A stretch of DNA of 64,000 nt from Actinomyces timonensis DSM 23838. GTDB taxonomy: Bacteria > Actinomycetota > Actinomycetes > Actinomycetales > Actinomycetaceae. The DNA lies in NCBI RefSeq assembly GCF_000295095.1, contig NZ_JH806632.1, forward strand, positions 508,450-572,449, in the 5' to 3' direction. Under the pieces are notes generated by a model. It saw only the letters and a list, made by a program, of their open reading frames with translations. It had not been told where the DNA came from and ran no database searches. Shown here in pieces: positions 1 through 64,000 of this stretch. Within the stretch, counting starts at the first letter, position 1; every line of letters starts with the position of its first letter. Made by a program: the position numbers and the translations under genes.

Positions 1-752
1 GACGAGGCCTCCGCATCGGCGAAGACGAGACCCTGGAGGGGGACATTCTTCACCGAGCCGTCCGAGGCTCGCAGTTCCGCCTTGCAGGAGTAGTCCACGC
101 TCACACGGGCGTTGAAACCGGTGGGGGTGGTGTCGGAGCCAGGCGTGCCCCAGTCCTTGCCGTCCCAGGTCTTGTTACCGTTGTAGGCGTAACCGTTGGC
201 CAGACCGATGACCATCTGGTTCTTGTTGACATAGTCCTGGGGATACTTGAGGCCGGCGTGCCACGCCGCACTGCCATCGGTCCATTGACCGGGGCCACCG
301 ACGTTGTAGAGGTTGTCGAGGGCGTCGCCCGCCCAAGCGCCGGGGATGGTCGCCACGAGGGGGCCCGTGGACTGCTCTTTGGGCATCTTGCCAGGGTGCC
401 CAAGGTGCTGCAGGTTGGACAAGGTGCAGGTGGTCACCAGTGTCCCGGCGTCGCCCAGGTCCCGGGTGTTGGTGAAGTTCCTCGTCTCACCGTAATCCAG
501 CACCGGGACATTCGGCTTGGCCACGCCGTCGAACTTCGAGTAATCAGCCCACTGGAGCCACTGGATGGCATCGACATACCGGCCCTTGCCACCGGTCGCG
601 AAGATCGCGGGCTGGGAGGAATCGCCAGGCGCGGCCTGCGCCGCTGAGGGCAGCGCCGCGGGGGCGGTCAACCCGAGGACCATGCCCGCACCGAGGAGCG
701 ACGTGACCCCGGCGAGCCGGAGACGCCGCCGAAGTAGGGATCCGAGGGTCAT
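1..752 (-). CDS. CshA-like surface adhesin, N-terminal part (runs off window)
   Basis: This reading frame starts at the ATG at 752 and stays open to the window edge, so only about 250 residues are visible. The N-terminus has arginines followed by a hydrophobic stretch and an alanine-rich end at about residues 30-41 (AAQAA), which is a Sec signal peptide. The mature part matches the N-terminal domain of the adhesin at 1073-4006: both share an opening of the type 'AIFATGG..GRYVDAIQWLQW', the pair 'P-G-[AS]-W-x-G-D-[AG]-L' and a 'VFADAEAS' segment. It is therefore a paralogue of the CshA/CshB fibrillar-adhesin family and was probably made by tandem duplication. The GAGTTCCCA leader just before the ATG also precedes the second adhesin. 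The C-terminal repeats and sorting signal lie outside the window. Confidence 0.8.
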   Translation of the reverse strand, partial: MTLGSLLRRRLRLAGVTSLLGAGMVLGLTAPAALPSAAQAAPGDSSQPAIFATGGKGRYVDAIQWLQWADYSKFDGVAKPNVPVLDYGETRNFTNTRDLGDAGTLVTTCTLSNLQHLGHPGKMPKEQSTGPLVATIPGAWAGDALDNLYNVGGPGQWTDGSAAWHAGLKYPQDYVNKNQMVIGLANGYAYNGNKTWDGKDWGTPGSDTTPTGFNARVSVDYSCKAELRASDGSVKNVPLQGLVFADAEAS

Positions 753-1072
753 AGTGATGGGAACTCTCTCTCTATCGCGCCACCAGAGCCGTGATGGCCC
801 TGCTGAGGGATGTGGCTGGATCATGCTGGCGACCGCGGGGAACGGCACCACGATGGTGATGAGCAACGCCATCGGCGCACCCGCTCTTGACTTTACACGG
901 GGTCGACAACAGCAAGCTCACAGCACAATCACATCAGCGTCACGATTTCCGACGAGCGCCAGCAGGCAACTTTCCGCAGTCCACGGGCATGGTTGCGTCT
1001 CAGCATCTGCGCCGACTGCGGAGGATCGCCACGATCTGAATGACCGATCCCTCCACGTGGATGCGGAGCCCT
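753..1072. other. Intergenic region between the two adhesin genes
   Basis: These 320 bases separate the end of the upstream adhesin from the start of the next paralogue. No credible reading frame, strong hairpin or clear promoter is visible. It presumably contains the promoter of the adhesin at 1-752. Confidence 0.4.
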
Positions 1073-4006
1073 TCACCGTCGCTTGTGGCGAACGATCCCA
1101 GCCAGGATCGCCAGGGCGCCAAGCACTCCGCCACCGATATAGAACATGTCGGCGCCCATGCCGCCGGTCAGTGGCAGGGTCGGCACCGGGCTTTTGGCGT
1201 TGGTGAACGCCCCCGGGAAGGCGTGGTCCTGAGGGGTGCCGTCAGCTGCAACCGTGATGGTGAACTCGTGAGGAGCGGTATCCAGGGTGTACCCGGCCGG
1301 CGCCCGGTGCTCGGTCACCGCGCGGGTCACCGCGTCATCCGCGGGCAGTCCCCGCACCTTGAAATACCCCGGGCGCGGGTCGGCGTCGAAGTATGTGGCG
1401 CCATTGGCCTGGGCCGCGCAGTCACCATCCACGCAATCCGAGATGAGCGTGCCCGCCGGAATATCATCGGCGGTGAGCTCCCACTGGGAGTCTGCCAATG
1501 CCTCGCCCGTGGCGGCATCGGTTTTCGACCAGATCACCGCCCCCAGTGCCCGGGTATTCGTCACCGTGCCCAGGTCGAGCGAGAGGGTGCCATCCGCTCG
1601 GGGCGAGCGGTAGTCGAGTGTCCCGGCCTTCCGATCATCGGACTTCACATAGCCCTTCGGCGCGGCCGACTCCACGATCGTGTAATCGCCCCAAAGCGCG
1701 GTCAGCCGGAAGTAGCCGGCGCGGCCATCCTGATCGAGGCTTGTTTCCTCGCAGGTCCCCACGCAATCCGCCACCTCGAAGGTCTGCTCATCCGAGCCGT
1801 CGGTCCTCGTGCGCGTGAGGGTGAAGGTGGCCCCGCCCAGGGGCGTGGCGCCGTCGGCCTCTGTCTTGGTCCACGTGACGGCACCGGCCTGGGCGCTATT
1901 CGTGATCTCGCAGGTGATGCGGTCGTGGTTGTTGACCGTCAGCGTCCCCGTCCCCGTGCCCTCCTGGGAGGCCACGGTGGAGGAGTAGTCCGCGGCCCCG
2001 TCGGTTGAGGAGCAGGTCCATGCCGACGATGAGTAGCCACCCGCCACCGAGTTCGTCGACGCCTCGGCGAGGTTGACCTCGCCCACGGGGATGGGCGTTT
2101 CCGCGGCCTGCCCGGCGCCAGAGAGGAGTTCGCCGCCGCCCTGAGAGGCGGTCAGCGTCCACTGGTCGGCCTCGATACCCGCGCCGTTGGCGGAATCGTT
2201 GACGACGTTCTTCTTCAGCGTGAGCGTCGGGAGCAGCACGGTGATATTGCCGTGGTCCTCCACCTCACCGTTGAGAGTCAGGCCTGTGGGCCCCGGGATC
2301 ACCGGGGAACCGTCCGGGTTCCGGTCGTCCGTGATGCGCAGGCGCGCGAAGGTCGACGCCGAGCCGGCCTCCCCGGGAACAGAGCGCTTCGCGTCCGCTG
2401 GCACCTTCCAGGTGAGCGTCGCCTTGGAACCATCGCAGGTGGTCGGGGAGCCATCAGGGTTCATCGAGGAGCGCTCGCCGTCGTCGAAAACGCCATTGCG
2501 GTTCCAGTCGATCCAGCCGACGACGGTCGCTCCCGCGCCCGCGCACGTGAAGGTGGTGCTCCAGTCCGCCCCGATATAGGTCTCCGCGGTCAATCCCGGT
2601 GAATTGGCCGTGCCGATCGCGTCCTCGTCGTTCCTACTGCCGACAACGTCGTCCCCTGTGGCATCTGCGGAGATGGGCGAGTCCGGCTCGGCATCCACGC
2701 GTTTGCCGAGGCGCAGGCGCGGGGCCGAGGCCTCCGCGACATAGCCCTGGGCCTGCGCGTCGGTGAAGTTGTACCAGGTGCCCGAGGCCTCGGGCGGCGC
2801 GGGCGAGGAGGAGATATCCGTGGTGTCCGTACCGCCGGGCTTGCCGCCCCACCAGGTGGGCTGGAACAGGGAGGCCGCCTCGCCGTAGGAGGCGGGGGCA
2901 TCCCCGTGATCCACATAGGTGACGACGCCCAGCGCCATCGCACTCACGCCGCCGCCCTTGATCTCGACGTAGCCGCCGTCGGCGTTCTCCATGAAGAAGA
3001 CCGAGGAAGGGCCGTGGCCGACGTTCCGCACCGCCCAGGTGGCGCACTCGTAGCCATCAGGGCGCAGCTGCAGTCCGGTCCGCGCGCCGGACGGATAGGG
3101 GAAGGTGGTCTCCCCTCCCCAGGAACTCGTCGTGCAACCCGGGGAGCGAGTGCTCTCCATCAGCCGGAACGTCACATCGCGCTTGCTCTTGCCCTCCATG
3201 GGAATAGCGTCAACGGTGATGGACTCGCGGGATCCAGGCATCCAGTTGGAGGCCTCCGCGTCCGCGTAGACCATGCCCACCATGGGGATCTGCTTCTTCG
3301 GCAGGCCGTCCAGCGCGCTCTTCGCCGGCTTCGACGCCGACTCGATCGCGTAGGTGGTGCAGTCGAACTTGAAGTAGGCGTTCGCCGAGTTGCCGTACTT
3401 GCCGCCCTGCACGTTGGAGATGCCGATCGGCAGATTCGAGCGCACGTTCTTGGTCTTGTAGTTGACGCTCTGATCCAGCCAGCCCGGCTGGATCTCCACG
3501 CCGTTGTCATAGCGGGAGGAGTCGTTGTAGAGGCGGGCGAGGCCATCCCCCACCCAGGAACCGGGGACGTAACCGAGCCGGAGGCCGGCATCGGCATTGA
3601 TCGGCGGGTTCTTCCCGCTAGGGTCGACACTCTCGAAGTGGGTCTCGACCTCGCTGATCGTGCACTGGCTGGAGCGCCACTGGCCCTCCACGAGCTTGGT
3701 GGGCGTGGACCATACCGTCACCGTGCCGCCGTCGACAGCGATGCGCCGCGTCCTGCCGTCCGTGTCGAGTTCGGCCCCAGTCATCTCCGTCCAGTCGATC
3801 CAGTCGATGACCTCGGCGTACTGGCCGGATCCGCCGTCAGGCGCCGCGTAGATCGCCGTCGCCGGGGGCGTTCCGGCGCCCAGCGTATGGACGACGATCA
3901 GCGCGGCGGAGGAGAGCACAGCCGCCAGACGAGCACGGCGCGCCGCCAGCGGAGCCGTGGTGGCCGCGTGTCCGTAGCGACGACGGCGAGGAACGGGATG
4001 AGTCAT
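1073..4006 (-). CDS. CshA-like fibrillar adhesin with GEVED and SpaA domains, LPxTG-anchored
   Basis: This is a 977-residue cell-wall-anchored surface protein. It has a long signal peptide (basic N-region, hydrophobic core at about 28-45, likely cleavage after ATA at about 51). An N-terminal CshA-type domain follows to about residue 350, then a GEVED domain at about 480-590 ('GWIDWNRNGVFDDGE', ending 'LNGEVEDHG'). Next come a prealbumin-like domain at about 593-706 and two SpaA-type Ig-like domains, with E-box motifs 'YTIVESAAPKGY' and 'VTEHRAPAGY'. The sorting signal LPLTG at 944-948 is followed by a hydrophobic segment and a basic tail (RHKRR), so sortase should link it to peptidoglycan. 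CshA-family proteins form fibrils that mediate adhesion and co-aggregation; that role is inferred. No sortase gene is visible. The ATG follows a CGGAG ribosome-binding site. Confidence 0.9.
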   Translation of the reverse strand: MTHPVPRRRRYGHAATTAPLAARRARLAAVLSSAALIVVHTLGAGTPPATAIYAAPDGGSGQYAEVIDWIDWTEMTGAELDTDGRTRRIAVDGGTVTVWSTPTKLVEGQWRSSQCTISEVETHFESVDPSGKNPPINADAGLRLGYVPGSWVGDGLARLYNDSSRYDNGVEIQPGWLDQSVNYKTKNVRSNLPIGISNVQGGKYGNSANAYFKFDCTTYAIESASKPAKSALDGLPKKQIPMVGMVYADAEASNWMPGSRESITVDAIPMEGKSKRDVTFRLMESTRSPGCTTSSWGGETTFPYPSGARTGLQLRPDGYECATWAVRNVGHGPSSVFFMENADGGYVEIKGGGVSAMALGVVTYVDHGDAPASYGEAASLFQPTWWGGKPGGTDTTDISSSPAPPEASGTWYNFTDAQAQGYVAEASAPRLRLGKRVDAEPDSPISADATGDDVVGSRNDEDAIGTANSPGLTAETYIGADWSTTFTCAGAGATVVGWIDWNRNGVFDDGERSSMNPDGSPTTCDGSKATLTWKVPADAKRSVPGEAGSASTFARLRITDDRNPDGSPVIPGPTGLTLNGEVEDHGNITVLLPTLTLKKNVVNDSANGAGIEADQWTLTASQGGGELLSGAGQAAETPIPVGEVNLAEASTNSVAGGYSSSAWTCSSTDGAADYSSTVASQEGTGTGTLTVNNHDRITCEITNSAQAGAVTWTKTEADGATPLGGATFTLTRTRTDGSDEQTFEVADCVGTCEETSLDQDGRAGYFRLTALWGDYTIVESAAPKGYVKSDDRKAGTLDYRSPRADGTLSLDLGTVTNTRALGAVIWSKTDAATGEALADSQWELTADDIPAGTLISDCVDGDCAAQANGATYFDADPRPGYFKVRGLPADDAVTRAVTEHRAPAGYTLDTAPHEFTITVAADGTPQDHAFPGAFTNAKSPVPTLPLTGGMGADMFYIGGGVLGALAILAGIVRHKRR

Positions 4007-4401
4007 GAGTGGGAACTCCGGCCGGGCGAGCGACCTCAGCAGGATTGCTGAAACGGGGATGGGATGGGGGGGTGAGCAGAGTCCTGAGGATGGGGAACGG
4101 ACCCGCTCTCCACTGCGCGAATGAGGACTGAGGACCTATCCGGCAGGTTTCGCATCACGATAGCACGCACAAACTCCTCGTCACAGGAAGTATCCCCCGA
4201 TATTCAGCCCTTCCGGGCGTCAGCATCGCAGCCGATTCCCTACAAGCGGCGGAATACAGCGGGATTCTCGAAGGATCACAGTTGAGCCGCACCTTCTGAA
4301 GCGCCTCGTCCTGGGACAGCGCTCGGCGGCTTATGGACGTTTGCTGTTGGTTCTGGTTTCTGCTGGCGCTGGGGTCGATGGCCCGGTCGGCGGTCTCGTC
4401 G

Positions 4402-4534
4402 GGTGCTTTCAGCACCGGCGGCTGCGCTGAGCACTGCGGGTTGCGCTGAGCACCTTCGGCTGCGGTGAGAACGCAACCCACGGTGCTGGAGGCAACCGCT
4501 GGTGCAGGAGGCACCCCGCGGTGCTCTCGAGGGC
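4402..4534. repeat. Array A of 19-bp hairpin units, with inversion in the middle
   Basis: Seven units start at 4402, 4421, 4440, 4459, 4482, 4501 and 4520. The spacing is exactly 19 bp except one 23-bp step in the middle. A typical unit is GGTGC-N5-GCACC plus a 4-base spacer, that is, 5-bp inverted arms around a 5-base loop. Units before the 23-bp step carry GCTGAGCAC, and units after it carry the reverse sense GGTGCTGG. The same architecture, including the 23-bp central step containing GAGAACGCA, recurs at 53233-53346. Confidence 0.75.
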
Positions 4535-4660
4535 GCAGGGTCGCCCACGACCGCCCAGCGCTGCTCAAGACACACCCACGCGAGCCCGCGGCGGGCTCCA
4601 GGCGCTGCCCGACGGCACAGCGTCGCCGACGACGCCCACGCCGCGCTCCGTCCGGACTGT

Positions 4661-4740
4661 CTGTACGCGGGTTCGGGCGACATGACGCGGGTTCGGGGGT
4701 CATGCCGGGTGTTCGGGGGTCATGCCGGGTGTTCGGGGCA
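4661..4740. repeat. 20-bp tandem repeat, four copies
   Basis: Four consecutive units of exactly 20 bp fill this interval. Each contains a core close to GGGTTCGGGGGTCATG, with a few substitutions between copies. The array lies in the gene-free region between tuf and the adhesin. Confidence 0.75.
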
Positions 4741-4743
4741 CAG

Positions 4744-4800
4744 GACGGGGTCGTTGCCCCCGTCCAATGGGGTAAGACCCCGGTCAGAGGGGCGAACCCC
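4744..4800. repeat. Row of three short G/C hairpins
   Basis: Three small hairpins follow each other: GACGGGG/CCCCGTC at 4744-4764, GGGG-taaga-CCCC at 4769-4781 and GGGG-cgaa-CCCC at 4789-4800. They begin 20-22 bp apart. They share arm sequence but not loops, so the arms rather than the loops appear to be maintained. Confidence 0.6.
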
Positions 4801-4889
4801 CGTCCGGAGGGCCACGACGGCCACGTATCGGAGGAGGCTTCACCTGGGCTCACTCATGGGCGCACTCGGTTGACGCCCCGCCCCCGCAC

Positions 4890-4996
4890 TTGTGAACGTG
4901 CGGCGGGTTTGCGGACGTGCGTTGGGGTTGTGGATGTGCCCCCGGGGCGCGTCGGCAACCCTGGAGCACGTCCACAACTCCCGGGCACGTTCACAA
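4890..4996. repeat. Array B: 19-bp-periodic palindromic array of TTGTGNACGTGC
   Basis: Three forward copies of a 12-mer begin at 4890 (TTGTGAACGTGC), 4909 (TTGCGGACGTGC) and 4928 (TTGTGGATGTGC). Three inverted copies begin at 4947, 4966 (GCACGTCCACAA) and 4985 (GCACGTTCACAA). All six lie on a strict 19-bp grid, and the outer pair is a perfect 12-bp inverted repeat. The whole is a 107-bp imperfect palindrome that could be a protein-binding array on DNA or a long hairpin in RNA. Confidence 0.75.
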
Positions 4997-5114
4997 CGAG
5001 GCGAGTCCCGCGCATCTGCGCGGCGCCGGCGGGCGCCGCCCCACGGGCGGCACGGGTGGGATCGGCAGGCTCGGGCGGGCCCCGCCGCGCCGACTTCATC
5101 ACGCCGATTCCGGC

Positions 5115-5336
5115 GCCATCGCGACGAAAACCCGGCGCCTGGCCAACACGATATGTTCGGGGTCCCCACTGCCCGATCAGTGAGTCAAGACGCGGGTTTT
5201 CCTCGCCATTGCAACGAAAACCCCGTGTCCGACCAACACGGAATGTCCGGGGATGGACCCAGGACGAACCGACTCCAACACCGAGGAAACACCGCGATAC
5301 CAGGGAAACCCGACCTCAAACCAACACAAAGTGTCC
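5115..5336. repeat. Degenerate direct repeats with ACGAAAACCC and CCAACACG motifs
   Basis: A block of about 50 bp at 5115-5165 (GCCATCGCGACGAAAACCC, then CCAACACG and TGTTCGGGG) recurs exactly 90 bp later at 5205-5254 with substitutions. A third, more decayed copy (CCAACACAAAGTGTCC) ends near 5336. No coding signal accompanies them. Confidence 0.6.
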
Positions 5337-5367
5337 AATAAGCCAGCTCGGCGCCCTTTCATCGGCA

Positions 5368-5395
5368 TCTCGCCGTGCTGTTCGACCGGTTTCGG
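5368..5395. repeat. Dispersed repeat copy (TCTCGCCGTGCTGTTCG type)
   Basis: The sequence TCTCGCCGTGCTGTTCGACC followed by GGTTTCGG matches copies near 51167-51245 and 51806-51855, where it flanks the CsoR-like gene. It is intergenic here too. Confidence 0.6.
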
Positions 5396-5405
5396 CGGGA
5401 ATGCG

Positions 5406-5442
5406 GGTTCCCCCGGTACTCGCGGGGAGTACCGGGGGAACC
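5406..5442 (-). terminator. Hairpin terminator of tuf
   Basis: A perfect 16-bp stem (5406-5421 with 5427-5442) around a 5-base loop lies 65 bases downstream of the tuf stop codon. There is no strong T-run, as is common in high-GC actinobacteria. Confidence 0.75.
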
Positions 5443-5506
5443 GGGGGCTCACAGAGCCGGAAATTCATAGGCCCACAGAGCGCAGGAGCTGCTCACGCAG
5501 CGATCA

Positions 5507-6697
<1,191 letters not shown>

Positions 6698-6841
6698 TGG
6701 TGTCCTCCTGGGACTCGGGTAGTGCTCTTCGTCGGGATTCGACTAGCACATGCTAGCCGGTCCTCCTGCCAGAGCCACTACAGGATGGTTGTTGGAAATC
6801 TTACTGGAATGCGAGCTCGGCGCCGAACGGCCCGAGCAGTC

Positions 6842-6876
6842 CCGGGGACCGGGCCGGATCAGTCCGGTCCCCGGGC
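6842..6876 (-). terminator. Hairpin between fusA and tuf
   Basis: A perfect 12-bp stem (CCCGGGGACCGG with CCGGTCCCCGGG) with an 11-base loop lies about 30 bases after the fusA stop. It probably terminates or attenuates the rpsL-rpsG-fusA transcript, leaving tuf at least partly under separate control. Confidence 0.7.
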
Positions 6877-6904
6877 TCATGGGCCCCTCGCGGGGCCGGC
6901 GGGC

Positions 6905-9040
<2,136 letters not shown>

Positions 9041-9190
9041 GTGTGGTGTCCTTCGTTCGAGAGATCTGTGGGTTCGCGTCGGGCGGGGCGGGCTCGGGCC
9101 CGCGATCGCGCGAGGCGGCTCCGGGGCGCGGGGCCCCAAGGGATGCCAGGCGGGCGGCTTCGGGAATCCCGCCCCGGCCGACGATGGGGC

Positions 9191-9661
9191 TTACCAGCGG
9201 TAGTGCGCGAAGGCCTTGTTGGACTCGGCCATGCGGTGCATGTCCTCGCGGCGCTTGACCGCGGCGCCGAGGCCGTTGGAGGCGTCGAGGATCTCGTTCA
9301 TGAGGCGCTCGGTCATCGTGTTCTCGCGGCGCTGCCGGGAGAAGTCGACCAGCCAGCGCAGGGCCAGCGTGGTGGCGCGGTTGGGACGGACCTCGACCGG
9401 GACCTGGTAGGTCGCGCCGCCGACGCGGCGGGAGCGGACCTCGAGGGCCGGGCGGATGTTGTCCAGCGCGCGCTTGAGCACGGAGACCGGGTCCTGGTCC
9501 GTCTTGGCGCGGACGCCCTCGAGGGCGCCGTAGACGATGCGCTCCGCCGTCGACTTCTTGCCGTCGAGGAGGACGCGGTTGACGAGCTGGGTGACGACCG
9601 GGGAGCCGTAGACGGGGTCGACGACGAGCGGGCGCTTCGGGGCGGGGCCCTTACGAGGCAT
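9191..9661 (-). CDS. rpsG: 30S ribosomal protein S7
   Basis: uS7 (156 residues) nucleates assembly of the 30S head and contacts the mRNA exit region. The sequence is canonical throughout, opening '[11 protein letters not shown]' and ending '[13 protein letters not shown]'. Its ATG overlaps the last base of the rpsL stop codon (TAATG), so the two genes are probably translationally coupled. Confidence 0.98.
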
Positions 9662-10035
9662 TACTTCTTCTCCTTCTTGGCGCCGTACTTGGAGCGTGCC
9701 TGCTGGCGGTTCTTGACACCCTGGGTGTCGAGAGCGCCGCGCACGATGTGGTAGCGGACACCGGGAAGGTCCTTCACACGACCACCGCGGACGAGCACGA
9801 TCGAGTGCTCCTGGAGGTTGTGCCCCTCGCCGGGGATGTAGGCCGTGACCTCGATGCCGGAGGAGAGGCGCACACGCGCGACCTTCCGGAGGGCGGAGTT
9901 CGGCTTCTTAGGGGTCGTGGTGTACACGCGGGTGCACACGCCACGACGCTGCGGGCTGGCCTTCAGCGCCGGCGTCTTGGACGCGGAGCGCTTCGTCGAG
10001 CGGCCCTTGCGGACCAGCTGCTGAATCGTAGGCAC
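9661..10035 (-). CDS. rpsL: 30S ribosomal protein S12
   Basis: uS12 (124 residues) lies at the decoding centre and is the classical target of streptomycin-resistance mutations. The conserved loops '[11 protein letters not shown]' and '[12 protein letters not shown]' are present. The start is the GTG at 10035, which gives the family N-terminus ([11 protein letters not shown]) and has GGAGAA upstream; a longer frame exists but has no such support. It heads the str operon rpsL-rpsG-fusA-(tuf). Confidence 0.98.
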
Positions 10036-10457
10036 TACGGATTCTCCATCTTGAGTGCATGCTGACAGTGCTGCTGCCCTCACCAGCCCCGCTCCCCTGG
10101 TCCGCGACGACGCGCACCGCGCTCATGGCGGGGCCGGCCCGCCCGGGGCATGGTCCTCGGACGCCCGGAGCCCTCCGGCCAGTGGACTGGAGGACCCGTC
10201 GGTTCCCGCTGCGGCAGACCCGCATGGCGGAGGGGCGCGCTCGCGCGCTGCTCGACCGCTGGGAACGGAATGGAGATCGGAGCCCGGATGCGGGCACCGG
10301 GGGCAACAGTACTCGGGCGGCGCCACCCGGGCCAGACCACGGGCGCCCGCTCGCGCATGATCCTCGCCACGCGCCGTCGTGCTCCTCGCGAGACCCTCCA
10401 CTGGGCCACCCCAGCCGAGGCGCTCAACGCCTTCCTCACCGCCCAACCCACCACCGG
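10036..10457. other. Intergenic region upstream of the str operon
   Basis: These 422 bases lie between the end of the kinase gene and rpsL. The overlapping reading frames have no family resemblance and no ribosome-binding sites. The region must hold the str promoter, but I cannot identify convincing -35 and -10 boxes. Confidence 0.4.
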
Positions 10458-11456
10458 CTAAACTCGCCCCCGACACCGGGTGTTGCACTCACCCCCGGAA
10501 CCCGCCCCCTGATATCGACCGGTCTCGGCGAGGGGGCGGAGGGCGGAGGTGAAGGCCTCCATGCTCTCGGGGCGGTCGGCGGGGTTGAGGGCGAGGGCGC
10601 GGGAGAGGAGCGCCTCGAGGGCCTCGGGGACGTCGTCCCGGCCGATCGGCGGGCGCGGCTCGTGCATGACCCGGTTGAGCACGGAGAGCTGGTCCCCACC
10701 GGTCCATCGCCCTGCCGCGCCGGCGCGCCCCTCCCCCTCCGCCTCGTGTGGGGAGCGGCCGGCGAGCAGGGTGTGGAGCGTCGCCCCGAGCGCGTAGACA
10801 TCGGCCGACGGCGCCACCGCCCCCTCGCCGAGCTGCTGCTCCGGGGGCGCCCACAACGGGGACGCCCCGCCCGCCGTGCCTCCCCCGGCGCTCGCGCCGA
10901 GCGGGGCCGCGATCCCGAGGTCGATGAGCACCGGCGCCCCCATGGCGTCGAGGAGGATATTCGCCGGCTTGATGTCGCGGTGCGCGTACCCCGCCCCGTG
11001 GATCGCCGCCACCGCGCCGGCCACGCCCAGCACGATCTCCAGGGCCCGCTCCACCGGCAGCGGCCCAGCCTCGAGGAGATCGACGACGGCGGGCGGCGGG
11101 CAGTGCTCCAGGGCGACCCAGTCCCGCCCATCGGCCGCCACGCCCGAGTCGAGAACGGTGGGCAGGCCCGGATGGCCGGACAGCTCGATGAGGAGCGCGA
11201 TCTCGCGCCGAAAGGCGCGTGCCCGCCCCTCGGGAGCCCCCGGGCGCAGCGCTTTGACGGCGCACACAGGGGCATCGCCGGCATCCCTGCTGTCCCCGCC
11301 ATCGCCGCTGGCCCCACCGGCCTCACTGCCCAGACTCCCCCCGGCCCAACGGCACAGGACGACGTCGGCGAAGCCGCCGCGACCAAGAGGTCGCAGGGGC
11401 TCCATGCCGGGGATGCTCGGGACGCCCGGCGGGGCGCCCCCGCGCGCCGCGCCCAT
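10458..11456 (-). CDS. Soluble Ser/Thr protein kinase (Hanks type)
   Basis: This 332-residue kinase has the glycine loop GRGGFADV (25-32), an invariant-lysine candidate in AVKAL (K68), the catalytic loop HRDIKPAN (159-166, D161) and the magnesium Asp in DLG (D179, in place of DFG). The APE region reads 'APPEQQ', followed by 'ADVYALGATLHTLLAG'. It contains only the kinase domain and has no transmembrane segment or PASTA repeats, so it is probably cytosolic. It is the last gene of a unit with MoxR, two FHA proteins and a PP2C phosphatase, which makes the FHA proteins likely substrates and the phosphatase its antagonist (inference). The ATG at 11456 lies 7 bases after the preceding stop without a strong Shine-Dalgarno, suggesting coupling; M18 is an alternative start. 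Confidence 0.88.
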   Translation of the reverse strand: MGAARGGAPPGVPSIPGMEPLRPLGRGGFADVVLCRWAGGSLGSEAGGASGDGGDSRDAGDAPVCAVKALRPGAPEGRARAFRREIALLIELSGHPGLPTVLDSGVAADGRDWVALEHCPPPAVVDLLEAGPLPVERALEIVLGVAGAVAAIHGAGYAHRDIKPANILLDAMGAPVLIDLGIAAPLGASAGGGTAGGASPLWAPPEQQLGEGAVAPSADVYALGATLHTLLAGRSPHEAEGEGRAGAAGRWTGGDQLSVLNRVMHEPRPPIGRDDVPEALEALLSRALALNPADRPESMEAFTSALRPLAETGRYQGAGSGGECNTRCRGRV

Positions 11457-11463
11457 CGCGGGC

Positions 11464-13374
11464 TCAGGCCTCGACGAGGACCGAGACGCCGTCGCCCAGG
11501 TCGATGACATCGCCCGCGCGCAGCAGCGCCCGCTGGTGCTGGGTGAGACGGCGCGGGGGCTCGGAGGGGCGCATGAGGATCGTGCCATTCGTCGAGCCCA
11601 GGTCCTCGACGCTCAGGTCCCAATCGTCCAGCCTCACCGCGCAGTGGGACTTGGAGATGGCCTTGGAGGGGCTGATGACCGCCATGAGGCGGGGCTGGGG
11701 CTCGCCCTCCGGGGCGTCCGACTTGGGCACGCGCCCGATGATGATGTCGCCGTCGATCGGCAGGGCGGTGCCGTCGGAGGCGTGCAGCGTGCCGAGCACG
11801 GGCCGGTTGACGTGCCCGGTGCGGCTGGTCAGCGCCCCGCCGCACACGCGGCAGTGCGGGGCGTGGATCGGGTTCGGGTGGCCCTCTGTGCAGAACGCGG
11901 CGAGGACCTTGACGGCGTTCGCCGGCTCCTCCTCGTCCGTGGTCGCGGGAGCGGAGGTTCCCGCGGCCGCGGCGGCGCTGGACGAGCCGCCCGCCTGGGG
12001 GCTGCCGGCAGTGGCCGGCGCTTCCTCGACTGACGGCGTGGCGGCGGGCATGTTGGTGAGGGTCTGCCCGTCATGCGACCAGGGCTCAGCGGCCTTGTCG
12101 CTCGCGGGCGCGCTGATCCCCACACCGGCGTCGGCAGCGCTGCCGCCCACCTGGGCGGGCATCGGCAGGACCGGCGTCGGCTCGGCGGTGGCGGCGATCT
12201 CGGCCTCCGCGTAGGCCTCGAGCCGCCTCGCGGCGCGGGTCAGCTCGGACAGGTCGTTGACCGCGGGGACGTCGTCGGCGCTGATGGGCTCGACGGCGAC
12301 GATCGGCGCGGCGACGTCGGGCAGCGCCCGCGCATCACCAGTACCAGCACCGGTCTCACCGCCCGCAGCGCCATCGATGCCCGGGCGGCGCTCGGCCTGC
12401 CAGCGGCTGATGACCGCGTCCTCGGGCGCGCCCGTGGCGGACAGCACCGGGGACTTCACCGATGGCGCCGCCAGCAGGGAGGGCTGGTGGTCCGCGGCGA
12501 TCGGGGAGGCGGTCGTCTCGTCGTCGACGGCGGAGTCAGCGCCGTCAGCGCCATCGGTGCCAACCGTGCCCGCGGCACCGTCCCTGATCGGGATGGGACC
12601 CGTGGGCGCTGCCTGCGAGGGGATGCCGACGATCGCGTCGATCTCCGCGAGATCAGCCGGGGAGGGCTCGTTCACGGCGGCTGCGGCCTGAGCCGCGGCA
12701 CGGCGGCCGCTGCGGCTGCGGCCCTGGGGGGCCTCGGCGACGGCGGAGTCAGTGGTCGATTCGGCGGCCGGCTCAGCAGCGGCGGAGTCGGTGGCGGAGG
12801 TGTCAGTGGTACCAGCGGAACCCGCTGGTCCAGCCTCCTCGTCGTCGGAGGAAGGGGCCTCCGAACTGGACGACTTCCGGGAGCCCTCTGCCAGGGAGCC
12901 CAGGGCGACGGAGGAGGCGGCGACAACGCCGGAGGCCACCGGCAGCGGGGCTGTGTCCGTAGCGGCGGAGTCGGTGAGCTCGAGGCCGATGCCGCGCACG
13001 CCGCGCAGGCGGACCTCCTCCCAGGCGAGCACCTCGGGGGCGGAGATCGTGCGCATGCCCTCGTCGGTGTCGACGATGAGCTTAAGGCTGCCCCTCACGG
13101 CAGCGGTCAGCTCGCCGTCCTCCAGAACGGCGACGACGAACTCGGGCAGGTCGAAGACGCTCCCGCCGTGGGAGTCCATGAGCCCGTGGAGAAGATCGAT
13201 GAGGGAAGCGCCATCGAGCATCGCGGACCAGAGCCGGGGGACGTCCTCGGTAGAGGCCTCCCCGCCGCGGGCGGAGGCGACGGCAGCCAGGCCGCGCTCG
13301 CAGATGGCGGTGCGGGTCAGTCCAGGGATGTGGAGGGCGGCAGCATGGCCAGGGATGCTCTGCGCGTGCCTCAT
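11464..13374 (-). CDS. FHA-domain protein with zinc ribbon and long disordered linker
   Basis: This protein has 636 residues. The first 140 or so form an ordered domain that I do not recognise. Residues about 140-490 are Ala/Ser/Thr/Pro/acidic low complexity. A zinc-ribbon-like motif 'FCTEGHPNPIHAPHCRVCG' (Cys pairs spaced as a treble ligand set) precedes a C-terminal FHA domain with 'IIIGRVPKSD', 'SKSHCAVRL' and 'GSTNGT'. FHA domains bind phosphothreonine, and the neighbouring kinase and phosphatase genes suggest a phospho-switched scaffold. The ATG follows GGAGAA and overlaps the PP2C stop codon by 4 bases (ATGA). Confidence 0.85.
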   Translation of the reverse strand: MRHAQSIPGHAAALHIPGLTRTAICERGLAAVASARGGEASTEDVPRLWSAMLDGASLIDLLHGLMDSHGGSVFDLPEFVVAVLEDGELTAAVRGSLKLIVDTDEGMRTISAPEVLAWEEVRLRGVRGIGLELTDSAATDTAPLPVASGVVAASSVALGSLAEGSRKSSSSEAPSSDDEEAGPAGSAGTTDTSATDSAAAEPAAESTTDSAVAEAPQGRSRSGRRAAAQAAAAVNEPSPADLAEIDAIVGIPSQAAPTGPIPIRDGAAGTVGTDGADGADSAVDDETTASPIAADHQPSLLAAPSVKSPVLSATGAPEDAVISRWQAERRPGIDGAAGGETGAGTGDARALPDVAAPIVAVEPISADDVPAVNDLSELTRAARRLEAYAEAEIAATAEPTPVLPMPAQVGGSAADAGVGISAPASDKAAEPWSHDGQTLTNMPAATPSVEEAPATAGSPQAGGSSSAAAAAGTSAPATTDEEEPANAVKVLAAFCTEGHPNPIHAPHCRVCGGALTSRTGHVNRPVLGTLHASDGTALPIDGDIIIGRVPKSDAPEGEPQPRLMAVISPSKAISKSHCAVRLDDWDLSVEDLGSTNGTILMRPSEPPRRLTQHQRALLRAGDVIDLGDGVSVLVEA

Positions 13375-14255
13375 GAGGGGTTCTCCTTGCTGCTGTGCTG
13401 CTCCCGCGCTCGGGGCAGCGTGTCGTGCTTCGTCGACGGGATCGTCGTACTGTCCACGTCCGGCGCGGTGTCCGTCATCGCGGGCGGAGCGTGGGTAACG
13501 TCGATGACAATAACTGTCGCATTGTCCCTGCCGCCAGCCCCCAGTGCAGCGTCAATGAGCGAATCCGCTGTTTCCTGGGGCCTCTGGCCTCGGTGAACGA
13601 TGCTGCTGATCGAATCGTCATCAATCTCACCACTGACCCCATCAGTGCACACGATGAGCCGATCGCCAGCCCTGGCGGGGATGAGGAAATGGTCGGCGAG
13701 GGCCACAGGGCCGATGCCCGCCCCCAGCGCGCGGGTGATGACGTGGCGGCGGGGCGAGGCCAGTGCCTCACCCGCGGTCAGCTGGCCTGAGGACATGAGC
13801 TCCTGGACCTCCGAGTGGTCCACTGTGATCTGCTCAACGCCGTCGGGAGTCATCCGGTAGGTCCGCGAGTCCCCAATGTTGAGCACCCGCAGGCAGGCGC
13901 GCCCGTCGATGCTCGTGACGACGACGCCGCTGAGGGTGCAGCCCGGCAGCCCCATGAGGGGGTCGCGGTCGGCTCCCAGGGCGTCGACGTCGCGCGCGGC
14001 GCGGCCCAGGCATTCCATGAGGGCGTCACCGGAGATCTCGGGAGCGCCGAGATATGGGGAGAAGGCGGCCAGGGCGGTCCTCGAGGCCACGTCCCCGGCC
14101 TCATGGCCGCCCATCCCGTCGGCGACGAGGAAGACAGGATGGGCGGCGAGGTAGGAGTCCTCGTTGTGGGCGCGGGTCAGGCCGGTATCGGTGGCGGCGC
14201 CATGATCCAGGACGATCGCGCGAGCGCCCGCCCTCGATTCACCTCCTCGCGACAT
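13371..14255 (-). CDS. PP2C-family Ser/Thr protein phosphatase
   Basis: This 294-residue metal-dependent phosphatase has the motif series of bacterial PstP/Stp1 enzymes: 'TRAHNEDSY', 'VADGMGGHEAG' (metal Asp D46), 'NIGDSRTYR', 'VCTDGVSGEI' and 'GGRDNATVIVIDV'. The C-terminal 40 residues are polar, and there is no membrane anchor, unlike full-length PstP. It would reverse phosphorylation by the kinase encoded downstream. It starts one base after the RDD-FHA stop codon and overlaps the next gene by 4 bases, so the cluster is a tight operon. Confidence 0.95.
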   Translation of the reverse strand: MSRGGESRAGARAIVLDHGAATDTGLTRAHNEDSYLAAHPVFLVADGMGGHEAGDVASRTALAAFSPYLGAPEISGDALMECLGRAARDVDALGADRDPLMGLPGCTLSGVVVTSIDGRACLRVLNIGDSRTYRMTPDGVEQITVDHSEVQELMSSGQLTAGEALASPRRHVITRALGAGIGPVALADHFLIPARAGDRLIVCTDGVSGEIDDDSISSIVHRGQRPQETADSLIDAALGAGGRDNATVIVIDVTHAPPAMTDTAPDVDSTTIPSTKHDTLPRAREQHSSKENPS

Positions 14256-14256
14256 C

Positions 14257-16377
14257 TCAGGCTTCCAGTCGCGCGGTGCGCTCGCCCAGACGGATCGTGG
14301 AGCCGACGGGCACGGGGACCATCATGCCCGGCAGCACCTGGGTGGCCGCGCCGCTGGGCTCGACGACGACCGTCCCGTTGGTGGACTGGAGGTCCTGGAT
14401 GACGAGCCGGCCGCCGTCGTAGGTGATGAGGGCGTGCGTCTTGGAGATGGAGAAGGCCGGGTCGTCCACGGGCACGGGCTGGGCCTGCGCCCAGGGGCCC
14501 GCGGCGACGGGCGCGCGGCCGATGAGGGAGGTCCCGCTGAGTTGGACCACCTGGCCGGTATCGAGGGCCAGGCGCAGGGACGGCGCGCCGATCCCTGCCC
14601 GCTGCGCGGAGGAGCGGTCGAAGACGACGGTTGCCGCGGCGCCCGCCACCTGCGCCTCGTAGGCTCCAGCGCCCGGGGCCTGGGGGGCGGGAGCCTCAAC
14701 CTGTGGAGGCTGGGGGGCCTGAGGGACCTGCGGCGCTTGGAACGGCGCGGCCGGAGTGGGCTCGGGGCCCGGGACGGGCAGGCCCGGCTGGGCCTGCCCG
14801 GCGGGCGAGGCGTAGGGGGCGATTGGCTGCTGCTGGAAGCCGGGCTGCTCGTAGCCGGGCTGCTGGTAGGGCTGCGTCGGCTCGGCGAGTCCGGGGGCCT
14901 GGTATGGCTGGGCGGGCGCCTGCGGGGCCTGCTGGCCGGTCTGGTAGGCCTGCGCGAGCTGGTCCGCCTGGGCGTACCCCGGCTGGACCGGCGCCTGGCT
15001 GAAGCCCTGCTGAACCGGCTCAGCCGGCTGAGCCGCGCCCGGCTGGTGGGGCTGCTGGTACGGCTGGGAGAAGGGCTGGCCCTGTTGGAACGGCTGGGCG
15101 TCCTGCTGCTGGTAGCCGGGCTGCTGGAAGGCCTGCGCCTGATCCCACCCGCCACTCTGCCAGCCGCCCGATGCCGGGATGCCCTCCGGGCCGGTCTGGG
15201 GCGCCTGCGGCTGGGAGGACTGCAGCGCGGAGACCCAGCCGGTTCCCTCGGCCGCGGGGGCACCGGGAGCCGGCGCCTGGGGCTCGGGCGAGGGCCACTG
15301 GCCCGATGTCCCAGCGCCGGAGGGAACCGCTGGGGCCGACGGCGCCTGCGGGGCGGAGGGGACCTGGGGCTCCGGTGCCGCGTGAGCGCCCCGAGAGCGA
15401 CGGGGCGCCTGATCGTCGGCCTGGTTCGGACTGCCCTGGAAGGCGGCGCGAGCCGCGTCCCGATCGATGTAGGTGGTCTGCGCCTGGAGCGAGGCGAGCA
15501 TCTCCGCCGCGTCCGGGGCCTGGGCGAGCGAGGGGGCGGTCTCAGGAGCGGGCGCGGCGGCGTCGGGCCCGGGAGCAGGGGCGACGGGGGCGCCCTGCCA
15601 GTCGGTCTGGTCCGCCTGCTGCCACTCGGCGGGGGCAGTGCCCTGAGGGCCCTGGGCGTCCAGGGAGTACTGGTCCTGCCCCGGCTGCTGCCATGGGGCC
15701 TGGCCAGCCGGGGCGCCGAAGCCGGATGACTCAGCGCGCAGGGCCTCGTCGGGACGGAGCTGCCAGTCGCCGGTCGAGGACTGCGCCTCCGAGGCGCCGC
15801 CCATCGGGTCGCCGCCCATCATGGCCAGGGGCGATCCAGCGTCGTTGTAGGCGGGGGCAACGGCGATGGGCTCCTCGCCCCAGGGCAAGGAGGAGTTCTT
15901 GGCGTCGACGGCGTAGATGTCGGTCACCCGGTCGAACCAGAAGCGGTCGAACTCGTCGCGGGTGCAGCAGTAGACGATGATCGCGCCGATGCCAATGGTG
16001 AAGATGCCGATGAGCGACTGGATGATCTTCTTGATCAGGCCCTGCCAGCCGGGGTAGTCGGGGTAGGACCAGCGGGCCCAGGTCACGCCCGCGATGCGCA
16101 TACCGGGTGTCGCGCCTTTCCTCATCAAGGCGATGATCCAATACTTGATCGCCACCCACAGGACGATGATCGCGCCGACGAGTCCACCGATGATGGCACC
16201 GGCGGTATCGCCGACCGCTTTGCCTCCACAGACGGTGGCTCCGATGACGAGGCCGAGCAGTCCCCCGAGGACGCCGTCGAGCAGCAAGGCGATGAATCGC
16301 GCTGAGAGCCGCGCCGGCGGAGCGCTTGCGAGGTGCGGCGGGAGCAGCCCGGGATCGCTGGTGCTGGGGAGAGTCAT
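14257..16377 (-). CDS. RDD-FHA membrane protein with Pro/Gln-rich linker
   Basis: The protein is about 706 residues from the ATG at 16377; an ATG at 16389 is an in-frame alternative. Residues 20-150 form an RDD domain ('LSARFIALLLDGVLGG', 'KGATPGMRIAGVTW') with several transmembrane helices. A very long Pro/Gln/Ala-rich linker (about 190-600), rich in 'QQPGYQQ' and 'QAPQ' type repeats, connects it to a C-terminal FHA domain ('LSGTSLIGRAPVA', 'ISKTHALITYDGG', 'LQSTNGTVVV'). It would tether a phosphothreonine reader to the membrane. This fits recruitment of phosphorylated partners of the adjacent kinase (inference). Confidence 0.87.
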   Translation of the reverse strand: MTLPSTSDPGLLPPHLASAPPARLSARFIALLLDGVLGGLLGLVIGATVCGGKAVGDTAGAIIGGLVGAIIVLWVAIKYWIIALMRKGATPGMRIAGVTWARWSYPDYPGWQGLIKKIIQSLIGIFTIGIGAIIVYCCTRDEFDRFWFDRVTDIYAVDAKNSSLPWGEEPIAVAPAYNDAGSPLAMMGGDPMGGASEAQSSTGDWQLRPDEALRAESSGFGAPAGQAPWQQPGQDQYSLDAQGPQGTAPAEWQQADQTDWQGAPVAPAPGPDAAAPAPETAPSLAQAPDAAEMLASLQAQTTYIDRDAARAAFQGSPNQADDQAPRRSRGAHAAPEPQVPSAPQAPSAPAVPSGAGTSGQWPSPEPQAPAPGAPAAEGTGWVSALQSSQPQAPQTGPEGIPASGGWQSGGWDQAQAFQQPGYQQQDAQPFQQGQPFSQPYQQPHQPGAAQPAEPVQQGFSQAPVQPGYAQADQLAQAYQTGQQAPQAPAQPYQAPGLAEPTQPYQQPGYEQPGFQQQPIAPYASPAGQAQPGLPVPGPEPTPAAPFQAPQVPQAPQPPQVEAPAPQAPGAGAYEAQVAGAAATVVFDRSSAQRAGIGAPSLRLALDTGQVVQLSGTSLIGRAPVAAGPWAQAQPVPVDDPAFSISKTHALITYDGGRLVIQDLQSTNGTVVVEPSGAATQVLPGMMVPVPVGSTIRLGERTARLEA

Positions 16378-16662
16378 AGTCACGTCCATCCTGATCGGCG
16401 TCGCCCAGTCAGTGGGTGGGGCGCAGATTGCAGAGTCACCGCGCCTCGCGGGCACGGAATCGGATGCGGCACGCCAGCGTCATCATGGATGGATGACACG
16501 AGTCTTCACCGATCCGTGATCTGAGCGTAGCGAGGACTGGCCGCTCGCGCTTCCCCCATGAAGGGATGAACTGGATCGAGGACGTGGGATATCTCGCCCT
16601 CCGGGACGGGCCCGGACCGTGCGGAGGGCGGCCAGCAACGCCCGGGACGCCGGCTCGGGGCC

Positions 16663-17628
16663 TCACATACGGGCGGTCGGCGCCGGGACCTTCCCCACGG
16701 CGGCCGTGATGACCTGCGTGGCCGTGGCCCCGGCGAACTCGGCGTCGGGGTCCATGACGAGCCGGTGCGCCCACACGACCTCCGCGAGTGCCTTGACGTC
16801 GTCGGGCAGGACGTAGGCGCGGCCCTGCGAGGCGGCCCACACGCGGATCGCCCGGGTCATGGCGATGGCGCCACGCGTGGACACGCCCAGGCGGGTGGAC
16901 GGATCCTCCCGGGTGGCCTCGATGAGCGCACCAATGTAGTCCAGGACGGCGGACTCCACGTGGTTCTCCGAGGCGAGGTCGGACATGGAGGCGACGGCGG
17001 AGGAGGAGATGACCGCGGAGATCGCCTGGGACCGGTCGGGGCGGGCCGAGCCGGCCAGCACCTGGGTGAGGGCGGTGCGGTCCGGGTAGCCCACGGAGGT
17101 CTTCATGAGGAAGCGGTCGAGCTGCGCCTCGGGGAGCCGGTAGGTGCCGGCCTGCTCGACCGGGTTCTGGGTGGCTATGACCATGAAGGGGCGGCCCGCG
17201 TCATGGCGCTCCCCATCGACCGTCACATGCGACTCCTCCATGACCTCCAGGAGGGCGGACTGGGTCTTCGGCGAGGCGCGGTTGATCTCATCGGCCAGGA
17301 CGATCGAGGAGAAGACAGGCCCGGGGTGGAACTCCCAGGAACCGGTCTTCTGGTCGTAGACGGTCACGCCCGTAATGTCGCTGGGCAGGAGGTCGGGGGT
17401 GAACTGGATGCGCGAGTGCGTGCCCTGGACGGTGGCCGCGATGGCGCGGGCCAAGGCCGTCTTGCCGGTCCCCGGGGCGTCCTCCAGGAGGAGGTGGCCC
17501 TCGGCGAGCATCGTGGTCAGGGCGAGGCGGATGACATCCTCCTTGCCCAGGAGGGCCTGGCCGACGTTGTCGACCATCTTGCCGAAGGTGTCGGCGAACC
17601 AGGTCGCGTTCTCCTGGGTGATGGGCAT
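16663..17628 (-). CDS. MoxR-family AAA+ ATPase
   Basis: MoxR ATPases act as chaperones that help metal-cofactor insertion or complex maturation. This 321-residue protein has Walker A 'APGTGKTAL' (GTGKTA at 53-58), Walker B 'VLADEINRA', sensor 1 'VIATQNPVEQAGTYRLPEAQLDRF' region and the C-terminal lid 'GVSTRGAIAM'. It leads the FHA/PP2C/kinase cluster. The usual MoxR partners (DUF58 and VWA proteins) are not adjacent, which is a little unusual. The ATG follows AGGAA. Confidence 0.92.
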   Translation of the reverse strand: MPITQENATWFADTFGKMVDNVGQALLGKEDVIRLALTTMLAEGHLLLEDAPGTGKTALARAIAATVQGTHSRIQFTPDLLPSDITGVTVYDQKTGSWEFHPGPVFSSIVLADEINRASPKTQSALLEVMEESHVTVDGERHDAGRPFMVIATQNPVEQAGTYRLPEAQLDRFLMKTSVGYPDRTALTQVLAGSARPDRSQAISAVISSSAVASMSDLASENHVESAVLDYIGALIEATREDPSTRLGVSTRGAIAMTRAIRVWAASQGRAYVLPDDVKALAEVVWAHRLVMDPDAEFAGATATQVITAAVGKVPAPTARM

Positions 17629-17886
17629 GGCTGGGTTCCTGTTCGGGTCACGGCGGAGAGGAGGCTAGGGACGGGAGCGCTCCACCGGAGAGCTCAGGGC
17701 CCACTCCCGAGGCGCCCCGCGCGCCAGGTCCGCTCGTTCAGGGATACGCGGACCGGCCTGTCACGGGATGCCTCCGTTCGTCAAGGATTCTCGCATACTC
17801 GCCCGCTCTGGCCGGGGCAGGCACCGCCCTGCCAGGCCTCAAATTGGACTCAATGATGAATGCCCAGGTGAAACCCTGTCACAACT

Positions 17887-17931
17887 GATGGCCGTGGGCC
17901 GGTCCCTGCTGGGGACCGGCCCACGGCCATC
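17887..17931 (-). terminator. Terminator of rpoBC
   Basis: A perfect 20-bp stem (17887-17906 with 17912-17931) and 5-base loop lies about 80 bases past the rpoC stop. It ends the rpoBC transcript before the MoxR unit. Apart from this hairpin and the unidentified MoxR promoter, I see nothing in 17629-18008. Confidence 0.8.
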
Positions 17932-18008
17932 ATTCGCGCTCCCGGGCGCGCTGGGCTCGCGGAGTGCTCAGCGAGCCCGCCGCGGCCCGGGGGCGGATGA
18001 GAACTGAG

Positions 18009-21965
<3,957 letters not shown>

Positions 21966-21984
21966 AGTTCCTACTTCCGATGGG

Positions 21985-25506
<3,522 letters not shown>

Positions 25507-25930
25507 GTGGGGATCCTTCCCTCAGTCCGGGGATCACTCTCGCGTCCGACGGCATGGCTGACACCGGTTTTCCCCCAGGATGACGCGGATCGTGGCAGGG
25601 CCTCACCGCGCCGTCCGAGAGGGCCATCGACGACAGCACGCATACTGGACGCAAAGCGCTAGCGTACACGGCAGGTTTTGTACCTTCCACATCGGGAGAA
25701 GCCTTGATCTTGCGATTCCCGCCACAGTCGCGCATACTGCCCCGCCGCGAGGGTCGCTTCTCCGCGCGCTGGCGGGGATCGGGGTGTGTGGGGTGGGTAC
25801 AGTGATGTGTGTTGGGCGGCCCGCGGCGGCGGGTGGGTGCGCGTGGCGCCGAGCCCAGCCAGCGATGGGGCCCGCGGCAAGCACGACCGCAGTGGCCGCC
25901 TCAGCAGCGAGGAATCAACTCATCCGCGCA
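25507..25930. other. Leader region of rpoBC
   Basis: These 424 gene-free bases lie between the last Tad-locus gene and rpoB. A near-duplicate motif (ACAG followed by CGCATACTG) occurs at about 25633-25646 and 25727-25737. I cannot assign -10 and -35 boxes with confidence. The region must contain the rpoBC promoter, since no ribosomal-protein gene reads directly into rpoB. Confidence 0.4.
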
Positions 25931-26404
25931 TCATGCCCGCAGGGCCGCCTGGGGCACAGGAGGAGTTGGGGCATAGGAGTGCTCGGCGCCCGGTAGAGCG
26001 TCCGGGAGAAGACTGCTGCCGGTCGTGGTCTCCGTCGTGGTGATGATGGAGCCCCGCCATATGCCGAGTGCCTCGGCCTGCCCCTCCTCCATCTCGATCA
26101 CGGCCGCGGCCGAAACCCGTGGAGCGCCCATGCGCCCGGGCCGGTGGGTGGCCATGGAGACAACCTGCCCCGTCCTGGAGACGTAGACGGCCTCGAGCGC
26201 GTACCTCATGCCGAAGCAGTGGATCCAGTTGCAGCGGGTGATCCAGAGAGCTCCAGCGATGCCGTCGGTGCCGAGGAGCCCCTTGTCGCGCTCGGCGCGA
26301 GTGCGGGCCGTCCAGACGGGGAGTGAGGTCACACGACCGTCCACGATCAGGAGCGGCAATACGGAGGGATCATCAGAGGACCACACAGGGGACGTCGTCG
26401 TCAT
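25931..26404 (-). CDS. DUF192 family protein, copy 1
   Basis: This 157-residue protein of the DUF192 family is recognised by 'RAERDKGLLG', 'ALWITRCNWIHCFGMRYAL' and 'VIEMEEGQAEALGI'. The function of the family is unknown. No signal peptide is apparent, although many relatives are exported. It is the terminal gene of the Tad locus and is almost identical in its N-terminal half to the protein at 42485-42946, at the opposite end of the locus. The C-terminal tails differ (here 'SSLLPDALPGAEHSY'). Confidence 0.85.
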   Translation of the reverse strand: MTTTSPVWSSDDPSVLPLLIVDGRVTSLPVWTARTRAERDKGLLGTDGIAGALWITRCNWIHCFGMRYALEAVYVSRTGQVVSMATHRPGRMGAPRVSAAAVIEMEEGQAEALGIWRGSIITTTETTTGSSLLPDALPGAEHSYAPTPPVPQAALRA

Positions 26405-26563
26405 GGATCTGACCCTAGATCCGAGCCGACACTCCGACGAGGGGCGAGCACCCCAAGCAACGCCCTATCGCAGTCCTCACAATGCGCAGCAGGACGCCCA
26501 TCGCCCGCAGACGATCATCTCGCGCCACAACCAGTAGGAGAGGGCGAGACTCCACCCCACCGC

Positions 26564-27079
26564 CTACGTGAGCTCGATCCAGCGGCCGAGGGTATGGAGC
26601 TGGTCGCTCGTGATGCCCTCGCCGGAGAAGTCCACCAGGGCGATCCTGCCGCCGTTGCTGACCGCCCAGATCGCGCCCTTGCTCGCGTGGGGCCAAGTGA
26701 TGCTGTAGTCCTGGCGGACGAGGGTCGTCGAGCCGTCGGAGACCGCCCGCCTGGTGCCCACGGGCAGGAAGCCGCGCGTGGTGGCGCGGGCCGCGTGCAT
26801 GGCGAGATCCACGGCGTCGGCGGGGCTGGAGGCGGACACCTTCGCCGCGGTCAGGAGGATCCCGGAGGGGTCTTTCGGGGAGACCCATCTGCTCCCCCAC
26901 AGTCCCGAGGAGAGGGAGGAACGGTCCCAGCCCGAGGGGACGATGGCGCGCAGATCGCCGTCCTCCACACTGTCCCAGTCCGATCCCGCCGCTGAGCCCC
27001 CGGCGCAGGCGGCGAGGGTGAGGCCCACAGCAGTCGCGGCACTCGCGCTCATCCCGGCGCGCCTGGTGATCGTCGTCAT
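26564..27079 (-). CDS. Small predicted lipoprotein in Tad locus
   Basis: This 171-residue protein starts with an Arg-rich N-terminus and a lipobox 'LTLAACAGG' (Cys about residue 25), so it should be lipid-anchored outside the membrane. The mature domain ('LRAIVPSGWDRSSLSSGLWG' and an end near 'LGRWIEL') resembles in pattern the LpqN/PsbP-like domains of actinobacterial lipoproteins, but I cannot name a family. Its start overlaps the end of the upstream gene by 4 bases, so it belongs to the same operon. Confidence 0.7.
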   Translation of the reverse strand: MTTITRRAGMSASAATAVGLTLAACAGGSAAGSDWDSVEDGDLRAIVPSGWDRSSLSSGLWGSRWVSPKDPSGILLTAAKVSASSPADAVDLAMHAARATTRGFLPVGTRRAVSDGSTTLVRQDYSITWPHASKGAIWAVSNGGRIALVDFSGEGITSDQLHTLGRWIELT

Positions 27080-27771
27080 CGGGTCCTCCTGGTCATGGCG
27101 AGGGTGTCCTCGATCCCGTTACGCAGCCCGTCGTCGAGGACGCTGCCGAGGAGCGTGACCACACCTGCCGCGCTGGACGAGGCGATGATCCATGTCCACC
27201 CGTAGAAGGCGCCCTCGGAGCCCCACACGAAGGCGACTCGCTCCACGACGGATTGCGACTCCAGCTGCCAGCGCACCCGGGTGATCTCCGCGTAGCCCTC
27301 GATGAGTCCGGAGTTGGCGAGGTCGGTTGTCTGGCGGAGGCCGGCCGCGGTGGTGCTCGCATCGGCGGCTGAGATCATGACTCGGTGCCAGCCGGCCTGA
27401 TCGGACGATGGGACGTCATAGGACATGGTGTAGAGGCCCCAGTCCGGGTGGGGCGAGGGGCCGACGGCCGTGGCCGGCAGGCTGAACGTGATCCCCGAGG
27501 CGTTGATCTGCTGCCAGTTCGAGGGGGCCTCGTTCGGCCCTGGGCTGGGCGAGTAGGGCTGGACGACGTCGTCCATGGCGGTCTTGCCGTCATTGGGGGC
27601 CGTGGTGGGGCCCCCGCACATGGAGAGTGCTCCGAGGCCGATCACCCCGACTCCGGCGGCGCCGGCACCGGTGAGGATGAGGTTCCGGCGCCGGCGCGCC
27701 TGCTCTTCCTGGCGGGCGAGGTTCTGCCAGCGCTCTTCTGGGGGCGGTGGAGCCGCGATCGGTTCCGTCAT
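27076..27771 (-). CDS. Membrane-anchored protein of unknown function
   Basis: This 231-residue protein has a cytoplasmic N-terminus of about 30 residues rich in Pro, Glu and Arg and a single hydrophobic segment ('LILTGAGAAGVGVIGLGAL'). A Pro/Ser linker follows, then an extracytoplasmic domain starting 'NASGITFSLPATAVG'. The Cys after the membrane segment ('LSMCGG') is not a canonical lipobox. The ATG at 27771 overlaps the preceding stop (ATGA). The mature domain shares a general pattern with the lipoproteins at 26564 and 43439, which suggests divergent copies of one fold (inference). Confidence 0.65.
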   Translation of the reverse strand: MTEPIAAPPPPEERWQNLARQEEQARRRRNLILTGAGAAGVGVIGLGALSMCGGPTTAPNDGKTAMDDVVQPYSPSPGPNEAPSNWQQINASGITFSLPATAVGPSPHPDWGLYTMSYDVPSSDQAGWHRVMISAADASTTAAGLRQTTDLANSGLIEGYAEITRVRWQLESQSVVERVAFVWGSEGAFYGWTWIIASSSAAGVVTLLGSVLDDGLRNGIEDTLAMTRRTR

Positions 27772-28454
27772 GCCGCGCTCACCTCCATCGATGCGGTGAT
27801 GGTGGAGGCCAGTTGAGAGGTCGTCTGCCGCGCGCCGTCGTAGAGCGCGTGCACGGCGTAGCTGGCGCCGCCCGGCCCGTCCGCAAAGATCCCTGAGGCG
27901 GTGATAGGGGCGGAGGCCGCGGTGTCGTCCTGCGCCCATGGGGGGATCGCGGGGGCGCTCCAAGCCAGCGTGGAGACCGCCGTGCCGTTCGTCAGGGTCG
28001 TGGTCCCGGGGGTGGCGGTGATCCCCTGGCCTGCGAGGGCCGCCTGCTCGGCGGCGAGGATGCTGGCGGCCGACTTGGCGCCCGCGGGGTAGTACTCAAC
28101 GACGACGCTCAGGGCTTGGCTCTCGGTGGAGTAGGTGACCTGCCACATGCCGTCGTCGTAGGTGACTGGCGCGCAGGTGTAGGCCTCCGCCGGGATGGAT
28201 AGGAGTAGGCCAGGGGCCGCGGTAAGCGTCATGAGCCCGGATTGGGCGGCAGTGCTCTGGGCTCCGGCGGATGGCGATGCGGCGGGGGCTGTCGTCGCTG
28301 GCGCTGTGGCTTGCGCGGTGGCTGCGGTGGACGGCTCCGGGGTGGGGGTGCCCTGCTCGTCCTGTGTGGCGAGCGGCTCGGGCAGGACGGGGAGGATGAG
28401 GCTCAGGACTCCTCGGCGGGTGGTGGTGGCCATGGTGCTGGGAATGCTCCTCAT
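27768..28454 (-). CDS. Secreted protein of unknown function
   Basis: This protein has up to 228 residues; an ATG 7 codons in (MATTTRRG) is an alternative start. A twin-arginine-containing N-terminus and weak hydrophobic stretch are followed by an Ala/Pro/Thr-rich linker (about 33-75). A domain opening 'LTAAPGLLLSIPAEAYTC' comes next. Two cysteines are absent beyond Cys about 93, so no disulfide is obvious. The gene overlaps its downstream neighbour and follows the preceding gene after 24 bases. Confidence 0.6.
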   Translation of the reverse strand: MRSIPSTMATTTRRGVLSLILPVLPEPLATQDEQGTPTPEPSTAATAQATAPATTAPAASPSAGAQSTAAQSGLMTLTAAPGLLLSIPAEAYTCAPVTYDDGMWQVTYSTESQALSVVVEYYPAGAKSAASILAAEQAALAGQGITATPGTTTLTNGTAVSTLAWSAPAIPPWAQDDTAASAPITASGIFADGPGGASYAVHALYDGARQTTSQLASTITASMEVSAA

Positions 28455-28478
28455 TGTTTCAGGGACGGGGGTTTGGGG

Positions 28479-29648
28479 TCACAGCGCCTGCTGGGCCAGC
28501 TGCCCGTGGTCGGCGCTGAGGGTGGAGGCGGTCCAGCCCTTCGCGAGCGCCGCTACTCCTCCGTGGTCGGTGATCGCTGAGCCTTGGAGGATGGTGAGGG
28601 TGGAGGAGGCCTTCTTGTCGAGGAGGTCGGCGAAACCGCCGCTCTGGGTGGCGGGACCGGCGAGCGCCGTCAGGGGGATGGTCAGCGCGCCTGAGGCGAG
28701 CGCGATGGTGCGTGCCCAGGTGATGGCGGTGTCGTGGTCGCCGCTGCCCAGTTGGGTGACGTTGAGGGTGGTGGTGATGAGGGAGGTGACGGGGGTCTGG
28801 GCCGCGATGCTGGACAGGGCCCCGTCGGCTGGCCCCTCGACGGCGTGGGTGAAGGTGATGCTGTCGAGGTCGGCGCCCCGGTCGTAGGCCAGGGTGAGGC
28901 GCCCCAGGCAGATGCGTTGGTCCGCAGCGGTGGGCGGAATTGTGGTGAATGCCGTCCATGGGTCGGTGTGGTCGGCGGGGGGCGGGGGGACGAGGGCGGT
29001 GTAGCTGAGCGTGTGGGAGACGGCGGCTGTGCCGTCGGGTTGCGCGTCGGTGGTGGAGCGCCGGTAGCCGACGGCGTCGCTGTGCCGGAGCAGTGCTGGA
29101 GCGGCCTGCTGGTCAGCGCCTGGGGAGGCGCTTGGGTCCGCTGACGCGCCAGCGGTGGGGGTGGGAGTGGCGCTTGGCGCGGGGGTCGGGGTGGCTGTTG
29201 GGGATGCTCCCCCGATCTCAGGAGCACCGCCTGACGCAGGAGCGGTGCTCGCCGGTGTCGCCAAAGTGATCGTGGAGCCGGAGGCGTTGACGAGGCCTTC
29301 GAGGAGGGGGCTGGGCGGGCGGTGGGCGGTGCGGAGGCGGCCAGCGCCGAGGTTGTTCCCCTGCGAGCCGGTCGCGGGCGACTTTGCCAGGCAAGCTGTG
29401 TCCGAGGGGGTGCAGGCGTCTTGGGCCTGGGTGCGGAGCATGGCGGCCAAGACATCGGCGAGCGGGTCCGTGGGGTCGGCGGCGCCTGCTGCGGCGGAGT
29501 AGCCAGCAGTGAGTTTCTGAATCGCTGAGGCGGTGCCTGCCGCAGCTCCTGAGTTCGATGGCGCGGGGGTTGGCGCGAGTGGGCTGAGACTCGCGGAGCG
29601 CGACTGTCGACGTGCCACCCGCCAGCCGAGCGTCGCGTCCTGTGGCAT
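28479..29648 (-). CDS. Ala/Thr/Pro-rich hypothetical protein
   Basis: This 389-residue protein has no family that I recognise. It has no obvious signal peptide and begins 'MPQDATLGWRVARRQSRS'. A Thr/Pro/Ala linker ('ATPTPAPSATPTPTAGAS') at about 150-170 divides two ordered parts. The second contains 'SHTLSYTALVPPPP' and 'RICLGRLTLAYDRGADLD'. A GGAG site precedes the ATG. Its position between TadG-like and lipoprotein genes ties it to the pilus locus. Confidence 0.6.
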   Translation of the reverse strand: MPQDATLGWRVARRQSRSASLSPLAPTPAPSNSGAAAGTASAIQKLTAGYSAAAGAADPTDPLADVLAAMLRTQAQDACTPSDTACLAKSPATGSQGNNLGAGRLRTAHRPPSPLLEGLVNASGSTITLATPASTAPASGGAPEIGGASPTATPTPAPSATPTPTAGASADPSASPGADQQAAPALLRHSDAVGYRRSTTDAQPDGTAAVSHTLSYTALVPPPPADHTDPWTAFTTIPPTAADQRICLGRLTLAYDRGADLDSITFTHAVEGPADGALSSIAAQTPVTSLITTTLNVTQLGSGDHDTAITWARTIALASGALTIPLTALAGPATQSGGFADLLDKKASSTLTILQGSAITDHGGVAALAKGWTASTLSADHGQLAQQAL

Positions 29649-29813
29649 GGGGGCTCCTCATCCTCGGCAACGGGTCCTGGGGTCGTCAGCAGCGCGAAGC
29701 GCCGTGACTCGATCGTAACCCGCAGCGCGTGGCGGATGTCCAGCGCTATCACCGGGGATGGGGAGGAGGGCCCATGCGCGATCCCGTGGTGGGATGATGC
29801 TGGGTGCGCGCCG

Positions 29814-30494
29814 TCAGGCGACGAGGCGTGTGGAGATCTTCACGTGGTTCTCGAAGCCCTTCGGGGGGCTGTAGGACGGGGCAGGGCTGGGTGAGGGCGT
29901 GGCCTTCTTCCCTGGCGCATTGCCCGCATCGGGCTCGGGGGCTTTGGTCTGGCATTTGCCTTTGACCACGAGGCCGACCTTGCCGTGGTCGAGGCAGACC
30001 CCTTTGTCGAGGACGATCTCGGCGGTGGACGTGGAGGTCATCTTCTTGTCCGTGCCCTCGACGGAGGAGTTGGAGCGCACGGAGACAGTGACCTGCCGAT
30101 GGGCGGCGTCGACGGACATGGAGGTGACGGTGGCATCGTTGAGCTCGGCGTAGTGCTCGGCCGCAGCGCGCAGGCCCGAGTCGGCGTAGGAGTCGAGGGT
30201 CTTGCCGGTGCCTCTCCAGAGCTCCTCGTCGTTCTTGGCGTCGGCGGCATCGTCATGCATGCCCTCGATGCTCTTGGCCCACGCCCGCGCGGCGCCGAGC
30301 GCCGCCGCGTCAGATGCGGTGGAGGCGGTACGGGCCTGGGCGAAGAGGGAGCCAAAGCCCACCATGAGGCCAAAGGCGACCGCCACGAGGAGCATGACGG
30401 CGACGCTCACGTACGGGAGGATGCTTCCACGCTCCCCCTCACGCAGCCGGAGTCTCATCGCCCGGCGCAGGTTCAAACGAGATCGTTGTCCCAT
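29814..30494 (-). CDS. TadG-like pilus assembly protein
   Basis: This 226-residue protein has a basic N-terminus (about 22 residues), then 'GERGSILPYVSVAVMLLV', a single hydrophobic helix and 'ASDAAALGAARAWA', the typical start of TadG/putative Flp pilus-assembly proteins. The Gly preceding the hydrophobic helix could be a prepilin-type site, but the conserved Glu5 is missing. The extracytoplasmic part carries a Cys pair (VCLDH...GKCQTK) and a Pro/Ser tail. The ATG at 30494 follows GAGGTGAAAGCC and lies 11 bases past the OmpA-domain gene. Confidence 0.7.
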   Translation of the reverse strand: MGQRSRLNLRRAMRLRLREGERGSILPYVSVAVMLLVAVAFGLMVGFGSLFAQARTASTASDAAALGAARAWAKSIEGMHDDAADAKNDEELWRGTGKTLDSYADSGLRAAAEHYAELNDATVTSMSVDAAHRQVTVSVRSNSSVEGTDKKMTSTSTAEIVLDKGVCLDHGKVGLVVKGKCQTKAPEPDAGNAPGKKATPSPSPAPSYSPPKGFENHVKISTRLVA

Positions 30495-30504
30495 GGCTTT
30501 CACC

Positions 30505-32133
30505 TCATTCGTCGACGACGGGGATGTCGGTAAGGCGCCAGGGAAGATCAACAACCGTCCCACTTGCGACGCCAGCTGCAGGGGCGCGATCAAGGATCAC
30601 GGAATCTTGTCCCATATCAGGCCAGATCACACATATTCCAGTATTACCGCTCAGACTGCCTTCCACGCGGAGTTCGGCGAGTGTCGAGTGCCGCTCGGCA
30701 CCGAGAGGAACGTAGTCGCAGGGCGAGTAGCGGCGGTCCCCGGCGATCAGATCAAGACCATTAGCTCCTTTGGGGAGGAATGCGCCGGCAGAATCCTCCG
30801 AGCGACTATCCTCGAAGAGCCCCGCAGAACTGTCGCTCAGCCAGTCCGTAAGAGCCGGGCCGTCCGCGCCAGGAACCCCCGAGACCTGGGCGACCCCGAA
30901 AAGATACTTGCCCCGTCTTGCCACCTTCTCCAAAGAGATAGTAACACTGCTCTGACCATCGATGGAATTCACAGTCACCCCGTCAGGCCCCTTGCCCACA
31001 GGGCCCTTCGCCTCAGGGACCGAGCCGCCAGACCTGGCGGCGGAAGGCGACGCTGAAGCCGACGACGCGGCCTCCGTGCCCCCATCGGGCGTGAGCGTCA
31101 CAACTACTCGACGATTAATGGCGCGAGCAGCCTCATCATCACCTTCAACGGCGGGCTCAGTCTCACCCTTGCCCTCCTCGCTCACCGTCCAGGAGGAAAG
31201 ATCGGCCAGTTCGCCCAGGCGCTTGTGAACGGCGGCGGCCCTCTGCTCGGAAAGGGTCTGGTTGAAGGCCTCGTCCGCAACATCGTCAGTATGCCCGACG
31301 ATGCTCATGTCCCCACCGCCGGAGTAGGAGGCGATTTGGTCGGCCACGATCTGCAGCTGCGCATCGGCTTGAGCGGTGAGATCGTACTTGCCGAACTCGA
31401 ATGTCACGTCACTGGAAAGAATCGTGGTCACCGTGGCGGTAGTGGTACGACTCTGAGTCGAGGTGTCAAGAGACCTAGTGAATACCTCGACGTTCAACGG
31501 AGCCCGGGGATCTCCTGCCGAATCCTGCCCTCCACCCTTCTCGGCGACTTCAATCCCCTCGAAAAGAGACGCGAGATCCAGGCCCAGAGCCGACTCCGCC
31601 TCCGCCTTCTCGACCACGTTCACAACCGGAAATCCGATCATTGGGAGAGACACTGTCACCTGGGCTGCATCGACAGCGCCAAAGACGACCCCCCGAACGA
31701 GCTCGTTGCCGGGCTGAAGACCTCTGAGCTCTTCGTCGATAGAAGCCTCATTAATGGGATCCCAAAGGCGCAGTCCGCCAGCATCGATGACACGTACGAG
31801 CGACAGCGGTTGATTGGGCTCGAAACGACTCCAGACCTCGGAGATGTCGAAGGCTCCGGTGTTACCATCGTCTGCCGACCTTGTGATCTTCAATGGAAGC
31901 ATCGTCGTCGAATCGTCCATGCGCACCAATGGAGCCACGCCCACAGTGACGGAATGCCCCATCATGCTGCCCGAGAAGGACTGCCAATCAGATGATCCAG
32001 CGCCCATCGAGCCAGTTGGACCAGGGGTTTGATCACCACCAGAGGAAGTGTCATCGGAACAAGCAGCCAGCCACAGCGCGCTCCCAGCCGCCAGCACCGG
32101 GTATCCGATGACCGCGCGTCGACTCACACTCAT
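30505..32133 (-). CDS. Lipoprotein with OmpA-like peptidoglycan-binding domain
   Basis: This 542-residue protein has a Tat-like N-terminus (SRRAV) and lipobox 'LWLAACSDD' (Cys25). An N-terminal domain (about 50-230) of unknown type precedes an OmpA_C domain at about 241-349 ('VTFEFGKYDLTAQAD', 'VGHTDD' at 279-284, 'LSEQRAAAVHKRL', 'NRRVVVTL'). A Ser/Ala linker and a further C-terminal domain follow. OmpA_C domains bind the diaminopimelate or lysine stem of peptidoglycan. In a monoderm the lipoprotein could link membrane and wall near the Tad machine, perhaps in place of the secretin-associated parts of diderm systems (inference). The start is well supported by AGGAGGATGGTTTC-ATG. Confidence 0.85.
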   Translation of the reverse strand: MSVSRRAVIGYPVLAAGSALWLAACSDDTSSGGDQTPGPTGSMGAGSSDWQSFSGSMMGHSVTVGVAPLVRMDDSTTMLPLKITRSADDGNTGAFDISEVWSRFEPNQPLSLVRVIDAGGLRLWDPINEASIDEELRGLQPGNELVRGVVFGAVDAAQVTVSLPMIGFPVVNVVEKAEAESALGLDLASLFEGIEVAEKGGGQDSAGDPRAPLNVEVFTRSLDTSTQSRTTTATVTTILSSDVTFEFGKYDLTAQADAQLQIVADQIASYSGGGDMSIVGHTDDVADEAFNQTLSEQRAAAVHKRLGELADLSSWTVSEEGKGETEPAVEGDDEAARAINRRVVVTLTPDGGTEAASSASASPSAARSGGSVPEAKGPVGKGPDGVTVNSIDGQSSVTISLEKVARRGKYLFGVAQVSGVPGADGPALTDWLSDSSAGLFEDSRSEDSAGAFLPKGANGLDLIAGDRRYSPCDYVPLGAERHSTLAELRVEGSLSGNTGICVIWPDMGQDSVILDRAPAAGVASGTVVDLPWRLTDIPVVDE

Positions 32134-32227
32134 GAAACCATCCTCCTGAAGACGCCGACGACAACCTACGATGCCAACCTAGCACCGATACGCGCCCAGC
32201 ACCAGTGATTTCACTCTCGGAACACCG

Positions 32228-32260
32228 AATGGGCGCGGGGAGTAACACCCCGCGCCCATT
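32228..32260 (-). terminator. Attenuator hairpin after flp
   Basis: A perfect 13-bp stem (AATGGGCGCGGGG with its complement) and 7-base loop begins 19 bases after the flp stop codon. It probably lets the major pilin be made in excess over the genes downstream. Confidence 0.8.
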
Positions 32261-32278
32261 CAGGCAAGACTCAGCGAG

Positions 32279-32497
32279 TCAGTGCAGACCCTTGATCGCC
32301 TTCGAAATCTTGCTGGTGATCGCCTTGCCGATGCTGCTGTCGCCCTTCACGGCGGCGACGACAGCGGCGATGATCGCGGCGACCACGAGAGCGACGCCAG
32401 CGTACTCGACCATCGTCTGTCCCTTTTCGCTGTAGCGGAAGTTGGTCCAGGCGGTCTGAATGCGGACCTGAAGGCGGAGCAGGGTGTTGTTGTTCAT
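32279..32497 (-). CDS. flp: Flp-type major pilin
   Basis: This 72-residue prepilin has a 26-residue basic leader ending 'SEKG', then 'QTMVEYAG'. Mature residues Glu5 and Tyr6 are the Flp hallmark, followed by a hydrophobic helix and a short polar C-terminus. Cleavage is expected after Gly26 by the prepilin peptidase at 41670-42488. The gene has a GGAGGTCAT site upstream and is followed by a strong hairpin, as is usual for an abundant subunit. Confidence 0.95.
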   Translation of the reverse strand: MNNNTLLRLQVRIQTAWTNFRYSEKGQTMVEYAGVALVVAAIIAAVVAAVKGDSSIGKAITSKISKAIKGLH

Positions 32498-32625
32498 GAT
32501 GACCTCCGTAGAAGTGGATCGATGGTGGGAACCAGCCAGGTCCCCGTGACATGAAGAAAGTTACGCGGTCGTCCGCCCCACCGCCCAGGGGCAGCCGCCC
32601 CCTCCTGCGCCCCCTCCCGCGCCCC

Positions 32626-33249
32626 TCAGCGCCCCTGCCTCGCCTTGAGCCAAGCAGCCACCGCCTCGGCGCGGGTGTGGACGCCGATCTTCGGGTACGC
32701 GGCGTTGAGGTAGTTCTTCACAGTGCGCTCAGACAGGTACAGGCGAGCGGAGATCTCCTTGTTGGAGCAGCCGTCGGCGGCCAGCTCGAGCATCTCCGCC
32801 TCCCGATCCGTCACGAGGGAGCGCAAGGGGTTCGCTTCCCCGGTTCCAGTAGGATTGAGGACGATCTCGGCCGCCTCGCGTCCCAGGACGAGACCACCCC
32901 GCGCGCAGGTCTCGATCGCGCCCGCGACCTCATTGACACCGAGCTGCCCATGCACGAGGTACCCGCGCGCTCCCGCGGCCAGCGACCGGCGAATGAGCTC
33001 CGGCTCCGTCATCGATGTCAGCATGATGACACTCATGCGCTCAGCCAGCTCAGGAAGGACGTCCAGTCCAGAGCGCCCCGGCATCCTCACGTCGAGAAGG
33101 CAAATGTCAGGCTGGGCACCGGCGGCAACCTCGAGCGCGGCGAACGCGTCCGCGGCTTCGACAACCTCCGTCACGGCCTCCACTCGATCCAGGACCGCGC
33201 GCAATCCAGCGCGAACGATGGCATTATCGTCAACAACCATTATTTTCAA
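32626..33249 (-). CDS. NarL/LuxR-type response regulator
   Basis: This 207-residue regulator has a receiver domain with acidic pair D7-D8, phospho-acceptor D53 in 'CLLDVRMPG' and T78. The conserved receiver lysine is replaced by histidine (H100 in 'GYLVHGQ'). A LuxR helix-turn-helix follows ('LTDREAEMLELAADGCSNKEI' region, 'LYLSERTVKNYL'). The start is the TTG at 33249, preceded by AGGAGG that overlaps the stop of the kinase gene, so the pair is translationally coupled. It likely controls the Tad locus or flp, given its position. Confidence 0.92.
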   Translation of the reverse strand: MKIMVVDDNAIVRAGLRAVLDRVEAVTEVVEAADAFAALEVAAGAQPDICLLDVRMPGRSGLDVLPELAERMSVIMLTSMTEPELIRRSLAAGARGYLVHGQLGVNEVAGAIETCARGGLVLGREAAEIVLNPTGTGEANPLRSLVTDREAEMLELAADGCSNKEISARLYLSERTVKNYLNAAYPKIGVHTRAEAVAAWLKARQGR

Positions 33250-33253
33250 CGCT

Positions 33254-34474
33254 CTACCTCCTCGACATACTGAGCGCTCGCAGTGGGACAACCAGCCTCA
33301 AACACAGGCCGTCACCATTCTCCGAGCGGGATGAAACCTCGAGCCACGCTCCGAGAGAATCCGCCCGCTCTTTCATTCCTTGAAAGCCATAATGGCCGAC
33401 TCTGCCCTTATCAGCGATCACTGAGGCGGGAAGGCCGCGACCATCATCAGAGATCTCAATGAGCAGATCCTCCCCGAGCCGCTTCGCGGTGAAATACACA
33501 TGCCGCGCACCAGAATGCTTCTCGGCGTTCACGAGGGCCTCTCCGACGATGCGATGCAACTGCCACATCGCTTCTGGGGTTGAACGAAGAGCGCCCAACG
33601 TGCTGTCAATATCGAACACGGGTGTGATCGATGAGCGATCGCCCCAACGGACGACCGCTTCTTCAAGCGCCGCAACAGTATTGTCCTCACCCCCCACGCG
33701 GAGCCCATCCAATACAATACGGGCCTCTCGGCTAGCCTCGTCCGCCGACTCGAACAGTGTGCGGGAGAGAAGCGCGCACGTATGGCCCTCCTCGCGGAGG
33801 GCGCCATCCAGGGTCTCGGAGAGCATTCTTATTCCGTGAACACTTTTCGCAAGCGAGTCGTGGAGATCTCTCGCTATCGAAAGGCGCTCAGCCATGGCCC
33901 GGCGTTCCTCGCGCGCGCTGGCGACCTCAGCTGAGAGCTCGCCGATATCCCACACTTTCCGCCTCCATTTGTTGCCCAGCACGACGCTCGACACTATCCC
34001 AAGGCTCATTAGAAACGAGCTTCCCCTCACAGAATCTCCGGCAACGCCGCAAACAGCGATCCATGAGATGATTCCTGAGGCCCATACCGCAGGCCAGAGC
34101 GATGACATCGCAAGTCCGATAAACACTGCCGAGACGAGCGCGTAGGAGGACCAAAGCGCACGGAGGTTGTCCGCGTAACTGACGGCGCTCAGCAGCAGCA
34201 GACAGCCCACGACGAGATCAACGCAAGTGAGGAACCAATCGTGAAGAAATAACGGTAGACGCCTCCTGAGCCCTTGATAGCACGCCCAGCACACGGCGGT
34301 CGCCAGCACCGGCAGAAGAGCCGTGGCATAGGGCGCCCTCGATCCGAGGAGGAGTACCTCGCCAGCGAACAAGACTCCCATCCGGGCCACCGTCACTACA
34401 CCGAGCGCATCCATGACCCCTCGGTCGTTGACAACTCGAAGCAGGGATTCGCTCGAGGCCTGATGCGGCGGCAT
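33254..34474 (-). CDS. DesK-type sensor histidine kinase
   Basis: This 406-residue kinase has five or six transmembrane helices in residues 20-165 with short loops, so it probably senses within the membrane. A coiled linker leads to the HisKA_3 box 'SIARDLHDSLAKSVHG' (H205). The ATPase domain has the N box 'GEALVNAEKHSG' (N316), 'SDDGRGLP' (344-347) and 'GHYGFQGMKERA'. The ATG at 34474 is chosen because GGGAGGATAAGTTG precedes it, with the tadC stop embedded in that site. It lies inside the Tad operon between tadC and flp. Confidence 0.93.
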   Translation of the reverse strand: MPPHQASSESLLRVVNDRGVMDALGVVTVARMGVLFAGEVLLLGSRAPYATALLPVLATAVCWACYQGLRRRLPLFLHDWFLTCVDLVVGCLLLLSAVSYADNLRALWSSYALVSAVFIGLAMSSLWPAVWASGIISWIAVCGVAGDSVRGSSFLMSLGIVSSVVLGNKWRRKVWDIGELSAEVASAREERRAMAERLSIARDLHDSLAKSVHGIRMLSETLDGALREEGHTCALLSRTLFESADEASREARIVLDGLRVGGEDNTVAALEEAVVRWGDRSSITPVFDIDSTLGALRSTPEAMWQLHRIVGEALVNAEKHSGARHVYFTAKRLGEDLLIEISDDGRGLPASVIADKGRVGHYGFQGMKERADSLGAWLEVSSRSENGDGLCLRLVVPLRALSMSRR

Positions 34475-34478
34475 CAAC

Positions 34479-35372
34479 TTATCCTCCCAGGATTTTTGCC
34501 AGGACATCACGATTCGCGAAGATGAAGCCGCCGATCATGAGGATCATGGTCCCTGGTACCATCGTCACCGTCGCGATGAGCGCAACCTTCGGCTGCGCCT
34601 TGCCTGCCGCTTGAAGCACCTGCTGCGCCCGCGTTCTTCGGATCTCCCTCACGATCGAACTAAGAGCGTCCCCAATCGGTGTGCCCAGTTCCTCCGATTG
34701 CAGGAGGGCACCGACGAAGACGTCCACATTCTCCGAGCGGCATCGTTCTCGCGTCGCAGCGAAGGCATCTCGTCGAGCAACCCCAAGTCGCATCTGATGA
34801 AGGGCCATCCGCATCTCCTCGGCGACTGGCCCGTCGAAGTAGTCGCAGACCCTTTCCAGAGCACTTCGGAAAGGGATTCCCGAGCGAACCGTAACGGCGA
34901 GCACCTCCAGGAAATCAGGAAGGTCCCTGTTCACCGAATCCTGCCTCTTGCGTACCGCTTGAGCCAACCACAGATACATCCATCCGGAGAATATAAGAGC
35001 AATCGTCGCGCCGATGTAGGGATGCCCAAGCAGTAACATCAATGCGAAGATCACCGCACTGAGAACAAGGAACCCGGCCTCTCGCTGAATGAAGAGGTCA
35101 AGCGTAAGGCCTTCCGGGTTGCCAGCATTCTTGAGCCGCCTGTCGAGCGAGCGGAGCCTCGACTGGCCATACAGCTGGCGCAAGAGTCGCTGGCCACGCA
35201 GCCCTACGGCGTCAAGGAGCCTGACGAAGAGACCGTCATCCTTGGTCTTACTCGCCTCCAAACCATCGCCACCAAGATAGTCCGCATCGTGGCCTCGAAC
35301 CATTCTGATTCCTGCGGCGGCCGTCAAGACATACACGAACGACAACAACGCCACGCCCAACGCCAGCAGCAT
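34479..35372 (-). CDS. tadC: Tad pilus inner-membrane platform protein TadC
   Basis: This 297-residue T2SS F-domain protein has N-terminal and central transmembrane helices, the domain 'LPDFLEVLAVTVRSGIPFRSALERV' region, and a final helix at the C-terminus. TadB and TadC form the membrane platform driven by the TadA ATPase. It follows tadB after 3 bases and has a GAGGTG site. Base composition is clearly less GC-rich than in the housekeeping genes. Confidence 0.92.
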   Translation of the reverse strand: MLLALGVALLSFVYVLTAAAGIRMVRGHDADYLGGDGLEASKTKDDGLFVRLLDAVGLRGQRLLRQLYGQSRLRSLDRRLKNAGNPEGLTLDLFIQREAGFLVLSAVIFALMLLLGHPYIGATIALIFSGWMYLWLAQAVRKRQDSVNRDLPDFLEVLAVTVRSGIPFRSALERVCDYFDGPVAEEMRMALHQMRLGVARRDAFAATRERCRSENVDVFVGALLQSEELGTPIGDALSSIVREIRRTRAQQVLQAAGKAQPKVALIATVTMVPGTMILMIGGFIFANRDVLAKILGG

Positions 35373-35375
35373 AGC

Positions 35376-36299
35376 TCACACCTCAACCCTCGAGACAAGC
35401 CGCATGAGAAGAACTCCGATGACGAAGAACACTGCGGATACCACCAAAATGATCTGGCCGACTAACGATGTGGCCATATCATCGAGAACACCGGGGCGCA
35501 TCATGTTGAGGAGAATCACCGAGGCCGCGCCGATGCATGGAACGATGTACGCACCGAATGCTGTTCCCAGAACTGCGGTTCGCACCTGACGGTGCAGTTG
35601 CTTGCGATCCTCCAGCGCAATAGCGATGTCTTGAAGCGCCGCCACGAGCGCGCCACCGGAGCGCGATTGAATGACGATAGTCCTTACGAGCACATTGAGT
35701 TCCCTGGAGGGCAGTCTCGCCGACAGCTCCTGCAGCGCACCGTCAAGTGACCAGCCCAGTTTCAACCGCGCGACCACGTCATTGATCTCAGTGTGGCTCG
35801 GCTCAGGCAATTCTTTGGCGGCCAAGGCCAGCGATCGCTCGACAGAAAGGCCCGCCGATGTTCCATTGGACAGAAAACGCGACAATTCGGGGAGTTGCGC
35901 GATGAACATTTCGGCCCGACGCAGGATCTTCCGTTTCAGCCACATATTGAATGCTACGGGGACAGCTAAGGCAATGACCCCGCCAGCGATATACCCGACA
36001 ATATACCGTGCACCGAGAAACGTAATAATTGAAAAGAGCGCGATGACCGACTGCACGATTGTCGACGACCACTGTATTCCCGCTCCTGCGAGGCGTCGGC
36101 GAAACGAATTCTGCACGGGCAGTCGGTCAATTCTGGCCGCCAGCCGTCTGAGAGCTCCGGCACGCTCGCCACCGTCTGCGCCCAGTGCCGCAGCGACTTC
36201 CGCAGAACGCTGTGACGCCATACCGAATACGAAGCAAGCCGCCCCACCGGCCACCAGAGTGGCGGTAAGTGATACAAGAATTGCGCCAATTCCGCTCAT
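35376..36299 (-). CDS. tadB: Tad pilus inner-membrane platform protein TadB
   Basis: This 307-residue T2SS F-domain protein has a typical core 'LPELSRFLSNGTSAGLSVER' and 'LKLGWSLDGALQELS', flanked by paired transmembrane helices. It pairs with TadC. Its ATG overlaps the tadA stop by 4 bases. Confidence 0.93.
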   Translation of the reverse strand: MSGIGAILVSLTATLVAGGAACFVFGMASQRSAEVAAALGADGGERAGALRRLAARIDRLPVQNSFRRRLAGAGIQWSSTIVQSVIALFSIITFLGARYIVGYIAGGVIALAVPVAFNMWLKRKILRRAEMFIAQLPELSRFLSNGTSAGLSVERSLALAAKELPEPSHTEINDVVARLKLGWSLDGALQELSARLPSRELNVLVRTIVIQSRSGGALVAALQDIAIALEDRKQLHRQVRTAVLGTAFGAYIVPCIGAASVILLNMMRPGVLDDMATSLVGQIILVVSAVFFVIGVLLMRLVSRVEV

Positions 36300-37600
36300 G
36301 CTGCGGCCTCCACAGCGAGTCCCATCGGCAAGCTTCCTCCATGGCGAAGCACTCGATCAGCCATCTGGTGTGGGATCGACCTCATCTCGAACTTCCCTTC
36401 TCCTCTGCGAGCTGAGCGCACGTATTCAAGGATCGAGGAGGTCTGGTAGGCGTCTCGATGACGGGAGGTGACAGTTTCAATAGTCGAGACCCGCCTCACG
36501 CCTTCGGAGTCGCGTTCCAACTGGACGATCACATCGATCGCGCCGTTGATCTGGTCACGGATTGTCTCCACAGGAAGTTCGACATCGGACATTGAGGCAA
36601 GGGTCTCCAGCCGGCTCAGCGCGTCCGCGGCGGAGTTGGCGTGAACCGTTGTCAAGGAACCCTCATGCCCTGTGTTCATCGCTTGGAGCATATCGAGCGT
36701 CTCACCACCACGGACCTCGCCAACAATAATCCGATCGGGCCGCATACGCAGCGAGTTACGCACAAGATCCCTGATCGTCACCTGACCGCGCCCCTCAGTG
36801 TTGGGGGGCCGGGCCTCCAAGCGCACCACATGCGGTTGCTGGAGGGATAGCTCAGCAGCGTCTTCGATAGTGATGATCCGCTCGCGGCCTGAGATCACGC
36901 CAGACAGGGCGTTGAGGAAGGTTGTTTTTCCTGAACCTGTCCCGCCGGAAACCAGGATGTTGAGCCGCGCCTCGACTAGCGAGCCCAGGAGGTCGGCCGC
37001 TTCTTGAGGAAGCGACCTGCGCGCAACGAGATCGGCCAGCCTGAAGGGCTGCGGAAATCGCCGGATGGTGATTGTTGGTCCATCGAGAGCGAGAGGTGGG
37101 ATAATGACGTTGACACGCTCGCCTCCAGGAAGACGGGCGTCGACCATCGGACTCGACTCGTCGATGCGCCGGTTGACCGAGGATACGATCCTGTCGATCA
37201 ACTGGTAGAGGTCGGCCTCCGAGGTGAAGCGCGTCGGCACTCGCTCAATTCGCCCCGAGCGCTCGACGAACACGTCGTCGGCGCCATTGACCATAATCTC
37301 CGTGACGCTGCTGTCGGCCACAAGAGGCTCGAGGACACCAAGGCCAACGGCATCATCGATGACCCGCTTTATGAGCCAGGCCCGCTCCCGTGGCGACATG
37401 ATCGGGCCCTCGAGCGAGAGCAATCGGGACAGCACCCTCTCCAGGCGAGCCCTCTGCTGGGCCTGCTCCAGACCGGCGACCTCATCGAGATCGACCTCGT
37501 CGAGGAGCCTGCTCCTGTACTCGGCGACCAGATCTTCTCGGCTCCCCGCCGACTGCCGTGTGCCGCGCTCCGAAGGCGCGACGCGATCCTGCAGTGCCAT
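36296..37600 (-). CDS. tadA: Tad pilus secretion ATPase TadA
   Basis: This 434-residue VirB11/PilT-like ATPase energises pilin insertion and probably retraction. Walker A is 'GGTGSGKTT' (219-227), the Asp box 'TIEDAAEL', Walker B 'VGEVRGGE' (293-300) and the His box '[12 protein letters not shown]' (311-322). The N-terminal domain holds '[20 protein letters not shown]'. It follows the TadE/F-like gene by one base and overlaps tadB. Confidence 0.97.
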
Positions 37601-37601
37601 C

Positions 37602-38003
37602 TCAGCGCTCCGGGAAGTAGGCCGTGCGGGTCACAGTGACATCTTCCGTCGTGATCGACGGGAGACCGATCGGCACCCTGGCCGTGACGCTGACACATCT
37701 TCCGGAAGCGCAGTTGTCCGAAACTGATTCAAGCCTCACCCAGTCAGGCAGGCTCCTTTCGACAGCCTCACCGGGCGCTTGTCCGAGCATCGCTGCCCGA
37801 GCACCGTCGCGAGCGGCGGACTCCACAGAGGTGACAGTGGAGACCGCGAGGAAGCCCTGGACCAAGAACAGCGTGACAAGTACGAGAATCGGCACGAAGG
37901 CGACCAGCTCGATGTCGAGGACCCCCTTCTCCTCCCGCAAGAGTCTTCTTCGCAGGCACGGCCACCAGCTTTGCATTTCTCGGCGCACAGATTTCCCAGG
38001 CAT
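37602..38003 (-). CDS. TadE/TadF-like pseudopilin
   Basis: This 133-residue protein has an Arg-rich leader, then 'EEKG' (Gly27) and 'VLDIELVAFVPILVLVTLF'. A Glu at mature position 5 is retained. A prepilin peptidase could therefore process it. The extracytoplasmic part carries two Cys ('NCASGRC'), likely a disulfide, as in TadF. The ATG at 38003 follows GGGAGA and lies one base after the TadZ-TadE stop codon. Confidence 0.85.
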   Translation of the reverse strand: MPGKSVRREMQSWWPCLRRRLLREEKGVLDIELVAFVPILVLVTLFLVQGFLAVSTVTSVESAARDGARAAMLGQAPGEAVERSLPDWVRLESVSDNCASGRCVSVTARVPIGLPSITTEDVTVTRTAYFPER

Positions 38004-38004
38004 G

Positions 38005-39600
38005 CTATCTCTCCCAGACAATTCCTGACGACGCGGTTGTATGAGCGTCGATCACGGATGGAACCGGCAAAGTCACCGTCACCTTGTTCGAGGCCGAACG
38101 CTCGATCGTCATCTCCGAGGCATAGACACCTGGAAGATCATGGGCGACCACCGCGTGAACCTCTTCAACCGATTTTCCGACGGCATACGCATGCGCAGCC
38201 TCTTTCGCCGCATGGTTCGCATACATATATGAAATACCGAACCCTAAACCTTGGATACACATAAGAAGCGCCATTGTCGCAAGAGCGAAGACCACGGGAA
38301 ACTCGACCATGATCTGCCCCTTCTCGGGTCGCGCTTTGCGACGGAGCGCCGAGCGGCGCCTCCGCGCACGTCCACCGCGCTTACTCGTCTGATGGGCCTG
38401 GGGCTCACTCAGTCCGTCATGACCCGTGGCGTCCGTGGCACCACGCGTTGTGACACTGCCTGCGGCGTTTGTGGACGTGACGACAGTGTTGGCGAGCTCC
38501 TCCCCCGCCTTGGAGAGTTCTGCCACGCTGGACGTGAGGAGCGTCGAGGAATTGAACGCATTCTCCGCTTGTGCGGTCACGTCGCGGACAGAGACGGCAA
38601 GGGGCATGCCAGACATGCGCGAGGCGGAAGACGGCTGAATCTCCCGCTGGCGGCTAGTCCGATTGAGGACGAGCGCCCTCGATCTTCCTCGGCCGATGTC
38701 GAGGCGGTCCAGCGATTCCTCAAGCTTCCGCACGGCGCGTAGAGCGGGCGTATCCGGGGTCGCCACGACGAGGACCTGATCGGCTGATTCCAGGCCCATC
38801 GCGAGAAGCTCATCAAGTCGGCTTCCGCAGTCGATCATGACGTAGTCGAACTGATACCTGAGCATCGAGATGATCTGGCGTGCCGCCGTATCCGTGAGGG
38901 ATTCTCCGTCCTCGCTAGCCTCGGGCGCGGGAAGCAGAGCGAGGCCTCCGGGCAGCGGGTACATGACCTCGGCGACTTCACGCGCGCTCGCCTCCGCCGC
39001 GATATCAACGAGGTCAGTGATTGAGCGCCTCACGGTGATCCCAGACATAGCCGCGATGCATCCCGATCGCACGTCTAGATCGACGATACAGGTCCGTCCT
39101 CTCCTCGCCAGCTGTGCCGCAGTCATCAAGGCCAGTGTGGATGTGCCGACTCCTCCCTTGGCACCAACAAACGCGACGACTGATCCCAAACCGCGGGGCA
39201 TGAGGTCCTCGGGCGCGCTCGTGCTCGCTCGCACCGTGCGGGACCACTCGAGGACAGGCTGGAGCCTGCTGGAGATCTCCTCTACTGACAGTGGCAGCGC
39301 GAGCACCGTCCGCGCACCGGCGTCCATGGCAGCCGTGAGTGTCTCGGCGCTGCGGCTGCGCGCTAGGAGGACAATGGGAACAAGCGGGTGCGCACGCGCC
39401 AATTCCTGAATCACAGACAGCGCTGGAAGGGAGCTGAGCCCCTCATCGACGAGCACGCAGGACGTATCCGCATCCGACACTTCCTCGCGCAGGCGCTCGA
39501 GAGAGTCAAGCGCGGATATTCCGCTGAGCCCTTCGACCTCCGAGAGCGCTGCGGTGACCTGCATCCTGACGTCATGGTCTTCTGTAAGCAGGAATTGCAT
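38005..39600 (-). CDS. TadZ/CpaE ATPase fused to a TadE-like pseudopilin
   Basis: This is one 531-residue frame. Residues 1-110 are a receiver-like CpaE N-domain ('HDVRMQVTAAL'). A MinD/ParA-type ATPase follows with deviant Walker A 'AFVGAKGGVGTSTLAL', 'IVDLDVRSGC' and 'VMIDCGSRLDELLAM'. After a Ser/Thr linker and an Arg/Lys cluster ('RARRRRSALRRKAR') comes a TadE pseudopilin: 'PEKG' (Gly428) then 'QIMVEFPVVFALATMALL' with Glu at mature position 5. TadZ localises the pilus machine; TadE is a minor pseudopilin. I see no in-frame ATG, GTG or TTG that would start TadE separately. Peptidase cleavage after Gly428 would separate the two parts. The ATG overlaps the cpaB stop; a GTG one codon upstream is an alternative. 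Confidence 0.9.
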   Translation of the reverse strand: MQFLLTEDHDVRMQVTAALSEVEGLSGISALDSLERLREEVSDADTSCVLVDEGLSSLPALSVIQELARAHPLVPIVLLARSRSAETLTAAMDAGARTVLALPLSVEEISSRLQPVLEWSRTVRASTSAPEDLMPRGLGSVVAFVGAKGGVGTSTLALMTAAQLARRGRTCIVDLDVRSGCIAAMSGITVRRSITDLVDIAAEASAREVAEVMYPLPGGLALLPAPEASEDGESLTDTAARQIISMLRYQFDYVMIDCGSRLDELLAMGLESADQVLVVATPDTPALRAVRKLEESLDRLDIGRGRSRALVLNRTSRQREIQPSSASRMSGMPLAVSVRDVTAQAENAFNSSTLLTSSVAELSKAGEELANTVVTSTNAAGSVTTRGATDATGHDGLSEPQAHQTSKRGGRARRRRSALRRKARPEKGQIMVEFPVVFALATMALLMCIQGLGFGISYMYANHAAKEAAHAYAVGKSVEEVHAVVAHDLPGVYASEMTIERSASNKVTVTLPVPSVIDAHTTASSGIVWER

Positions 39601-40322
39601 CACTGACCACCTCCTGCCGGGGCAGCGCCAGTTGACGAGCCATAGTTAGGGTTGCTGACACTTGAATCGTCTCCGTCGCGGCGAAGCAGGAGCCGAACCT
39701 TCGTGGAGAAGCTCTCCGCGTAGGCGAGCTTGAGCGACTCCTCCGGGGTGAGCGAGAACGTGACCGGTACCTTTTCACTCTCCTGCTCAAAATTCCCTTC
39801 GCCGTCCTTCTTCTGGACTGCCGTCGCCACGCCCACCTCGGTGATGAGGGCATTCTGGATGATCACCGAGGCGTTCTGGGACTTGTTCTCCGAATCCTCC
39901 GTGGTTGAGATGACGTCGACGCGCGCGCCAGGAGAAATGCGCCCTGCTACGCCCGTTTCCGAGTCCACCATGATGGTGACCTCCCGATATCCTTCCGTGA
40001 GCTGAGGAGGATCGATGAGCATGCTCGCCTGGAGCGTGTCGCCCTTCTTGTAGGCCCCCGCTGCCACCTTGCCGTCAAGCGCCGAGGTGTCCTTAATGGC
40101 ACCGTCCGGAACCCATCGTTCAGGTATTTCGACGGTTTCCACGTTGGATGCTGAGATTGCCTGGAGCTCGTTGACGTCGCCAGACAGTTTGACCACGGTG
40201 GTCATCGGGCCGACCTGCGAGGAGACAGATTGGACGTAACTGAAGACCGCTCCGAAGGTGACCACGGCTCCGAGGATGGTGACGAGGATGAGTAACACTC
40301 CTCGTCGCTGGCGCGGATTCAT
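39600..40322 (-). CDS. cpaB: CpaB/RcpC-like pilus assembly protein
   Basis: This 240-residue protein has one N-terminal transmembrane helix ('GVLLILVTILGAVVTFGAV') and an extracytoplasmic SAF domain ('ALDGKVAAGAYKKGDTLQ') followed by the RcpC/CpaB domain ('TIMVDSETGVAGRISPGARVD' region). In diderms it works with the secretin; in monoderms it is kept and may stabilise the pilus at the wall. The start ATG at 40322 has AAGGAGAACAG upstream. A longer frame exists but is Arg/Pro-rich and unsupported. Confidence 0.9.
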   Translation of the reverse strand: MNPRQRRGVLLILVTILGAVVTFGAVFSYVQSVSSQVGPMTTVVKLSGDVNELQAISASNVETVEIPERWVPDGAIKDTSALDGKVAAGAYKKGDTLQASMLIDPPQLTEGYREVTIMVDSETGVAGRISPGARVDVISTTEDSENKSQNASVIIQNALITEVGVATAVQKKDGEGNFEQESEKVPVTFSLTPEESLKLAYAESFSTKVRLLLRRDGDDSSVSNPNYGSSTGAAPAGGGQ

Positions 40323-40332
40323 CTGTTCTCCT

Positions 40333-41487
40333 TCATCGGGTGGGGGCGTAGGCCGGCGGCAGTGGCGCGGAGGTCGGTGCAGCGGACTTTGGCGAGTTGG
40401 TGACGACGATTGGCCTCGCCCACGCAGGAGCCTGTTGTTCCGCGTGAGCAGCATCGGACGGGCGCGCATGGGGCGCACCAGGTAGGTTCGGTTGCGGCTG
40501 CGCGGAGTGGCTAGGAGGCTTCGCTGGTGTTGCGGATACCGATGGTGGACTCTGCGGCGGCGCGGGGGGTGATGAATGAGTCGGAGCTGTGGCTGGTGCG
40601 GCAGGGACTGCCGACGGGGCCGCCTGCCGACCATGACCCGTGGGGTACGACCTCGTCGCTGGTGCCGCCTGCACGGCGTCGGGGATGGCGCGCGTATCCT
40701 GAACAGGGAAATGGGGCCAGGTTCCGCAGAGCACGCATCCTTGGGGAAGCGCAGGACTGCCACACCGCGCGCATCGCGCCCGAGAAACGTGCTCAAGCGC
40801 CCGGGAGACGATGACGCGGGGGTCGATCGTCAGCCAGGACATCTCGGCCCAGTTCTTCGCCGGCCACGTGTGAGAGATAGGGAGGAGCTGCTCCCGATGG
40901 ATCCCCATGCTGGCAAGGGCGCCGCTGACCCGTCCGGAATGATCGTCCGCCGCCCACACGCTGAGGCTCGCCTTCGTCGGCGGCTCCCATCCTGGCGTGG
41001 TCACCCGACTGACGGTGGACTGCTCCAAGTCAAGGCAGAACTTCGATCCGGGGAGGAGTCCTTGGACGTGCTGCAGAAGGCTCGGCGCGGGCGCTGTCAC
41101 TTTGGATACGGAGGTGAGGACGACCCTCGTGCGCAGCGCGCGCAGCGCGAGTTCCACCACGGCGGGCACCTGGGCGAGCAACTGAGGCGTCACGTTGCTC
41201 GCGCAGTAGGCGAGAAGCTTGAACCTGGTCTCCGATTGGTTGATCGCCAACACCCCGAGGCCTGGACGCCCGAGCGAGGTGCGCACGAGACGGGCCTCAT
41301 GCTCATCCACGCCACTGCGGCACAGCAAGAGAACGGGCCAGTCACTCTCAGTCTGCTCGAGGATCCCGAGCGCCTGCTGCGCGTCGACATCACTGACGAC
41401 AGCGGCGTGAGGGCGGGTTCCGGTGAGCACGAGCATGGGCAGGGCCTCCTGACGCCGCGCTCTCGAAGCGAGGACGAGCACGGTCAT
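40333..41487 (-). CDS. Unknown Tad-locus protein with zinc ribbon and Pro-rich tail
   Basis: This protein has about 384 residues from the ATG at 41487; the start is uncertain because no strong ribosome-binding site is visible. Residues 1-230 form an alpha/beta-like domain with alternating hydrophobic strands ('PVLLLCRSGVDEHEARL', 'GLGVLAINQSE', 'RVVLTSVS') that I cannot assign. A four-cysteine zinc ribbon follows (C239, C242, C251, C254). The last 130 residues are Pro/Ala/Ser-rich and probably disordered. It lies between the prepilin peptidase and cpaB, 10 bases before cpaB. A regulator or adaptor of the Tad machine is possible but unproven. Confidence 0.65.
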   Translation of the reverse strand: MTVLVLASRARRQEALPMLVLTGTRPHAAVVSDVDAQQALGILEQTESDWPVLLLCRSGVDEHEARLVRTSLGRPGLGVLAINQSETRFKLLAYCASNVTPQLLAQVPAVVELALRALRTRVVLTSVSKVTAPAPSLLQHVQGLLPGSKFCLDLEQSTVSRVTTPGWEPPTKASLSVWAADDHSGRVSGALASMGIHREQLLPISHTWPAKNWAEMSWLTIDPRVIVSRALEHVSRARCARCGSPALPQGCVLCGTWPHFPVQDTRAIPDAVQAAPATRSYPTGHGRQAAPSAVPAAPATAPTHSSPPAPPQSPPSVSATPAKPPSHSAQPQPNLPGAPHARPSDAAHAEQQAPAWARPIVVTNSPKSAAPTSAPLPPAYAPTR

Positions 41488-41669
41488 CGATCTACAGGGA
41501 CAAGGGAGAGAGAGCGCGCTCGGTTGAGCAGAAGCACGTTCCCGTTTCGATGGCTCCACTCTAGGTCTCAGGACGGTCACGCGCGACGGGTACCGCTTCC
41601 CATCTCTGTGAACCTCGTCAACCACGAGGTCGGACAACATGTGCACGGCTCAGACAACGCTAGGGGCGG

Positions 41670-42488
41670 TCACGGCACTGCCAGCGGCCACACGAGGAAC
41701 GCCCCCGCGATGAGGTAGGGGCCGTACGCCATGGGATCCTTTCGACCAGCCCGGCGCAGGGAGAGGAAGGCAAGAGCCATGAGCCCGCCGAGCATGACCC
41801 CGCTCCAGAGAGCGAGTGCCGGCGGCATCGCGCCGTACCACCCGAGCCAGAGCCCGATGACCGCGCACAGCTTGACATCGCCAAGGCCAAGGCCCGTTCG
41901 GAGTAGAGCGGCGAGGAGGCTGATTGCTCCGGCAGCCAGTGCGCATAGCACGGATCGCAGCGCATCGTGCGCCAGCGCGGGTGTGATCGCCGTAGCAATG
42001 ACGCCGCAGCCGGCGAGCCAGAGCGCTGCAGAACCGAGGAGCCGATTGGGCAGGATATGGGCCACGGCGTCGGCGCTTGCGGCGACGCCCAGCAGGGCAA
42101 CAACCGGTAGGGCAGTGGCCGACTGGACTTGGCTTCCCGTCTGCCCCCCCCACCACGCCACTCCGCCGCACGTCGTGAGGGCGAGGAGGCCTTGGGGAAG
42201 CGGGTTGAGGAGCCACCGGCGACGCAGCGTCGGCCGCCACTCGGGCTCAGCGTGAGCATCAGCATCGTCGGAGCGCGACCCGCCGGAGTCCTTCTGCGCG
42301 GCCTGGGACGTGGCAGCGTCCTCAGCCGCGGTGAGCAACAGGTCCTCAGCCGCCCCGGTCCTGACCGAACCTTCGGGAAACGCCAGCTTGTGAACGTAGT
42401 TCCGGGTCCATCGTGCGATCGGACCCGCTGCGAGCCCCACGGCCACAACAACCTCAGCCCCGAGAAGCCAATTGACACCGTGCATCAT
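41670..42488 (-). CDS. Prepilin peptidase (A24 aspartyl protease, TadV-like)
   Basis: This 272-residue integral membrane protease has the two active-site aspartates: D140 in 'SADAVAHILPN' and D204 in 'GLGDVKL' (GxGD motif). About seven hydrophobic segments follow an N-terminal region of about 90 residues that is partly polar and lacks the Cys motif of PilD. It should cleave the Flp, TadE-type and large prepilins of this locus after the conserved glycine. The start overlaps the stop of the DUF192 gene by 4 bases (ATGA), so the two are translationally coupled. Confidence 0.92.
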   Translation of the reverse strand: MMHGVNWLLGAEVVVAVGLAAGPIARWTRNYVHKLAFPEGSVRTGAAEDLLLTAAEDAATSQAAQKDSGGSRSDDADAHAEPEWRPTLRRRWLLNPLPQGLLALTTCGGVAWWGGQTGSQVQSATALPVVALLGVAASADAVAHILPNRLLGSAALWLAGCGVIATAITPALAHDALRSVLCALAAGAISLLAALLRTGLGLGDVKLCAVIGLWLGWYGAMPPALALWSGVMLGGLMALAFLSLRRAGRKDPMAYGPYLIAGAFLVWPLAVP

Positions 42489-42946
42489 GCCCGTGAGGCC
42501 TCCGGCTCCGCACCATCTCCGAACTCGGCGACCGGCCCGAAGCCTCCGATGCTCGAACCGCCGCCTGTCATCTCCGTGGTCGTGATGACTGTGCCTCGAT
42601 GGATGCCAAGCGCCTCGGCCTGGCCAGCCTCCATCTCGATGACCGCAGTAGCAGAGACTCGGGGAGCGCCCAGGCGCCCGGGGCGATGGGTGGTCATGGC
42701 GGCGACATGCCCTGTTCTGGAGAGGTAGATGACATCGAGGGCGTAGCGCATGCCGAAGCAGTGGATCCAGTTACAGCGGGTGATCCAGAGAGCTCCAGCG
42801 ATGCCGTCGGTGCCGAGGAGGCCCTTGTTGCGCTCGGCGCGGGTGCGGGCCGTCCAGACGGGGAGTGAGGTCACGCGCCCGTCCACGATGAGCAGCGGCA
42901 GTGTGGTGGGAACGCTCGTCGACCACACAGGGGATGTTGTCATCAT
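42485..42946 (-). CDS. DUF192 family protein, copy 2
   Basis: This 153-residue paralogue of the protein at 25931-26404 differs at only two of about 56 residues from 'LPLLIVDGRV' to 'CFGMRYAL'. The DNA is also nearly identical there, including synonymous sites. The C-terminal tail differs ('GGSSIGGFGPVAEFGDG'). The start ATG at 42946 aligns with copy 1. It overlaps the prepilin peptidase gene, which hints at a role in pilin processing or the pilus itself (inference). Confidence 0.85.
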   Translation of the reverse strand: MMTTSPVWSTSVPTTLPLLIVDGRVTSLPVWTARTRAERNKGLLGTDGIAGALWITRCNWIHCFGMRYALDVIYLSRTGHVAAMTTHRPGRLGAPRVSATAVIEMEAGQAEALGIHRGTVITTTEMTGGGSSIGGFGPVAEFGDGAEPEASRA

Positions 42947-43024
42947 GACGCTCACCCTAGGCGAGGGCCGGGATGGCGCACGAGGGGCGAGCGCCCCAGC
43001 GATCACCCCTCATCGCCCCCTAAG

Positions 43025-43435
43025 TCATACACGCGCGCTCGGCTTGACAAGGAGGACACCAAGCCCGGCACCGATCAGAATGGCCACGGCGTCATGCAGC
43101 ATCGCCTGGTTCGTCTCTCCGGTGGTCAACAGTTGGAAGAGGAGCACGAGCAGTGCTGTGATCACCCCGTAGGCAACGCCGTACGCGAGTCCCGTCAAAC
43201 GGGCTGGGTATCCCTCTCGCCGACGGAGCCAGATCAGCCCGACTAGAGAGACAATAGCCTGCCTCACTCCCTCGATGACGAAGAACAGCACGGGGATGCC
43301 GGTGTTAGCGCCGATGAGTCCGAACGCATTCGCAAGACCTGGGATAGCAACGACGATGAGATTATACAAAAGAACAGAGACAAAACTCCCGACAGACACA
43401 ACCAGGAGGTTCCGAGCGTGAATCTCGCGCGTCAC
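43025..43435 (-). CDS. Small integral membrane protein
   Basis: This 136-residue protein has four hydrophobic segments ('NLLVVSVGSFVSVLLYNLIV', 'GIPVLFFVIEGVRQAIVSLV', a third near 'GVAYGVITALLVLLF' and a fourth near 'AVAILIGAGLGVLLV'). I recognise no family. The start is a GTG at 43435 with AAAGGA upstream, 3 bases after the lipoprotein gene stop, so it is co-transcribed. Confidence 0.7.
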   Translation of the reverse strand: MTREIHARNLLVVSVGSFVSVLLYNLIVVAIPGLANAFGLIGANTGIPVLFFVIEGVRQAIVSLVGLIWLRRREGYPARLTGLAYGVAYGVITALLVLLFQLLTTGETNQAMLHDAVAILIGAGLGVLLVKPSARV

Positions 43436-43438
43436 CGA

Positions 43439-44140
43439 TCATCCTTTCTTGACGACTGCGCTGAACAGAATATCCCATAGGGACGTTCCTTGCGCCAACC
43501 CCCCAGGCTCGGAGATTGCAATCAACCGCCAGAACCCTTTGTCCCCATCGGAAATATAGAAGCACACCTGATCAACAGTCCGGGGTGTCGCACCTCCAGA
43601 ACCTCCGTCGGAATGAGTCCAGCTAATGACAATCGCCTCAACCTCCTGATCGCCCATCGGCCAGGTCTCAGAAGTCCTCGCAACATAGGTGTTCTCACGC
43701 GTCGGGCTCATGAGAAGGGTCTCCTGAGCATACCCCTCGGCGCTGAGGTCGCGCCCCGCGTCATCCGCGTAGGTGACAAGGATCCGCGGGATCTCCGTGC
43801 CCGCGCCATCAGGCCAGACGGTCGTCTCCAGCGCGCCGTAGGCATCCGTCCACTCCTGAGACGCGGTCGCCTCAGGAACCGTCAAGGTCAGTCCATACAT
43901 CTGAAGCGCTTTACCCCCTGGAGACGTGGGCTTGACCTCACGAGACGGCAGATCCGGCGCCACGGGAACCTCACTGGCGGCCCTCCACTCCGCCGGAGTC
44001 GGAGCCGCAGCCGATCCCGTCTGATCCGCGGAGGTCGACGAAGCCGCCTCGCCACCCGCATTGTCCGATCCGCAGCCTGTCAGCACAGCAACGGCACCTC
44101 CTGCCAGAACGAGCCTACCCATGTCCCTACGTGAGTACAT
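43439..44140 (-). CDS. Predicted lipoprotein in Tad locus
   Basis: This 233-residue protein begins 'MYSRRDMGRLVLAGG' (twin-arginine-like) with lipobox 'AVLTGCGSD'. A Ser/Thr/Ala linker leads to a domain containing 'LQMYGLTLTVPEATASQEW', similar in pattern to the extracytoplasmic domains at 27076 and 26564. The ATG at 44140 is chosen because AAGGAG lies 8 bases upstream. It follows the large prepilin gene by 53 bases. Confidence 0.72.
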   Translation of the reverse strand: MYSRRDMGRLVLAGGAVAVLTGCGSDNAGGEAASSTSADQTGSAAAPTPAEWRAASEVPVAPDLPSREVKPTSPGGKALQMYGLTLTVPEATASQEWTDAYGALETTVWPDGAGTEIPRILVTYADDAGRDLSAEGYAQETLLMSPTRENTYVARTSETWPMGDQEVEAIVISWTHSDGGSGGATPRTVDQVCFYISDGDKGFWRLIAISEPGGLAQGTSLWDILFSAVVKKG

Positions 44141-44193
44141 CCCACTCTCCTTCATTCTCGGCGGCGTCGCGAGCGACACCTGCCACACCCAGA

Positions 44194-45654
44194 CTAGCAG
44201 CCCTCCCACGGCACCCACTTCGTACCATCCCAATATTCACCATCACTGTAGTTCACAGACTTGCTCTCATCTTTATATCCGACCCCGAAGTTGAAGCCGT
44301 CCCCCTTCGCGGAGAGGTCGAGAGCGAGATTGGTATTGTCGTCGGTGACAACTTTCCTTTTCGTCACCTGGCCATTGGCCTTAGCCTCTTCGACAAACTC
44401 TTGATACGGGTTGTGGCCGGCCAGCATCTGCGCCGCCCCAACCACCGGGATCCCAGCGGCAAGCATAAGGCTGTATCCTTTTGCGGCAGACTCAGGATTT
44501 GTCATATCCACCTGGGTCTCGACAACCTGACCACCTTCCTTGCTGATCCCAGGGTCATCACCGATGAGCGGATTGAGGATCTCACCCTTGACCTCACCAT
44601 TGACAAGAGCCGTCATCGTTGTCGTCAACGGTTTTCCATTCGCATCCACCTTCACCGCGATCATCGTCTCCATCGTCCCATTAGCCTGGCCATGCACATC
44701 AGAGACCGCGGCGGGATTGATCTGGATAGTACCATCGGCGCTCGCAGACACATTGGCCTTGTAGTAGTAGGTGGCACTGCCATCAGCGTCGAAGGTCGCC
44801 CCCAGCGCTCCCGATAGATCCGCCTTCGCTCCAACAGACGCTGGTCCAGCATTCGCACTCCCGCTGATACCACCACGGACACCACCTTCCACGGTGTGCG
44901 ATTTTGGCTCGGGGAGTTTGTAGGTTCGAGCCCCATGAGAATCGGTCACATAATCATAAATGCCTTTCACCGGCCCAATCACCGGCGTAGTGTCATTGGT
45001 GATCTGATTCTGGAAGTAGTCAACCATCCGCTCCATCTCTTCCTTAGATCCGACCTCATACGTGGTGGAGTACTCCCCGGTCGCACCAACCTCAGCGGCA
45101 GCATTTTTTTCTACATCAAGGCCAGCTTTCTTCGATCCTTTTCCACTCGATCCCCCCTTATTGCCCTTGCCTCCTTTTCCGCCAAAGCTATGGTCGCGAC
45201 TTTGGTCATCCCATGTACCGCTCGCGCTAATGCCAGGCGATGTGAACTCGTAACTCACATCACCCTTATACGTCCTCGTGATCCTGTAGGTGCCGTCGCT
45301 CATCTGCTCGACCTTAAGCCGCTCGCCGCCTTCGAGGGTGACGAAGAAGGTCCCGCTCACGCTCTTCTCACGAGAGTTCTCTGAGACAACACAAGGCCCT
45401 TTCGGCTTCCTATCATCCGCCTTGTCATCACCGGAGCCGCAGTTGAGCGGAGCACCTCCGCCTAGTTGGGAGATCGCGCTCTCGATCTTGCAGACGATGG
45501 CCTTGCTGATATCCGTACCAGCGGTCCCCAGTCCGGCCGCGATGATGGCAGCAATCAGCACTGCTACCACGATGGCCATCCCAGAATGCTCGACGAGCGT
45601 CTGGCCGCTCTCGCCGTTGCGGCGGCCCTTCGGCTTCCTACAGGTCGTGTCCAT
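44194..45654 (-). CDS. Very large Flp-type prepilin
   Basis: The protein is about 486 residues from the ATG at 45654 (45672 is an alternative). It has a short basic leader ending 'GESG' (Gly17), then 'QTLVEHSGMAIVVAVLIA' with Glu at mature position 5 and His instead of Tyr at 6: a Flp/type IVb N-terminus. After the helix come cysteines (C55, C72, C88), a Gly/Lys/Ser-rich stretch (158-176) and about 300 residues of repeated Gly/Ala/Thr beta-type sequence. It ends 'YWDGTKWVPWEGC'. Typical Flp pilins are 50-80 residues, so this may be a tip adhesin or minor pilin assembled by the same machine (inference). The GC content is low relative to the neighbours. Confidence 0.8.
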   Translation of the reverse strand: MDTTCRKPKGRRNGESGQTLVEHSGMAIVVAVLIAAIIAAGLGTAGTDISKAIVCKIESAISQLGGGAPLNCGSGDDKADDRKPKGPCVVSENSREKSVSGTFFVTLEGGERLKVEQMSDGTYRITRTYKGDVSYEFTSPGISASGTWDDQSRDHSFGGKGGKGNKGGSSGKGSKKAGLDVEKNAAAEVGATGEYSTTYEVGSKEEMERMVDYFQNQITNDTTPVIGPVKGIYDYVTDSHGARTYKLPEPKSHTVEGGVRGGISGSANAGPASVGAKADLSGALGATFDADGSATYYYKANVSASADGTIQINPAAVSDVHGQANGTMETMIAVKVDANGKPLTTTMTALVNGEVKGEILNPLIGDDPGISKEGGQVVETQVDMTNPESAAKGYSLMLAAGIPVVGAAQMLAGHNPYQEFVEEAKANGQVTKRKVVTDDNTNLALDLSAKGDGFNFGVGYKDESKSVNYSDGEYWDGTKWVPWEGC

Positions 45655-45823
45655 GCGTCCGGAGTCCTTCATGGCACGATCGAACCTCAGCAGGTCGCCA
45701 GGGGGCCAGGGGCAGCCGCCCCATCCCGCGCCCCTTTCCGCGTCATTGCAGCCCTCCGCGCACCCAGCCACGTTCCTCGGCGCCTTGCTCTTCCCGGTCA
45801 CCCCCAGCGCCTTCAAGACGCGA

Positions 45824-45859
45824 CTGGGCCCCGGCCACCTCGCGGTGGTCGGGGCCCAG
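45824..45859 (-). terminator. Terminator of rplJL
   Basis: A 16-bp stem with a single wobble (45824-45839 with 45844-45859) around the tetraloop TCGC lies about 65 bases after the rplL stop. It separates the ribosomal-protein operon from the Tad locus. Confidence 0.8.
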
Positions 45860-45922
45860 CGGTGTTCGCGGCTCCCCCGCCGGCTCAGGCCACGTGGGCG
45901 CGCACCGGCGTCGGGGATGGGC

Positions 45923-46315
45923 TCACTTGAGGGTGACGGTGGCGCCAGCGCCCTCGAGCTGCTCCTTGGCCTTCTCGGCGGCGTCCTTGGCAACGCCCTC
46001 GAGGACGGGCTTCGGGGCGCCGTCGACGAGGTCCTTGGCCTCCTTCAGACCGAGGGAGGTCAGGGCGCGCACCTCCTTGATGACCTGGATCTTCTTGTCG
46101 CCAGCGGCCTCGAGGATGACGTCGAACTCGGTCTTCTCCTCGGCGGCGTCGCCACCGGCAGCCGCAGCGCCGGGGGCGGCGGCCACGGCCACGGCGGCCG
46201 GGGCGGCGGCGGTGACGTCGAAGGTCTCCTCGAAAGCCTTGACGAACTCGGACAGCTCGATGAGGGTGAGCTCCTTGAAGGCCTCGATGAGCTCGTCGGT
46301 GGTCAGCTTCGCCAT
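45923..46315 (-). CDS. rplL: 50S ribosomal protein L7/L12
   Basis: bL12 (130 residues) forms the flexible stalk that recruits translation GTPases. The N-terminal dimerisation domain, Ala/Pro hinge and C-terminal domain ('[15 protein letters not shown]', '[14 protein letters not shown]') are present. It follows rplJ after about 70 bases, with AAGGAA upstream. It is normally followed by rpoB, but here by the large prepilin gene after a terminator. Confidence 0.98.
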
Positions 46316-46384
46316 GATGGGCGTTCCTTCCTGGTTAAGTGGTTCCTGCGCGGGCAGGATGGGGGATGACGCACGCGGCCTGGA

Positions 46385-46906
46385 TCAGGCCGCGGCCTCC
46401 TGCTTGTCGCGCAGGGCGTCGACGGTGCGCACGGCCTTGGAGGCCGGTGCGGCGAAGAGGCAAGCAGCCTTGGACAGGGACGCCTTCATAGCGCCCGCGG
46501 CCTTGGCGAGCAGAACCTCGCGGGATTCGAGAGATGCGAGCTTGTCGACGCCGTCGGCGGACAGCACGGAGCCATCCATGACACCGCCCTTGATGACGAG
46601 CTCCTTGTTGTCCTTGGCGAAGTCACGCAGGGCCTTCGCGGCCTCCACCGGCTCACCGGTGACGAAGGTGAGGGCCGTGGGGCCCTTGAGGTCCTCCGCG
46701 AAAGCCTCGAAGCCGACCTGGCGGGCGGCGATCGCGGCGAGCGTGTTCTTCACCACGGTGTACTCGGCGTTACCGGCGAGGGAGCGGCGCAGCGTCTTCA
46801 GCTGGGCAACGCTCATCCCGCGGTACTCAGTCAGCAGCACGGCGCCGGAGGCGCGGAACTTGTCCGCGATCTCGGCAACAGCCGCTTCCTTGTCAGGCCG
46901 TGCCAT
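46385..46906 (-). CDS. rplJ: 50S ribosomal protein L10
   Basis: uL10 (173 residues) anchors the L12 stalk dimers and autoregulates rplJL through its leader. Typical segments are 'LTEYRGMSVAQLKTLR' and 'EYTVVKNTLAAIA'. A GGAGGG site precedes the ATG. The L10 leader lies directly upstream. Confidence 0.97.
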   Translation of the reverse strand: MARPDKEAAVAEIADKFRASGAVLLTEYRGMSVAQLKTLRRSLAGNAEYTVVKNTLAAIAARQVGFEAFAEDLKGPTALTFVTGEPVEAAKALRDFAKDNKELVIKGGVMDGSVLSADGVDKLASLESREVLLAKAAGAMKASLSKAACLFAAPASKAVRTVDALRDKQEAAA

Positions 46907-46949
46907 GGGCCCTCCTTCCGTGGTCTGCCGCAGCGCCCCTCACGGAAGA

Positions 46950-46975
46950 AGCCCCGCGCCGGTGGGCACGGGGCT
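46950..46975 (-). terminator. Attenuator-type hairpin before rplJ
   Basis: An 11-bp stem with one mismatch (46950-46960 with 46965-46975) is followed on the minus strand by a short pyrimidine run, TCTTCC. It sits between the L10 leader core and rplJ and may act as the leader's regulatory hairpin. Confidence 0.55.
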
Positions 46976-46989
46976 CGGGGTCCAGCGAT

Positions 46990-47100
46990 GCTGGAGCGGT
47001 CTCGTCTCACCTGCGCCGGCTCCGCCCGTGGCGGACTTGGTCCCGCTCGCGCGGGAGACCTGCGGTCTTTGGCAAAGGACACTTTGCCCGCTGGGAGCAC
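46990..47100 (-). promoter_or_regulatory. Ribosomal protein L10 leader
   Basis: Between rplA and rplJ the minus strand carries the conserved blocks CCAAAGACCGCAGGT (complement of 47058-47072) and GCAGGTGAGA (complement of 47005-47014), separated by a GC-rich hairpin. These are hallmarks of the L10 leader, where excess L10-L12 binds and represses rplJL. Boundaries are approximate. Confidence 0.8.
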
Positions 47101-47245
47101 TGCGGCGCAAGCCAGGAGCGGCCTGGGGCGCGGTGTGATCGCTCACTGCTCGGCTCTCCCGGGGCGGAGACAGCGGGGAGCGACGACGGCGCCGCGCGCC
47201 CCGGCGTGGGGCGGGCGGCGCCGTCGAGCGCGCTGTCAGAGGCGA

Positions 47246-47935
47246 TCAGGCCTTGGTGACGTCCATCGGGATGCCGGGGCCCATCGTCGTGGCCATGGTG
47301 GCCTTGAGGATGTAGCGGCCCTTCGACGTCGACGGCTTGAGGCGCAGGACCTCCTCGAGGGCGGCCTTGAAGTTGTCCTCGAGCTGGGCCTCGGTGAACG
47401 AGGACTTGCCGATGATGAAGTTGAGGTTCGCGGCGCGGTCCACGCGGAACTCGATACGGCCGCCCTTGATGTCATTGACGGCCTTGGCCACGTCCATCGT
47501 CACGGTGCCGGTCTTGGGGTTGGGCATGAGGCCACGGGGGCCCAGCACGCGGCCCAGGCGACCGACCTTGCCCATGAGGTCCGGGGTGGCGACGGCGGCA
47601 TCGAAGTCCGTCCAGCCCTTGGCGACCTTCTCGATGAGCTCGTCGCCGCCGACCTCGTCGGCGCCCGCGGCGAGGGCCTGCTCGGCCCGCTCGCCCTGGG
47701 CGAAGACGATGACGCGGGCGGTCTTACCAGTACCGTGCGGCAGGGACACGGTGCCACGCACCATCTGGTCGGCCTTGCGGGGGTCCACGCCCAGGCGGAG
47801 GACGACGTCCACGGTGGAGTCGAACTTCGTCACGGACGTGGCCTTGGCCAGTTTCACGGCCTCGGCCGGGGTGTAGAGGATCCCGGACTGGATCTTCTCA
47901 GCGGCGGCGCGGTAGGCCTTGCTGCGCTTGGTCAT
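47246..47935 (-). CDS. rplA: 50S ribosomal protein L1
   Basis: uL1 (229 residues) is the mobile stalk protein near the E site. Core segments are '[20 protein letters not shown]' and '[15 protein letters not shown]'. The ATG at 47935 with AAGGAG is used; a longer frame lacks family support. It follows rplK by 77 bases. Confidence 0.98.
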
Positions 47936-48012
47936 CTGCTTCTCCTTGGCAGTCGTGGTGAACGGGCCGCGCATGGCCCTTCCACGGGGGTCTTGGATGG
48001 GGTGCCGGGGCC

Positions 48013-48444
48013 TCAGGCCTCGACCGTGATGCCCATCGAGCGGGCGGTTCCGGCGATGATCTTGGAGGCGGCCTCGATGTCGTTGGCGTTGAGGTCGGCC
48101 ATCTTCGCCTCGGCGATCTCGCGCACCTGGGCGGCGGTCATCGAGCCGACCTTCGCGGAGTGCGGCGTCGAGGAGCCCTTGGCCACGCCAGCGGCCTTCT
48201 TGATGAGCTCGGCGGCCGGAGGGGTCTTGAGGACGAAGGTGAAGGAGCGGTCCTCGTAGACGGTGATCTCAACGGGGATGACGTTGCCGCGCTGGGACTC
48301 CGTGGCGGCGTTGTACGCCTTGCAGAACTCCATGATGTTGACGCCGTGCTGACCGAGCGCGGGGCCGATCGGCGGCGCGGGGTTCGCGGCGCCGGCCTGG
48401 ATCTGGAGCTTGATGAGCCCAGAGACCTTCTTCTTGGGTGCCAT
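48013..48444 (-). CDS. rplK: 50S ribosomal protein L11
   Basis: uL11 (143 residues) forms the GTPase-associated centre with 23S rRNA and is the target site region of thiopeptides. Typical segments are '[20 protein letters not shown]' and '[15 protein letters not shown]'. The start at 48444 gives the usual N-terminus ([12 protein letters not shown]). Confidence 0.98.
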
Positions 48445-48550
48445 GTGTATGGGTCTTTCTTGTCCGGATGCCGCACGCCTGCCGTGCGGCGGTGCGCGTA
48501 GGAGCACGCACGAGGGCCCATCCTAGCCCCCGCGAAGCACCCCGATAGCG

Positions 48551-48599
48551 CCCGGTGCCCGGTATCACAAGCGTTCGGGCTGTGATACCGGGCACCGGG
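48551..48599 (-). terminator. Terminator between nusG and rplK
   Basis: A perfect 19-bp stem (48551-48569 with 48581-48599) and 11-base loop lies 60 bases past the nusG stop. It separates secE-nusG from rplKA. Confidence 0.85.
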
Positions 48600-48658
48600 G
48601 GCGGCTGAGGCCCGCGGCCGGCGGCGCCCAGGCGCCGGGGCCCGCCGGGCCGGCTGCC

Positions 48659-49423
48659 TCAGATCTTGGAGACCTGCGTGAAGGAGAGCTCGGCCGGGGT
48701 GTCGCGGCCGAACAGGGAGATGAGCACCTGGAGCTTCTGGGTGTCCGGGTGGATCTCGGAGATCGTGGCAGGAAGGGACTCGAAGGGGCCGTCGGTGACG
48801 ATGACGGACTCGCCCACGGAGAAGGTGACCTCGTAGACCTGGCCGCCGGCGGCGACCTGCGTGGCCGCGCCCTCCTCGGGGCTCTCGTTGGAGCTGGCGG
48901 CCTGCTTGGCGGCGACCTCCTCCGGGGTGGGGCCGAGCTGGGAGACGGCCTCCTCGAAGGTCAGCGGCACCGGGTTGTAGCGGTCCCCCACGAATCCGGT
49001 GACGGCCGGGGTGTCCTTGATGGTGCGCCACACGCGGTCGGAGGTCTCCGGGTCGTCCAGGTCCATGCGCACGAACACGTAGCCGGGGATGCGGACCCGG
49101 GACACCTCCTTCTTCTTATTCGAGGCCTTGATCTCGATGACCGTCTCCATGGGGACGACGGCGTCGAAGACGTAGTCCTCGATCTCGAAGTTCTCGGCGC
49201 GGGCCTTGATGTCCGCGGCAACGCGGCGCTCGTAGCCGGAGTAGGTGTGCAGCACGTACCACTCGCCGGGCAGGGAGGACATCTCCTTGCGGAAGTCCTC
49301 CAGCGGGTCGACGGCGGGGGCGTCGTCGGCAGCCTCCTCGACGGGCTCCTGGGCGGCGTCGACGGCGCTGGCGGCCCCACTGGTCTCCTCGACAGCGGTT
49401 TCCTCGAGCGTCTCTTCGGACAC
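48659..49423 (-). CDS. nusG: Transcription termination/antitermination factor NusG
   Basis: NusG (254 residues from the GTG at 49423) binds RNA polymerase and couples it with Rho or the ribosome. An acidic N-terminal extension of about 55 residues precedes the NGN domain ('[19 protein letters not shown]', '[11 protein letters not shown]'). A spacer rich in Glu/Ala/Ser leads to the KOW domain ('[18 protein letters not shown]'). Acidic extensions are usual in actinobacterial NusG. Confidence 0.96.
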
Positions 49424-49484
49424 GGTGTACCTGCTTTCCACTGGCTTCTTCAGGCTGACGGGTGGGCGCTGGGCGCGGCGGGAC

Positions 49485-49715
49485 TCAGCCGAGGCCCCAC
49501 AGGACCAGGCGGTCGAAGATGGTGTCGAGGATGCCCGTGAAGGCCATGATCGCGACAATGAAGACGACAACGACGACGAAGTAGGTCCACAGCTCGTTCT
49601 TCGTGGGCCAGATGACCTTGCGCATCTCGTCGACGACCTGGCGGATGAATCGCATGACACGCTTGATGGGGTTGCCACTGCGCGTGGATGCGTCCTTGGA
49701 GGCGCTCTCGCTCAT
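49485..49715 (-). CDS. secE: Preprotein translocase subunit SecE
   Basis: SecE (76 residues) clamps the SecY channel. The amphipathic segment '[17 protein letters not shown]' precedes a single transmembrane helix near the C-terminus. The ATG at 49715 is preceded by GAGGA. It lies directly upstream of nusG, the usual order. Confidence 0.96.
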
Positions 49716-49815
49716 TCTCACGATCCTCGGGTGCTCGACGGTCCGAAACCTTGCCATCCCTGACGGGACGAGAAGACGAACCGACGGGATCTCCCGACAG
49801 ATCCGCCGTTCTCAG

Positions 49816-49888
49816 CAGGGCAGGCGGGACTCGAACCCACAACCGCCGGTTTTGGAGACCGGTGCGCTACCAATTGCGCCACTGCCCT
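49816..49888 (-). tRNA. tRNA-Trp (anticodon CCA)
   Basis: The minus strand folds into a full cloverleaf of 73 bases. The acceptor arms are AGGGCAG and CTGCCCT, the anticodon CCA lies within CTCCAAA, and the T-loop is GGTTCGAGTCC. CCA is not encoded. The gene lies upstream of secE, a common arrangement in actinobacteria. Confidence 0.96.
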
Positions 49889-50138
49889 TCAGCGGTGACC
49901 CATCCTGCCACAGGTTCATGCGGGAGTGGAAACAGGACGGGGGTGGGCTGCACCACTGCGCGCACCCGAATGACGGGCGGGGAGCGGACAGCGTGTCCGA
50001 CTCCGGTCTATCATGGGCCCCGTTGTCCGATGTCCGATCAGCCGTGCCGCCGACAGCCCGCGAGCGCGCTCCACTCACCCCCGAGCACTGCTCCTGAGCA
50101 GCCCCGGCACTGCCCGGCCCCGCTAGGAGGAGACCGCT

Positions 50139-51134
50139 ATGACCATTGCCCAGGACACCGCTACGACCCTCCCGCGCCATGATGCGCCCGAGTCGATCCT
50201 CGGCGCCTACGCCTCGCTGCCCGAGTCCCAGGAGGCCCAGGAGGAGTACTACCGCCTCCTCGCGCGCGTCCCGGGCGTGCGAGGGCTCGAGATCCCCTTC
50301 CGGGACGACCTCGCGGGGTCGGCCGGCCTTCCCTGGCTGGCCTCCCAGCTCGCTCCCCACTGGGATCGGAATATCGTCACCGCGATTCCCGGCACCATGA
50401 TGCGCGTGTGGGCCACCGGCACCTTCGGCCTCGCCTCGACCGACCGCCAGGGGCGCGCCGACGCCCTTGCCTTCACCCGCTCGGTGCGCGACGGCGTCGA
50501 GGCCCTGCGGGAGGCCGCTGGCCGCGACGTCGTGGCCGCCGTCGAGATCCACTCCGCGCCGTCAGGGGAGCCCGGCGTGGCGCACAGTGCCGAGGCTTTC
50601 GGGGAGTCGCTGTCGCGGATCGTCGACTACGACTGGGGCGGCGCGCTGCTCCTGCTGGAGCACTGCGACGCCTTCGTGGCGCCCGATCTGGGCGAGAAGC
50701 GCCTGCTCGGGATCGATGAGGAGCTGGAGGTCGTGCGCGTCCTCGATCATCCCCGGGTGCGCATGTCCCTCAACTGGGGGCGCTCGGCCCTCGAGGCGCG
50801 CGACGCCGCCACCGCGCTGGAGCACGTGCGCCTCGCCCGGGCCGCCGGCGTGCTGGAGGGGGTCATGTTCTCCGGGGCCGGGCCCGAGGACACCCGCTAC
50901 GCGAAGGCGTGGATGGACGGGCACCTGCCCCTCGACGTCGATGAGCCGGGCTCGGTGATGAGCGCGGAGGATGTGCGCGCCTGCGCGCTGGCCGCGCTGG
51001 AGCCCGCCGAGGGCTCCGAGGGGCCCATCGCCCCGGCCTCCTACCTCGGCGCGAAGTGCCAGGTGCCACCCGAGGCCACCCCCGCGCAGCGCCTGGCCTT
51101 CCTCACCCACATCCTCGACGCCACTCGCGTCTGA
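50139..51134 (+). CDS. DUF4862 family protein
   Basis: This 331-residue protein resembles the actinobacterial DUF4862 family, with 'GAYASLPESQEAQEEYYRLL', 'TAIPGTMMRVW', 'VEIHSAPS', 'LLLEHCDAFV' and 'SLNWGRSALE'. Alternating strands and helices with conserved Glu and His suggest a TIM-barrel sugar-phosphate isomerase or epimerase-like fold; no activity is established. An ideal AGGAGGAG precedes the ATG. The gene is divergent from tRNA-Trp. Confidence 0.75.
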   Translation: MTIAQDTATTLPRHDAPESILGAYASLPESQEAQEEYYRLLARVPGVRGLEIPFRDDLAGSAGLPWLASQLAPHWDRNIVTAIPGTMMRVWATGTFGLASTDRQGRADALAFTRSVRDGVEALREAAGRDVVAAVEIHSAPSGEPGVAHSAEAFGESLSRIVDYDWGGALLLLEHCDAFVAPDLGEKRLLGIDEELEVVRVLDHPRVRMSLNWGRSALEARDAATALEHVRLARAAGVLEGVMFSGAGPEDTRYAKAWMDGHLPLDVDEPGSVMSAEDVRACALAALEPAEGSEGPIAPASYLGAKCQVPPEATPAQRLAFLTHILDATRV

Positions 51135-51166
51135 TCCACACCCCGCCCCCTCCCCCTCTCCCTCGC

Positions 51167-51245
51167 CGAGACCGGGCGAACAGCACCGCGAAACCGGGCG
51201 GTTTTCCACAGATCGGAATCTCGCCGTGCTGTTCGCCCGGTCTCG
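51167..51245. repeat. Dispersed repeat with 20-bp inverted arms
   Basis: The arms CGAGACCGGGCGAACAGCAC (51167-51186) and its exact complement (51226-51245) bracket a related inner sequence. The same unit occurs at 51806-51855 and 5368-5395. It lies immediately upstream of the rhodanese fragment. Confidence 0.75.
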
Positions 51246-51269
51246 CGTCGGATTTCCAACAGGCTCGGC

Positions 51270-51491
51270 GTGCGCGCGGATCACCTCGGCGACCTGCCCG
51301 ACCGGCCGCTCGTGGTCGGCTGCCCGGTGGGACTGCGCGGCCACGTCGCGACCCGTATCCTCCTCCAGGAGCGGCGCGAGGCGCGCAATCTCGGCGGCGG
51401 CTACCGCACCTGGTCCGCGGCTGGCGGCGCCAGCGAGCGGGAGAACGACGCCGAGAACGACGCCGCGGCGCCCCCGGCGAAGGAGGAATGA
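51270..51491 (+). pseudogene. C-terminal remnant of a rhodanese domain
   Basis: The 73-codon frame encodes 'DLPDRPLVVGCPVGLRGH' and 'ARNLGGGYRTW', the C-terminal half of the rhodanese domain found in CoA-disulfide-reductase/rhodanese fusions and related persulfide enzymes. The active-site Cys is kept in the CPVGLRG loop. Nothing upstream encodes the rest of the domain or the oxidoreductase; instead the dispersed repeat with inverted arms abuts it. I infer a truncated gene. It lies 2-3 bases before the CsoR-like gene, the usual partner of such enzymes. Confidence 0.75.
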
Positions 51492-51493
51492 CG

Positions 51494-51760
51494 ATGAGCA
51501 CGCTCGACCCCACGGATCTGCGCCCCACACTCGCCCGCCTCAAGAGGGCCCGCGGGCAGCTCGACGCCGTCATCCGCATGGTGGAGGAGGGCCGCGACTG
51601 CGAGGATGTCGTCGTGCAGATCGCGGCGGTGAGCAAAGCGGTCGACCGCGCGGGGCTCGCCGTCATCGCCTCCGGGATGCACACCTGCCTGGCGGAGGAC
51701 CCCACTGGCGGGACGCTGGACACCGCGCGGCTGGAGAAGCTCTTCATGTCCCTGGCGTGA
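51494..51760 (+). CDS. CsoR/DUF156-family metal- or persulfide-responsive repressor
   Basis: This 88-residue all-helical repressor has Arg15-Leu-Lys-Arg and Arg20-Gly-Gln near the DNA-binding surface, Cys36 in 'EGRDCEDVV' and Cys65 in 'GMHTCLAED'. The cysteine positions match copper-sensing CsoR, but position 61 is Gly and a His sits at 63, so the classical Cys-His-Cys copper site is altered. A CstR-like persulfide sensor is an alternative, favoured by the adjacent rhodanese fragment. AGGAGG lies 7 bases before the ATG. Confidence 0.88.
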   Translation: MSTLDPTDLRPTLARLKRARGQLDAVIRMVEEGRDCEDVVVQIAAVSKAVDRAGLAVIASGMHTCLAEDPTGGTLDTARLEKLFMSLA

Positions 51761-51805
51761 GGGCGCGGGGCCGGGCCGCAGCCTCGGCCCGGCCCGCGAG
51801 CGCGA

Positions 51806-51855
51806 ATCTCGCGGTGCTGTTCGCTCGGTTTCGCCGTGCTGATCGCCCGGTCTCG
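51806..51855. repeat. Dispersed repeat, tandem pair
   Basis: Two adjacent units (TCTCGCGGTGCTGTTCGCTC and TTTCGCCGTGCTGATCGCCC) lie downstream of the CsoR-like gene. With the copy at 51167-51245 they bracket the CsoR-like gene and the rhodanese remnant. Confidence 0.65.
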
Positions 51856-51937
51856 ACGAGGGGGCGGGCAGGGCGGGGCAGGGCAGGCCAGGGCCGGGCT
51901 GACCGCATGACAAGCGGATAACACGGCCCGTGGGAGC

Positions 51938-53170
51938 ATGGGCGCTGTGAACACAGTGAGCACCTCCCCCGCGCGCCGGGTCTCCGCGCGCCTGTCCGCC
52001 ATCGCCCCCTCCGCCACTCTCGCCGTCGACGCCAAGGCCAAGGCCCTCAAGGCCGCTGGCCGCCCCGTCATCGGCTTCGGCGCCGGCGAGCCCGACTTCG
52101 CCACCCCTGACTACATCGTCGAGGCCGCGATCGCCGCCGCCAAGGACCCCGCCAACCACAAGTACTCCCCCGCCAAGGGCCTACCCGCGCTGCGCGAGGC
52201 CATCGCCGCCAAGACCCTGCGGGACTCCGGCTACGAGGTCTCCCCCGACGACATCCTCGTCACCAACGGTGGCAAGCAGGCCGTCTTCCAGGCCTTCGCC
52301 TCCATCCTCGACCCCGGCGACGAGGCCCTCCTGCCCGCCCCCTACTGGACCACCTACCCCGAGGTCATCGCCCTGGCCGGCGGGGTGACGGTGGAGGTCT
52401 TCGCCGGCGCGGACCAGGAGTACAAGGTCACCGTCGAGCAGCTCGAGGCCGCCCGCACCGAGCGCACGAAGCTGCTGCTCCTGTGCTCGCCGTCGAACCC
52501 CACCGGCTCGGTCTACACGCCCGCCGAGCTCACCGCCATCGGGCAGTGGGCCCTCGAGCACGGCGTCTGGGTCATCACCGACGAGATCTACGAGCACCTC
52601 CTCTACGACGGCGCCGCCACCGCCCACATCGTCGCGCTCGTCCCCGAGCTGGCGGACACCACGATCGTCCTCAACGGCGTCGCCAAGACCTACGCCATGA
52701 CCGGCTGGCGCGTGGGCTGGATGATCGGCCCGAGCGACGTCATCAAGGCGGCCACGAACTTCCAGTCGCACCTGTCCTCCAACGTCGCCAACGTCTCCCA
52801 GCGGGCCGCGCTCGCGGCGGTGGCCGGCGACCTGTCCGCCGTGGCGCGGATGCGCGAGGCCTTCGACCGGCGCCGCAAGGTCATGGTGGAGATGCTCTCG
52901 GCCATCGACGGCCTCGCCGTCCCGACGCCGCGGGGCGCCTTCTACGCCTACCCGAGCATCGAGGCGCTCATCGGGAAGTCCCTGCGCGGAACGGTCATCG
53001 ACTCCTCCGCCAAGCTGGCCTCCCTGGCCCTGGAGCACGCCGAGGTCGCGGTGGTGCCCGGCGAGGCCTTCGGCCCGTCCGGATTCCTGCGCCTGTCCTA
53101 CGCCACGAGCGACGACGCGATCGTCGAGGGCGTGGGGCGGCTCCAGAAGCTCCTGGCCGAGGTCGCCTGA
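51938..53170 (+). CDS. Aspartate-type aminotransferase (class I/II)
   Basis: This PLP-dependent aminotransferase of about 410 residues has the subgroup Ib pattern: '[15 protein letters not shown]', '[14 protein letters not shown]', '[12 protein letters not shown]', '[11 protein letters not shown]', '[12 protein letters not shown]', the PLP lysine in '[16 protein letters not shown]' and '[10 protein letters not shown]'. It probably interconverts aspartate or a related amino acid and its 2-oxoacid. Alternative GTG starts at 51947 and 51956 are possible, since the GGGAG site is very close to the first ATG. Confidence 0.92.
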
Positions 53171-53232
53171 GCACTCGCCTCCCAGGTGGGAGGCCTTCCC
53201 GGATACGACGACGGCGACACTCTCCACCGACA

Positions 53233-53346
53233 GGTGCGCTGAGCACCGACAGGTGCGCTGAGAACGCACCCCTCGGTGCTGCGCGCACCCACCGGTGCTG
53301 GCCGCACCCGTCGATGCTAGACGCAACCGTTAGTGCGAGAAGCACC
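53233..53346. repeat. Array C of 19-bp hairpin units
   Basis: Six units start at 53233, 53252, 53275, 53294, 53313 and 53332, 19 bp apart except the 23-bp second step. Examples are GGTGC-GCTGA-GCACC and GGTGC-TGGCC-GCACC. The order (forward units, then a GAGAACGCAC step of 23 bp, then reversed units) is the same as in array A at 4402-4534. It lies between the convergent aminotransferase and APH-like genes. Confidence 0.75.
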
Positions 53347-53407
53347 CGGCCGGGGCGCGCCGTCGGCCCCGTGGATGCCATGAGGCGCCCTCCCGAACCG
53401 GTCTCGG

Positions 53408-54655
53408 TCAGTGGGGGCCGCGGCGGGCTTGGAGCTCGCGGGCCTGGGCGAGCCAGGTCTCAGCGCGTGCCAGGCGGCCCTCGGCGTCGGAGCGCCACGG
53501 ACCGCCGTCCTCGCGCCGGGCGCCCGCTACGAGGGAGAGCACGACGCCAGCTGCGCGCGCCCGCAGCGCGACGGGGTCCACCTGCTTCTCCGCCAGGCGT
53601 GTCCAGGTCTCCAGGGCCGGGCGCAGGCGCGGGTAGGAGGCGGGGGCGAGGTGGTCGAGCACGCTCACATGCCCGAGCAGGCAGGCCAGATCGTCCACGC
53701 GCCGCCCGGGCCCGAGCGAGTCGACGTCGAGCAGGCAGGAGACGGCCTCGCCATCCATGAGGACATTGGCCTCGTAGAAATCGCCGTGGACCGGGACCAC
53801 CGGGCCGGGGTCCGAAGTGGCCATGAGCTGGGCGACACCGTCGGCGATGGCGCGGGCCCGCGAGGCGTGCTCGGGCAGGACGGTGGCCGCGGCGTGGGCG
53901 TAGTGGCGGGCGCGGTCGGACCACGCCGGGTGGACCGGCAGGTCGAGGGAGGCGTGCGGGAGGGCGTCGAGCAGCCCGGTGAGATGGTTGAAGACACGGG
54001 TGGCCTGCTCGGCGTCCATACCGCGGCTGAGCAGCCCAGACAAGGAGGTCCCCTTGCCGGTGGACAGCAGCACGAGGCCGTCGGGGTCGTCCCGCAGCAC
54101 CTCGGGGGCGGGGACCTCGGCCGCGGTGAGGAGGCGGTGGCGGTGGGCGAAGGCCTTCGCCTGGGAGGGTCGCAGCACCTTGGCGTAGGCGGTGGAGGAA
54201 TCGGCGAAGGTCACCTTGACCACCGCGCGGCGCGTGGGCCGGTAGGCCACCATCATCGCCTTGACCGGTGAGCCCAGGCGCTGGGAGAGCAGGGAGGGCG
54301 TGCAGGCCACTGGCAGGGCGGGCAGCTCGGGGTCCCCGGGATGGCGCCATACGTGGACGGCCGGCCCATCCCCACCGGTGGGCGCCACACGGGTCAGCCC
54401 GGGCGCCTGCGGGTTGGTCAGCCGCGCCGTCGTCGCGCAGAGGTACTCGGTGGAGCGGCGCCCGTCAGCGGACAGGACGACGGCGGTGTAGCCCACGGAC
54501 ACGCCCGCGCCCGGGCGGTGGTGGACGGAGTGGACCTCCCAGGAGTCCAAGCGCCTGCCCGCGGGGGCGAGGGCCGCGGACAGGACGGATGCCGCTCGGG
54601 GGCCCGTGAGGAGGGCGACCTCCTCGGGCTCGCGGGATGCCGACGATGGACTCAT
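53408..54655 (-). CDS. Aminoglycoside phosphotransferase (APH)-fold kinase
   Basis: This protein has about 415 residues from the ATG at 54655; the start lacks a strong ribosome-binding site. The C-terminal two-thirds holds the APH/choline-kinase catalytic segment 'VPVHGDFYEANVLMDGE' and metal-binding 'LLDVDSLGPGRRVDDLA'. A lysine in 'TAYAKVL' is the likely ATP-site residue. The substrate is unknown; the long N-terminal half argues against a simple antibiotic-resistance enzyme. It is divergent from the adenosine deaminase gene. Confidence 0.8.
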   Translation of the reverse strand: MSPSSASREPEEVALLTGPRAASVLSAALAPAGRRLDSWEVHSVHHRPGAGVSVGYTAVVLSADGRRSTEYLCATTARLTNPQAPGLTRVAPTGGDGPAVHVWRHPGDPELPALPVACTPSLLSQRLGSPVKAMMVAYRPTRRAVVKVTFADSSTAYAKVLRPSQAKAFAHRHRLLTAAEVPAPEVLRDDPDGLVLLSTGKGTSLSGLLSRGMDAEQATRVFNHLTGLLDALPHASLDLPVHPAWSDRARHYAHAAATVLPEHASRARAIADGVAQLMATSDPGPVVPVHGDFYEANVLMDGEAVSCLLDVDSLGPGRRVDDLACLLGHVSVLDHLAPASYPRLRPALETWTRLAEKQVDPVALRARAAGVVLSLVAGARREDGGPWRSDAEGRLARAETWLAQARELQARRGPH

Positions 54656-54728
54656 GCCGACAAGTCTGCCGCACTCGGCGCCGGCGCACATCCGATCAAC
54701 GGGCGGTCCTCGTGGGAGAATCGCCGCC

Positions 54729-55886
54729 GTGCCCACCGCGCTCCCCGGGTCCACCGCGCCCTCCGCATCCTCCGTGACGACGGCGCCGACCTCCCCCGAT
54801 GGGCGGACCGCGCTCCCGCGGACCGGCCCTGGCCAGCGCGATCTCGGATCCCTCCCCAAGGCGCACCTCCACCTGCACTTCACGGGCTCGATGCGCCTGG
54901 ACACACTCACCGAGTTGGCCTCGACGTCGCGCGCCCGCCTGCCCTCCTCTCTCCTGGACGGCGACCCCCTGCATGTCCCAGCGGATCATCGCGGCTGGTT
55001 CCGCTTCCAGCGCGCCTACGACACCGCCCGCCACCTCGTGGACTCCGAGGAGGTCATGCGACGCCTCGTGCTGGAGGCCGCGCTCGACGACGCGGCCGAG
55101 GGGTCCCGGCGCCTGGAGATGCAGGTGGACCCGACGTCGTACGCGCCCTTCGTCGGCGGGATCACGCCCGCCCTGGAGATCATCCTCGACGCCGCGGCGC
55201 AGGCCACCGCCCTGGCCGGGATCGAGGTGGCGATCATCGTGGCGGCCTCCCGCATCCGCCACCCGCTCGACGCCCGAACCCTGGCCCGCCTGGCCGCCCG
55301 GCACGCGGGCGAGGGCCCGGGACAGGTGGTCGGCTTCGGGCTTTCCAATGATGAGCGGACCGGGGAGACCTCGGCCTTCGCCCCCGCCTTCGCGATCGCG
55401 CGGCGCGCGGGCCTGGCCTCGCTCCCCCACGGCGGCGAGCTGCTGGGGCCCGAGCATGTGCGCGACGTCGCCGCCGCGCTGCGCCCGCAGCGCCTGGGCC
55501 ACGGGGTGCGCGCGAGTGAGGACCCGGCGCTGCTCGATGAGATCGTGGCGGCGGGAATCAGCCTGGAGGTGTGCCCGGCGTCGAACGTGTGCCTCGGGGT
55601 CTACCACCGCACCGGGGACGTGCCGCTGGGCGCGCTCATCGAGCACGGCGCGCAGGTGGCGCTCGGCGCGGACGACCCGCTGCTCTTCTCCTCGCGCCTG
55701 ACCGATCAGTACGAGATCGCCCGCTCGCAGGGTCTCGACGACGCCGCGCTGGCGGATCTGGCGCGAAGCTCGATCCGGGCGAGCCTGGCCAGTGAGTCAT
55801 CCAAGCGGCGCTGGCTGGCCGAGGTGGACGACTGGCTGGCTCACCAGCCGACGTGGACGGGCTCGGGGACGAGTGTGACGCCGTAG
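54729..55886 (+). CDS. add: Adenosine deaminase
   Basis: This zinc-dependent enzyme of about 385 residues converts adenosine to inosine. The metal ligands are visible in 'KAHLHLHFTGS' (H46, H48), the catalytic Glu in 'SLPHGGELLG', His in 'RLGHGVRA' and the Asp pair in 'ALGADDPLLF'. I take the GTG at 54729 with GGGAGAA upstream as the start. Its 3' end overlaps the convergent murB by 46 bases. Confidence 0.9.
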   Translation: MPTALPGSTAPSASSVTTAPTSPDGRTALPRTGPGQRDLGSLPKAHLHLHFTGSMRLDTLTELASTSRARLPSSLLDGDPLHVPADHRGWFRFQRAYDTARHLVDSEEVMRRLVLEAALDDAAEGSRRLEMQVDPTSYAPFVGGITPALEIILDAAAQATALAGIEVAIIVAASRIRHPLDARTLARLAARHAGEGPGQVVGFGLSNDERTGETSAFAPAFAIARRAGLASLPHGGELLGPEHVRDVAAALRPQRLGHGVRASEDPALLDEIVAAGISLEVCPASNVCLGVYHRTGDVPLGALIEHGAQVALGADDPLLFSSRLTDQYEIARSQGLDDAALADLARSSIRASLASESSKRRWLAEVDDWLAHQPTWTGSGTSVTP

Positions 55887-57034
55887 CGCTCGCGCACGCC
55901 GTCGACCACCGCGTCGCGCAGGGCGACGAGGTCGGCGGCGCTGGCCCCGCCCCGGTTGGTCAGGGCGAGGACGTGCTTGGTGGACAGCGAGGCCCGCGGC
56001 GCGCCATCCAGTGCGAAGCCCTTGGCGAAGCCCGCGTGGTCGATGAGCCAGGCGGCGCTCGTCTTGACCAGTCCCTCGACGACAGGCGCGCCCGCCAGCG
56101 TATCCGTGGGGCGCGAGTGATCGGCCACGGGGAAGCGGGGGGCGTCGTCGGGCAGGGCCGCGGCCTGGGCGTCGGTGAGGATCGGGTTGGTGAAGAAGGA
56201 GCCGGCGGACCAGGTGTCGTGATCGGCGTCGTCGAGGACCATGCCCTTGGAGCGGCGCAGGCCGAGGACGGCCTGGCGGACGTCGGCGGCGGGGACGCGC
56301 GCGCCGAGCTCGGCCCCGAGGGCGGCGGCGAGCTGGTTGTAGGCGATGGGGGCGGCGAGGCTGGCCTGGCGGACGTGGAAGCCGACCGAGAGGACCACCC
56401 AGCGGCCCGTCGGCCCCCAGGTGCGCCCGCCGCCGATGGAGGCATCCGTGAGCGAGCGCTTGATCGCGGAATCGCGGTAGGCCAGGTGGAGGTCCGCCAG
56501 CGGCAGGTGGACGACGCGTCCGGCGAGGCGGTCCCAGGCGCGCACAGAGGCGAGCAGCTCGGCGACCTCGGCGCCGTAGGCGCCGATGTTCTGCACGGGG
56601 GCGGCGCCCACGGATCCGGGGATGCCGGACAGGGGGGCGAATCCGGCCCAGTCGCTGGCCACGGCCTGGTGGACGAGGTCGTCCCAGGCGACGCCGCCGG
56701 TGGCGGTGATCTCGACGCCGCCGCAGGCGGACTCGGAGACGACGCGCACCTCCTCACGGCCGTCGCGCAGGACGAGGCCCTCGAATCCGGCGTCTGAGGC
56801 GACGATGTTGGAACCGCCCCCGACGACGAGGAGGGGTGTTCCCGAGGCGTCGGCCTGGCGGATCGCCTCGACGAGGTCCTCCTCCGTGGAGGCCTCGAGG
56901 TAGTGCCCGATGGGGCCGCCGATGCGCAGGGTGGTGAGCTCGGCCAGGGAGGACGGCGCTGGGCCGCCCAGCGCCCGGGCGCGCGTAGGCACGCCCGGGG
57001 CGGGAGCCTCACTGGGCTCCGGGGAGCGGGTCAC
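55841..57034 (-). CDS. murB: UDP-N-acetylenolpyruvoylglucosamine reductase
   Basis: MurB (397 residues) is a flavoenzyme that makes UDP-MurNAc for peptidoglycan. FAD-binding segments are 'LLVVGGGSNIVASDAGF' and 'LSGIPGSVGAAPVQNIGAYG'. The catalytic region 'GSFFTNPIL' and a C-terminal 'LIDHAGFAKG' are present. The GTG at 57034 overlaps the bS22 stop codon, so the pair is coupled. Confidence 0.96.
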   Translation of the reverse strand: MTRSPEPSEAPAPGVPTRARALGGPAPSSLAELTTLRIGGPIGHYLEASTEEDLVEAIRQADASGTPLLVVGGGSNIVASDAGFEGLVLRDGREEVRVVSESACGGVEITATGGVAWDDLVHQAVASDWAGFAPLSGIPGSVGAAPVQNIGAYGAEVAELLASVRAWDRLAGRVVHLPLADLHLAYRDSAIKRSLTDASIGGGRTWGPTGRWVVLSVGFHVRQASLAAPIAYNQLAAALGAELGARVPAADVRQAVLGLRRSKGMVLDDADHDTWSAGSFFTNPILTDAQAAALPDDAPRFPVADHSRPTDTLAGAPVVEGLVKTSAAWLIDHAGFAKGFALDGAPRASLSTKHVLALTNRGGASAADLVALRDAVVDGVRERYGVTLVPEPVHVGW

Positions 57035-57129
57035 TTCTTGTTGCGGCGCTGGTGACGCGTCTTGCGAAGGAGCTTGCGGTGCTTCTTCTTGGCCATCCGC
57101 TTGCGGCGCTTCTTGATGACAGAACCCAT
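57031..57129 (-). CDS. 30S ribosomal protein bS22 (AURKAIP1/COX24-type)
   Basis: This 32-residue, extremely basic protein begins 'MGSVIKKRRKRMAKKKHR' and ends 'RRNKK'. This matches the small actinobacterial ribosomal protein bS22, which binds near the decoding region of the 30S subunit. GAGGAAAACCC precedes the ATG. It overlaps murB by 2 bases (GTGA), and its transcript is probably initiated in the region up to 57300. Confidence 0.93.
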   Translation of the reverse strand: MGSVIKKRRKRMAKKKHRKLLRKTRHQRRNKK

Positions 57130-57264
57130 GGGTTTTCCTCGCAGTCTTGCTTGCCGGGGCCCGACCGTGCCACCGGAGGGCCGGAGGCGGGCCGTCGCGC
57201 GGCCGGACGGGCGTGGTGACCGGGCGATGACGAGGGCGCTAGCGAGCCCCCATGGGATGTCTCG

Positions 57265-57288
57265 ACCCGGTCACTCATGTGACCCGGT
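57265..57288 (-). terminator. Hairpin between bldC and bS22
   Basis: A perfect 10-bp stem (ACCCGGTCAC with GTGACCCGGT) with a TCAT loop lies 14 bases past the bldC-like stop. It may terminate that gene. A TAGAAT box on the minus strand just beside it (complement of 57291-57296) could be the -10 element for the bS22-murB unit. Confidence 0.6.
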
Positions 57289-57302
57289 GATTCTAGCGGG
57301 TC

Positions 57303-57542
57303 TCAGGACCCCGAAGCCTCCGTCTCCTCGTGGCCCCAGTCACCCAGGCCGGCGGAGAGGTACTCGGTCACCGCACGCTCGGGGACCCGGAAGGAGCGGC
57401 CCACCTGCATGGCGGGCAGGTCCCCGGAGTGGACCATGCGGTAGACGGTCATCTTGGAGACGCGCAGCATGGCGGCGACCTCCGCGACCGTGAGGAAGGA
57501 GGGCGCGCCGGAGGCGGCAGGACTGGGAAGGGCAGGTGCCAT
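57303..57542 (-). CDS. BldC-like MerR-type DNA-binding protein
   Basis: This 79-residue protein consists of little more than one winged helix-turn-helix ('LTVAEVAAMLRVSKMTVY', 'HSGDLPAMQVGRSFRVPE'), matching the BldC/excisionase family of actinobacteria. BldC binds DNA as head-to-tail oligomers and represses or activates developmental genes. It is divergent from trkH; the shared 280-base region could hold both promoters. Confidence 0.93.
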   Translation of the reverse strand: MAPALPSPAASGAPSFLTVAEVAAMLRVSKMTVYRMVHSGDLPAMQVGRSFRVPERAVTEYLSAGLGDWGHEETEASGS

Positions 57543-57823
57543 GGATGCGGATCCCGTCGGTCAGGTTCGGATATGTGCGCAGCGGGCGGTGCCCGGCGCT
57601 GGAGGGCGCTCGAGGCTCGCGGGGCATGCGCCCTCCCGCTCGGGCGGTCGGCGCCGCGCAGGACTGGGCTCAATATAACGCCTGTCCCACCAGGCGCACA
57701 CGTCCATTCCGTTCCCAGGCGCACCAACCGTTGCAGGTCACATTTTGGTCACGACAACGCCCGAGGTCAAGAGGAAAGAATGGTGCCGCAGTCGCGCGCG
57801 CGGACCCCGGAAGGGGACACAAT

Positions 57824-59308
57824 GTGCCCGTGCCCTCATCCAACACGTCGCCCCGGCAGCCCCAGGGCCCCCTCTCCGCGCTGAGCACCGCGCCCGAGGA
57901 CGCGGCGCTCCTGCCCGCTGACCGCGGCCCGACCACCGGGCTGCGGGGGCTTCTGGTGCGGCTGGGCCTCTACGACCGCCTGGCGCGCGCCGCCCGCTTC
58001 TCCCCGGCGCGGCTCGCCGTCGTCATCTTCGCGGCGATCATCGGAGCGGTCGCGGCTCTCCTCGCCCTGCCGATCTCCACGGCGTCGGGGCACGGGACGA
58101 GCCTCGTCGACTCACTGTTCACCGCGACGGCCTCGGTCTGCGTCACCGGCCTGACCACGGTGGACACCGCCACCTACTGGTCCACCTTCGGCCAGGTGGT
58201 CATCATCCTTGGGGCGGCGATCGGCGGCCTGGGCGTCATGACCCTTGCCTCGCTGCTGTCCTTCGCCGTCAACCGGCATGTGGGCCTGACCCAGCGCATG
58301 CTCGCCGCCAGCGAGAACCAGTCCCGCCTGGGCGACGTCGCCTCCCTGCTGCGCGCCGTCGTCATCACCGCCCTGGGGGCCGAGGCGATCCTCGCCATCG
58401 TGCTCCTCCCCCGCTTCCTCACCCTGGGAGAGTCCCTGCCCAAGGCGCTGTGGTACTCGGCGTTCATGTCGCTGTCCATCTTCAACAACGCGGGCTTCGT
58501 CATCATGCCGGAGGGCCTGGAGCCCTACGCCTCCGACTGGTGGATGGGCCTGCCGATCGCCGTGGGCACCTTCGTCGGGGCGCTCGGCTTCCCCGTCGTG
58601 CTCGACATGGTCCGGCGCCGCCGTCGCCCGCGGCAGTGGACCCTGCACACGAAACTGACCCTATCCACCTACGCCCTGCTGGCAGCCGGGTCAGCTATCA
58701 CGCTGACGGCCTTCGAGTGGACCAACCCCAGCACGCTCGGCCCGATGTCCATCGGGGGCAAGATCCTCAACGGCCTCGTCATGGGCGTCGACTCGCGCTC
58801 CTCGGGCCTCAGCCTCATCAACACCGACCATATGCACGAGGCGACCTGGTTCCTCCAGGACGCGCTCATGTTCGTGGGCGGCGGCTCAGCGTCGACAGCG
58901 GGCGGCATCAAGGTGACCACCTTCGCGATCCTGCTCATGGCGATCGTCGCGGAGGCGCGGGGCGATGAGGACATCGAGATCTTCGGCAGGCGGATCACGC
59001 CGCAGGCCGTGCGCCTGTCCGTGGCGGTGGCCTTCATCGGCTCGTGCGTGGTGGGCGTGGCGTCCCTGCTGCTCCTGGAGATCACGGGGCTGTCCCTGGA
59101 CCGCGTGCTGTTCGAGGTCATCAGCGCCTTCGCGACGGTCGGGCTGTCCACGGGCATCACGCCGATCCTGCCCACGAGCGGCAAGTACGTCATCATCGCG
59201 CTCATGTTCGTGGGCCGCGTCGGGACGATGACGGCGGCCAGCGCCCTGGCCCTGCGCGAGCGACGCCGCGTCATCCGCATGCCCGAGGAGCGCCCGCTCA
59301 TCGGCTGA
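57824..59308 (+). CDS. trkH: Trk/Ktr-type potassium uptake membrane subunit
   Basis: This protein of about 494 residues has four repeated M1-P-M2 units with filter-like segments 'SVCVTGLTT', 'NNAGFVI', 'GGGSASTAGGIKVTT' and 'FATVGLSTGITP'. It forms the ion channel of a TrkH/KtrB system and works with the RCK protein encoded 137 bases downstream. The GTG at 57824 with AAGGGG upstream is used; longer frames overlap the bldC region. Confidence 0.93.
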   Translation: MPVPSSNTSPRQPQGPLSALSTAPEDAALLPADRGPTTGLRGLLVRLGLYDRLARAARFSPARLAVVIFAAIIGAVAALLALPISTASGHGTSLVDSLFTATASVCVTGLTTVDTATYWSTFGQVVIILGAAIGGLGVMTLASLLSFAVNRHVGLTQRMLAASENQSRLGDVASLLRAVVITALGAEAILAIVLLPRFLTLGESLPKALWYSAFMSLSIFNNAGFVIMPEGLEPYASDWWMGLPIAVGTFVGALGFPVVLDMVRRRRRPRQWTLHTKLTLSTYALLAAGSAITLTAFEWTNPSTLGPMSIGGKILNGLVMGVDSRSSGLSLINTDHMHEATWFLQDALMFVGGGSASTAGGIKVTTFAILLMAIVAEARGDEDIEIFGRRITPQAVRLSVAVAFIGSCVVGVASLLLLEITGLSLDRVLFEVISAFATVGLSTGITPILPTSGKYVIIALMFVGRVGTMTAASALALRERRRVIRMPEERPLIG

Positions 59309-59445
59309 GCCGCCGTGGGGCATTCCCGCGAGTTCGTCACTTTGACGCCGAGTTCGTACCCTTACCCACCCGAAGTCGACACCGAAAGTACGATCTCGGT
59401 GACGGAAGCGTCCCCTCCCGCCGCCGATCATCCTCAGGAGCAGAC

Positions 59446-60114
59446 ATGGCACCCGCCGCCTCACGCACCGATTCGACCCTCGTCATCGGCCTGGGCCGCT
59501 TCGGCTCCGCCGTCGCCGCCACCCTCGACCGCCTGGGCCGGGAGGTCCTGGCCGTGGAGCGGGACCCAGCCATCGTGCGCCAGTGGACCGGGCGCATCCC
59601 CCTGGTGGAGGCCGATGCCACCGACGTCGAGGCCCTCGAGCAGCTCGGCGCCACGGAGTTCGGGACGGCCGTCGTCGGCGTCGCCTCCTCACTGGAGGCC
59701 TCCGTGCTCATCGCCGGCAACCTCGTCGACCTGGAGACCCCCCAGATCTGGGCCAAGGCGATCTCCCGCGCGCACGGGCGCATCCTTCGCCGCATCGGCG
59801 CGCACCACGTGGTCTACCCCGAGTTCGACGCCGGGCAGCGCGCCGCGCACCTCGTGTCGGGCCGGATGCTCGACTACATCGAGATGGAGAAGGGCGGCTT
59901 CACCATCGTCAAGATGCGCCCGCCGGCCGAGCTGCACGGCTTCACCATCGGCGAGGCGCGCATCCGCTCCCGCTACGGGGTGACGGTCTTCGGCCTCATG
60001 AGCCCGGGCGAGCCCTTCGAGTACGCCCGCACGGACACCCTCGTCTCCGCCGACGACGTGCTCGTGGTCGGCGGGGACGCCAACCTCCTCGAGCGCTTCG
60101 CGAACCGCGCCTGA
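59446..60114 (+). CDS. trkA: Trk/Ktr potassium uptake regulatory subunit (RCK)
   Basis: This 222-residue cytoplasmic protein has an RCK_N Rossmann fold ('LVIGLGRFGSAVAATL', 'VEADATD') and an RCK_C domain ('RPPAELHGFTIGEARIRS', 'VVGGDANLLERF'). It gates the TrkH channel in response to nucleotide. CAGGAG precedes the ATG. Confidence 0.94.
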   Translation: MAPAASRTDSTLVIGLGRFGSAVAATLDRLGREVLAVERDPAIVRQWTGRIPLVEADATDVEALEQLGATEFGTAVVGVASSLEASVLIAGNLVDLETPQIWAKAISRAHGRILRRIGAHHVVYPEFDAGQRAAHLVSGRMLDYIEMEKGGFTIVKMRPPAELHGFTIGEARIRSRYGVTVFGLMSPGEPFEYARTDTLVSADDVLVVGGDANLLERFANRA

Positions 60115-60150
60115 GAGCGCCGGCCGGGCCCGCGGCGCCCGCGCCCCGCG

Positions 60151-60176
60151 AGAGGTATGGAGAAATCCATACCTCT
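60151..60176. terminator. Bidirectional hairpin between trkA and aldose epimerase
   Basis: A perfect 11-bp stem (AGAGGTATGGA with its complement) and GAAA loop lies between two convergent genes, 37 bases after trkA and 36 bases after the epimerase stop. It can serve both. Confidence 0.8.
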
Positions 60177-60211
60177 GGCACCAACCAGGCAGGCCGGGAC
60201 CTATTCGCCCC

Positions 60212-61195
60212 TCAACTCTCCTCGCGCAGGGCGCAGGTGAGGGAGTGGGACTGGCCGACGGCCAGGGTGAGGAGGCCGTCACCGGAGTTGAGGGCGTTGG
60301 GCGGGCAGGTCATCGGCTCCACGGCGATCGCGCGGCGGCCGAGCCCGTCGTCGGTGTAGACCTGCGCCCAGGGGGCGTCGGAGGCGAGGACGACGGCGCC
60401 GCCCTCCCCCTCGACGCGCACCTGCCACTCTCCCTCGGGGAGGCCGGTGAAGGCGTTGTCGACGCTCACGCCGGCCACGGGGCGCCCGGAGCGGAAGTCC
60501 CAGTCGGTGGCGGCCACGTCCGCGAGGCCGCTGGGCACCATCCGCTCATCTGCGGTGAGCACCATGGTGGCGGGGACGGTGAGGGAGCAGTCGTCGGCGC
60601 CCGCGCCGCGCAGGAGGTAGGGGTGGAAGGCGGCGCCGTAGGGGGCGGGGAGGAGGTCGCCGTTGGCCAGCGGGGCGCCGACGACGGCCTCGGATGGCCG
60701 CGCCGCGCCCACGCAGGTGGCGGTGAGCGTCATCGTGAGCCCGGCGTCGGCGTCGAGGACCCAGCGGCTGGAGAGCTCGAGGGACCAGGGGTAGGCGTAG
60801 GAGGCGGGGAGCAGCACCTCGAGGGTGACTGAGTCCTCGAGGCGCTCGGCGCCCTCGCTGCGCTCAGTGCGCTCGGCGTCCTCAGCGTCCTCGGCGGTGT
60901 CGGCGACCTGCCAGTCGAGCCAGCCGACCAGCCCGTGGAGGGCGGAGTCCGTCTCCGGCTCGTTGCGGGGCAGGAGGTAGTCGGTGCCGCCGTAGGTGTA
61001 GGCGGCGCCAGCGGTCCGGTTGGGCCAGGGGGCGAGGGTCTTGCCCTGCCAGCCCGGGGGGAGCTCGGCCTCAGCGTCGAAGGGGAGGACGAGATCGCGG
61101 CCCCCGCGGCGCAGGTGGACGAGCGTGGCGCCCGCGGTGGCGATGCGGGCGGTGTAGTCGCCCGCCCTCAAGTCGATGAGCTCTCCGTTGATCAT
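60212..61195 (-). CDS. Aldose 1-epimerase (mutarotase) family protein
   Basis: This 327-residue beta-sandwich enzyme interconverts anomers of aldoses such as galactose or glucose. Family segments are 'LAPWPNRTAGAAYTYGGTDY', 'LHGLVGWLDWQV', 'FHPYLLRGAG' and a C-terminal 'AVEPMTCPPNALNSGDG'. The ATG at 61195 follows GAGGAACACCG. An insertion rich in Glu/Asp/Ala ('AEDAEDAERTERSEGAERLE') at about 110-130 is unusual for the family. Confidence 0.9.
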   Translation of the reverse strand: MINGELIDLRAGDYTARIATAGATLVHLRRGGRDLVLPFDAEAELPPGWQGKTLAPWPNRTAGAAYTYGGTDYLLPRNEPETDSALHGLVGWLDWQVADTAEDAEDAERTERSEGAERLEDSVTLEVLLPASYAYPWSLELSSRWVLDADAGLTMTLTATCVGAARPSEAVVGAPLANGDLLPAPYGAAFHPYLLRGAGADDCSLTVPATMVLTADERMVPSGLADVAATDWDFRSGRPVAGVSVDNAFTGLPEGEWQVRVEGEGGAVVLASDAPWAQVYTDDGLGRRAIAVEPMTCPPNALNSGDGLLTLAVGQSHSLTCALREES

Positions 61196-61331
61196 CGGTG
61201 TTCCTCTCGCATAGGGAGCCGCCTCCTGCGCCTTCCGCATCGTGCGGGCCTCGGAGCGCCGCGCGCCGGTGGCCGCTCCATCCTACGCAGGATCATGCGG
61301 CCGCCGGCGGGCGACTGAGGGATGCCCTGTC

Positions 61332-63577
<2,246 letters not shown>

Positions 63578-63763
63578 GCCCCCGACGCTACCCGTCCATC
63601 GCCCCGCGCGCAGGCGGATCGGCGGGATCCCGGGCCGCGAGGGGCGGGCGCGGGGCGCGCGGCCCGCGCCTTCAGCCGACGGCGATCATCAGACGTCGTG
63701 TCGCCGCGTGCCCGAGCCTTTCCCGCCCAGATCGACCGTTCCGCCCGGCCCGGCCGGGGTCTC

Positions 63764-64000
63764 TCAGCCCCGCGCCGCGAGCCGTGCCGCGTCGTCGTAG
63801 GCGGCGCGCACCTCCACCTGGGGCTCGGCGGTGAGGCGCTCGACGCCGCCCGGCGCCCATGCCGGGGGCTCGTCCCCGCCTGCGAGGACCCAGGCGGCCT
63901 GCTTGGCCGCGCCGTCGGCGACGTACTCCCCGGGGGTCGGCACGTCCACAGGGACGCCCAGGAGCGCGGGGCTCAGCTCCTTGGCGCAGCGCCACCTCAC
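63764..64000 (-). CDS. FGGY-family sugar kinase, C-terminal part (xylulokinase-like)
   Basis: The final 78 residues of a frame open to the window edge contain 'LSPALLGVPVDVPTPGEYVA' and 'GAAKQAAWVLAG', which resemble the C-terminal nucleotide-binding half of xylulokinase-type FGGY kinases. The specific substrate cannot be decided from this part. It lies upstream of dhaK on the same strand, 186 bases away. Confidence 0.7.
   Translation of the reverse strand: MRWRCAKELSPALLGVPVDVPTPGEYVADGAAKQAAWVLAGGDEPPAWAPGGVERLTAEPQVEVRAAYDDAARLAARG

Follow-up and report, generated by a model that had tools for sequence, protein, structure and literature searches.

The window, that is, the 64-kb stretch of Actinomyces timonensis DSM 23838 DNA analysed here, contains a Tad pilus locus in which one stop-free open frame (38005-39603, minus strand) encodes both TadZ, the cytoplasmic ATPase for positioning of the Tad pilus, and TadE, a membrane subunit resembling pilins, the fusion occupying the place of the two separate genes (Table 1). 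An earlier note on this DNA had described the frame as continuous, which is borne out both by the window itself and by the fused state of all 20 same-genus loci of this type. The likely start of the fusion gene is the ATG at 39598-39600, which is preceded by AGGAGGT 8 bases upstream and shares bases with the TGA that ends the CpaB frame (TGATG), a GTG at 39603 being a less likely start. On its other side, the gene for a second TadE/F pseudopilin begins at 38003, one base past the TAG stop of the fusion.

Table 1. Features of the Tad locus and of the tadZ-tadE fusion gene in the window; in site motifs, a slash marks the predicted prepilin peptidase cut.
Feature	Position	Strand	Basis
TadC platform protein	34479..35372	(-)	PF00482 3.7e-18
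TadB platform protein	35376..36299	(-)	PF00482 1.9e-16
TadA motor ATPase	36296..37600	(-)	PF00437 2.8e-71; TIGR03819 3e-102, below its cut-off
Second TadE/F pseudopilin, separate gene, site REEKG/VLDIE	37602..38003	(-)	PF07811 1e-5 on the longer frame 37602-38021
tadZ-tadE fusion gene	38005..39600	(-)	531 aa, ATG start at 39600, TAG stop; open frame
Predicted mature TadE pseudopilin, 103 aa (residues 429-531)	38008..38316	(-)	Profile match to stand-alone TadE; hydrophobic helix, mean 2.21
Gly428 codon, predicted prepilin peptidase site PEKG/QIMVEF	38317..38319	(-)	Gly in 67/67 fused proteins
Linker, then Arg/Lys-rich segment ending in the site glycine (residues 366-428)	38317..38505	(-)	Poorly conserved
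MinD/ParA-like ATPase domain of TadZ, P-loop GAKGGVGTS	38707..39183	(-)	PF13614 (AAA_31) 1.5e-13
Receiver-like domain of TadZ	39262..39591	(-)	PF00072 (Response_reg) 1.4e-8
CpaB/RcpC frame, true start probably well inside	39600..40796	(-)	TIGR03177 4.8e-32, matched from residue 171
TadV-type prepilin peptidase	41670..42488	(-)	PF01478 5.1e-9; GLGD and DAVAHILPN motifs
Frame with Flp-like site and helix (GESG/QTLVEH), long C-terminal extension	44194..45993	(-)	Sequence, hydrophobic helix

Other frames of the region are less readily assigned. The start of the frame with the Flp-like site (44194-45993, minus strand) probably lies inside the annotated one; the site, GESG/QTLVEHSGMAIVVAVLIAAIIAAGLG, is found at residue 130 of this 599-residue frame, and the more than 400 residues that follow it gave no significant family match in Pfam or NCBIfam, such a major-pilin-like start on a large protein seeming unusual. 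Between CpaB and the prepilin peptidase, a 437-residue frame (40333-41646, minus strand) gave no Pfam or NCBIfam match at E<=0.1. Directly past tadC, two frames (32626-34510, minus strand) resemble a sensor kinase and a response regulator that ends in a helix-turn-helix, a pair that may regulate the pilus locus. The genome also contains two further Tad-like clusters, L178 (~308-310 kb) and L180 (~973 kb), with TadE-, Flp- and TadG-like ORFs carrying E-x-G sites. In relatives, TadA comes next in the four loci tested (L034, L042, L052 and L054; three fused and one split), and the platform proteins number one in L034, one in L054 and two in L042.

The 531-residue product comprises, in this order, a receiver-like domain, a MinD/ParA-type TadZ ATPase, a variable linker, a basic segment, the sequence PEKG/QIMVEF, and a TadE pseudopilin. 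It shares with TadZ/CpaE proteins both the succession of receiver-like domain and ATPase and the Tad locus setting; however, those proteins end after the ATPase, whereas the fused TadZ continues through the linker into the pseudopilin. Among solved structures, the TadZ family profile finds 4dad and 4dn6, whose names refer to pilus assembly / CpaE, and the profile of A1, an alignment of 20 Actinomyces proteins, matches 3ea0, an ATPase of the ParA family, at 5.6e-18. The P-loop is altered in the TadZ of all 20, reading GAKGGVGTS in 16, GAKGGVGAS in 3, and GAKGGVGSS in 1. The TadZ part of the window protein also matches CpaE_hom_Actino (TIGR03815) at 8.8e-17, but its 61.2 bits fall below the cut-off of 154.45; thus, it is not an Ssd equivalog, though homologous.

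Mean identity to the window protein among the 20 Actinomyces is 0.59 for the ATPase, 0.12 for residues 366-407, 0.33 for the basic segment, and 0.575 for the TadE helix, the linker varying in length and sequence both in A1 and among the 67 fused proteins collected from Actinomycetota (see below). The Arg/Lys-rich tail that the earlier note placed before the site is a feature of Actinomyces, where the net charge of the 21 residues up to the site glycine ranges from 2 to 10 (median 7), but it is not universal, the same charge ranging from -5 to 10 (median 4) when all 67 are considered.

Taken alone, the TadE part of the window protein passes no curated cut-off, as it matches Pfam TadE (PF07811) at E 0.032 with 14.8 bits (cut-off 22.9) and TadE_Rv3655c (NF041390) at 1.4e-4 with 22.3 bits (cut-off 40). 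Among the 67 fused TadE domains, matches at E<=0.01 were obtained for 43 with PF07811 and for 52 with NF041390, and the profile of the 67 aligned with that of eight stand-alone TadE proteins at 1.2e-33 over 113 columns (hhalign). Comparison of the TadE part with solved structures produced no match (a single row at E 0.98). The site, the helix and a mature part of ~100 residues are common to the TadE_Rv3655c family and the C-terminal part of the fusion; on the contrary, the leader is of 13 to 56 residues in the eight unfused TadE proteins measured and of 428 residues, ATPase included, in the fusion.

This type of TadZ is present in 20 of 49 Actinomyces genomes, and in all 20 it is fused, in one frame and with no stop. 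In the other 29 the best match lay between 2.5e-11 and 3.1e-4, those listed being other ParA-type or receiver proteins, and two of these genomes (G007 and G038) also gave a weak match to the TadE part alone. Matches at 1e-20 were found in 30 of 213 genomes of the family, and matches at 1e-18 in 47 of 396 genomes of the order and in 73 of 396 of the phylum. Among the matches whose loci were retrieved, classification extended to those with a P-loop match, which L119 and L151 lack and so are excluded from all counts, yielding 164 TadZ frames, with a hydrophobic helix after the ATPase in 81 and without it in 83. Among the 81 are L051 and its repeat L128 (one sequence), reset by hand to unfused; as fused loci they were rejected, having passed the hydrophobic filter through a Pro/Ala/Val-rich tail while their TadE gene starts at the TadZ stop. 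Among the 83 are L055, L087 and L141, whose frames run off the available sequence and whose fusion state is undecided. In the block of loci from L055 to L110 (n = 56), 54 are unfused and 2 are cut by the sequence end.

The search in related genomes that the earlier note had proposed thus found the same fusion, with 67 non-identical fused loci in Actinomycetota from several families, some of them in other classes of the phylum. Outside Actinomyces, and among the best 80 of at least 426 confirmed stretches, it was found in Cellulomonas, Promicromonospora, Myceligenerans, Isoptericola and an Egibacteraceae bin; a plasmid collection that was searched held no relative of it. A sequencing or assembly frameshift that joined two genes, named in that note among the things that could overturn the observation, is refuted by these relatives, since the same fusion is found in 19 other Actinomyces genomes and in other genera, and its probability is practically nil. 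Over 5084 linker codons, the fused loci have 0 stops in frame, as compared with 69 and 76 in the two alternative frames, a count that is partly circular because the fused loci were chosen as open frames. What had been taken for the oddity of a single genome is a real observation, but the fusion is a recurrent architecture in Actinomycetota.

Even with a genuine frame, TadE might still be made separately, from a start inside the tadZ frame. The earlier note had reported no ATG, GTG or TTG near the TadE part, in agreement with the nearest in-frame one being 69 codons upstream of the site. The window does contain a CTG 31 codons before the site, and an ATG, GTG or TTG occurs within 20 codons before it in 13 of the 67 fused loci, both of which would suit an internal start. 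Nonetheless, no clear ribosome site was seen by eye in the window before the codon 69 positions upstream or the CTG (plausible ones for the genes on either side read AGGAGGT and GGGAGAG). In the 67 loci, moreover, the distance from the site back to the closest ATG, GTG or TTG varies widely, between 5 and 130 codons, with none within 40 codons in 28 and none within 60 in 9. No conserved internal start was seen, either for ATG, GTG and TTG in the 67 loci or for CTG, ATT and ATC too in 20. Separate production of TadE from within tadZ is therefore very improbable. An in-frame ATG at codon 431, with AAGGGG upstream, was also considered as a TadE start and rejected; it is found in 2 of 20 Actinomyces and lies after the cleavage site, so that a start there would lose the leader and the site.

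The internal prepilin-type site PEKG/QIMVEF was placed at Gly428 by the earlier note, and the residue number agrees. Sites were read by locating the acidic residue nearest the helix start and taking the residue five places before it, glycine not being required; in the 67 fused proteins, counted after L051 had been removed by hand as a false positive, position -1 is glycine in every case. Position +5, the residue that served as counting anchor, is Glu in 64 and Asp in 3. Position -3 is Glu in 37, Asp in 23 and Gln in 7, while position -2 accommodates eleven different residues. The constant presence of Glu, Asp or Gln at -3 in fused loci is a possible extra recognition feature of actinobacterial TadV.

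When the 67 TadE parts were aligned with MAFFT (29% mean identity), the glycine was the sole invariant column of the 106 well-filled ones, the next-best reaching 97% and below and the +5 Glu 95.5%, although the fragments began four residues before the site glycine, which aids alignment of that end. Both Gly428 and Glu433 are invariant in A1. The genome supplied eight further prepilin-like helices for comparison, of which two lie in the window and six in L178 and L180; they were selected by eye among TadE matches and adjoining ORFs. Each carries Glu at -3 together with Gly at -1, and six carry Glu at +5, which is lacking in an Flp-like ORF of L178 and a TadG-like ORF of L180. For 40 of the 67 fused loci, a small ORF bearing glycine at a site of this type was identified downstream, and in 37 of these 40 position -3 is E or D. 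Peptidase_A24 has a single match in the genome, inside the window locus; thus, if prepilins are cut, it is probably by this enzyme.

Considering that (i) glycine occupies position -1 in 67 of 67 fused proteins, (ii) the same E-x-G precedes eight other helices, and (iii) the only Peptidase_A24 match lies in this locus, cleavage after Gly428 by TadV is strongly suggested. The site moreover looks as if it had been selected for cleavage; a membrane anchor alone would need no glycine. This bears directly on the idea that the fusion stays wholly or partly uncleaved, with TadE as a transmembrane anchor tying TadZ to the pilus base, in which case it would be the counterpart of PilM-PilN in type IVa pili or of GspL. 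Such an anchor agrees with the single-pass layout (a cytoplasmic ATPase-fold domain, a variable linker, a helix and an outer part), with the PilM-PilN fusion described for C. difficile in the pertinent passages of PMC6916266, and with the prospect, opened by passages on Caulobacter in PMC13170226, that the fused helix could replace the C-terminal amphipathic helix of CpaE. On the contrary, an anchor has no need of the glycine that all 67 fused proteins carry at -1, and the TadZ clade includes 13 unfused members that manage without the link. We consider an uncleaved anchor unlikely.

A first tree was built from the TadZ part only, with repeats removed, and included 67 fused and 33 labelled unfused rows, with 6 from L055-L110. 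All 67 fused rows fall in one TadZ clade of 81 (SH-aLRT 99), together with 14 labelled unfused: ten of the Streptomyces branch, Quadrisphaera and a close relative, L116, and the undecided L141. Since L141 meets a contig end, 13 of the 80 clade members of known state are unfused. The branch with two named Streptomyces comprises 13 rows, the ten labelled unfused among them, while the branch of Cellulomonas, Promicromonospora and Isoptericola is fused throughout (12 of 12 rows). A second, slower tree, made without seven long or distant rows and with one of L055-L110 (L059), shows 6 changes of state, or 5 without L141, all forced by well-supported branches, and the fused or split state has changed at least 5 times in the TadZ clade. 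The 5 label changes compare with a mean of 22.2 in shuffles, a difference that shared ancestry alone can cause.

In unfused members of the clade the two genes are tightly apposed, the TadE start codon being placed anywhere from 4 bases within the tadZ stop to 6 bases beyond it in all 13 that are readable, with a 4-base overlap in L050, L153, L155, L159 and L161. Eight of these 13 unfused TadE proteins have a leader of 13 to 56 residues and a site of the same kind as the fused ones. The unfused TadZ of Quadrisphaera and its relative (L050 and L051) ends in a tail rich in Pro and Ala that is well over 100 residues long, and in both the TadE start overlaps the TadZ stop by 4 bases.

One old fusion followed by several splits, perhaps with re-fusions in the Streptomyces branch, fits this picture well in view of the unfused outgroups, the tree itself giving no direction of gain or loss. 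Given the 13 unfused clade members and a state that changed no fewer than 5 times, a covalent link cannot be a strict requirement, whether for the 1:1 stoichiometry or for the membrane delivery of TadZ that the earlier note envisaged, and the repeated changes argue for a link that would be helpful rather than essential, or even neutral. In the latter case, the polyprotein would be cleaved but of no consequence, the stop/start junction being repeatedly lost and re-made and TadV separating the parts in any event. The number of state changes points in this direction, as do the close spacing of the two genes in all 13 readable unfused members and a linker hardly conserved in length or sequence. 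Nonetheless, the fusion is kept in 20 of 20 Actinomyces and in all 12 rows of the Cellulomonas, Promicromonospora and Isoptericola branch, and shuffled labels change much more often, though shared ancestry suffices for this difference. A neutral polyprotein is possible but, in our judgement, somewhat improbable.

The account that we favour, and hold to be probable, is that the fusion is a conserved polyprotein belonging to actinobacterial Tad (type IVc) pili: TadZ would serve as the leader of the TadE prepilin, TadV would cut it, and TadE would act at the base. Passages of PMC10191384 describe prepilins as inserting with a cytoplasmic leader and the peptidase as acting on the cytoplasmic side near the membrane, which makes a cytoplasmic ATPase topologically possible as a leader. 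Accordingly worded for the fusion, the basic segment and the hydrophobic helix would insert the TadE part in the membrane with TadZ facing the cytoplasm, and TadV would then cut after Gly428, in keeping with its being required for TadE and TadF maturation in the portion of PMC12307814 that deals with it. TadE (103 residues) would become a minor pilin at the pilus base, while TadZ (428 residues) would remain beside the membrane with its basic tail. For M. luteus, in which TadZ is absent, the relevant passages of PMC4322843 report that TadE/F were not found in pili and propose a structure or role at the base.

Before cleavage, a flexible tether would keep TadZ at the membrane beside the pseudopilin and would co-deliver both to the TadA/TadB/TadC machine. 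In Caulobacter, as presented in parts of PMC13170226, CpaE is placed as six dimers in a ring around the motor CpaF, a C-terminal amphipathic helix of CpaE serving for membrane contact, and the model sets the minor pilins on the overlying platform; in the fusion, a linker of tens of residues or more would tie TadZ to a pseudopilin at that very position. We think that the fusion at least brings TadZ and TadE to the same place at the same time, delivery, membrane anchoring and equal dosage being candidate selected advantages, if there are any. Among the papers listed by a search of the open-licence literature, none described a prepilin peptidase that cuts its substrate behind a folded ATPase.

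TadZ and TadE are known families, to which both halves are homologous by sequence, and it is their covalent arrangement for which no description was found in the open-licence literature, whose passages, those of PMC3244431 and of the papers cited here included, were searched by term, subscription papers falling mostly outside the search. In Bifidobacterium, tadZ and tadE are given as separate genes in the passages of PMC13091076 that list them. The closest parallel in layout that we have encountered appears to be the PilM-PilN fusion of the C. difficile type IVa pili, which, as set out in part of PMC6916266, likewise joins a cytoplasmic ring component to a single-pass base component. The protein families concerned are unrelated to TadZ and TadE. 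To our knowledge, PilN of C. difficile has no prepilin site. In another actinobacterium, M. luteus, the TadB-TadC fusion of tad-2 also joins two neighbouring Tad genes, but these are two platform proteins, and the passages of PMC4322843 on this fusion mention no cleavage. By extension of the PilM-PilN role, the uncut fusion might link the Tad motor ring to a minor pilin across the membrane, with the TadV cut as a switch from base assembly to pilus priming and the whole as an old feature of the clade; we regard this combined proposal as fairly doubtful.

How the Tad assembly complex holds together is presented as an open question in passages of PMC6916266, where TadZ and TadG are suggested as stand-ins for PilM-PilN-PilO. 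That TadZ and a pseudopilin are covalently joined in nature suggests a shared site of action, a point of relevance to what keeps the base of the pilus together. Many actinobacterial Tad systems are moreover reported, in the part of PMC6668835 devoted to them, to have no recognisable minor pilins. The fusion may explain part of this apparent absence, as a minor pilin may have been overlooked, in part, because it is hidden behind an ATPase and, in the window copy, scores below the Pfam cut-off. Finally, if the cleavage is real, it would widen what a prepilin peptidase tolerates on the leader side of its substrate.
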